This document shows, one piece after another, positions 1 through 36,258 of a stretch of DNA of 36,258 nucleotides. Position 1 is the stretch's first letter. Every line of letters begins with the position of its first letter. The DNA lies in the NCBI GenBank assembly GCA_018970725.1, contig JAGWVU010000047.1, positions 1-36,258 of the forward strand, written 5' to 3'. Source of the stretch: Verrucomicrobiota bacterium. GTDB taxonomy: Bacteria; Verrucomicrobiota; Verrucomicrobiia; Verrucomicrobiales; DEV007. Position numbers and translations under genes: made by a program. Below the pieces are notes generated by a model. That model did not search any database. It saw only the letters and a program-made list of their open reading frames with translations, and had not been told where the DNA came from.

Positions 1-137
1 GCTGGAGGGACCGGAGTTTTGGGTGGATCGAAGGGCCTTTGGCTGTCGCCCTGCCGCGTTGCGAATTGGTTGCCTCGCCCTGCCTTGCAGCTTTGCCGCC
101 CTGTGGGTTTGGCGGTCGGCTGCGGCGCGATCCTTGG
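1..137. other. Gene-free left edge
   Basis: No convincing coding sequence, RNA gene or repeat was seen here. It lies downstream of the leftward transposase gene and may hold its 3' end region. Open frames that cross it on the plus strand are antisense to the transposase and have arginine/proline/alanine-rich composition typical of high-GC shadows. Confidence 0.5.
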
Positions 138-1316
138 TCAGCCGCTCCGACCGATGACTTCGCGGCGCAGGTCCCGCAAGCTGCACAGACCGCCCCAGTC
201 ACGGTGACGCCAGGGACGGGCACCGCTCCGGCGCTTTGGGCCGAAGGACCCGCGGTGACGGCGGAACTGCTCCTCGCAGAAGGCACGGGAGCCGATCACC
301 AGCCCGGCCGTGAAATAGCGCACCCGCACGCCCAGCAGCGCCACCCGGCTGAGTTTGCCCTCGCCGCCGCCCTCGCTGCCGCCCTCGCTGCCGCCATTGC
401 CGCCGCCATTGCCGCCGCCATTGCCGCCGCCATTGCCATTGCCATTGCCATTGCCATTGCCCCCGTCACTGCCCTGATCTCCGGCCGCCGCGAACCCGGG
501 GCGGACCGGTTGCCCGTCGATATCCATGACCGGAGCCCCCAACTCCAGCAGCCAGCCGCGATAGATCTCCAAGGCCTCGGGACCCGTGATCGGATCGGAC
601 TCGGGCGACCCCGTCGCCCCGCGCACCACTTCCACCAGGCCGGCCAAGGCGTCGGCCCTGCCCGCCACCGCCTCGCCGTAACCGCACCAGCGGTAGTCCT
701 TGGGATCCTTGACGATGTTGGCGCGCACCGCGTTCAGGTCGATATAGGCGGCGGTTTTGAGCAGGGCCCCGCCACCATCCTCGACCAAGGTGCTGCCGAA
801 GCGCCCCTGCCAGAGCGTGCCGCAACGCTCCGTGCGCCCGTTGAACCAGACACTGAAGCGCCGCTGGACGATGTGCATGTAGACCGAAACGTTATACAGC
901 CGGGCCCGGAGCCGCCGCAAGAGGGTCTTCGCCATGGCTTCCTTGCCTGGTGTTTCGCGGAAGTGCACGAGCTGCCGCCGCGTATGCCGGATGTAAGCCC
1001 GCGAGTAACACGCCTCCATCCGCGCGAAGATCTCCTCCTCGGAAATCTCCTGCCGCAAACGCTCCCCCTCGGCCTTGGAGGGAACCCTGAGGAGGAGGTG
1101 GAAATGGTTGTCGAGACACGTCCAGGTCAAGACCTCTATCCCGCAAAACCTCGCCGCCCCGAAGACCAGGGAGCGGAAGTGCTCCTTCTCCTTCGGCCCG
1201 AAGAGAAAGAGACCGCCGGCGGTGCGGTTGACGATGTGCATGACGCCCGAGGAGGAGGAACCTCCCGGCAAGAAGCGTTTGTAGGAGGGGAAGGGTCTGT
1301 CGGCGGTGGTGATCAT
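138..1316 (-). CDS. REP-associated-type Y1 (HUH) transposase
   Basis: A 392-aa protein of the Y1_Tnp (IS200-like/RAYT) superfamily, which nicks and rejoins single-stranded DNA at hairpins. The HUH metal motif is visible as NHFHLLL (His71, His73). It is followed by the family block GTLWQGRF (residues 166-173) and AAYIDLNAVRANIV (189-202). The position where many relatives have KxYT or RRYTRYFN reads RRFSVWFN (152-159), so the usual catalytic Tyr appears to be Phe154. Residues 285-320 form a Gly/Asn/Ser/Glu repeat linker. A separate C-terminal block (321-392; VIGSRAFCEE, FGPKRRSGARP, LCSLRDLR) is, from memory, common in verrucomicrobial members. The start ATG has no Shine-Dalgarno. Nothing flanking looks like a terminal inverted repeat, so it is probably a single domesticated gene rather than a complete insertion sequence. 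The upstream gap carries palindromic repeats. Confidence 0.85.
   Translation of the reverse strand: MITTADRPFPSYKRFLPGGSSSSGVMHIVNRTAGGLFLFGPKEKEHFRSLVFGAARFCGIEVLTWTCLDNHFHLLLRVPSKAEGERLRQEISEEEIFARMEACYSRAYIRHTRRQLVHFRETPGKEAMAKTLLRRLRARLYNVSVYMHIVQRRFSVWFNGRTERCGTLWQGRFGSTLVEDGGGALLKTAAYIDLNAVRANIVKDPKDYRWCGYGEAVAGRADALAGLVEVVRGATGSPESDPITGPEALEIYRGWLLELGAPVMDIDGQPVRPGFAAAGDQGSDGGNGNGNGNGNGGGNGGGNGGGNGGSEGGSEGGGEGKLSRVALLGVRVRYFTAGLVIGSRAFCEEQFRRHRGSFGPKRRSGARPWRHRDWGGLCSLRDLRREVIGRSG
357..461. repeat. In-frame microsatellite encoding Gly/Asn/Ser/Glu linker
   Basis: On the plus strand this reads as CCGCCATTG-type 12-bp units that pass into five or so CCATTG 6-bp units, preceded by CTCGCTGCCGCC units. 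It encodes residues 286-320 of the transposase, with GGN, GN and GGSE steps. Units are multiples of 3 bp, so slippage would change linker length but not the frame. Confidence 0.9.
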
Positions 1317-1474
1317 GGTGCAGCAATCATGAACACGCTCTAAAGAACATTCAAGAAATATGTTTGTTTGACCACCTCAATTTCACCGGGCCGAACGCAC
1401 CGGCTGCAGAAATCCTCGGCATCCCCCGGGGGGGCCGTGCGGCATTTGAGGGGCCACCCGGAGCCCGACGCAAC

Positions 1475-1538
1475 GATCAAAACTATCAAGCAGGTTGATT
1501 GTTCCTGATCAAAACTATCAAGCAGGTTGATTGTTCCT
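1475..1538. repeat. Perfect 32-bp tandem duplication
   Basis: Two identical 32-bp units (1475-1506 and 1507-1538) abut with no mismatch. Each begins GATCAAAACTATCAAGCAGG and ends TTGATTGTTCCT, and each contains one ATCAA-N5-TTGAT dyad. The identity suggests a recent duplication or conservation by homogenisation. Confidence 0.95.
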
Positions 1539-1645
1539 GCGGGGTCTGAGGCGTCCCCGGGGGCGCGAAAAGATAATCAATCAGCTTGATCGGGCTGGGG
1601 CCCCGCGTCGTCAGGATGACCGGTGTAACAGTAAAGCAGGTTGAT
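1485..1645. promoter_or_regulatory. Four copies of an ATCAA-N5-TTGAT dyad
   Basis: Copies are at 1485-1499 (ATCAAGCAGGTTGAT), 1517-1531 (identical), 1576-1590 (ATCAATCAGCTTGAT) and 1631-1645 (GTAAAGCAGGTTGAT, left arm degraded). In copy 3 the centre changes while both arms are kept, as expected for a protein-binding dyad or a short hairpin. They lie 170-330 bp upstream of the transposase start. They could be operators for a dimeric repressor or REP-like targets of the transposase. The sequence alone does not decide. Confidence 0.6.
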
Positions 1646-1778
1646 CGGTTGAGCGGGCGAGGGGTCAGCGGGAACATGAAGAAGCGTCCCCCGGTGCCGC
1701 GGTGGTGCTTACGGGAAACTTCCGACAGACCGGTTGGCGGGCGTCTTGGGCCCTCCGGATTGGTTGCTTCCACTGCGC

Positions 1779-3008
1779 TTACAAACGCAGAAAAATCTGC
1801 CGCCGGTAGAGGAAGCGGGCGAACAGGATGACCAGCAGCAGGCCGGTGCAGGCCGTCAGCAGTCCACCGAATCCTTGCGCCACCCGCGCATCGAGAAACC
1901 GTTCCACATCCCCCCCTGTGAATCGGGCCGCGAGGGACTGGAAACCAACGATGGCCGAGGCGAGATAGATGGTGAGGGCATTGCAACCGATCCAAACGAA
2001 GGGTTGGCACCAGCGGCGCCAGCCGCGCACATCCACCAACCAATAGAACAACGCCATGAGCAGGGAGCTGCAGCCTCCTGCCACCAAAATAAAGGAGGAA
2101 GACCAAATGCGCTTGATAAGCGGGAAAGACGGACACCAGATCAGCCCGAGCAAAAGACCTACGAGGCCCGCAGCGACGAGCCAAGCGATTTTCCCGCGGG
2201 ACTCAACCCGCCCGTTTTTGAAGAGCAGCCCGGTCAACACGCCGAACAAAGGCAACGCAATGGCCGGCAGGGTGGAGAGCAGTCCCTCATTGATATAATA
2301 CCCTTGGGCCTTCTTTCCCGGCAGGTAGAGGAAGTCCAGATAGTTCACCAGGTTCCTGCCCTCTTCATACGATCCCCGCACGCGGTTCCCAACCGAAGCC
2401 GCGATGTCCGCCGGCGCGTCCGAACCGATCTTCCGGGCGACCTCCTCCACGACCGCCCGGCTGAGCTTCAGATCGGGGATCGGCACAAAAGTCACAAGCG
2501 CCCAAAAGCCGATCAGCAGAAGCGCACAAACGATGACCAATCCGCCCGGCGACCGGACGAAGGTGTAGATCAACGCCGCGCCCACATAACAGGCAGCGAT
2601 CCGGTGGAGCACGCCACCGAGTTGCACCTCAGGCCATGGTTTGGACACCCCGCCGTAGTAGAACACGCCAACCGCAAACAGCAGGATGCCACGCCGGAAA
2701 ACCCGGCCCAGCACCCAGGCCAGACCGCCTCGCTCCAGTTCCTTGTCGAGCGAGAAAACCAGTGATATCCCCACGATGAAGAGAAACAGGGGAAAAATCA
2801 GATCATAAAAGCGGAAGCCTTCCCACTCCACATGCTTCAACTGGTTGGCCAGCGCTGCCGTCACCGGATTCGCTCCCATCCGTTCGAGGGCGTTGACAAT
2901 GGAACCCGCGCCGACGATCCACAACATATCAAAGCCGCGCAAGGCATCCACGGACATGAGACGGGAGTCCGCGGCGGACGCTGGAGGAGCGGAATCGGCT
3001 TGGTTCAT
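1779..3008 (-). CDS. DUF5009/NagX-type membrane acyltransferase
   Basis: A 409-aa polytopic inner-membrane protein of the heparan-alpha-glucosaminide N-acetyltransferase-like (HGSNAT/NagX, DUF5009) superfamily, which moves acetyl groups to sugars across a membrane. The N-terminal family signature VDALRGFDMLWI is followed by HVEWEGFRFYDLIFPLFLF, the block that carries the conserved aspartate and proline. About ten hydrophobic segments follow, and the C-terminal third (WIGCNALTIYLAS) also matches the family. I chose the ATG at 3006-3008 because the 20 residues before it in the longer frame are Arg-rich and not family-like. The length fits the family, usually 370-430 aa. The gene is 56 bp downstream of the SGNH hydrolase gene on the same strand. 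Together the two suggest carbohydrate acylation and deacylation at the envelope, but the substrate is unknown. Confidence 0.85.
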   Translation of the reverse strand: MNQADSAPPASAADSRLMSVDALRGFDMLWIVGAGSIVNALERMGANPVTAALANQLKHVEWEGFRFYDLIFPLFLFIVGISLVFSLDKELERGGLAWVLGRVFRRGILLFAVGVFYYGGVSKPWPEVQLGGVLHRIAACYVGAALIYTFVRSPGGLVIVCALLLIGFWALVTFVPIPDLKLSRAVVEEVARKIGSDAPADIAASVGNRVRGSYEEGRNLVNYLDFLYLPGKKAQGYYINEGLLSTLPAIALPLFGVLTGLLFKNGRVESRGKIAWLVAAGLVGLLLGLIWCPSFPLIKRIWSSSFILVAGGCSSLLMALFYWLVDVRGWRRWCQPFVWIGCNALTIYLASAIVGFQSLAARFTGGDVERFLDARVAQGFGGLLTACTGLLLVILFARFLYRRQIFLRL

Positions 3009-3064
3009 GGGATCGGAGCGATCAGGTGTTCGGTGATTGGCGGCCCTGGTGGCGCGGAAGCTAC

Positions 3065-3883
3065 TCACCGAAGCTGACGGAGAATCGAGGCCGCGACTTG
3101 CCCGCCGAGAAAATCATAGCCGGCCGCTGTAAAATGGACATCGTTGGGAGGTTGGAATTCCTTGAGCCGTGGAGCCATGGCGGTGAAGAGATCGTCAATC
3201 GCCACTCCGCTGGCGGTCATGAGTTTGGCGGCGGCGGCATTGCGTTCCACGATGGAAGCGGCGGTTTGTTTGCCATCGGGGGAATCGGGGATGGGGGTGG
3301 TGGAGGCCCAGACCAGTCTCGCGCCGGTCCGACGCAGCCGGGTGATGATCTGTTCCAGACGCAGGCTGTAGTCGGCCGTGGGGGTATTGCGGTCGTGAAT
3401 CCCGAAATTGAAGTGGATGAGATCCCATTTCCCGTTGCCGAGCCAGACTTCCAGATTCTTCAAGCCGGAGGCGGTGGGACCGCAATTGGCCGGAGCGCGG
3501 TGCACGTTGGCTTGGCCCGCAAGTGCCTTGCGGACGGCTTGGGTATAGCCCCGGGAGACGGAATCCCCGATCAGGAGGATCCGCGGCAAGCTGGAATCGT
3601 CCGCCACGAAGTCCCAGGCATTGGACCGGCCGGCCACCTTGTCCGCCTTGTGGAGCGGAAGATAGAACCCGCCCAACTGACTCTGCAACACGCGTTCCCA
3701 GTCCTGCCGGTCGGCCGGAAGGGCGGATACCCATGCCTGGTATTTGGCATCGGTCACGGCCTCGGCGGCCGCCTTCCGGGCCTTGGCGTGGGCCTCGCTT
3801 TCGCGGGCATCGGTGGGTTCGGGTCCCGTGGCCATGACCACGCCAGACAGGAGGAACGAAAGGAGGATCCGGAAAACGGGCAT
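3065..3883 (-). CDS. Secreted SGNH/GDSL-family hydrolase
   Basis: A 272-aa protein with an N-terminal signal peptide (MPVFRILLSFLLSGVVMATG) and an SGNH-hydrolase fold. Block I is LLIGDSVSRGY with nucleophile Ser108. The Gly/Asn region is NFGIHD (159-164). The C-terminal Asp-His pair is in NDVHFTAAGYDFLG (Asp248, His250). Such enzymes remove acetyl or other acyl groups from sugars, and verrucomicrobial members are often linked to polysaccharide use. The ATG at 3881-3883 was chosen over an upstream start because it directly begins the signal peptide. Export to the periplasm or outside is inferred. The gene follows the YeiH-type exporter gene by 76 bp and precedes the membrane acyltransferase gene. 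A role as an acetylesterase is likely but the substrate cannot be read from sequence. Confidence 0.85.
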   Translation of the reverse strand: MPVFRILLSFLLSGVVMATGPEPTDARESEAHAKARKAAAEAVTDAKYQAWVSALPADRQDWERVLQSQLGGFYLPLHKADKVAGRSNAWDFVADDSSLPRILLIGDSVSRGYTQAVRKALAGQANVHRAPANCGPTASGLKNLEVWLGNGKWDLIHFNFGIHDRNTPTADYSLRLEQIITRLRRTGARLVWASTTPIPDSPDGKQTAASIVERNAAAAKLMTASGVAIDDLFTAMAPRLKEFQPPNDVHFTAAGYDFLGGQVAASILRQLR

Positions 3884-3959
3884 GAGAGAAAACCTGGGGT
3901 GCGAACGGGAAGGGAAACACGCCTGCGCCGGCCGACTTCTTTCGAGCGGAACCCTTGCC

Positions 3960-5228
3960 TCAACCTTGACGCCCGAAGAGCATCCAAGCGAGAAACAGGG
4001 TCCAAACCACATTCACGGTCTGCCCGCCAAGAAACGCCAGGGCGGGCCGGACTCCGCCGAGTTTGGCGAGGTCAGCCAAGCGCGTTTCCAAGCCGATACA
4101 GACGAAAGCGGCGGCGAACCAGACCTCGCGCAATCCTTTGAGCGGCTTCTCACAGGTCTTCACCAAGGCCGGATCAAGGACGAAGGAAAAGACCATGGAA
4201 GCGGCGATGAACCCGAGGACGAACTTGGGAAAACGCTCCCAAATGAGCCCAAAATCGGGACGACCGGCGACCGCACCGGCGGATTTCTCCCGAACCGTCC
4301 ACCAGAGGGACAAGACGAATGCGGCGACGCCAATGAGGACGTTTTGTGAGAGCTTGACGACCGTGCCCGTCTTGGTGGCGGTCTCACCGATCATTTCGGT
4401 GGCGGCAAGGACGGAGCCGCTGGTATCGAGCGTGCCGCCGAGCCATGCGCCTCCGACCGCCTCGCTCAAGCCAAGCCAGCGGACGCACCACGGCATCAGG
4501 ATCATCATCGGCACGGCGCAAATCAGCACCAGCGAGGTCACGTAGGAGAGCTTCTTTTTGTCCCCTTGAATGGCACCGCAGGCGGCGATGGCGGCGGAGA
4601 CGCCACAGATGGAAACGGCGGTGGAAAGCATGACGCCGAATTCGTCATCCACCTTGAACCAACGGGCGAGGCGGAACGTGATATGCCAGATCACCGGGAT
4701 GACGAGAAGCGCCTGGATGAGGCCCGGGGTTCCGGCCTTCAGAAGATCCGCAAAGAGCATCCCGGCCCCCAGGATGACGATCCCGGTCTTGATGAAAAAC
4801 TCGGTGCGCACCGCGCTCATGAGCCAGGCAGGCACCGGAAGAAAGTGGCTCCAGAGCAACCCGAGGCCAAGCGCGAAGACCACATATTCCACGCCGAGGC
4901 CTTTGATCCCCACATGCCCCGCCAGCACTTGGGCCACCCAGGCCAGCAGGAACACGACGCACGCTCCGAGGGGGAAACCGGAGGCGGCGCGTCCCAGGGA
5001 AGCCCAAAGGGCCGCCGTGGACAAGGCGATGAGGACCGCGCTGGTGATCCCGATCCCGGCGAGGTTGGCCCCGGAAAACAGACCGCCCAAGTCCGCGGCG
5101 GATTCCCACCCGAGCTTCGGTAACGGCACTTTCCAACCCAGCGGCACCGCCACCAACAGCGGCACGGCGGCGAGGACGGCCAACCAATCTTCATTTTGCC
5201 ACCAAGCCGGACGGGGACTTTCGTTCAT
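3960..5228 (-). CDS. YeiH/UPF0324-family putative sulfate exporter
   Basis: A 422-aa polytopic membrane protein matching the YeiH (UPF0324, 'putative sulfate exporter', PSE) family. It has ten to eleven hydrophobic segments. Typical blocks include FFIKTGIVILGAGMLF, VMLSTAVSICGVSAAIAACG and GGTLDTSGSVLAAT, plus the C-terminal FVCIGLETRLADL. The ATG at 5226-5228 gives a soluble N-terminus (MNESPRPAWW); an in-frame GTG 60 bp upstream would add an Arg-rich stretch without family resemblance. YeiH proteins are named for similarity to sulfate and taurine-related exporters, but transport has rarely been shown directly. The gene follows the unknown secreted protein gene by 56 bp in the same leftward block. 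The sulfatase further right gives only a loose link to sulfur handling. Confidence 0.85.
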   Translation of the reverse strand: MNESPRPAWWQNEDWLAVLAAVPLLVAVPLGWKVPLPKLGWESAADLGGLFSGANLAGIGITSAVLIALSTAALWASLGRAASGFPLGACVVFLLAWVAQVLAGHVGIKGLGVEYVVFALGLGLLWSHFLPVPAWLMSAVRTEFFIKTGIVILGAGMLFADLLKAGTPGLIQALLVIPVIWHITFRLARWFKVDDEFGVMLSTAVSICGVSAAIAACGAIQGDKKKLSYVTSLVLICAVPMMILMPWCVRWLGLSEAVGGAWLGGTLDTSGSVLAATEMIGETATKTGTVVKLSQNVLIGVAAFVLSLWWTVREKSAGAVAGRPDFGLIWERFPKFVLGFIAASMVFSFVLDPALVKTCEKPLKGLREVWFAAAFVCIGLETRLADLAKLGGVRPALAFLGGQTVNVVWTLFLAWMLFGRQG

Positions 5229-5284
5229 GCAGGCAGCATGGAACACGCGACGGGCAAAACGCAACGCCCAATATGCGCCGCCGC

Positions 5285-6298
5285 TCACTCCGCCACCCGG
5301 TAGTAGGTCCCGTGGAAAAAGGCTCGCGCCCCGTGGTAATACTTGGTTCGCTCCGCTTCCACGGTCAGGACATGCCCTTGGAAACGGAAGCGGACGGTGG
5401 CCGGTTTGCCTTCCTCGAAAGCCTCTTGGTTCCCGTCCACAAACTCGGCCAGACCGGCATCCAAAAACCGGGCCGTCCCGGCCAAGGATCCGGTGTGCGC
5501 GGTCGGTCCCCGGACGACGAAGATCTCGAATGGCAAATTCCGGGTCTCCCCAGCGCCCGGATCCGAAAAGACGACCGTTCCGCCCGAGTCATCGATGTAT
5601 TCCCCGAAGCGCCCCGCCGGGGCCTCGATCCCGGAAGCCGCCACCAGGAACCGCGCCCGCATCCGGCCCAATTCCGCCAGCGTCTGCCAATAATCCGGAA
5701 CTTCAACGGGGGGGCGGTGCTCGTCCACACTCCTCGCGACCTCGCGGGCGATCGCCTCCCGCTCTTTCCTCGAGGCCGGATCCCGTTCGAGAATGGCCTG
5801 CAAACCGGGCTGCTTCACGCCTTGAACCCGATCCCTCGCCGCCGTCAGGATCGACTCGGCCCCCTCGTTCTCCAGACGGGCCCGGCGCAATCGCTCCGCC
5901 GCGTTGACCCGCCGATACAGGCCGCGCGCAGGCGGAATCAAGCTTTCCGCTCCGGGCCCGGGCGCGGCCTTTTCCGGTCCGTAACGCTCCACCTTCACCC
6001 TCGCGCTGGTTTTGAAGAGGTCCACCGTGCCGGTCACCTTCCAACCCGTGTCCGGTTCCTGAGCGGCGCCCGCGGCCGGGGTATCGGCCATCATGAACAA
6101 AAAAGCGTTCCCGTTCCTCCCGAGGTCCCCCGAGATCAAAAGCGTCCGGGTAGACGCGATCAACCGCAGCGCCGCGAAGCCGTCTTGCTCCACGATCTGC
6201 AACTCGTTGCCCGCCTCGTCCATGTAATGCTGCGGTGCCGCCGCCGCCACGCCGACGAGGGCCCAGAAAAGGATGCCTACCGGAAAAAAACCGCTCAT
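5285..6298 (-). CDS. Secreted protein of unknown function
   Basis: A 337-aa protein with a clear signal peptide (MSGFFPVGILFWALVGVAAAA). I do not recognise its family. The mature part starts with a strand-rich segment (about residues 25-105), has a charged helical middle (RRVNAAERLRRARLENEGAES, about 125-200), then a beta-rich end with aromatic residues (KYYHGARAFFHGTYYRV). There are no cysteines in the mature part, no lipobox and no membrane anchor. The ATG at 6296-6298 was chosen because it begins the signal peptide. It is the second gene of a leftward block after the GT9 gene (35-bp gap). A periplasmic or outer-envelope location is inferred. Confidence 0.75.
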   Translation of the reverse strand: MSGFFPVGILFWALVGVAAAAPQHYMDEAGNELQIVEQDGFAALRLIASTRTLLISGDLGRNGNAFLFMMADTPAAGAAQEPDTGWKVTGTVDLFKTSARVKVERYGPEKAAPGPGAESLIPPARGLYRRVNAAERLRRARLENEGAESILTAARDRVQGVKQPGLQAILERDPASRKEREAIAREVARSVDEHRPPVEVPDYWQTLAELGRMRARFLVAASGIEAPAGRFGEYIDDSGGTVVFSDPGAGETRNLPFEIFVVRGPTAHTGSLAGTARFLDAGLAEFVDGNQEAFEEGKPATVRFRFQGHVLTVEAERTKYYHGARAFFHGTYYRVAE

Positions 6299-6333
6299 TT
6301 TCCTTGGGATCCTCGGGCCTCGACGCAAGGAAT

Positions 6334-7365
6334 TCAAGTCCCGTTGGCAACCGCGCCGGTCGTCCCCAAGGCGCTCCCGATCGCCCCGATCACCTCGTCG
6401 ACCCCGATCTCTTCCATCGGGGCGAAGTCGTCCGGCTCGGGAAAAGGCTGCGTCCCCGGCACCGGCCCCGGTTTACCGGCGCGCACGATCCAAGCCCGCT
6501 CGTGCCGCGGCCCCCAGCGGAAGGGATTGGTGGGACCGAACAAGGCCACCTGCGGCACGGTGAAGGCGGACGCCAGATGCAACGCCGCCGTGTCCACCGT
6601 CACGGCCAGGGTGGCCCGCGCCAGGACGGCTGCCATCGCCGGAACGCTGGTGTTCCCCGCCAGATTGCGGAACCCGGTTGCGGAAAGGCGGGCGATCTCC
6701 GCGAGATGCTCCCTCTCCATCCGACCCGGCCCGCCCGTCACCACCACCGGCAAATCCAAGCTCCGGCTCAAGTGATCGATCACCCGGGCCCAGCGCTCCG
6801 GCGGCCAGAACTTTTCGATCCGGGCGCTTCCCGGGTGCACCACGGCATAGCGTGGGGGCAAGCCGAGCCCGTCCGCCGCCGTCCACGCCTCCGGAGGCAA
6901 CTGCAACCGCAGCGGCGGGGTCTCTCCGCCCAGGCCGACGGCGTCCAACAACGTGGCCAAATAATCTGCGGTATGAAATTTACTCAACAGCGCCCCGCAC
7001 CCATGGGTGAAGATCCGGTCCCGGGGGAATGTCCTCCGGTTTCTGGCATGGGTCACCCGCACGGCGGCCCCCGAGAGCCACGCGGTCGCCACCGCCCGGT
7101 CCGTGCCATCGCAATCGAACGCGATCTCGAAGGGCCGCGCTCGCGCGATGCCGGTCCAGTAGCCCGCATTGAGACGGCCCCGGCGAAAGTGGAACACCTC
7201 GTCCACCCCCGGCAGGCAGGGGGCAAGGGGCCCGGCGGCATCGCTGACCGCCAACCCGATGCGGGCGTCGGGGACCTGTTGGCGCAACCGGGCAAGCATC
7301 GGCGCGGTCAGGATGAGATCACCGATGCGTTTGAGTTGGATGACGAGAATGCGCGGAGCCTCCAT
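6334..7365 (-). CDS. GT9 family (ADP-heptose:LPS heptosyltransferase-like) glycosyltransferase
   Basis: A 343-aa cytoplasmic GT-B enzyme of CAZy family GT9, related to WaaC/WaaF/WaaQ, which add heptose to lipopolysaccharide core. The N-terminal block RILVIQLKRIGDLILTAPML and the C-terminal sugar-nucleotide region are both present: YAVVHPGSARIEKFWPPERW, VVVTGGPGRMEREH, AVTVDTAALHLASAFTVPQVALFGPTNPFRWGP. The ATG at 7363-7365 was preferred over a TTG two codons upstream. It is the first gene of the leftward envelope block and is divergent from hemL across 113 bp. GT9 enzymes also occur outside LPS core synthesis, so the donor and acceptor remain open. Confidence 0.88.
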   Translation of the reverse strand: MEAPRILVIQLKRIGDLILTAPMLARLRQQVPDARIGLAVSDAAGPLAPCLPGVDEVFHFRRGRLNAGYWTGIARARPFEIAFDCDGTDRAVATAWLSGAAVRVTHARNRRTFPRDRIFTHGCGALLSKFHTADYLATLLDAVGLGGETPPLRLQLPPEAWTAADGLGLPPRYAVVHPGSARIEKFWPPERWARVIDHLSRSLDLPVVVTGGPGRMEREHLAEIARLSATGFRNLAGNTSVPAMAAVLARATLAVTVDTAALHLASAFTVPQVALFGPTNPFRWGPRHERAWIVRAGKPGPVPGTQPFPEPDDFAPMEEIGVDEVIGAIGSALGTTGAVANGT

Positions 7366-7478
7366 GAACAAAATGCCAGAAAACAGTTGGAGCCTGAGAC
7401 GATTGGATCATTGGGTGCTTGGGGCAACGGAATGATGCATGATTCCGCCCGCACCCTGATTTTTCCCCCTGCCAACCC

Positions 7479-8759
7479 ATGCCCAACCGCTCCCAAACCC
7501 TCTTCGCCGCCGCCAAAAAGGTCATCCCGGGCGGCGTGAACTCCCCGGTACGCGCCTTCCGCAACGTCGATGGCGAGCCGTTTTTCGTCGATCATGCCGA
7601 GGGTTGCCGCATCCGCGATGTCGATGGCCGGGAAATGATCGACTACGTGGGCACCTGGGGCCCGGCTATTCTGGGCCATGCTCCGGCGGTGGTCCGCGAG
7701 GCGATCGTGCAAACCGCGGCCCACGGGGTCAGTTTCGGCATCCCCAATCCGCTCGAGGTGGAGATCGCCGAGAAAATCGTGGCCTGGGTTCCCTCGGTGG
7801 AAAAGGTGCGCATGGTCAACAGCGGTACTGAGGCCACCATGACCGCGATCCGCCTGGCCCGGGGCTTCACCGGAAGGGACTTGATCATCAAGTTCCAAGG
7901 TTGTTACCACGGGCATGTCGACTCCCTGCTCGTCTCCGCCGGGAGCGGGGCTTTGACCCACGGCAAACCGGACAGCGCCGGCATCCCCAAGGATTTCGCG
8001 GCCCTCACCCTTTCCCTCCCCTTCAACGACGAGGCGGCGGTCCGGGACGCCTTCCGCCAATATCCCGACCGCATCGCGGCCGTCATTCTGGAGCCGATTC
8101 CGGCCAACGCCGGCCTCGTGTTCCCCCGGGAGGGCTACCTGGCTTTCCTCCGGGAAATCACCCTCCGGCACGATGCCCTCCTCATTTTCGACGAAGTGAT
8201 GACCGGATTCCGCCTCGCCAAAGGCGGGGTGCAGGAACTCGTTGACATCACCCCCGATCTCACGGCCATGGGCAAGGTGATCGGCGGCGGGCTGCCGGTT
8301 GGTGCCTTCGGAGGCAGGGCAGAGATCATGGATCATCTCGCCCCACTCGGCCCGGTTTACCAGGCTGGCACCCTTTCCGGAAACCCTCTCGCCATGGCCG
8401 CGGGACTGGCGCAACTCCGGGAACTGGAACGGCGCGACGGTTACCGGGGGCTGGAGGAGGCGGGGGCCCGCTTCGAGGAAACCACGCGCGCTGCCCTGAA
8501 GAAAGCGGGCAAGAACTACACCCTGCACCGGATCGGTTCCATGTTCTGCCTCTTCTTCACCGAGGCCCCGGTGTTTAGCGTCGAGGATGTCAAAAAAGCG
8601 GATTTCGCCGCCTTCAACCGCTTTTTCTGGGCCTGCCTCGAACGCGGCGTCTACTTTGCCCCTTCCCAATACGAAGCCGGATTCATCTCGCTGGCGCATG
8701 ACGCTGCGGCGATCGATCGAACGGCCGAAGTGGTCTCGGAGGTGCTCCGCCTGCTCTGA
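7479..8759 (+). CDS. hemL: Glutamate-1-semialdehyde 2,1-aminomutase
   Basis: A 426-aa PLP enzyme that converts glutamate-1-semialdehyde to 5-aminolevulinate in the C5 route to haem and other tetrapyrroles. The N-terminal signature (KKVIPGGVNSPVRAF) and the PLP cofactor region (VNSGTEATMTAIRLARGFTGR, KFQGCYHGHVD) are intact. The Schiff-base Lys266 lies in TAMGKVIGGGLPVGAFGG, and the C-terminal dimer region is complete. Its length equals the usual 425-430 aa. The ATG follows a C-rich leader without Shine-Dalgarno. It stands alone between two leftward blocks and converges on the helicase gene with only 12 bp between stops. The C5 route implies that glutamyl-tRNA reductase is encoded elsewhere. 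Confidence 0.97.
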   Translation: MPNRSQTLFAAAKKVIPGGVNSPVRAFRNVDGEPFFVDHAEGCRIRDVDGREMIDYVGTWGPAILGHAPAVVREAIVQTAAHGVSFGIPNPLEVEIAEKIVAWVPSVEKVRMVNSGTEATMTAIRLARGFTGRDLIIKFQGCYHGHVDSLLVSAGSGALTHGKPDSAGIPKDFAALTLSLPFNDEAAVRDAFRQYPDRIAAVILEPIPANAGLVFPREGYLAFLREITLRHDALLIFDEVMTGFRLAKGGVQELVDITPDLTAMGKVIGGGLPVGAFGGRAEIMDHLAPLGPVYQAGTLSGNPLAMAAGLAQLRELERRDGYRGLEEAGARFEETTRAALKKAGKNYTLHRIGSMFCLFFTEAPVFSVEDVKKADFAAFNRFFWACLERGVYFAPSQYEAGFISLAHDAAAIDRTAEVVSEVLRLL

Positions 8760-8771
8760 AGCGGACCGGGA

Positions 8772-11315
8772 TTACCGGCCAGGATGATCGGCGACCTTGC
8801 GGCTCATTTCATTGAAGAGCCGCTCGATGGCTTCCTCCGGATCCTCCATCATCATGCCTTCCTTGATCTTGCTGACATACATGCCAAAGCTGAAAGGCGT
8901 GACAACGGGGGACTCGACAAGCCGCCATTCGTGATCCGGGGCGGCGGATTCCGTCATGGATGCGATGGCGCGATCGACATCGAGAAAGGTATGCATGGCC
9001 TCGCGATAGGCTTGTGTCAGGAGCGGATGATCCGGTTCGTGCTCGGTCAGGACCCGGAAGAGAATTTCCGAGCTCCAGCGCAGTTGCTTCACCTTGCGTT
9101 CCCTGCCCGGAAGGTTGCGGGGCACCATGAGTCCGGTCTGGGCAACGGCACCGAACTGCCATTTCACCAATTGGGATCCCTCGAGGGCCTGATGGAGATG
9201 CTCGGCGGCCTGCGCCGGGTGGAACAAAGCCCGCCAATCCTCCTGCCCGAGGGCTTGGAAAGTCTTGAGGCTCAGCAGGAAGCCATAATCATCGATGGTA
9301 ACCAACGCGTTTCCGCCGGCCGCTTCCCGAAGCCGCCAGGAGACGATCCTCGACAACGCGTCGTTGGCGCTGCGCCCGATCAAGGTATGAAAAAAGAAAT
9401 GCACCAGATCGGGATCCCGTTCCTCGTCGCGGAACACTTCGATCAAGGTGAGTCCTTGCCGCGGGATGGTCGAGAACCGTTCCTGATGGAGGAAATGCTC
9501 CAAGACCGCCTCGGCGTTGAGGGTGCTGAGATTCCAATCCTCCACAAGCCACTCGAGCGTGCCCTCACGGCCGTCCCGGAGCCGGTGCCACATCTCCGTG
9601 CGGAAGCGGGTCACTTCGGACGCCAGACCGGAGGCGAGCGGCATTTTGTTTGCGTTCCACGCCGGAATCGTGGGCATGCGGTTGCGGGCCTGGGAGACAT
9701 ATAGTTCGCCCGGGCCGGCGTCGTCCAAACGCACCACCTGACCCCCAATCACAAAACAATCGCCGATCTTGAGTTGCTTCGCAAAACCCTCCTCGACACC
9801 ACCGAGGCGCTTTCTTCCCAAGCGCACGGAGACGGAACCGTCCGCGGCGATCGTTCCGATATTGACCAGATAGTCGCGCTCCACTTTCCGTCCGGTCACG
9901 GCCAGTTTTCCCTCCACCGTCACCACCTTCCCGAAGGTCTCGCGGTAGGCCCCCTCGAGCGATTCTCCTCCCCCTTCCAAATAACGGAGCAAGGCGTCGA
10001 ACTCGCTCCGCGGGAGATCACGGAAGCCATGGGCGCGGCGCACCAGCGCAAACGCCTCGTCCGGTGTGACGTCACCCTCCATCGCCAAACCGACGAGATG
10101 CTGGATCACCACATCCGCCGGGTTCTCCATGGGGCGGACCGGGTCCAAAGCGCGCCGCTTCACCATTTCCGCGCAAACGACGCACTCGATGAGGTCATTG
10201 ATATTTGTGGCCACCAACACCCCATGGCTCATGGCTCTCACGGAATGCCCGGAACGACCGATCCGCTGCAGCGCCCGCGAAATTCCCTTCGGGGTGGACA
10301 TCATGACCACGGAATCGACCGAACCGATGTCGATCCCCATCTCCAGGCTTGTGGAACAGACCACGGCGCGGAGTTCCCCGTTCTTCAAACGGTCCTCGGT
10401 TTCCAGCCGGATATCCCGGTCCAAGGAAGAATGATGGGCTTCAATATAGGGAACCAGTCCGGGCAACGCATGCTTCAAGCGCAAGCTGATGTTTTCCGTG
10501 CTCGAACGCGTGTTGGTGAAGATGAGGGTGGAGCGGTTTCCTTCGACGATTCTGGCGACGTCCTGAATCACCCGGGAACCGGTATAGCCGGCGGGCGGAT
10601 AGGCCGTGCGTTTGAGCGGGGTCAGGACCTCGACAAGGCTCTGCCGGGCGGCCACGGGTTCGAGGACCTCACAGGAACGGCCTTCTCCGACGAGAAAACG
10701 CGCCGCAATCTCCAGCGGCGAGACCGTGGCGGAAAGACCCACCCGGCACAAGGGCCGGCCCGCGATCCTCTCCAACCTCTCCAGAGAAATGGTGAGATGC
10801 GCCCCGCGTTTTGTTTCCGCGAGGGCATGGAGCTCATCCACAATGACAAACTCACAACGCGAGAGTGCCTCACGAAAGCCCTTCTGACAACACACGATGG
10901 CGAGGCTCTCCGGAGTCGTCAACCAGATGTGAGGGGGATTGCGGCGTTGCCGGGCTCGTTCCGTGGGGCTGGAATCCCCGGTGCGCGAGGCGATCCGCAC
11001 GGTCTCCGTCAGGCCCAACCCATCCAACGGCGCCTGCAGATTCTTGCGCATGTCATAGGTCAGCGCGCGCAGGGGAGAAACATAGATGGCCCGGATCCCC
11101 AGCGGACCCAGCCTCCTGTCGTGATGTTCCCGATAGAGCCGGTCGATCACCGGAAGAAAACCCGCCAGGGTCTTGCCCGTTCCGGTGGGGGAACTGAGGA
11201 GGACGTTGCGCCCTGCCATGACCGCCGGCACGCAGGCCTCCTGGGCGGCGGTCGGCTCCCCCAGCTCACGAAGGAACCAGGCGGCGAGGTCGGGATGCAA
11301 CAGGCGGGTCACCAT
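8772..11315 (-). CDS. Lhr-type DEAD/DEAH-box superfamily 2 helicase
   Basis: An 847-aa ATP-dependent helicase of the Lhr-core type, a 3'-to-5' DNA or RNA:DNA unwinding family implicated in repair. Walker A is SSPTGTGKT (Lys48), followed by VSPLRALTYDM and motif II VDELHAL (DExH), then motif III SATVSP. The second RecA domain shows LIFTNTRSSTENISLRL, STSLEMGIDIGSVD and motif VI ALQRIGRSGHSV. A long C-terminal winged-helix and Lhr-specific region completes it. It lacks features that would mark it as the ligase-associated Lhr subtype, and no ligase gene is adjacent. The ATG at 11313-11315 sits one base after the TGA of the sugar kinase gene (TGA-C-ATG), implying translational coupling. A GTG ten codons upstream is possible but would overlap the kinase gene. 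Confidence 0.9.
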   Translation of the reverse strand: MVTRLLHPDLAAWFLRELGEPTAAQEACVPAVMAGRNVLLSSPTGTGKTLAGFLPVIDRLYREHHDRRLGPLGIRAIYVSPLRALTYDMRKNLQAPLDGLGLTETVRIASRTGDSSPTERARQRRNPPHIWLTTPESLAIVCCQKGFREALSRCEFVIVDELHALAETKRGAHLTISLERLERIAGRPLCRVGLSATVSPLEIAARFLVGEGRSCEVLEPVAARQSLVEVLTPLKRTAYPPAGYTGSRVIQDVARIVEGNRSTLIFTNTRSSTENISLRLKHALPGLVPYIEAHHSSLDRDIRLETEDRLKNGELRAVVCSTSLEMGIDIGSVDSVVMMSTPKGISRALQRIGRSGHSVRAMSHGVLVATNINDLIECVVCAEMVKRRALDPVRPMENPADVVIQHLVGLAMEGDVTPDEAFALVRRAHGFRDLPRSEFDALLRYLEGGGESLEGAYRETFGKVVTVEGKLAVTGRKVERDYLVNIGTIAADGSVSVRLGRKRLGGVEEGFAKQLKIGDCFVIGGQVVRLDDAGPGELYVSQARNRMPTIPAWNANKMPLASGLASEVTRFRTEMWHRLRDGREGTLEWLVEDWNLSTLNAEAVLEHFLHQERFSTIPRQGLTLIEVFRDEERDPDLVHFFFHTLIGRSANDALSRIVSWRLREAAGGNALVTIDDYGFLLSLKTFQALGQEDWRALFHPAQAAEHLHQALEGSQLVKWQFGAVAQTGLMVPRNLPGRERKVKQLRWSSEILFRVLTEHEPDHPLLTQAYREAMHTFLDVDRAIASMTESAAPDHEWRLVESPVVTPFSFGMYVSKIKEGMMMEDPEEAIERLFNEMSRKVADHPGR

Positions 11316-11316
11316 G

Positions 11317-12354
11317 TCACCGGCTGACGCGGCCACCGCTCTCACCTTGCATCAAGGCCTCGATCTCCTCCTTGGAGCTGTAGTTATAGTCTCCCTCGAT
11401 CGAATGGGCCAGGCATCCGGCCGCGGTGGCGAAAGCGATCGCCTTCTCCGGACCGGAACCCTGCAAAAAGGAAAAGATCAGGCCCGCCGTGAAGGCATCA
11501 CCCGCCCCGAGCCGGTCGACCATGTGCGCAATCACATAACGAGGGGCGGCATGGCAACGATCCGTGGCCGCTTCAAAAAGGGCGCCACTGAAGCTTTGCG
11601 CCGCCGGGGTGCTGCCATCGCGCAGGGTGAATGCCACATGGGTCAGACTGGGGAACCGGGCCACCAGCCGCCGGGCCAGGGCCTCCGGATCTCCGGCGGA
11701 ATCGGTGCCCAGCACGGCCGCGGCATCGCCAACCCCGCCGACAAATACCTGCACTGCAAGCAGCAGATCGGCCATCGTGCGGTTGGCCAGTTCACGGGGC
11801 TCGAGCGCGGGGTCCCACCGCCAGAGCTTGGCCCGGTAATTCAGATCGCACACGATGCGGATCCGCCGCCGGGCCGCCTCCTCCACGGCCGTCAGGGCGA
11901 CCTCGGCGGCGTTGCGGGAGATGGCCGGGGTGATGCCGGAGATCACGAACCACTCGCAACCCGCGAACACCGCTTCCCAATCATAGGCCGCGGCGGGCGT
12001 GATGGCCATGGAGGACCCCTCCCGGTCATAGATCACCTGACCGCCGCGTTGGTTGGCTCCGTGCTCGAGAAAGTAGACACCGAGCCGCCCGCGGCCCTCC
12101 GGAGTGCGCAGCACCCGGCCGGTATCGACCCCCAGTTGGCGGAGATCGGCCAGACAGGCGTCGGCAATGGCGTGGTCCGGGAGCGAGGTCACGAAGCTGG
12201 CATCGGCCCCGAGGAAGGCGAGCGATGCAGCGATGCTCGCCTCGGCCCCGGCGAACGTTGCGGACAGGTTCCCGGGCAGGCCCTGCCGGAAACGCGCGTG
12301 GCCCGGAGTGGCCAGGCGCAGCATGATCTCGCCGAAGGTGACGACCCGGCCCAT
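11317..12354 (-). CDS. PfkB-family sugar kinase, probably 2-keto-3-deoxygluconate kinase
   Basis: A 345-aa ribokinase-like (PfkB) enzyme. The N-terminal FGEIMLRLATPG and GAEASIAASLAFLGADASFV resemble bacterial KdgK. The anion-hole/catalytic signature is DRLGAGDAFTAG (280-291) with base Asp286, and VCDLNYRAKLWRW (168-180) is typical of KDG kinases. It would phosphorylate 2-keto-3-deoxygluconate to KDPG, linking uronate or alginate/pectin breakdown to central metabolism. Other PfkB substrates cannot be excluded. It starts 7 bp after the stop of the RpiB-SHMT gene and its stop touches the helicase start, so it is the middle of an operon. No KDPG aldolase gene is in the window. Confidence 0.85.
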   Translation of the reverse strand: MGRVVTFGEIMLRLATPGHARFRQGLPGNLSATFAGAEASIAASLAFLGADASFVTSLPDHAIADACLADLRQLGVDTGRVLRTPEGRGRLGVYFLEHGANQRGGQVIYDREGSSMAITPAAAYDWEAVFAGCEWFVISGITPAISRNAAEVALTAVEEAARRRIRIVCDLNYRAKLWRWDPALEPRELANRTMADLLLAVQVFVGGVGDAAAVLGTDSAGDPEALARRLVARFPSLTHVAFTLRDGSTPAAQSFSGALFEAATDRCHAAPRYVIAHMVDRLGAGDAFTAGLIFSFLQGSGPEKAIAFATAAGCLAHSIEGDYNYSSKEEIEALMQGESGGRVSR

Positions 12355-12361
12355 GATGCCG

Positions 12362-14032
12362 TCAAGGCAACGGGAAGTCCCGGTTCAGCTTGGCCACCCG
12401 TTCCCGGATGTCGTGGAGCCGCGCCTTGTCATCGCGATGGGTCAAGGCCTCGTGGATCCAGTCCCCGATGATCTCCATTTCGGTCTCCCGCATCCCACGG
12501 GTCGTGACGGCCGGGGTGCCGATGCGGATGCCGCCGCCGCGGAACGGGTTCTCCGTATCGAAGGGAATCGAGTTCTTGTTTACCGTGATGCCCGCTTCGT
12601 CGAGGGTTTCCTGGGCGGTTTTGCCATTCAACCCGTTCGGACGGAGATCGACGAGGAAGAGGTGATTGTCGCTCCCGCCCGAAAGCAACTTGTAACCGTG
12701 GCCGGACATCCGGTGGGCGAGGGCCTGGCAGTTCTTCACGATCTGTTGCTGGTATTCCTTGAATCCCGGTTGCAAGGCTTCGTGAAAACAGACCGCCTTG
12801 GCCGCGATCACGTGCATCAGCGGCCCGCCCTGGATGCCCGGGAAAACGAGGGAATCGAACTTCTTCGCCAGCTCCTCATCGTTGGTGAGGATCAGCCCGC
12901 CACGCGGTCCCCGCAGGCTCTTGTGCGTCGTCGTGGTCACGACATGGGCGTGTGCCATCGGACTCGGATGCACGCCCGCCGCCACGAGACCGGCGATATG
13001 CGCCATATCGACGAAAAGCAGCGCGCCCACGGAATCGGCGATTTGCCGCATCCTGGGGAAGTCGATGATCCGGGAATACGCGGAGGCACCGGCGGTGATC
13101 ATTTTGGGCTGGAACTCCCTGGCGGACTGCTCGAGGAGATCGTAATCGATGCGCCCCGTCTCCGCGGAGACCCCGTAGTGCTTTACCTCGTAAAATTTGC
13201 CCGAGAAATTGGCCGGATGGCCGTGGGTGAGGTGGCCGCCGTGGGAAAGATCCATGGTGAGGATGCGGTCCCCCAATCCAATGGTCGCGAAGTAGACCGC
13301 CGCGTTGGCCTGGGAACCGGAATGCGGCTGCACGTTGGCATACTTGGCGCCGAAGAGTTGTTTGGCCCGGGAAATAGCGAGGCGTTCGGCCTCGTCGACG
13401 TTTTCGCAACCGCCATACCAACGCTTCCCGGGATACCCCTCGGCGTATTTGTTGGTGAGGCAGGAGCCCTGGGCCTCCATCACCGCGGCGCTGGCGAAAT
13501 TCTCCGAGGCGATCAGTTCGATGCCCTCTTCCTGGCGGCGGCGCTCGGCCCGGATCGTGGCGAAGATTTCCGGATCGACCTCGGCGAGCGGTTTGCCCTC
13601 CATCTTGTGGACCCGGCGCTCATGCCGCCCGCCCTCGAATTCCGTGCGCAGAAAAGTCTCCACGATCTCCTTGGCGGTCTCGAAGCCGGTTTCGGAACCG
13701 CCAAGGCAGAGGACGTTGGCGTCGTTGTGCCGGCGGCACATCCCGGCCTCGCCGACGGTGTGCACCAGGGCGGCGCGGATACCCGGGACCTTGTTGGCGG
13801 CGATGGAGACTCCGATCCCGGTGGTGCAGATGAGAATGCCCCGACCCTCCGGATGGCCCGCCACCGCCGACGCAACCTCCCGGGCGACATCCGGGTAATC
13901 GACCGATTCAGGCCCGAAGGTGCCGACATCGTGCACCGTGGTTCCCGAGGCCTTGAGCCAGGCGACGAGTTGATTCTTCAATGCGACGCCACCGTGATCG
14001 GCGCCAAGGGTGAGTGGGGAATGTCCGGTCAT
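12362..14032 (-). CDS. glyA: Fusion of ribose-5-phosphate isomerase B and serine hydroxymethyltransferase
   Basis: A 556-aa two-domain protein. Residues 5-130 match RpiB/LacA isomerases: [25 protein letters not shown] with catalytic Cys69, and [13 protein letters not shown] with His102. Residues about 147-556 are a full-length [31 protein letters not shown], and [17 protein letters not shown] with PLP Lys371, and an intact C-terminus. The isomerase interconverts ribose-5-P and ribulose-5-P. SHMT converts serine and tetrahydrofolate to glycine and methylene-THF. Both active sites look intact, so it is probably bifunctional. The reading frame runs through the join with no stop and a short charged linker ([17 protein letters not shown]). 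In Bacillus the separate genes ywlE (LMW phosphatase), rpiB (ywlF) and glyA are near neighbours in that order. Here the phosphatase gene lies 61 bp upstream, so the fusion fits an old neighbourhood. Confidence 0.95.
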
Positions 14033-14093
14033 GCGAAAGGTGCCCGTCGGGAAATCAAACTATGCCTACGCATGGCGGCGGCGCGCGGTCCCG

Positions 14094-14585
14094 TCAATGC
14101 TCAGTTTTCGCATCGGTTTGCCGGACGAACTCGATCAGGCTGGGCATCGCGGCCCGGATGAGCTGGAAGGTGCTCTCATAGACGTCGATGCCGTGCCCGA
14201 TGGGGTCGGGAACATTGAGGGACCAAGGAGCCTCGCGGACCGCGTCGTCACCAGCCGCCGGTTCGAGGAGGAGGAAGGTTTTTTCCGCGGCGGCGGGAGA
14301 CATGTTCTCCACCGCCATCTTGTGCCCGGAGGTCATGACGAAAATGTGGGTCGCCTCGGCGATCATTTTGGGCGTCAACTGGCGGCTGCGCTGGCGGGAG
14401 ATATCGATGCCGGCCTTGCCCATGACGCGGACCGAGGCGTCGCTCGGCGCGAGACCCTCCGCCGCACTGATGCCCGCCGAACCGATCTCCACCTCGGGAT
14501 CCTCTTCCGTCAGGGCCCGGTAAAGTCCCTCGGCCATGGGACTCCGGCAGACGTTTCCTGTGCAGACGAAGAGAACTTTGGCCAT
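14094..14585 (-). CDS. Low-molecular-weight protein phosphatase (YwlE/Wzb-like)
   Basis: A 163-aa cytoplasmic phosphatase. The P-loop is FVCTGNVCRSPMAEG, with nucleophile Cys8 and Arg14 of the C-X5-R motif. The general acid Asp127 lies in VPDPIG. The family covers protein-tyrosine phosphatases and the protein-arginine phosphatase YwlE. In YwlE a threonine follows the TGN of the loop and is reported to favour phospho-arginine; here that place is Val12, which leans towards tyrosine phosphatase activity. It is the first gene of the leftward cluster (phosphatase, RpiB-SHMT, kinase, helicase). It is divergent from the large secreted protein gene across 105 bp. No McsB-type arginine kinase is in the window. 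Confidence 0.9.
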   Translation of the reverse strand: MAKVLFVCTGNVCRSPMAEGLYRALTEEDPEVEIGSAGISAAEGLAPSDASVRVMGKAGIDISRQRSRQLTPKMIAEATHIFVMTSGHKMAVENMSPAAAEKTFLLLEPAAGDDAVREAPWSLNVPDPIGHGIDVYESTFQLIRAAMPSLIEFVRQTDAKTEH

Positions 14586-14690
14586 CCAGCCACCGTGGAA
14601 CCTGACCCAAGAAAGTCAATCCCCGGTCAACATCTCCGCAACTCCGGCACCGAAATGTGGTTTCCTTTCCACCGACACCTTTCCGCCCCC

Positions 14691-17600
14691 ATGCGCCCCC
14701 TGCTGCTGCTCGTTCCCCTGCTCGCCATTCCTTTCCCAGGCCACGCCGAAACCGCCTCCGCGTTGCTGGATCTTGCGGGCGTCAAGGGAGGGATCGTCGT
14801 CCAACTCGGCCTCGACGATCCCGCGCTGACCCGTTCCCTCCGGGCCAACGAATCGTTTCAGGTACAGGGACTCGACCGCGACCCGGCCAAAGTTTCCGCG
14901 GCCCGGGAAACCCTCCTTGGGGCGGGAGCCTACGGCCCTGTCAGCGTGGATCGTTGGGACGGCAAGGCCCTGCCTTACATCGACAACTTCGTGAACCTCG
15001 TCATCTCCGGTGAGCCCGGTTCCGTCCCGGACGCGGAAGTCGACCGGGTGCTGGTCCCCAACGGCGTCGTCCTCACCCGCCAGGATGGCAAATGGGTCAA
15101 GCGGATCAAAGCTCCCGATGCCCGCCGGGACGATTGGACCCATTATTACTACGACGCGCGCGGCAACGCCGTGTCCAAAGACAAGCTCGTGGGTCCGCCG
15201 CAACGGCTGCAATGGGTCGGCAACCCCCGTTGGTCCCGGCACCATGACCGGATGTCCAGCCTCTCCGCCCAGGTCAGTGCCAACGGCCGGATCTTTTCCG
15301 TGATGGACGAAGGATCCCGCATCTCCATCCTCCTCCCCTCCAAATGGAAACTCATCGCGAGGGACGCCTACAACGGCACCCTGCTCTGGAAGCTGCCGAT
15401 CGAAAAATGGTCCGAGCACATGTGGCCGCTCAAGACCGGCCCCACCCAGCTCACCCGGCGCCTCGTCGCCTCCGGAGACACGGTCTTTTTCACCCGCCAG
15501 CTGGAAGGACCGGTCGTCGCCCTCTCCGGCGCCACCGGCCAAGTCCTCCGAACCTTCGAGCAGACCAAGGGAACCGAGGAGATCCTCCACGTCGATGGCA
15601 TCCTCTACCTGCTCGTCAACCCGGGTCGATGGTCCCTCGCCGATTACGCCCCGCGCGAACAACAGGACCAGAAACGGGTGGCGGACGAATACGCCTGGGA
15701 TCGCAAACCGCGCCGCCTCATGGCCGTCCGGGCGGCCACCGGAGAGACCCTGTGGGACCGGGAAGCCACCGTCGCCCCCGTTACCTTGGCCACGGATGGG
15801 AAAAAACTGGTCTACTACGACGGCATCGGCGTGATCTGTCTGGACGCGGTCACGGGCCGGGAGCACTGGGCTTCCACCCCAGCCGGAATCCGGCCCCTCG
15901 TGGAATACAACTTCGGTCCGCGCGTCCTCCTCCACGACAACCTCGTCCTCTATGCCGGGGGGGACGGAGCCCAGAAAGCCTACGACCTCGCCTCGGGTCA
16001 GGAACTGTGGAAGGGCTCCCATGAGAAATCCGGCTACCGCTCCCCGGAGGATCTCATCGTCGCTTCCGGTCTCGTCTGGAACGCGGGCACCACTTCCGGC
16101 GGACAAAGCGGCGAGTTCATCGGGCGTGATCCCCGGACCGGCGAGGTGAAGGAACAGTTCGCCCCCAACGTTCCGGAGGGGACCTACTGGTTCCATCACC
16201 GGTGTTACATCGCCAAGGCGACCGAGAACTTCATCCTCCCCTCCCGGACCGGGATCGAATACGTGGATCTCGAAAAACAGAGTTGGGATCTGAACCACTG
16301 GGTGCGGGGCGCCTGTCTCTACGGGGTGCTCCCGGCCAACGGCCTGACCTACGCCGGTCCGCACAACTGCGCTTGCTATCCTGAGGCCAAACTGGATGGG
16401 ATCAACGCCCTCTCCGCCGCCTCCGGTTCCCCGCACCCCACCCCGAAACCAGACGCGGAACGCCTCGAACACGGCCCGGCCTGGGATGCGCCGGTGGACG
16501 AGGTTCCCGCCGACGCCAGGGACTGGCCCACTTACCGCAAGGACGCCGCGCGGAGCGGTTTCACCGATCAAGCCCTGTTGCCGGATCCCGGCTTGGCTTG
16601 GGAGGCGAGCCTTCCCGGTCCGTTGTCCGCGGTGACCGTGGCCGCCGGAAAACTTTTCGTCTGCCAGGTGGATGCCCATACCCTCCACGCGCTGGACGCC
16701 GCCAACGGCAAACCCCTCTGGCGTTTCACCGCCGGCGCCCGCATCGACTCCCCGCCGACCTGGTGGAACGGGCGGGTCTACTTCGGCGGCAAGGACGGTT
16801 GGGTTTATTGTCTGCGGGGGCAGGACGGCGCGCTCATCTGGCGGTTCCAGGCCGCTCCCGGCGATCGTCGGCACGGCGCATGGGAACAGATCGAGAGCGT
16901 GTGGCCGGTCCACGGCAGCGTCCTCGTGGAGAACGGCACGGTGAATTGCGTGGCCGGCCGGTCCATGTTTCTCGACGGCGGGCTCCGCTTCCTCCGTCTC
17001 GATGCCCTCACCGGAGCCAAGCTGGTGGAGGCGGTTTACGATGACCGGGACCCCGAGACGGGCGGCGATCTGCAGGACCGCCACATGACCCTCCAGATGC
17101 CGGTGGGGCTCAACGACATCCTCTCCAGCGACGGAAACCTGATGTATCTGCGCTCCCAGAAGATCGATGCCACCGGAAAGCGGATCGACATCGGCCCGGT
17201 GAGCGGGGACGCGGCCCGGCAGGGAGCAGCCCAGAAAGGGGAAAACCGCCATCTCTTCGCTCCGATGGGCTTTCTCGACGACTCCTGGTTCCACCGGAGT
17301 TACTGGGTTTACGGCAAGAACTTCGCGGGCGGCCACAGCGGCTACCATCAGGCGGGGAAATACACCCCCGAAGGCCGGATCCTGGTGCACGACAACAAGA
17401 ACGTCTACGGATTCGCCCGGCAGGCCCAGTATTACAAGTGGACCACCACGATGGAGCACGAGTTGTTCTCCGCCAGCAAGGAAGCACCGGACGCCCCCGA
17501 ACCGAAGGCCCCGGATGCCAAGGGCCAGGCCGGGCCGGGCGGACCCGCAAAGCCGAACGTGAAATTCCCCTCCGAGCCGCTCAAGATCGCCGGTACGCCG

Positions 17601-18614
17601 CTGAGCGTGGAAGCCTGGGTGCTGCCGGACGGGCAGGACGGCGTGATCGCCAACCATGGAGGAGCCCGGATGGGTTACGCCCTCGCCCTCGAGGACGGAC
17701 GTCCAGGGTTCACCGTGCGGCGCGACCCCGAAACCGTGGTCACCGCGGAGGCGCAGCGCCCCCTCGACCAAGGTTGGCACCATGTGGCGGGCGTGCTGGG
17801 TGAGAAAAGCCTCCGCCTTTACGTGGACGGCGAACTTGCCGCCGAGGCACCCGCCGGCGGCTTGATCGCCAGTCAACCCAACCTCGGCCTCCAACTCGGG
17901 GCTGCGAACACCTCACCGGTCGGCCCCTTCGGACGCGGCACCGCCTACACCGGTTTGCTGGACCAGTTCGCCCTCTTCGGCCGCGCGCTCAGCGAAACCG
18001 AAATCGTCATGCATTCCCAGGACGCGGCCGCCATCCAGTCCACCGCCAACCCGCTCCTCGTCACCACCTTCGACCAAGGAAACGCCCGCGATGAATCGCC
18101 ATCCAAGGCGAACGGCGTCCTCAGTGGCGTGGCCATCGGCAAAGGCAAAATCGCCCAGGCGCTCTGGTTCCAAAAGAGCACCGGGAAACCGGGCCTGCCG
18201 ATCGCCGCGGATCCCGGCAAGGGCAAGGGACGGAAAGCGGCCGCCGCTCCTGCCCAGGGCTCCTTCGTGGAACATCAATGGGCCCGCCCCGTTCCCATCT
18301 TCATCCGCGGCATGGCGCTGGCCGGCAAAACCATCTTCGTCGCCGGACCGCCCGATCAGGTCGACGAGGAATACGCCTTTGAACGCATGTCCGCCAAGGA
18401 CCCGGCCATCACGGAAGTGCTGGCCGAACAGGACGCCGCCCTCGACGGACAACGCGGGGCCAAGCTCTGGTCCGTCTCCACCGAGACCGGCGGTTCCTCC
18501 TCGGAGCTGGATCTAAAGAGCCCGCCCGTCTGGGATGGGCTCGCGGTCGCCCAAGGCCGCCTTTACACCGCCACGGTGGACGGCAAGGTGCTCTGTTTCG
18601 GCAAGCAGCCATGA
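14691..18614 (+). CDS. Giant secreted methyltransferase-like / PQQ-propeller / LamG protein
   Basis: A 1307-aa exported protein starting with a signal peptide (MRPLLLLVPLLAIPFPGHAE). Residues 22-125 resemble a class I SAM-methyltransferase Rossmann core: GGIVVQLGLDD at the motif I position, VQGLDRDPAKVSAAR, and ALPYIDNFVNLVI. The glycine loop is degenerate. Residues about 150-890 hold PQQ-type propeller strands, for example RDAYNGTLLWKLP, LMAVRAATGETLWDRE, VICLDAVTGREHW, LHALDAANGKPLWRF and VYCLRGQDGALIWRF. A Cys pair lies in PHNCACYPEAKLDG (560, 562). A Pro/Ala linker leads to a LamG-like jelly roll (about 965-1110; LSVEAWVLPD, WHHVAGVLGEKSLRLYVDGE, LLDQFALFGRALSETEI). A final propeller strand pair (YTATVDGKVLCFG) may close the blade. 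I chose the ATG at 14691 because it opens the signal peptide; an in-frame ATG at 14655 would place charged residues first. Its stop overlaps the next start (ATGA). Function is unknown; binding or an oxidoreductase-like role is only suggested by the folds. Confidence 0.85.
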   Translation: MRPLLLLVPLLAIPFPGHAETASALLDLAGVKGGIVVQLGLDDPALTRSLRANESFQVQGLDRDPAKVSAARETLLGAGAYGPVSVDRWDGKALPYIDNFVNLVISGEPGSVPDAEVDRVLVPNGVVLTRQDGKWVKRIKAPDARRDDWTHYYYDARGNAVSKDKLVGPPQRLQWVGNPRWSRHHDRMSSLSAQVSANGRIFSVMDEGSRISILLPSKWKLIARDAYNGTLLWKLPIEKWSEHMWPLKTGPTQLTRRLVASGDTVFFTRQLEGPVVALSGATGQVLRTFEQTKGTEEILHVDGILYLLVNPGRWSLADYAPREQQDQKRVADEYAWDRKPRRLMAVRAATGETLWDREATVAPVTLATDGKKLVYYDGIGVICLDAVTGREHWASTPAGIRPLVEYNFGPRVLLHDNLVLYAGGDGAQKAYDLASGQELWKGSHEKSGYRSPEDLIVASGLVWNAGTTSGGQSGEFIGRDPRTGEVKEQFAPNVPEGTYWFHHRCYIAKATENFILPSRTGIEYVDLEKQSWDLNHWVRGACLYGVLPANGLTYAGPHNCACYPEAKLDGINALSAASGSPHPTPKPDAERLEHGPAWDAPVDEVPADARDWPTYRKDAARSGFTDQALLPDPGLAWEASLPGPLSAVTVAAGKLFVCQVDAHTLHALDAANGKPLWRFTAGARIDSPPTWWNGRVYFGGKDGWVYCLRGQDGALIWRFQAAPGDRRHGAWEQIESVWPVHGSVLVENGTVNCVAGRSMFLDGGLRFLRLDALTGAKLVEAVYDDRDPETGGDLQDRHMTLQMPVGLNDILSSDGNLMYLRSQKIDATGKRIDIGPVSGDAARQGAAQKGENRHLFAPMGFLDDSWFHRSYWVYGKNFAGGHSGYHQAGKYTPEGRILVHDNKNVYGFARQAQYYKWTTTMEHELFSASKEAPDAPEPKAPDAKGQAGPGGPAKPNVKFPSEPLKIAGTPLSVEAWVLPDGQDGVIANHGGARMGYALALEDGRPGFTVRRDPETVVTAEAQRPLDQGWHHVAGVLGEKSLRLYVDGELAAEAPAGGLIASQPNLGLQLGAANTSPVGPFGRGTAYTGLLDQFALFGRALSETEIVMHSQDAAAIQSTANPLLVTTFDQGNARDESPSKANGVLSGVAIGKGKIAQALWFQKSTGKPGLPIAADPGKGKGRKAAAAPAQGSFVEHQWARPVPIFIRGMALAGKTIFVAGPPDQVDEEYAFERMSAKDPAITEVLAEQDAALDGQRGAKLWSVSTETGGSSSELDLKSPPVWDGLAVAQGRLYTATVDGKVLCFGKQP

Positions 18615-19612
18615 CCCGCCGTCTCCTCGTCGCCAGCCTCGGACTGATCGGCATCGGCGGGCTCGAGGCCTGCACCATCCCGGTCTTCCGTTACGCCCTT
18701 GACCGCTGGGCACCGGATCGCTACCGGCTGGAGGTCGCCGCCCGGGACGCGGCGGATCCCGAAATCGCCCGCTTCCTGCGCAACTCCGGGGCCACCTCTC
18801 CGCTGAATCTGGACGTCAAACGGCTCCCGCCCGAGGCTGCGGAACCTTCGCGGCTCTTCGCCCCCGGAGCAGAAACGCCGCTCTGGGAAGGCGCTCTCCA
18901 GCCTGCCACCCTGGCCGCATGGACGGACTCGCCGTTCGCCAACGAAGTTTCCCGCCGGCTCCTCTCCGGAGAGTCCTCCGTTTGGATCTTGGCGGAATCG
19001 GGTGACCCGGCGGCGGACGCCAAAGTCGCAGCGCTGATCGAGAACCGGTTGCGCTACCTGGAACAGGTGGCCCAACTTCCCGCCATCGACCCGGATGATC
19101 CCGACAGCCAACTCGGCCCCGGCCCGGCTTTGGCCGTGAAATTTTCCTTGTTGCGCCTTCCCGCCACAGCCGCCACCGCGTCCTTCCGTCGGCTTCTCGC
19201 CGGGACCGGGTCGGACTTGGCGACCTCGAACGAACCTTGGATCGCAGCGGTCTATGGCCGGGGCCGGGTTCTGGGCGCCTGGCGGGCCGCCTCGGTGGGC
19301 GACGAACAGATCGAGCAGGGCTGTCTCTTTCTCCTCGGTGCCTGCTCCTGCCGCGTCAAAAACCTCAACCCCGGTTGGGATCTCCTTCTGCCGGTGGACT
19401 GGGACGCCCGGCTCCAAGCCATGACGCCGCCCGATGCCCCCGCCCCGGAAGCACCACCCGATCCCGAGATGGTGCGGATTTCCGGACGAAGCGATTCCCC
19501 TCCCTCCGCCACCCCCGGTTGGCCGGGTTACGCCGGAGGCGGCGCGGTCCTCGCCGGTTTTCTTCTGGCGGGCCTTTCGATCCGGAGGCAGATTCTTGCC
19601 CGACGCCCATGA
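18611..19612 (+). CDS. Membrane-anchored extracytoplasmic protein of unknown function
   Basis: A 333-aa protein with an N-terminal hydrophobic segment (LLVASLGLIGIGGLEAC; Cys21 could be an atypical lipobox) and a C-terminal transmembrane helix (about 303-323) ending in Arg/Lys. The bulk therefore probably faces the periplasm. Just after the first segment is CTIPVFRYALDRWAPDRYRLEV. Near residue 245 is GACSCRVKNLNPGWDLLLPVDWD. I recall similar blocks in unnamed planctomycete and verrucomicrobial proteins but cannot give a function. Its ATG overlaps the TGA of the giant secreted protein gene (ATGA), and its own stop overlaps the next start in the same way, so the three are translationally coupled. 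The Cys-x-Cys pair could bind metal or a thiol partner; this is speculation. Confidence 0.75.
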   Translation: MTRRLLVASLGLIGIGGLEACTIPVFRYALDRWAPDRYRLEVAARDAADPEIARFLRNSGATSPLNLDVKRLPPEAAEPSRLFAPGAETPLWEGALQPATLAAWTDSPFANEVSRRLLSGESSVWILAESGDPAADAKVAALIENRLRYLEQVAQLPAIDPDDPDSQLGPGPALAVKFSLLRLPATAATASFRRLLAGTGSDLATSNEPWIAAVYGRGRVLGAWRAASVGDEQIEQGCLFLLGACSCRVKNLNPGWDLLLPVDWDARLQAMTPPDAPAPEAPPDPEMVRISGRSDSPPSATPGWPGYAGGGAVLAGFLLAGLSIRRQILARRP

Positions 19613-21153
19613 TCCCGTTGCGCATCGTTTTCTTCCTGCTGACCGCGGCGGTTCCACTCGCCCTGACCGGTTGTTCCCGCGCCCCAGCCCCCCCTTCTCT
19701 CCGGGTCTTCTGCGCCGCCAACCTCAAGAAACCGGTCGAGGAGGCCGCGCGGCGGTTCCGCGAGGAATCGGGCGTGGAAATCCAACTCCAATTCGGAGGT
19801 TCAGGCACTCTGGTGAGTCAACTCCGCGTCGCCAAACAGGGAGACCTCTTCCTTGCCTCAGACTCGGGTTCCATGGAGGACGCGCGCCGCTTCGAACTGG
19901 TCCGGGAAATCCTGCCGGTTGCCAAACAACATCCGGTGATCGCCGTGGCGATCGGAAATCCCAAGAAAATCGCCCGCCTTGAGGACCTCCTCCGGGCGGA
20001 TCTCAAGGTTGCCCTCGCCAACCCCGAGGCCGCCAGCATCGGCCGCATCACCCAAGCCCTTCTTTCCAAAATCCCGCGGGACGGCAAGACATTCTGGGAT
20101 GTCCTCGCCGCCAAGGTTACCGTGATGAAGCCGACCGTGACCGAAATCGCCGCCGATCTCAGCCTCGGATCGGTCGATGCCGCCATCACCTTCGATTCCA
20201 CGATCGCCCAGTTCCCCAAGCTGCAGGCGGTCGAGGTCTCCCCTCTCCGCGAAGCCGGGGAAACCGCCGCCGCCGGAATCCTCGCTTTCAGCCGGGAACC
20301 CACCCTGGCCCTCCGCTTCGCCCGCTACCTCAACGCGCCGGAAAAGGGAGGCGCCATCTTCAAAGCAAACGGATTCACCCCGGCGGGCGGGGATCGCTGG
20401 GCCACCCGACCGGAACTCATCCTCTACAGCGGGGGCGTCAACCGACCCGCCATCGAACCCCTTCTCCAGGAATTCGCCGATCGCGAGGGCGTCGATCTCA
20501 CCACCGTGTTCAACGGATGCGGCATCCTCTGCGCCACCATGAAAACCATGGGAGACGCCTCCAACCCCCGGTTCCCCGACGTCTATTATGCCTGTGATCT
20601 CTGCTTCGTCCCCCCGGTGGCCGAACATTTCCGGGAATCCGTCCTCCTCACGGAAACGCCCATCGGCATCGCCCTCCCTCCCGGCAACCCCGGTGCCATC
20701 AAAACCTTGGCCGACCTCGCCCGGCCCGGCTTGCGGCTCGGTCTCTGCAACGCCCGGCAGAGCACCCTCGGCTACATGACCCAAGGCATTCTCAAGGATT
20801 CCGGTCTCCTCGAGGCCATTCGCAAGAATGTGGCCGTGGAGGTGCCCACCGCGGACTTTCTCATCAACCAACTCCGGGCCGGAGGCCTCGACGCGGTCGT
20901 CGTCTACCAGGTCAATGCCCAATCCGCCTCCACCCCCCTCGAATTCATCCCCATCCAACACCCCGGAGCCAAGGCGGTGCAACCGTTCGCCGTCCGGGAT
21001 GACTCCGCCCACCGCCAACTCGGGCTTCGTCTCCTCGCGTTCCTCCGGGCCCATCAATCCAACTTCGAACAAGTCGGCTTCGCCTGGCGGGGCGATGCCC
21101 CTCCCCTCCCCAGCGATCGCATCGAAATCCCACCCTGGCTCAAGGCCGAGTGA
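19609..21153 (+). CDS. Lipoprotein with two tandem ModA-like substrate-binding domains
   Basis: A 514-aa protein with a signal and lipobox (LALTGC, Cys22), so probably lipid-anchored. Two periplasmic binding modules of the molybdate/tungstate type follow. Module 1 (about 31-260) begins LRVFCAANLKKPVEEAARRF and continues FGGSGTLVSQL, GDLFLASDSGSM and GSVDAAITFDST. Module 2 (about 268-500) begins LILYSGGVNRPAIEPLLQEF and continues FNGCGILCATMK, YYACDLCFVP, NARQSTLGYMTQGIL and GLDAVVVYQVNA. Single-domain ModA is about 230-260 aa, so this is a duplication. Module 2 carries two cysteine pairs, Cys304/Cys308 and Cys329/Cys332, absent from module 1. The ATG at 19609 overlaps the previous stop (ATGA). 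The permease gene follows 4 bp after its stop. The ligand may be an oxyanion, but the cysteines leave other ligands open. Confidence 0.87.
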   Translation: MIPLRIVFFLLTAAVPLALTGCSRAPAPPSLRVFCAANLKKPVEEAARRFREESGVEIQLQFGGSGTLVSQLRVAKQGDLFLASDSGSMEDARRFELVREILPVAKQHPVIAVAIGNPKKIARLEDLLRADLKVALANPEAASIGRITQALLSKIPRDGKTFWDVLAAKVTVMKPTVTEIAADLSLGSVDAAITFDSTIAQFPKLQAVEVSPLREAGETAAAGILAFSREPTLALRFARYLNAPEKGGAIFKANGFTPAGGDRWATRPELILYSGGVNRPAIEPLLQEFADREGVDLTTVFNGCGILCATMKTMGDASNPRFPDVYYACDLCFVPPVAEHFRESVLLTETPIGIALPPGNPGAIKTLADLARPGLRLGLCNARQSTLGYMTQGILKDSGLLEAIRKNVAVEVPTADFLINQLRAGGLDAVVVYQVNAQSASTPLEFIPIQHPGAKAVQPFAVRDDSAHRQLGLRLLAFLRAHQSNFEQVGFAWRGDAPPLPSDRIEIPPWLKAE

Positions 21154-21157
21154 CCCG

Positions 21158-21940
21158 TTGAAACCGCCCCGCCCATCCCCCCTCTGGATCGCCCTCGGGC
21201 TCGTCACCGGCCTCTATGCCTCCTTCCTCCTCGCCATGCTGCTGGCGACGGCGACCTACACTTCCCTGCCGGACCTGGGGAAGGCCCTGTCCACCCGGGA
21301 GATCCGGCATTCCATCCAGTTGAGCTTCCTCACCTGCACCGCATCCTCCCTGCTCTCCGTGGCTTTGGCGGTCCCGGCCGGTTATTTTCTCTCCCGCTCC
21401 CGATTCAGGGGAAAACAATGGCTCGATGCCTTTCTCGACGTCCCCATCGTCCTCCCGCCCATGGTCATCGGGCTTTGCCTGCTGATTCTCTTCCAAACGG
21501 GTTTGGGCCGGTTCATCGAACAAGCCATCCCCTTCACCTACACCGTGGCGGGAGTCGTCCTGGCTCAAGTGGTCATCGGAGCGGCCTTCGCGGTGCGCAC
21601 CATGCGCGGCACCTTCGATCACCTTTCCCCCCGCCCCGAGGAAGTGGCCATGACCCTGGGTTGTTCACGGGCCCAAGCCATCTGGCTCGTCACCCTGCCC
21701 TTGGCCCGAAAAGGGATCTTTGCCGCCGCCAGTGTGGCCTGGGCCCGCAGTCTTGGGGAGTTCGGACCGATCCTCGTTTTCGCGGGGGCCACCCGCATGC
21801 GAACGGAGGTGCTGCCAACGACGGTCTGGCTCGAACTGAGCGTAGGAAATCTGGAGGCGGCGGTCGCCGTCAGCCTGCTGATGGTCGCACTGGCCCTCGC
21901 CGTGCTCACGGCGGTGCGTGGGGCCGGGGAGCAGGTCTGA
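21158..21940 (+). CDS. ModB-like ABC transporter permease
   Basis: A 260-aa inner-membrane permease with five to six helices, of the ModB/CysTW class. The cytoplasmic EAA-type loop is visible (EEVAMTLGCSRAQAIWLVTLPLARKGI, about 163-188), followed by the ModB-like ARSLGEFGPILVFAG. No ATG precedes the first helix; a TTG at 21158, four bases after the lipoprotein stop, gives LKPPRPSPLWIALGL and is the most reasonable start. A later ATG would fall within helix 1. It should pair with the tandem binding lipoprotein upstream. No ABC ATPase gene follows: the next gene is rpsT on the other strand, 24 bp away, so the ATPase must be encoded elsewhere or shared. Confidence 0.88.
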   Translation: MKPPRPSPLWIALGLVTGLYASFLLAMLLATATYTSLPDLGKALSTREIRHSIQLSFLTCTASSLLSVALAVPAGYFLSRSRFRGKQWLDAFLDVPIVLPPMVIGLCLLILFQTGLGRFIEQAIPFTYTVAGVVLAQVVIGAAFAVRTMRGTFDHLSPRPEEVAMTLGCSRAQAIWLVTLPLARKGIFAAASVAWARSLGEFGPILVFAGATRMRTEVLPTTVWLELSVGNLEAAVAVSLLMVALALAVLTAVRGAGEQV

Positions 21941-21964
21941 AACGAAACCCGCTCCTGAGACTGC

Positions 21965-22228
21965 TCAACCGAGCGTGGCGAGCAGCCGGGACCCGGCGCT
22001 CTTGTAACGAGCCACGGTGTTCTTCTGGAGAACGTTCTTCTTGGCAGCCTTGTCCGCAGCGGCGAAAAGCTCGCGCAGGGTGGACTCGGCGGCTTCCTTT
22101 TGCTTGCCGGCGACAGCGGCCGCGAGTTTCTTGCGGAAGGTCTTCACGCGGCTCTTGAGAGCCCGATTGCGCAGGGTCCGGACCTCGGTTTGACGAACGC
22201 GCTTGGCAGCTGACTTGATGTTGGGCAT
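21965..22228 (-). CDS. rpsT: 30S ribosomal protein S20
   Basis: An 87-aa basic protein. MPNIKSAAKRVRQTEVRTLRN is the standard bS20 start, and the rest is Lys/Ala-rich helix (LKSRVKTFRKKL, ATRE-like ESTLRELFAAADKAAKKNVLQKNTVARYKS). It binds 16S rRNA early in small-subunit assembly. The ATG at 22226-22228 is fixed by the family N-terminus; the longer frame upstream is not conserved-looking. It converges on the permease gene and follows the L,D-transpeptidase gene by 67 bp on the same strand. No Shine-Dalgarno is visible. Confidence 0.97.
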   Translation of the reverse strand: MPNIKSAAKRVRQTEVRTLRNRALKSRVKTFRKKLAAAVAGKQKEAAESTLRELFAAADKAAKKNVLQKNTVARYKSAGSRLLATLG

Positions 22229-22295
22229 GGGCTGAAAACCAGTGGGGCGGCAAGATAGGAGAGCAGCGGGACTTGTCAAGCCCCCGTCCACATTT

Positions 22296-22901
22296 TCAAA
22301 GGGACCGCCCGTGGGAGGCGGCCTCCGCACCCGGCGCCAACGGCAGGCACGCCAACGGCTCATCCACAATGATCACCCGGGCCCCTCTGCCCACCCGCTC
22401 ATAGAGGTCCATCACATCCCTCGAACGCATCCGGATGCAGCCATAGCTCCTCGGCTGGCCGATGAGGTTCTCCTGCGGCGTCCCGTGAATGTAAATGTAA
22501 CGATGGTAGGCATTGGCGTTGCACGGCTCCACCCCTTTCAACCAAAGAATCCGCGAGACGATCGGATCCCGCCCCGGCGCATTCGGCGGGACGATCTCTC
22601 CGGTGGGCCGGCGGCTTTTGAACTTCATTCCCGCCGGCTGGCCCCCACCGATTTTCTGCGCAATCACGTGTTCCCCCAACGGCGTCCGGTTGCTCCCCGG
22701 CTCGTCCCCCAAACCGAACTTCGAGGTCGAAATCTCATAGGTCGCCACCACCACCCCGTCACGGCTCAGAACCATCCGCTGGTCGGGCACGGACACATGC
22801 AAGACACTGGCGTGATCGGGAAGAAAACTAGCGCAACTCGTCAGAGCCAGCACCAAGCTCAACGGCAGGAACCGGAAACTCGGACTTTTTGGGAAGGTCA
22901 T
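22296..22901 (-). CDS. L,D-transpeptidase (YkuD domain) lipoprotein
   Basis: A 201-aa protein with a signal and lipobox (LALTSC, Cys23) and a YkuD catalytic domain (about 33-178). The active-site block is IYIHGT (His139) then SYGCIRM with nucleophile Cys155. Such enzymes form 3-3 cross-links in peptidoglycan or attach proteins to it, in the periplasm. The predicted anchor residue suggests membrane tethering. The ATG at 22899-22901 is required for the signal sequence, so the gene truly overlaps the end of the GT2 gene by 74 bp in another frame. The pair would be co-transcribed. The last 20 residues (ACLPLAPGAEAASHG) are a loose tail. Confidence 0.93.
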   Translation of the reverse strand: MTFPKSPSFRFLPLSLVLALTSCASFLPDHASVLHVSVPDQRMVLSRDGVVVATYEISTSKFGLGDEPGSNRTPLGEHVIAQKIGGGQPAGMKFKSRRPTGEIVPPNAPGRDPIVSRILWLKGVEPCNANAYHRYIYIHGTPQENLIGQPRSYGCIRMRSRDVMDLYERVGRGARVIIVDEPLACLPLAPGAEAASHGRSL

Positions 22902-24387
22902 GCGAGGAGGGAGGCGTGGCGGTCGGAACCCTCTCCGGCCGACTCAAACGCCGGCGCACCGAGGGCCAGGACACAAAATAAAACCCGATGGCGAACAACG
23001 CAAGGAAAGGTACGGAAAGCCAATCGCCGTCCCATGCGGCATCGAACGTGATCCAACTGTAGACCAGCGCCAGAAAAAGCTCCCCCCACATCGTGGCCGA
23101 CTTCGCAGCGCTGTAACTCTTCTGGGCGGTCCCCGCCTCGCCAGCCTTCGGCGTCCGCACGAAGGCGGAACGCTTCCCGGCGATCGCTTCCACCACCCCG
23201 CGGGCGTTGTTCAGGCTCATCCCGATCCCAAGCGCCAGCAGAAGCGGCAGATGAAGCAAATCCCGCCACCAATCCCGCGGATACAGGCTCAGCGCGGTGA
23301 CCGAATAAAAAATGACCGCCGACAGCGTTCCCACCACAAACAAGGCCAGGCTCGGGATCGCCCCCCACTGCACCTCGGGCGCGAGCCCGGGGATCGGCAT
23401 CATCAGGACCAGCAACGCCACCAACAGCAGGTAGACGAAATTGCAGGTCAGCTGGAAGGTCGCCTCGATCTTCACCGGCAACGAGAGCTTCGCCTTCCAC
23501 ACCGGGACCAGCCATTTGATGGCGTTCTGCACTGAGCCCTTGGTCCACCGATGCTGCTGCGCCTTGAATCCGTCCATATCGGCCGGCAACTCGGCGGGGG
23601 TGACCACGTCGTTCAAGTAGACGAACCTCCATCCCTTCATCTGGGCCCGCAAGCTGAGATCCAGATCCTCGGTGAGCGTGTCCGGTTCCCAGCCTCCGGC
23701 TTCGTGGATGCAGACTTTGCGCCAGATTCCCGCCGTGCCGTTGAAATGAAAAAAACGTCCCGAACGACTCCGGGCGGTTTGCTCCATCAAAAAGTGGCCG
23801 TCCAGAAGGATCGACTGGACCCGGGTGAGGGCCGACTCCGACCGGTTCAGGTGCCCCCAACGCGTCTGCACCATCCCCACGCCCGGGTCCGCGAAGAAAG
23901 GCACCATCTGCCAGAGGACGTCCGGCGCGGGAAGGAAGTCCGCATCCAGGATGTAGATCAACTCCCCCTTGGCGGAGGCCAACCCGTGCTCGAGCGCACC
24001 CGCTTTGAACCCGCTCCGGTCCTCCCGATGGATCAGCTTGATGTCCAGCCCGCGCGCCCGCAGCTCCTCCACCTTTTGCTCGGCCCGCAGCGTGGTGTCA
24101 TCGGTCGAGTCATCGAGCACCTGGATCTCCAGAAGGTTCCGCGGGTAATCCAGCGCGGCCACGGATTCCAGAAGGCGGTCCACCACAAAACGCTCGTTGA
24201 AAATCGGGAGTTGCACCGTGATCGACGGGGTCGACTGCAACGTGCCCGCGGGCTTCGGCCCACGCTTCCGGTGCAAGAGAAAGCGCAGCAGAATGCTGTA
24301 ACGGTGCATGCCGTAGAGGCCCAGCCCCACCAAAACAATGGCATGGGCTGCCACCCAGGCGCTTTGATACCACGGCAGCGACGTCAT
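22828..24387 (-). CDS. Processive family 2 glycosyltransferase (cellulose/mannan synthase-like)
   Basis: A 519-aa membrane enzyme. It has one N-terminal helix (about 9-35), a cytosolic GT-A domain and four to five C-terminal helices. The processive GT2 motifs are all present: QVLDDSTDD (89-97), ILDADF (146-151), TEDLDLSLRAQMKGW (239-253) and QQHRWTKG (277-284). Relatives make cellulose, glucomannan or other beta-glycans and push the chain across the membrane. No PilZ domain or BcsB-like partner is nearby. The product is unknown. It has the clearest Shine-Dalgarno in the window (GAAGGAG, 5 nt before the ATG), and its 3' end overlaps the L,D-transpeptidase gene. A cell-envelope glycan role is inferred. 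Confidence 0.9.
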   Translation of the reverse strand: MTSLPWYQSAWVAAHAIVLVGLGLYGMHRYSILLRFLLHRKRGPKPAGTLQSTPSITVQLPIFNERFVVDRLLESVAALDYPRNLLEIQVLDDSTDDTTLRAEQKVEELRARGLDIKLIHREDRSGFKAGALEHGLASAKGELIYILDADFLPAPDVLWQMVPFFADPGVGMVQTRWGHLNRSESALTRVQSILLDGHFLMEQTARSRSGRFFHFNGTAGIWRKVCIHEAGGWEPDTLTEDLDLSLRAQMKGWRFVYLNDVVTPAELPADMDGFKAQQHRWTKGSVQNAIKWLVPVWKAKLSLPVKIEATFQLTCNFVYLLLVALLVLMMPIPGLAPEVQWGAIPSLALFVVGTLSAVIFYSVTALSLYPRDWWRDLLHLPLLLALGIGMSLNNARGVVEAIAGKRSAFVRTPKAGEAGTAQKSYSAAKSATMWGELFLALVYSWITFDAAWDGDWLSVPFLALFAIGFYFVSWPSVRRRLSRPERVPTATPPSSHDLPKKSEFPVPAVELGAGSDELR

Positions 24388-24392
24388 GTAGT

Positions 24393-24399
24393 CTCCTTC
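24393..24399 (-). promoter_or_regulatory. Shine-Dalgarno of the GT2 gene
   Basis: The minus strand reads GAAGGAG followed by ACTAC and the ATG at 24387. It is the only strong, well-spaced Shine-Dalgarno I found and it confirms the GT2 start. Confidence 0.85.
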
Positions 24400-24619
24400 A
24401 AATTTTCAGGCACCGTGAACACGTGGTCCCCAGCGGGCGATCTAACTCTCATTCAAGAAATTCTGCAAACAGGAAGTTGCACGGCGATTCTTTCCCTCTG
24501 CCGATCCCCGAAGTTTTTTTGTTTTTTTGTTTCTCGGCTCGCACGTTCCGGGCCCGCGGAATCGTCCAATGCCCCTTCCTTCCATCCCGCAGGACCGGGC
24601 GATGGTCAAGGACCTTGCG

Positions 24620-24738
24620 CTCTTGTCAAGAGATCGCCTCACTCCCGCACCCGCCTCTCCGGCCTTCATGGGAGGTCGCGACGGTTCACCCGGCCCTCCC
24701 GTTTGCACGAATCGAAGCCCTGTGACAGGGTTCAACCC
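24620..24738. promoter_or_regulatory. Three odd-centred palindromes upstream of the thioesterase gene
   Basis: CTCTTG-T-CAAGAG lies at 24620-24632, CCCTGT-G-ACAGGG at 24718-24730, and GGGTT-C-AACCC at 24728-24738, ending directly before the ATG. The last two share three G residues. Perfect arms with a single central base suit a DNA-binding dimer better than an RNA hairpin. Binding protein unknown. Confidence 0.5.
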
Positions 24739-25158
24739 ATGTCCGCCAGACCAACCATTGTGACACGGGAAGAGGTGATGTTTTTTGACACCGATTGCGG
24801 CGGGGTCGTCCACAACATCGCCTACCTGCGGATGATCGAGACGGCGCGCACCAAACTCGCCGGGCGCATGGGCATGCAATTACGGGACATGGCGGAGCGC
24901 AAGGAATTCCCCGTGGTGGTCCGCACGGAGATCGACTACCGCAAGCCCGCGGTGCTGGGGGACGAATTGGAGATCCACGGTCTGCTGGAGGGGATCGAGG
25001 GCATCCGCTTCTGGATGGCATTCGAGGTGCGCAGGGCTTCCTGCCAGACCCTGCTCATCTCGTGCCGCCAACAACTCGCCCTGGTCCGCATGCCCGCGGG
25101 CAAGCCGCTGCGCCTCCCCGCGGATTGGACGGAGCGCTACCCCGCTCTGGCACGTTGA
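24739..25158 (+). CDS. YbgC/4HBT-type acyl-CoA thioesterase
   Basis: A 139-aa single hot-dog-domain protein. The catalytic region FFDTDCGGVVHNIAYLRMIETARTKL (15-40) matches the 4-hydroxybenzoyl-CoA thioesterase/YbgC family, with Asp17 in the DTD and Gly22. The following EFPVVVRTEIDYRKPAVLGDELEI is also typical. Relatives hydrolyse short or aromatic acyl-CoA, and YbgC proper is linked with the Tol-Pal system, but no tol genes are in this window. The ATG at 24739-24741 was chosen by the family N-terminus and abuts an operator-like palindrome. It opens a rightward run of seven genes. Confidence 0.88.
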   Translation: MSARPTIVTREEVMFFDTDCGGVVHNIAYLRMIETARTKLAGRMGMQLRDMAERKEFPVVVRTEIDYRKPAVLGDELEIHGLLEGIEGIRFWMAFEVRRASCQTLLISCRQQLALVRMPAGKPLRLPADWTERYPALAR

Positions 25159-25172
25159 AAAAAACCTGCCGT

Positions 25173-25224
25173 GCGGCGAATATGCCGCTTGCACTTCGTC
25201 GCGAAAACATTGTATGCACGAAGT
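25173..25224. promoter_or_regulatory. Possible promoter/operator before the GYF_2 gene
   Basis: GCGGC-GAATAT-GCCGC (25173-25188) is followed by a perfect inverted repeat ACTTCGT (25193-25199) and ACGAAGT (25218-25224) with an 18-nt spacer. A weak promoter-like pair TTGCAC (25189-25194), 18 nt, TATGCA (25213-25218) overlaps it. The overlap of promoter and dyad suggests regulation, but each element is weak alone. Confidence 0.35.
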
Positions 25225-25260
25225 AACCACCACGGTTTTCCCTTCAACGCCCCTACCTCC

Positions 25261-25848
25261 ATGGACGACGACGCCGAATTACCGGAGTATCAAATCTTTT
25301 CCATCCTGCGGCAGGGTGAGGAGGAACCGATCGGTCCCTACAGCCAGAACCAGATCGTCCGGCTACTCAACGAGGAGGTGATTCGCCCGTTCGATCTCGT
25401 CTATTATGAGGACCTGGGGACGTGGAAGCCGATCCGTGACGTGTTCGAGATCCACGAGGGGATCTCCAATTTCGTGGACGAAGGTCAGGACAAGCTGGTC
25501 GTCGGCGAAGTCTTCCGGGCCGTCCAACAACTCTTCGGCGCCCAGGAAGAGGTCTATTACATCGCCATCCAGGAAAAAGGCCCCATCCACCTCGGGCCGA
25601 TCACGGCGGTGGCCCTGACCGCGTCGCGTCTGCTGATTGCGAGCCATCGGGCCGGAAAGTTGGAGATGGAGGCCCACCTCTGGCCCGGTGTGGCCAATGC
25701 CCGGCTGATCCGGAAACCCGGGCAACCGTTGGGCGCGTTCCACGTCGACCTGCACTCCGGCACCTCGCTCCAGGTGGAGCGGATCCCGCAAGTTCAGTTG
25801 GAACGCCTCGAACAGGTCGCCAACGATATCCGCACGGCGGGCCACTGA
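25261..25848 (+). CDS. GYF_2 domain protein with PH-like C-terminal domain
   Basis: A 195-aa soluble, acidic protein. Residues 8-60 fit the bacterial GYF_2 domain, an adaptor-like module: YQIFSILRQGEEEPIGPYSQNQI and VYYEDLGTWKPIRDVF. Residues about 95-190 resemble the bacterial PH-like fold: VYYIAIQEKGPIHLGPITAVALTASRLLIAS, then LEMEAHLWPGVANARLI. No signal or membrane helix is seen. The ATG at 25261 fits the start of the GYF_2 domain. The partner ligands of bacterial GYF_2 domains are not known. It lies 102 bp after the thioesterase gene and 62 bp before the ArsR gene. A second GYF_2 protein is encoded at 30642. Confidence 0.7.
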   Translation: MDDDAELPEYQIFSILRQGEEEPIGPYSQNQIVRLLNEEVIRPFDLVYYEDLGTWKPIRDVFEIHEGISNFVDEGQDKLVVGEVFRAVQQLFGAQEEVYYIAIQEKGPIHLGPITAVALTASRLLIASHRAGKLEMEAHLWPGVANARLIRKPGQPLGAFHVDLHSGTSLQVERIPQVQLERLEQVANDIRTAGH

Positions 25849-25850
25849 AG

Positions 25851-25862
25851 TCTCCGCGGAGA
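25851..25862. promoter_or_regulatory. 12-bp perfect palindrome before the ArsR gene
   Basis: TCTCCGCGGAGA starts 3 bp after the GYF_2 gene stop and about 48 bp before the ArsR start. It could be an operator for the adjacent regulator, or the stem of a weak terminator (no T-run follows). ArsR-type regulators often control their own promoter, which is the only basis for this link. Confidence 0.35.
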
Positions 25863-25910
25863 TCGAAATCCGCCCTTTGCACCGCGCGATTCCATGGCAG
25901 ATTGTCCCCG

Positions 25911-27960
<2,050 letters not shown>

Positions 27961-28006
27961 GAGCCTCCGCCCAGCCGCCCCAATCACCCCGACCCCTTAC
28001 CCCGCC

Positions 28007-28573
28007 ATGGATATTGAAGAAGTGATGTTGGAAACCGAGGAAGCGATGGAAAAAACCGTCGAATACCTCGTGCACGAATTCGCCGCGCTGCGCACCGGAA
28101 AGGCTTCCCCCGCCTTGGTCGAGAACATCGACGTCCACGTGCATTCCTACGGCAGCAACAGCAAGCTCAAGCAGCTCGCCATGATCACGACGCCCGAGGC
28201 CAGACTGGTCGTGATCCAACCGTTCGACCCCAGCACCACGTCGGACATCGAGCGCGCCCTGCGGGAAAGCAAACTCGGCATCAACCCGAACTCCGACGGC
28301 CGCGTCATCCGGCTGCCGATCCCCGAACTATCCGAGGAACGCCGCAAGGATATGGTGAAGATCGCCCGCAGCATTGCCGAAGACGCCCGCGTCCGCGTCC
28401 GTGGCGTCCGGCGCGAGGCCATGGAAAAAATCAAGGCCGCCCAGAAGACCAGCGCCATCACCGAGGACGACCAAAAGCTTTACGAAAAGGACGTGCAGAA
28501 ACTGACCGATGGAAGCATCACCAAAATCGATCAGGTTCTCGAGAAGAAGGAAGCCGAAATCATGACCGTCTGA
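28007..28573 (+). CDS. frr: Ribosome recycling factor
   Basis: A 188-aa RRF that, with EF-G, splits post-termination ribosomes. Domain I helices are visible (ETEEAMEKTVEYLVHEFAALRTGKASPALVENI, then VRVRGVRREAMEKIKAAQK) around the beta-sandwich domain II (about 31-105). VIQPFDPSTTSDIERALRESKLGINPNSDG is the standard hinge region. The length matches the usual 185 aa. It is preceded by pyrH, as in most bacteria, and followed 6 bp later by the beta-helix protein gene. The ATG sits after a C-rich leader with no Shine-Dalgarno. Confidence 0.97.
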   Translation: MDIEEVMLETEEAMEKTVEYLVHEFAALRTGKASPALVENIDVHVHSYGSNSKLKQLAMITTPEARLVVIQPFDPSTTSDIERALRESKLGINPNSDGRVIRLPIPELSEERRKDMVKIARSIAEDARVRVRGVRREAMEKIKAAQKTSAITEDDQKLYEKDVQKLTDGSITKIDQVLEKKEAEIMTV

Positions 28574-28579
28574 CCGGCC

Positions 28580-29275
28580 ATGGACGAATCACAACTCTCC
28601 CCGGACGCTTTTTTCGATCTGGCCCGCACCAGACACCCCGGCCTGTTCGCGGAAGGGGAACCGGTCTGGACCGCGTTGTCGCGGATCATCCCCTACCTCG
28701 AGCGTTACGTGGAGGGGTGGGAGGTCGCCGGTAGCGCCCGGGTCAGTCCGCGGGCCGAAATCGGCCACTTCGTGCGGATTGGCGAGGGCACGGTGGTCGA
28801 ACCCTTCGCCACCATCAAGGGTCCGGCTTGGATTGGGGATCAATGCGTGATCCGCAGCGGCGCGTATCTTCGTGAGGGGGTGATCGCCGGGGACGGCGTC
28901 ATGTTCGGCAATTCCTGCGAGTTCAAGAACTGCCTGCTGTTCGACCACGCCGAGGTCCCTCACTTCAACTACGTCGGCGATTCCATCCTCGGTTACAAGG
29001 CCCACCTCGGAGCCGGCGTCATCCTCTCCAACGTCCGCCTCGACCGCCAAACCATCACCGTGGAACTCGGCGGGGAACGCGTTTCCTCCGAACTCCGCAA
29101 GTTCGGAGCCATCGTCGGAGATTTCACCGAGGTGGGCTGCAACAGCGTCATCAGCCCCGGCAGCCTCATCGGCAAACATTGCGTCCTCTACCCGGGCTCG
29201 CAATGGCGCGGTCACCTCGCTTCCCACCGCATCGTGAAGGTCGAACTCCGTCAGGACGTGGTCGAACGGTCCTGA
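28580..29275 (+). CDS. Left-handed beta-helix (GlmU C-domain-like) protein
   Basis: A 231-aa protein with hexapeptide-repeat steps from about residue 45: GSARVSPRAEIGHFVRIGEGTVVEPFATIKGPAWIGDQCVIRSGAYLREGVIAGDG. Then come HFNYVGDSILGYKAHLGAGVILSNVRLD and VGDFTEVGCNSVISPGSLIGKHCVLYPGS. This resembles the acetyltransferase half of GlmU and related sugar-1-phosphate nucleotidylyltransferase/acetyltransferase proteins. The N-terminal pyrophosphorylase domain is missing, replaced by about 45 residues (DAFFDLARTRHPGLFAEGEPVWTALSRI). The His/Asn of HFNYVGD is kept. It starts 6 bp after frr, so it is translated from the same message. Whether it acts as a sugar acetyltransferase or only binds a nucleotide sugar is unclear. 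Confidence 0.8.
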   Translation: MDESQLSPDAFFDLARTRHPGLFAEGEPVWTALSRIIPYLERYVEGWEVAGSARVSPRAEIGHFVRIGEGTVVEPFATIKGPAWIGDQCVIRSGAYLREGVIAGDGVMFGNSCEFKNCLLFDHAEVPHFNYVGDSILGYKAHLGAGVILSNVRLDRQTITVELGGERVSSELRKFGAIVGDFTEVGCNSVISPGSLIGKHCVLYPGSQWRGHLASHRIVKVELRQDVVERS

Positions 29276-29293
29276 CAGCCCTCCGTTCCTCCC

Positions 29294-29959
29294 TCACGGA
29301 CTCAGCCGCTCCAACCGCCACGCCTCCCCTTCCCCATCCCGGGTGAAGACCAGACGGTCGTGCAACCGGCTCGGCCGCCCCTGCCAGAACTCCACCCGCA
29401 CCGGCACCAGGCGATAGCCTCCCCATTGCGGAGGGCGGGGAACCACGCCCGGCTCCGGATATCTCTCCTCATACTCACGGAGACGCTCTTCCAACCATTC
29501 GCGCCCCGGAATCACCCGGCTCTGCAACGAAACCCACGCCCCGATTTGCGCGCCGTGCGGCCGCATCGCGAAGTAGGCGTCGGATTCCTCCTCCGAAACC
29601 AGTTCCACCGTCCCCTCAATGTTCACCTGCCTCTCCAACTCCGCCCAGAGAAATGTAATCCCGGCCCGCGGTTCCTCCCGCAACTGCTCCCCCTTGCGGC
29701 TCTCCCGGTTCGTGAAAAATTGAAAGCCGCGCTCGTCCAGCCCTTTGAGCAACACCGCGCGGGAGGAAACACCACCGGCGGAATTCACCGTGGACAACAC
29801 CATCGCGTTCGGCTCCCGCATCCCGCTCCGCCGCGCCTCGTCGAACCAGCCGTGAAAGTGCGCGAACGGATCCCGGGGGATCTCCGATTCCAGCAGCTGG
29901 TTCCGGGTGTAATCGACGCGAAGGGTCGCCAACGGAGGGGTGGGTGTCGAATCGCTCAT
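29294..29959 (-). CDS. pdxH: Pyridoxine/pyridoxamine 5'-phosphate oxidase
   Basis: A 221-aa FMN enzyme that makes PLP from PNP or PMP. The N-terminal RVDYTRNQLLESEIPRDPFAHFHGWFDEA is followed by MVLSTVNSAGGVSSRAVLLKGLDERGFQFFTNRESRKGEQL (FMN region), FLWAELERQVNIEGTVELV and the C-terminal GYRLVPVRVEFWQGRPSRLHDRLVF. The ATG at 29957-29959 was chosen; a longer frame upstream would overlap the divergent hpt gene start. It converges on the beta-helix protein gene with 18 bp between stops. PLP supplies the hemL and glyA products of this window. Confidence 0.96.
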   Translation of the reverse strand: MSDSTPTPPLATLRVDYTRNQLLESEIPRDPFAHFHGWFDEARRSGMREPNAMVLSTVNSAGGVSSRAVLLKGLDERGFQFFTNRESRKGEQLREEPRAGITFLWAELERQVNIEGTVELVSEEESDAYFAMRPHGAQIGAWVSLQSRVIPGREWLEERLREYEERYPEPGVVPRPPQWGGYRLVPVRVEFWQGRPSRLHDRLVFTRDGEGEAWRLERLSP

Positions 29960-30017
29960 GGGAATCGCGGGTGCATCCGGCCCGCGGAATGCTACGTTCG
30001 GCCAACCCACCGGGATC

Positions 30018-30599
30018 ATGCAACCACTTCCGCGCGAACATCACCTGGCCGATCACCTCGATACCATTCTCCTCAGCGAGGCTCGGATCCGCGCCCGCAT
30101 CATGGACTTGGCCACCGAGATCGAAGCAAATGAATCGACGCACCCCGATCTCACGCTGCTCGTCCTCCTCCACGGCAGTCTCCTCTTCGCCGCCGATCTG
30201 ATGCGCGCCCTCAGCTTGCCCTTGTATCTGGAATCCTTCCGCGTCGCCAGCTACCACGGCGGCACCTCCAGCAGCGGAGCCCTCACCATGGATCCGCGCG
30301 CTCTCGCCGCACTGCGCGGCCGGCACGTCCTCGTCGTCGATGATATCCTCGATACCGGACGCACCCTTTCCGCCGTCACCAGGGCACTCCGGGAGGAGGC
30401 CGGAGCCGCCTCGGTCACCTCTTGCGTCCTTCTCGACAAACGCGTCGCCCGGGCCGTGGAGTTCGAAGCGGATTACGTCGGGTTCCCCATCGGGGATGAC
30501 TTCGTGGTCGGTTATGGCCTTGATTTCGAGGGCCGCTACCGCAACCTCCCTTACATCGCCACCCTGAAGCCGGAAGCAATCCGGGAAACGCGCCGCTGA
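30018..30599 (+). CDS. hpt: Hypoxanthine phosphoribosyltransferase
   Basis: A 193-aa type I phosphoribosyltransferase for purine salvage. The PRPP loop is HVLVVDDILDTGRTLSAVTR. The first loop is VLLHGSLLFAADLMRAL, and the purine-specific region near the end is FPIGDDFVVGYGLDFEGRYRNLPYIATLK. SYHGGTSSSG is the flexible active-site loop. The ATG at 30018 is chosen to give the normal N-terminus; 58 bp separate it from the divergent pdxH start. It is followed by a GYF_2 membrane protein gene on the same strand. Confidence 0.95.
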   Translation: MQPLPREHHLADHLDTILLSEARIRARIMDLATEIEANESTHPDLTLLVLLHGSLLFAADLMRALSLPLYLESFRVASYHGGTSSSGALTMDPRALAALRGRHVLVVDDILDTGRTLSAVTRALREEAGAASVTSCVLLDKRVARAVEFEADYVGFPIGDDFVVGYGLDFEGRYRNLPYIATLKPEAIRETRR

Positions 30600-30641
30600 T
30601 TTTGTCGTTCCGGCCTTCCCGACACTGTGGTAACCGTGAGC

Positions 30642-31223
30642 ATGCATTGGTATTATCTGGACGCGCAGCGGCAGCAGAACCAGACCGACGAAGCCTCCCT
30701 GCGCCAACTGCTGGAGAACGGGACCCTGGAAAAAAGCACCTTGGTGTGGAACGAAACCCTCACCGAGTGGCTCCCCCTCTCCAAGGCCCTCCCCGCGACG
30801 GGGTCCGGGTCCGGAGCCAGCGCGAAATCCCCGGAGCCCCCCCACCCCGATCCAACTCCTTCCCCATCAAACGCCGCGCCGGCGTTTCCCCTGACCGGTT
30901 CCGCCGCCGGGGTCCGCGCCTTCGCCGCCATCCTCTCCGTGAATTCCGGTTGGATCCGCTTTCTCGGCGGCTCCCTGGTCCTGCTCGGCGTTCTCCTCTG
31001 CCTGACCCTCGCGGGCGCCGTGGTCGGCTGGTTGCCAGTCTGGCAGGGCCGGCTCCTCCTGCGGATCGCCCGCCTCTCCGGGGAAGTTCAGGGAAGCGGT
31101 AGCACCACCGGCTTTTCCGAAGCCATGGAATCGGTGAGCACCTTACTGAAGCTCACCGGCATCTCCGTTCTCCTCCTCGCCATCACCGGCGCGGGGGCGG
31201 CCTTCGTCCTCCTTCTCGGTTGA
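30642..31223 (+). CDS. GYF_2 domain membrane protein
   Basis: A 193-aa protein. Residues 1-50 form a GYF_2 domain (MHWYYLDAQRQQNQTDEASL, then NGTLEKSTLVWNETLTEWLPLSKA). A Pro/Ser-rich linker (about 52-85; PEPPHPDPTPSPS) leads to two hydrophobic stretches (about 106-132 and 167-190), with GWLPVWQGRLLLRIARLSGE between. This domain order, GYF_2 then a two-helix module, is frequent in unnamed bacterial proteins. The ATG at 30642 begins the GYF_2 domain; the GTG at 30627 is less likely. It converges on the LOG-family gene. Function unknown; the second GYF_2 protein of the window has a PH-like tail instead. Confidence 0.75.
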   Translation: MHWYYLDAQRQQNQTDEASLRQLLENGTLEKSTLVWNETLTEWLPLSKALPATGSGSGASAKSPEPPHPDPTPSPSNAAPAFPLTGSAAGVRAFAAILSVNSGWIRFLGGSLVLLGVLLCLTLAGAVVGWLPVWQGRLLLRIARLSGEVQGSGSTTGFSEAMESVSTLLKLTGISVLLLAITGAGAAFVLLLG

Positions 31224-31238
31224 GGCGGGAATTCCACC

Positions 31239-31835
31239 TCACCCCAGCCCGGAAGTCTTGCGGTGCACCCATTTCTCCGCCAGCACCGGCTCATAGGCTT
31301 CCAAGCGGTCCAGCAGATCGTCCACCCGGTCCGCACACAAAAGCATCTCCCCGTGCTCGTGGAGGAGGAAGCGCTCCCTCACCATGTGCCGGAGAAATTC
31401 CAGGAACCCGTCAAAGTAACCGGCCACGTTCAACAACCCGCTCGGCTTCCCGTGCTCCTGCAACTGCGCCAACGAAAGCATTTCCGCCAACTCATCCAAC
31501 GTCCCCATTCCGCCCGGAAGCGAGATGAATCCATCGGACAACTCGGCCATCCGCGCCTTCCGGGCATGCATCGTCTCCACCACCTCCAGATGGCTGATTC
31601 CCCGGTGACCCAGCTCCAGCCCGAGCAACCGCTTCGTGATCACCCCGGTGACCTGTCCGCCGGCCGCCAAACAAGCGTCCGCCGCCGCTCCCATCAGTCC
31701 CACCGATCCACCCCCGTAGACGAGCCGGATCCCCCGCCGCGCCAAGGCTTCTCCCAACAACCGGGCAGACTCCACATACTCAGAACGCGCGCCCGGACTG
31801 GAGCCGCAAAACAGGCAGATCGCGGAAAGCTTCAT
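31239..31835 (-). CDS. LOG-family nucleotide phosphoribohydrolase
   Basis: A 198-aa cytoplasmic enzyme. The N-terminal ICLFCGSSPGA is followed by RLVYGGGSVGLMGAAADA. The active-site signature is LPGGMGTLDELAEMLSLAQ, preceded by METMHARKARM-like VETMHARKARMAELSDGF. LOG proteins cleave ribose-5-phosphate from AMP-type nucleotides; in plants this releases cytokinins, and in bacteria the role is often nucleotide housekeeping. The ATG at 31833-31835 is the family start. It is the last gene of the leftward block and lies 44 bp after the small membrane protein gene. Confidence 0.94.
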   Translation of the reverse strand: MKLSAICLFCGSSPGARSEYVESARLLGEALARRGIRLVYGGGSVGLMGAAADACLAAGGQVTGVITKRLLGLELGHRGISHLEVVETMHARKARMAELSDGFISLPGGMGTLDELAEMLSLAQLQEHGKPSGLLNVAGYFDGFLEFLRHMVRERFLLHEHGEMLLCADRVDDLLDRLEAYEPVLAEKWVHRKTSGLG

Positions 31836-31879
31836 GGAAGGGTATTAGCCCTGACCCAGACAGAGCCAGCCGGATCCAA

Positions 31880-31996
31880 TCAGTCTTTCCCCTTGACCAA
31901 GAAAGCGAAACAGATCGCTCCCAATGCCAGGAAGGCGACGGCAACCGTGAGACCGATGACAATGCTCATGCCCCGCATGATGTAATCCCGTTTCAC
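31880..31996 (-). CDS. Small single-helix membrane protein (38 or 32 aa)
   Basis: Not a shadow of a larger gene: it fills the gap between two genes on the same strand. From the GTG at 31994-31996 it reads 38 aa beginning VKRDYIMRGM. From the ATG at 31976-31978 it reads 32 aa: MRGMSIVIGLTVAVAFLALG followed by AICFAFLVKGKD. One strong transmembrane helix is flanked by a positive N-terminus and KGKD at the C-terminus, the layout of real small membrane subunits. It begins 18 bp after the stop of the polytopic membrane protein gene, suggesting co-expression with it. It is not CydX or CcoQ by sequence. No Shine-Dalgarno is obvious at either start. Family unknown. Confidence 0.6.
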   Translation of the reverse strand: MKRDYIMRGMSIVIGLTVAVAFLALGAICFAFLVKGKD

Positions 31997-32014
31997 GCCG
32001 CCGCCACTGAAAAA

Positions 32015-32851
32015 TCATCCCCGTTCTTCAGGGGTCTCCACCCGCCTCAGGCGCCGGGGCTCGGCTCGCAACCGTCTCCGCCTTCCTCCGGCCACCCAGA
32101 CCGCCACAGGCAAGACCGCCAGACCCAGCTTCCCCACCGCCTCCGGCACCCATCGATGCCACAGTTCATGGGCGGACCCTTCCCATCGGACGCCCAACGG
32201 CACGAGCACCGCCGCCAGTCCGGCTCCCACCAGCAGCACCGACCCCGCCAACGCCAGGGGACGGGTCCACAAGCAGACACAGGCACCCATCACCAACCCC
32301 GCCAACAGGTGCACATGGGAAACCCCGCCATGCCCCCCGGGCCAAAACGCCCGCACCGCGCCGAGCCACGTCTCGGGCACTCCGCCCACCCAGCCCATTC
32401 CCAGCAAGGCCCAGGTGCCAAACGCGGCGGTCAACCCGGCCCGCAACAGGAACCGCTCCACAACCGGCCGCCCGGAACCGCTCATCGCCAACGTTGCCGT
32501 GGCCAGAATTCCCCAAACCCGGGTCGTCACCCAACTCCAAACCGGATCCGCCAGCGCCACCCCGGCCACCAGGCTCCCGGTCAAGGGAATCAAGACCAGA
32601 ACGAGCAAAGCCCGCGCCAGCCACTCCGGTCGCCAAAGGACCGTGGCCACTCCGCCCAGCAACCACCCGACCGCCACTCCCGGGGCAAGTCTGTCCCCGG
32701 CGGACGGGGTCAGCCGCAAGAACGACGCCACGCCGGGACACGCTTCCAAAGCAGCGCGATAGGGCGCCTCCCAAAAGAAGTGATCCCATGCGGCCGAGAG
32801 CAGAAAACAGGCGACCGACACCCGCAGCAACCGGCTTAGCAATCGTTCCAT
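32015..32851 (-). CDS. Polytopic membrane protein of unknown function
   Basis: A 278-aa protein with about eight hydrophobic segments. It starts with an amphipathic MERLLSRLLRVSVACFLLSAAWDHFFWEAPY and ends in an Arg-rich cytoplasmic tail (GGRRRRLRAEPRRLRRVETPEERG). Histidines lie next to or within helices (WDHFFW, GHGGVSHVHLLAG, HELWHRW), which might bind metal or haem; this is a guess. I do not recognise the family. It follows the sulfatase gene by 6 bp and precedes the small membrane protein gene by 18 bp, so the three look like one transcription unit. Confidence 0.75.
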   Translation of the reverse strand: MERLLSRLLRVSVACFLLSAAWDHFFWEAPYRAALEACPGVASFLRLTPSAGDRLAPGVAVGWLLGGVATVLWRPEWLARALLVLVLIPLTGSLVAGVALADPVWSWVTTRVWGILATATLAMSGSGRPVVERFLLRAGLTAAFGTWALLGMGWVGGVPETWLGAVRAFWPGGHGGVSHVHLLAGLVMGACVCLWTRPLALAGSVLLVGAGLAAVLVPLGVRWEGSAHELWHRWVPEAVGKLGLAVLPVAVWVAGGRRRRLRAEPRRLRRVETPEERG

Positions 32852-32857
32852 CGCCCC

Positions 32858-34753
32858 TCACCGCGTGGTTTCATCCGCACCCAGATCCGCCAGAAGCTTG
32901 GTCTTCACGCTCCGCGCATACTTGGCCACCCGCTCGTTCGGCGGGTTCAAAGGTTCCGCGGAGGTGGCTCGCACCCTGTCCAAAACCGGCCGGACCCGGT
33001 CGTCCAACTCGTCGAGCGCGTTCCATGCCGCCAGGGCTGCGAACACATCTCCCGCGGGATCGATTTCCTTTACCAAAACCTCGAGCGCCCTCGCCAACTC
33101 GTCCTCGCCCCCAAAACGCCCCAACGCCTCGGCCGCCCCGATCCGCACCATTGGCGACGCATCCTCCAACGCCCCCACCAAGCGATCCTTGCCCGCTTCC
33201 ACCGCCGCCGCGCCCTGCACCAAAACGCCGATCGTCCCCCAATACCGCTGGGCCGCATCCGACCGCTCCAGAAGCGCCAGAATTTCCGGGACGCTCCCCT
33301 CCCGGCGCGCCGTGGCCAGGGTCGCAGCGGCAAAAACGGAGCCGAAATCATAAAGCGCCGGGTCATGCCCCATCGTGTAGGGACAGACTCCCGCCGCCGC
33401 CGCCCGCGCATGAAATTCCGATTCCGGCAAAAACCCGAGGTCACGGGTCTCACGCAAATGCTCTTCGTTTGCCCCGCGCATCGCCGCGAGGATGCCCGCA
33501 TGATCCCGGGACCCCACCAAATTCCGCACCTCGTCGGGGTCGGCCTGCAGATCATACAGTTCTTCCGCCGGTTTCGGGCTCCAGAACCGCGACTGCACTT
33601 CGTTCAATTTCCCCGCCGCGTTCAGATCGTGCCAGACCCGGGTGGTGGGCGTCTGGAACATGTAGTTGATGTATTGGCCGTAAATCTTGTGTGGCAGGTA
33701 GTTGCGGACGTAAACATACCGCCCGCCGATCACCGATCGCACGCAGTCGAAACGCTCATCCATCCGGCCACGATATCCGAAATTGAACGAGCGTCCGCCG
33801 GTCTGTGATGGACCCGCGAACGCCTCGCCTTGCATCCAGGCAGGGGGCTTGATTCCGGCCAGGCTGAGCATCGTCGGCGCCAGATCCACAAACGCCACCA
33901 TGCGGCCGCTCTCTCCGCCCTCCACATAATCCCGCGGGGACAGGGCTCGCCATTTCGCCGGGAAGGACACAATCAGAGGAACGCTCAGACCGGAATGATA
34001 GGGCCACCGCTTGTGGCGCGGCATCCCCGACCCGTGATCCGCCCAATAAAAGACGATCGTTTCGTCCTCCAGACCCGCCTCCGCCAGTTCCTGCAACTTC
34101 TGCCCGCACTGCGCGTCCATCATGGTGATCCGGTCATGATACTGCGCCCAGTCTTTGCGGACCTCGGGCGTATCCGGATGGTAGGCCGGCACCCGAACCT
34201 TGGCCGGATCATGGATCCGATCCGCCTCCGCAATCTGGTTCCGGATCTGGGATTCGTGGGAAATCTGGAAGTTGAAGACCGCGAAAAAGGGCTGCCCCGC
34301 CCCACGGTTTTTCCAGTGCGCTTTACCCGAACTCTCGTCCCAAAGCGTCCCGGCATTCGTCAGGTTGTAGTCTTCTTTCGAGTTGTTCGTGCAGTAATAC
34401 CCCGCATCCCGCAAGGTCCTGGGGAAAAGTTGGAACTCGGCCGGTAGCGACACCGCCGATCGCATGTGCTCCGCCCCCGCCCCCGGCGCATACAGCCCGG
34501 TGATCACCGTGGTCCGGGCAGGGGCGCAGACCGGGGCGTTGGAAATCGCATGGGTGTAGCGCATCCCCCGGGCCGCCAAACCGTCCAGGTGCGGCGTCAC
34601 CGCCATTGGCTCCCCGTAACAGCCGAGATCCGGGCCGTTGTCCTCACTCGTGATCCACAGAATGTTCGGACGCGCCGGAGCCACGCCACCCTGCGTTGGC
34701 CGCATGAAAGCCCAGAGAAACACTACCGATAGAAAGATTGGCCTGACCGTCAT
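32858..34753 (-). CDS. Secreted formylglycine-dependent sulfatase with HEAT-like tail
   Basis: A 631-aa exported sulfatase (family S1). A signal peptide (MTVRPIFLSVVFLWAFMRPTQGG) precedes the catalytic domain: NILWITSEDNGPDLGCYG holds metal-binding acidic residues, and CAPARTTVITG (Cys76-A-P-A-Arg80) is the C-x-P-x-R sequence converted to formylglycine. YWADHGSGMPRHKRWPYHSG holds the distal metal site. Residues about 480-631 are short helical HEAT-like repeats (VPEILALLERSDAAQRYWG, MVRIGAAEALGRFGGEDEL). The ATG at 34751-34753 was preferred to the GTG three codons upstream. Substrate is probably a sulfated glycan, as with many verrucomicrobial sulfatases. No maturase (FGE or anSME) gene is in the window. 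Confidence 0.93.
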   Translation of the reverse strand: MTVRPIFLSVVFLWAFMRPTQGGVAPARPNILWITSEDNGPDLGCYGEPMAVTPHLDGLAARGMRYTHAISNAPVCAPARTTVITGLYAPGAGAEHMRSAVSLPAEFQLFPRTLRDAGYYCTNNSKEDYNLTNAGTLWDESSGKAHWKNRGAGQPFFAVFNFQISHESQIRNQIAEADRIHDPAKVRVPAYHPDTPEVRKDWAQYHDRITMMDAQCGQKLQELAEAGLEDETIVFYWADHGSGMPRHKRWPYHSGLSVPLIVSFPAKWRALSPRDYVEGGESGRMVAFVDLAPTMLSLAGIKPPAWMQGEAFAGPSQTGGRSFNFGYRGRMDERFDCVRSVIGGRYVYVRNYLPHKIYGQYINYMFQTPTTRVWHDLNAAGKLNEVQSRFWSPKPAEELYDLQADPDEVRNLVGSRDHAGILAAMRGANEEHLRETRDLGFLPESEFHARAAAAGVCPYTMGHDPALYDFGSVFAAATLATARREGSVPEILALLERSDAAQRYWGTIGVLVQGAAAVEAGKDRLVGALEDASPMVRIGAAEALGRFGGEDELARALEVLVKEIDPAGDVFAALAAWNALDELDDRVRPVLDRVRATSAEPLNPPNERVAKYARSVKTKLLADLGADETTR

Positions 34754-34800
34754 CTGAAACACCGCTTATTTCCCACGCTTTCCATTCTGGAAGAAAAGTA

Positions 34801-36042
34801 TCATTGCGGCTTGAGGCCCGGCAGGTCCCATTCCCCCAGCCGCCCCAACACGAGATCGCGCTCCGGGGGCAACAATCCTTTGATCACCAGCTTGAAAAGA
34901 TCCTCCGCCACCGGGCCTTGACTGCCATAATACGAATGTCCTAGCAGACTGGTGTCGACCCCCGAGGCATCGACCGTATCCATCAGTTCCGGCACCACCA
35001 CCAACCCGTCCCCTGACAAACCCAACCGACGGCTCCCATTGAATTTCGTCGAAAGGTTCAGTGCCTGATCTCCGGATGACGCATACATGGTAAGGCGCCG
35101 CGCAGAGCCTTTGATCTTGGGCAGGATTTGTTCCCGGAAAATATCGGCATCCATGTCCGGCGCCGCAAGGATCACGTTGTGCAAATCAAGGCTGAAGCCC
35201 GCCTCCCGGGCTTCGCTCAAAGCCAGACTGAGGACGCGGGCTCCCATGCTGTGCGCGATCACATGCACTTTTTCAAAGCGGGTTTCCCTCTGCAAATCAC
35301 CCAGCACCTTCGCCAGATGGGGCGCCGTCCATTCCGAGTTTTCCTTGTCCACCAGATACTTGGCGACCTCTCCTTGGGAAGGCCAACTGTAGCAGAAGGT
35401 GATCCCGCCAAAACCCAAGTCGTAAGAAAGCTGGCCCGTGCGCCGCATCGCGTCCGCATACCCCACATTGAACCCGTGCACGAACAGCAACAACTCTTTC
35501 CCCGGAGCCACGGCAGCCGCCGCCCTCATCGCCCCATAAAACGCCTCCCCGCTCATCACTTCCGGCTCCATCAGAGTCACATGTTTGCCCACATCCTCAC
35601 GGAATTCAAAACGCCACCACACTGGTCGTTCGACCGTTCCCATACGGTGCGTCTTCGGGATGGTGATCATCGCCCGGCCGTAACTGAGATGTTCTCCCTC
35701 AAGATTGCGCTCCGGTCCGAAACGGCCATCCGGCTCCAACGCGTCCGTGCGCTTGCGATCCGTGGCAAAATAAACCGGGACCTCACTGTAGATCCTGCCG
35801 GAATCCTCCATCCCGGCCGCCTCCCCACCCCCACCCGGAGCGGGCCGGGGAAATGTTTTCGGCGTCCCCATCTCCGGTTCAGGCTGCGCGGGTGGCGGGG
35901 CCAAAGCGATCGCCGGGGGTTCGGCCTCCGGAGCCCTGGCTTCAGCGGGATCTTTCGAAGGACTGCAGGAGCCCGCGCAGAAAGCCGCACCCACCAGCAC
36001 CCAGGCAACCAACCGCCGGCTCAACGAGCCTCCACTCATCAT
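34801..36042 (-). CDS. DUF900-type alpha/beta-hydrolase lipoprotein
   Basis: A 413-aa protein. From the ATG at 36040-36042 there is a signal with lipobox (GAAFCAGSC), a Pro/Ala-rich linker (about 30-80) and an alpha/beta-hydrolase domain of the DUF900 type. VPVYFATDRKRTDAL and RAMITIPKTHRMG are the usual DUF900 lead-in. LLLFVHGFNVGYADAMRRTGQL carries the oxyanion-side HGF, and VHVIAHSMGARVLSLAL holds the nucleophile serine. ILAAPDMDADIF follows with an Asp, and the late His is probably in GHSYYGS. It is the first gene of the leftward block, 47 bp before the sulfatase. An esterase or lipase role at the envelope is likely; the substrate is unknown. Confidence 0.88.
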   Translation of the reverse strand: MMSGGSLSRRLVAWVLVGAAFCAGSCSPSKDPAEARAPEAEPPAIALAPPPAQPEPEMGTPKTFPRPAPGGGGEAAGMEDSGRIYSEVPVYFATDRKRTDALEPDGRFGPERNLEGEHLSYGRAMITIPKTHRMGTVERPVWWRFEFREDVGKHVTLMEPEVMSGEAFYGAMRAAAAVAPGKELLLFVHGFNVGYADAMRRTGQLSYDLGFGGITFCYSWPSQGEVAKYLVDKENSEWTAPHLAKVLGDLQRETRFEKVHVIAHSMGARVLSLALSEAREAGFSLDLHNVILAAPDMDADIFREQILPKIKGSARRLTMYASSGDQALNLSTKFNGSRRLGLSGDGLVVVPELMDTVDASGVDTSLLGHSYYGSQGPVAEDLFKLVIKGLLPPERDLVLGRLGEWDLPGLKPQ

Positions 36043-36163
36043 CGTCACGGGGCAGTGTAGTCCGCCCGGAGGATTGTGCATCTCATGGCCTCTGATTTTC
36101 TGCAAATTCGAGGCACCTGATCATGGGGTCGATCGGATCCCGGATCACGGACACACGAGGATA

Positions 36164-36258
36164 GGGACAGGGTTTGGACGGGGACAGGGTTTGGACGGGG
36201 ACAGGGTTTGGACGGGGACAGGGTTTGGACGGGGACAGGGTTTGGACGGGGACAGGGT
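36164..36258. repeat. 17-bp tandem repeat array, cut by the window end
   Basis: The unit GGGACAGGGTTTGGACG occurs five times without mismatch (36164-36180, 36181-36197, 36198-36214, 36215-36231, 36232-36248), followed by the first ten bases of a sixth. The unit length is not a multiple of three, and no stop codon occurs in any frame of the array. It begins 122 bp upstream of the start of the lipoprotein hydrolase gene. The total length is unknown because the window stops inside it. Confidence 0.97.

Follow-up and report, generated by a model that had tools for sequence, protein, structure and literature searches.

The window analyzed here, the 36,258 nucleotides that make up all of contig C36 of a Verrucomicrobiota bacterium, carries four tightly packed genes that would supply the envelope half of an ABC uptake system whose genes are inherited together in this phylum. 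From gene content, conservation, co-occurrence across genomes, folds and the division of the system between two loci we infer its function: the system is an ABC importer of the oxyanion kind with unusual parts, and it probably replaces the classical ModABC transporter where it is inherited. The reading toward which we lean is that the cargo is molybdenum or tungsten and that a split design built on a tandem ModA protein takes the place of ModABC.

The genes of the unit and the convergent gene that bounds it are arranged as follows.
14691–18614, + strand: P1, 1307 aa, frame open.
18611–19612, + strand: P2, 333 aa, frame open.
19609–21153, + strand: ModA2, tandem substrate-binding protein, 514 aa, frame open.
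21158–21940, + strand: ModB, ABC importer permease, 260 aa, TTG start.
21968–22228, − strand: ribosomal protein S20 gene, the convergent boundary; many relatives have ModC and ThiF here instead.

The TGA of P1 (18612–18614) overlaps the ATG of P2 (from 18611) as ATGA at 18611–18614, the stop of P2 (19610–19612) and the start of ModA2 (19609) share a second ATGA at 19609–19612, and the TTG of ModB at 21158 lies 4 bp downstream of the ModA2 TGA (21151–21153). These coordinates, both overlaps and the short gap before the permease had been given in a first-pass annotation of the same DNA and were all confirmed on the sequence. On the 5′ side the unit is flanked by a low-molecular-weight phosphatase gene and an rpiB-SHMT fusion on the other strand. 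Other genomes carry orthologues with ~39–71% identity in this order, so the four ORFs are real genes. No ATPase gene lies within the four-gene unit (14691–21940). When Rfam motifs, including the molybdenum-cofactor riboswitch, were sought in six sources, the sole match was one tRNA. The annotation had also considered the layout undescribed, in agreement with our literature search, in which titles and the beginnings of abstracts, mostly from outside the subscription journals, yielded no account of it.

ModA2 has a lipobox-like motif at C22 (by eye) followed by two SBP_bac_11 stretches (Pfam). It scored 66.7 bits with TIGR01256 (modA), marginally above the cut-off of 62.5, and 60.7 bits in a six-frame scan. 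The structural model (pLDDT 91.1) consists of two ModA folds in series, and its single domains compare with solved ModA structures at TM 0.80–0.85 and ~20% identity. The proposal of a duplicated ModA-like binding protein is thus upheld by family matches and by the model. C35 in domain 1 and C304 and C329 in domain 2 are cysteine in all 15 aligned sequences; C308, C332 and C380 are cysteine in 8/8 sequences of the window's clade and in 0/7 of the others. Alignment of one domain to the other places C304 opposite S65 and C329 opposite S84. The ligand serines of Escherichia coli ModA are Ser12 and Ser39, and we take S65, from an alignment with the PDB structure, to occupy the position of Ser39. 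This residue is serine or threonine in 15/15 sequences, its equivalent in domain 2 being Cys304, and the Ser12 position in domain 1 is N38 in ModA2 and glycine or alanine in the 14 other sequences. Judged from these residues, domain 1 looks like an altered oxyanion site and domain 2 like a cysteine-bearing one. With a cysteine at the ligand-serine position of domain 2 and with domain 1 lacking the other ligand serine, ordinary molybdate binding is not assured, and the alignment of the domain-2 cysteine with a molybdate-ligand serine leaves the form of the ligand uncertain. The cysteine domain may be dispensable, given that genome G031 encodes a one-domain relative of ModA2 adjoining MoaD, ThiF, ModB and ModC.

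ModB reached the cut-off of TIGR01581 (210.3 bits) but scored 164.5 bits with TIGR02141 (modB), under the cut-off of 182.6. Scores with the Wtp permease model NF040839 (136.4 versus a cut-off of 340) and with TupB (NF041773, 49.5 versus 320) were far lower than required. The missing ATPase was located when an alignment search of the same genome with ThiF returned a strong match at C20:14542–15267. The C20 operon (region L151) encodes a MoaD-like protein of 95 aa ending in GG, then ThiF, with an ATGA overlap between the two, and then an ATPase. The MoaD-like protein (L151:9249–9524) ends in MTPIAGG and scored 32.4 bits with PF02597 (ThiS; cut-off 22.5); ThiF matched PF00899 with 162.9 bits, and Pfam also confirmed ABC_tran in the 212-aa ATPase. 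ModC carries a C-terminal molybdate-binding domain; none was reported at E 0.001 in this short ATPase. The same MoaD-ThiF-ModC trio occurs in a genome of the same genus (G002). With the trio found on C20, the importer of the window, which has no motor of its own, is one part of a split system. The four genes are not a self-contained device: relatives often have a run of six, and in this genome MoaD, ThiF and ModC are encoded on another contig.

The ATPases of two relatives (L033 and L046) scored 159.5 and 144.4 bits with TIGR02142 (cut-off 285), and their best match was WtpC (NF040840), at 216.8 and 196.8 bits versus a cut-off of 440. The permease and the ATPase thus match some models of WtpABC and TupABC, yet with scores far under the curated cut-offs, and those systems have single binding domains, unlike the two seen here. 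The first-ranked Foldseek match of ModA2 was GlnPQ (6h30), which likewise has two substrate-binding domains in series; in GlnPQ, however, they are fused to the permease, whereas ModA2 is encoded apart from the permease and its domains are ModA-like. The rmsd over the whole length is 20.6, so the tandem plan alone is shared. On the cytoplasmic side, the pairing of a MoaD-like protein with a GG end and an E1-like ThiF resembles the MoaD/MoeB and ThiS/ThiF pairs, except that here it is tied to a tandem-ModA ABC importer and to P2. ThiF of three relatives (L033, L046 and L043) scored 124.0, 155.4 and 130.5 bits with TIGR02355 (moeB; cut-off 376.55). Four cysteines of ThiF are invariant and presumably act as zinc ligands. 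The genome also holds other ThiF-type and ThiS/MoaD genes, to which the C20 pair is additional.

The case for a joint system is carried by co-occurrence across 57 related genomes, that of the window included. A tandem ModA, called at 494 bits or more (the next best score, 342, belonged to a one-domain protein), was found in 29 of them. P2 was present in exactly those 29, without a discordant genome, and the dedicated ThiF, scoring 298 bits or more (the highest score below that was 201), in all 29 and in two more, G031 and G002, the latter being 81% complete and a genome in which ModA2 was not found. At least one of MoaE, MoaC and MoeA was detected in 50/57 genomes, which we refer to as Moco-positive. 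With classical ModA defined by at least 136 bits for TIGR01256, these 50 divided into 1 with both proteins (G014), 28 with the tandem form only, 12 with the classical form only and 9 with neither (P = 2.5e-5); the corresponding counts were 1, 19, 10 and 4 for the 34 Moco-positive among 40 high-quality genomes (P = 7e-5) and 1, 25, 4 and 6 within family f1 (P = 0.015), all P values that overstate independence because the genomes are related. The class with neither includes, by the thresholds used, single-domain relatives of ModA2 (G004, G023, G031 and G045). Moco-positive genomes almost never combine the tandem with the classical form, and in the seven genomes in which MoaE, MoaC and MoeA were all lacking, neither form was found. 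Within two genera (g1 and g2), different species hold one form or the other, which speaks for replacement on more than one occasion. Four of the 29 tandem-ModA genomes (G008, G010, G024 and G029) yielded no MoaE. A role for the MoaD/ThiF pair outside molybdenum cofactor synthesis was considered on this ground, and is weakened by the presence of MoaC and/or MoeA in each of the four. The lack of MoaE in these four, the nine Moco-positive genomes with neither form of ModA and the one with both nonetheless count against a simple link to molybdenum.

Gene order supports the same grouping. A single-sequence scan of genome contigs with P2 confirmed no relatives, and an alignment-based scan gave at least 572 named loci; profiles made from the first relatives were run on the best 80 of these and on further loci. 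At 21/89 loci (18 distinct, three contigs being counted twice), P1, P2, ModA2 and ModB followed one another in this order uninterrupted by any other profiled gene, although unrelated genes or gaps may intervene, as at L037 and L058. All six genes of the series P1-P2-ModA2-ModB-ModC-ThiF were in order at 12/89 (10 distinct), many of the 89 loci being cut by contig ends. Among the best 80 of at least 572 loci, ModA2 followed P2 within 600 bases at 38 of the 74 with enough sequence, ModB followed ModA2 at 22/32, ModC followed ModB at 22/24, and ThiF followed ModC at 16/21 and lay elsewhere in the locus at the other five. At the 63 loci that were long on both sides of P2, 19 had P1 before and ModA2 after it, 13 had ModA2 only, 10 had P1 only and 21 had neither, although at 9 of these 21 a further gene of the system was present elsewhere. 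The linkage is real but not universal.

Beyond these relatives, a two-domain ModA2 was found in 11/174 genomes sampled phylum-wide, that of the window included, with up to 8 candidates scored per genome. The ten other genomes supplied 11 loci (G077 has two copies), and ModB and ModC adjoin ModA2 at 10 of them; a strong ThiF was found at 8, FtsX-like and LolD-like genes at 6, P2 at 5 and MoaD at 5. Distant families of the phylum therefore keep ModA2-ModB-ModC, with P2, FtsX/LolD or MoaD/ThiF at some loci. From this distribution, the ancestral unit may have combined P2-FtsX-LolD with ModA2-ModB-ModC and MoaD-ThiF, with P1 joining in one clade.

P1 has a signal-peptide-like N-terminus (by eye), BamB-like β-propeller repeats (PQQ_2, E 4.4e-31; Pfam/NCBIfam) and a LamG domain at aa 955–1105. 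The label 'PQQ/LamG' given to it earlier is correct for the propeller and the LamG domain but unsupported as to PQQ binding: PF01011 gave 34.6 bits (cut-off 26.7) with a best stretch of merely 34 residues, and TIGR03075 gave 42.6 bits, far under its cut-off of 480. The label 'methyltransferase-like' is weak, since Methyltransf_25, near the N-terminus (18.5 bits, cut-off 27), and Methyltransf_11 (15.6 bits, cut-off 21.2) both scored below their cut-offs. At E ≤ 1e-100, P1 was found in 22/57 genomes, all of them among the 29 with tandem ModA (P = 5.6e-10; by genus, 12/12 within 16 of 29, P = 5.9e-5). The concern that P1 homologues might occur mostly without the transporter was therefore not borne out, and the claim that the four products belong together gains from this and from the 21 loci that keep their order. 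P1 was not found in 7/29 tandem-ModA genomes, absences that are less certain than the presences because up to 11 first-look candidates were scored per genome. In one genome (G009) a short end of P1 lies at a contig edge. Adjacency of all four genes in relatives, as had been expected, is not the rule, for the best P1 match shares the ModA2 contig in just 5/22 genomes and lies on another contig in 17/22. Fourteen further P1 loci, picked because P1 was on another contig, contained no other system gene (some contigs being short). P1 nevertheless tracks tandem ModA, and the tie is thus not from linkage alone.

P2 combines a signal-peptide-like N-terminus with a C-terminal helix (aa 308–330) that fits a membrane anchor, and had no match in Pfam or NCBIfam at E 0.1. 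Brevifollis, a cultured relative, also has a P2 gene (L063). Across 20 aligned sequences C21 and the pair C245-x-C247 are invariant. In the AlphaFold2 model (pLDDT 85.3), aa 106–242 are predicted to be thioredoxin-like (best Z 9.4, 2.4 Å over 99 residues). P2 is thus akin to thioredoxin oxidoreductases in the fold of this region but, unlike them, has no CxxC, a conserved motif of this kind being absent from the 20 sequences. Foldseek returned nothing from the PDB at E ≤ 0.001; the best matches were tandem thioredoxin proteins (ERp57 b-b′ and calsequestrin) at an rmsd near 15 Å, which makes a tandem-thioredoxin reading weak and confines the good match to aa 106–242.

Taken together, these features suggest how the system might work. 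The tandem ModA2 would capture a molybdenum or tungsten oxyanion, or a sulfur-bearing form of it, at the membrane and pass it to ModB, and import would be powered by the ModC ATPase encoded on C20. P2, outside the cytoplasm next to ModA2, could take part in redox reactions, handle thiols or deliver metal, while the cytoplasmic MoaD-like/ThiF pair may form a thiocarboxylate or another activated C-terminus and so link uptake to cofactor or sulfur chemistry. P1, which many but not all of the species have, would be an accessory envelope protein, most likely acting as a scaffold or an outer capture module; the earlier suggestion of extracytoplasmic ligand capture feeding an importer may also hold. 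A bolder version, which we put forward tentatively, is that prokaryotes have here a further way of acquiring molybdenum or tungsten, a fourth class beside ModABC, WtpABC and TupABC, in which the tandem binding protein would combine an oxyanion site with a cysteine site, take in sulfur-ligated or thiol-exchanged metal assisted by P2 and P1, and pass it to the dedicated MoaD/E1 pair, so that transport would be coupled directly to cofactor sulfur chemistry.

The plainer alternative is an ordinary ModABC with a duplicated binding protein, with P1, P2, ThiF and MoaD as hitch-hikers or members of the normal molybdopterin pathway. It would account for the domain-1 score above the TIGR01256 cut-off, for the ModA fold and for the exclusion of classical ModA, and MoaD and MoeB are generally enzymes of molybdenum cofactor synthesis. 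The likeness to ModABC indeed extends to the ModA fold, the ModB-like permease and the ABC ATPase. The differences are two fused binding domains with invariant cysteines, retained as two-domain orthologues in 29/57 genomes, a short ATPase at a separate locus, the additional P1, P2, ThiF and MoaD, and a permease that misses the modB cut-off. Hitch-hiking fits poorly with the genome-by-genome match of P2 and ThiF to tandem ModA, which for ThiF extends to cases where it lies on a contig of its own, and with P1 tracking tandem ModA although its best match is so often unlinked. An ordinary transporter, in turn, is hard to square with the missed modB cut-off, with an ATPase in which ABC_tran is the sole transporter-type domain and with the invariant domain-2 cysteines. 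We regard this explanation as unlikely.

Comparably improbable in our judgment is a cargo other than molybdenum or tungsten, such as a sulfur-bearing or thiophilic ligand (a thiosulfate-like oxyanion or a copper complex) whose sulfur would be handled by MoaD/ThiF, P2 and, in some species, a rhodanese. The invariant cysteines of ModA2 and those of P2 (C21 and C245-x-C247) speak for such a ligand. Neighboring genes were compared over 116 loci (after removal of 5 duplicates), and a rhodanese-domain gene lies directly 3′ of ModA2 at 5/116. MoaD/E1 neighborhoods with sulfite/sulfate ABC transporters are described in PMC1779556, where sulfur-type neighborhoods also include JAB and SirA proteins. Neither of these two was recognized, by eye, among the 35 most widespread neighbor clusters, each of which was present at up to 13/116 loci; no molybdoenzyme was recognized, by eye rather than by profile, among the same clusters. 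A sulfur or copper cargo would also leave the exclusion of classical ModA, and the absence of the tandem form from the seven Moco-negative genomes, without a ready explanation.

A tungsten system serving an aldehyde ferredoxin oxidoreductase (AOR) with its own MoaD/MoeB, as in the known AOR clusters, is highly improbable: the WtpC-like, below-cut-off ATPases of L033 and L046 and the AOR neighborhoods with MoaD and often MoeB described in PMC1779556 (a text in which the terms ModA and Verrucomicrob do not occur) would favor it, but AOR (PF01314), the usual tungsten enzyme, was found in 0/57 genomes, with a signal in 5/14 controls.

Should the reading toward which we lean be correct, namely uptake of molybdenum or tungsten by a split tandem-ModA system, the finding bears on a recognized gap. 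According to PMC6147048, in which three ABC classes of molybdenum uptake are named, 278 of 3683 molybdenum-using bacteria have no known molybdenum transporter, and additional uptake systems may exist. The tandem-ModA system is a concrete candidate for the missing uptake in one phylum, with named partners and testable residues. P2 and the giant P1, which belong to protein groups without an assigned role, would gain a functional context, and an E1/ubiquitin-like pair would be linked to a metal importer.

The ModA-like binding protein ModA2, encoded with two tandem domains in the four-gene unit, has single-domain relatives in genomes G004, G023, G045 and G031. The G031 copy (contig C32, 21169-21954; locus L167, 9209-9937) has the first domain only, and one TAG was reported inside its matched stretch. 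MoaD-ThiF, the sulfur-carrier-like pair, precede it, and the permease gene modB starts ~140 bases after it.

P2, the putative anchored protein with a thioredoxin-like domain, belongs to a family with two or three members per genome in several genomes. Genes for a permease resembling FtsX and for an ATPase resembling LolD adjoin P2 relatives in L043, L045, L048, L050, L170 and L172, as if a second ABC machine were part of the system in these clades. P2 paralogues also occur without an adjoining ModA2 gene:

L045, 8492-13969: P2 paralogue, FtsX, LolD and a different propeller protein
L048, 9452-17925: P2 paralogue, FtsX, LolD and a different propeller protein
L044, 16597-18889: P2 paralogue and FtsX, ~4.5 kb from the end of a ModA2-B-C set

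Elsewhere in the window, Pfam matches point to a natural fusion in a single frame:

12362-14032, minus strand: 556 aa, combining ribose-5-phosphate isomerase B (178 bits to LacAB_rpiB) with serine hydroxymethyltransferase (568 bits)

A sulfatase gene with a HEAT-repeat match (Pfam) lies close to the contig end (32861-34762, minus strand).

Directly 3′ of ModA2, 5 of the 116 loci compared carry a rhodanese-domain gene (domain checked with Pfam on the L032 copy):

L031, 6460-6951
L032, 12287-12748
L066, 12583-12924
L088, 5931-6404
L103, 2793-3218

By eye, its product is lipoprotein-like. The position of this gene right behind ModA2 suggests sulfur handling in the envelope.
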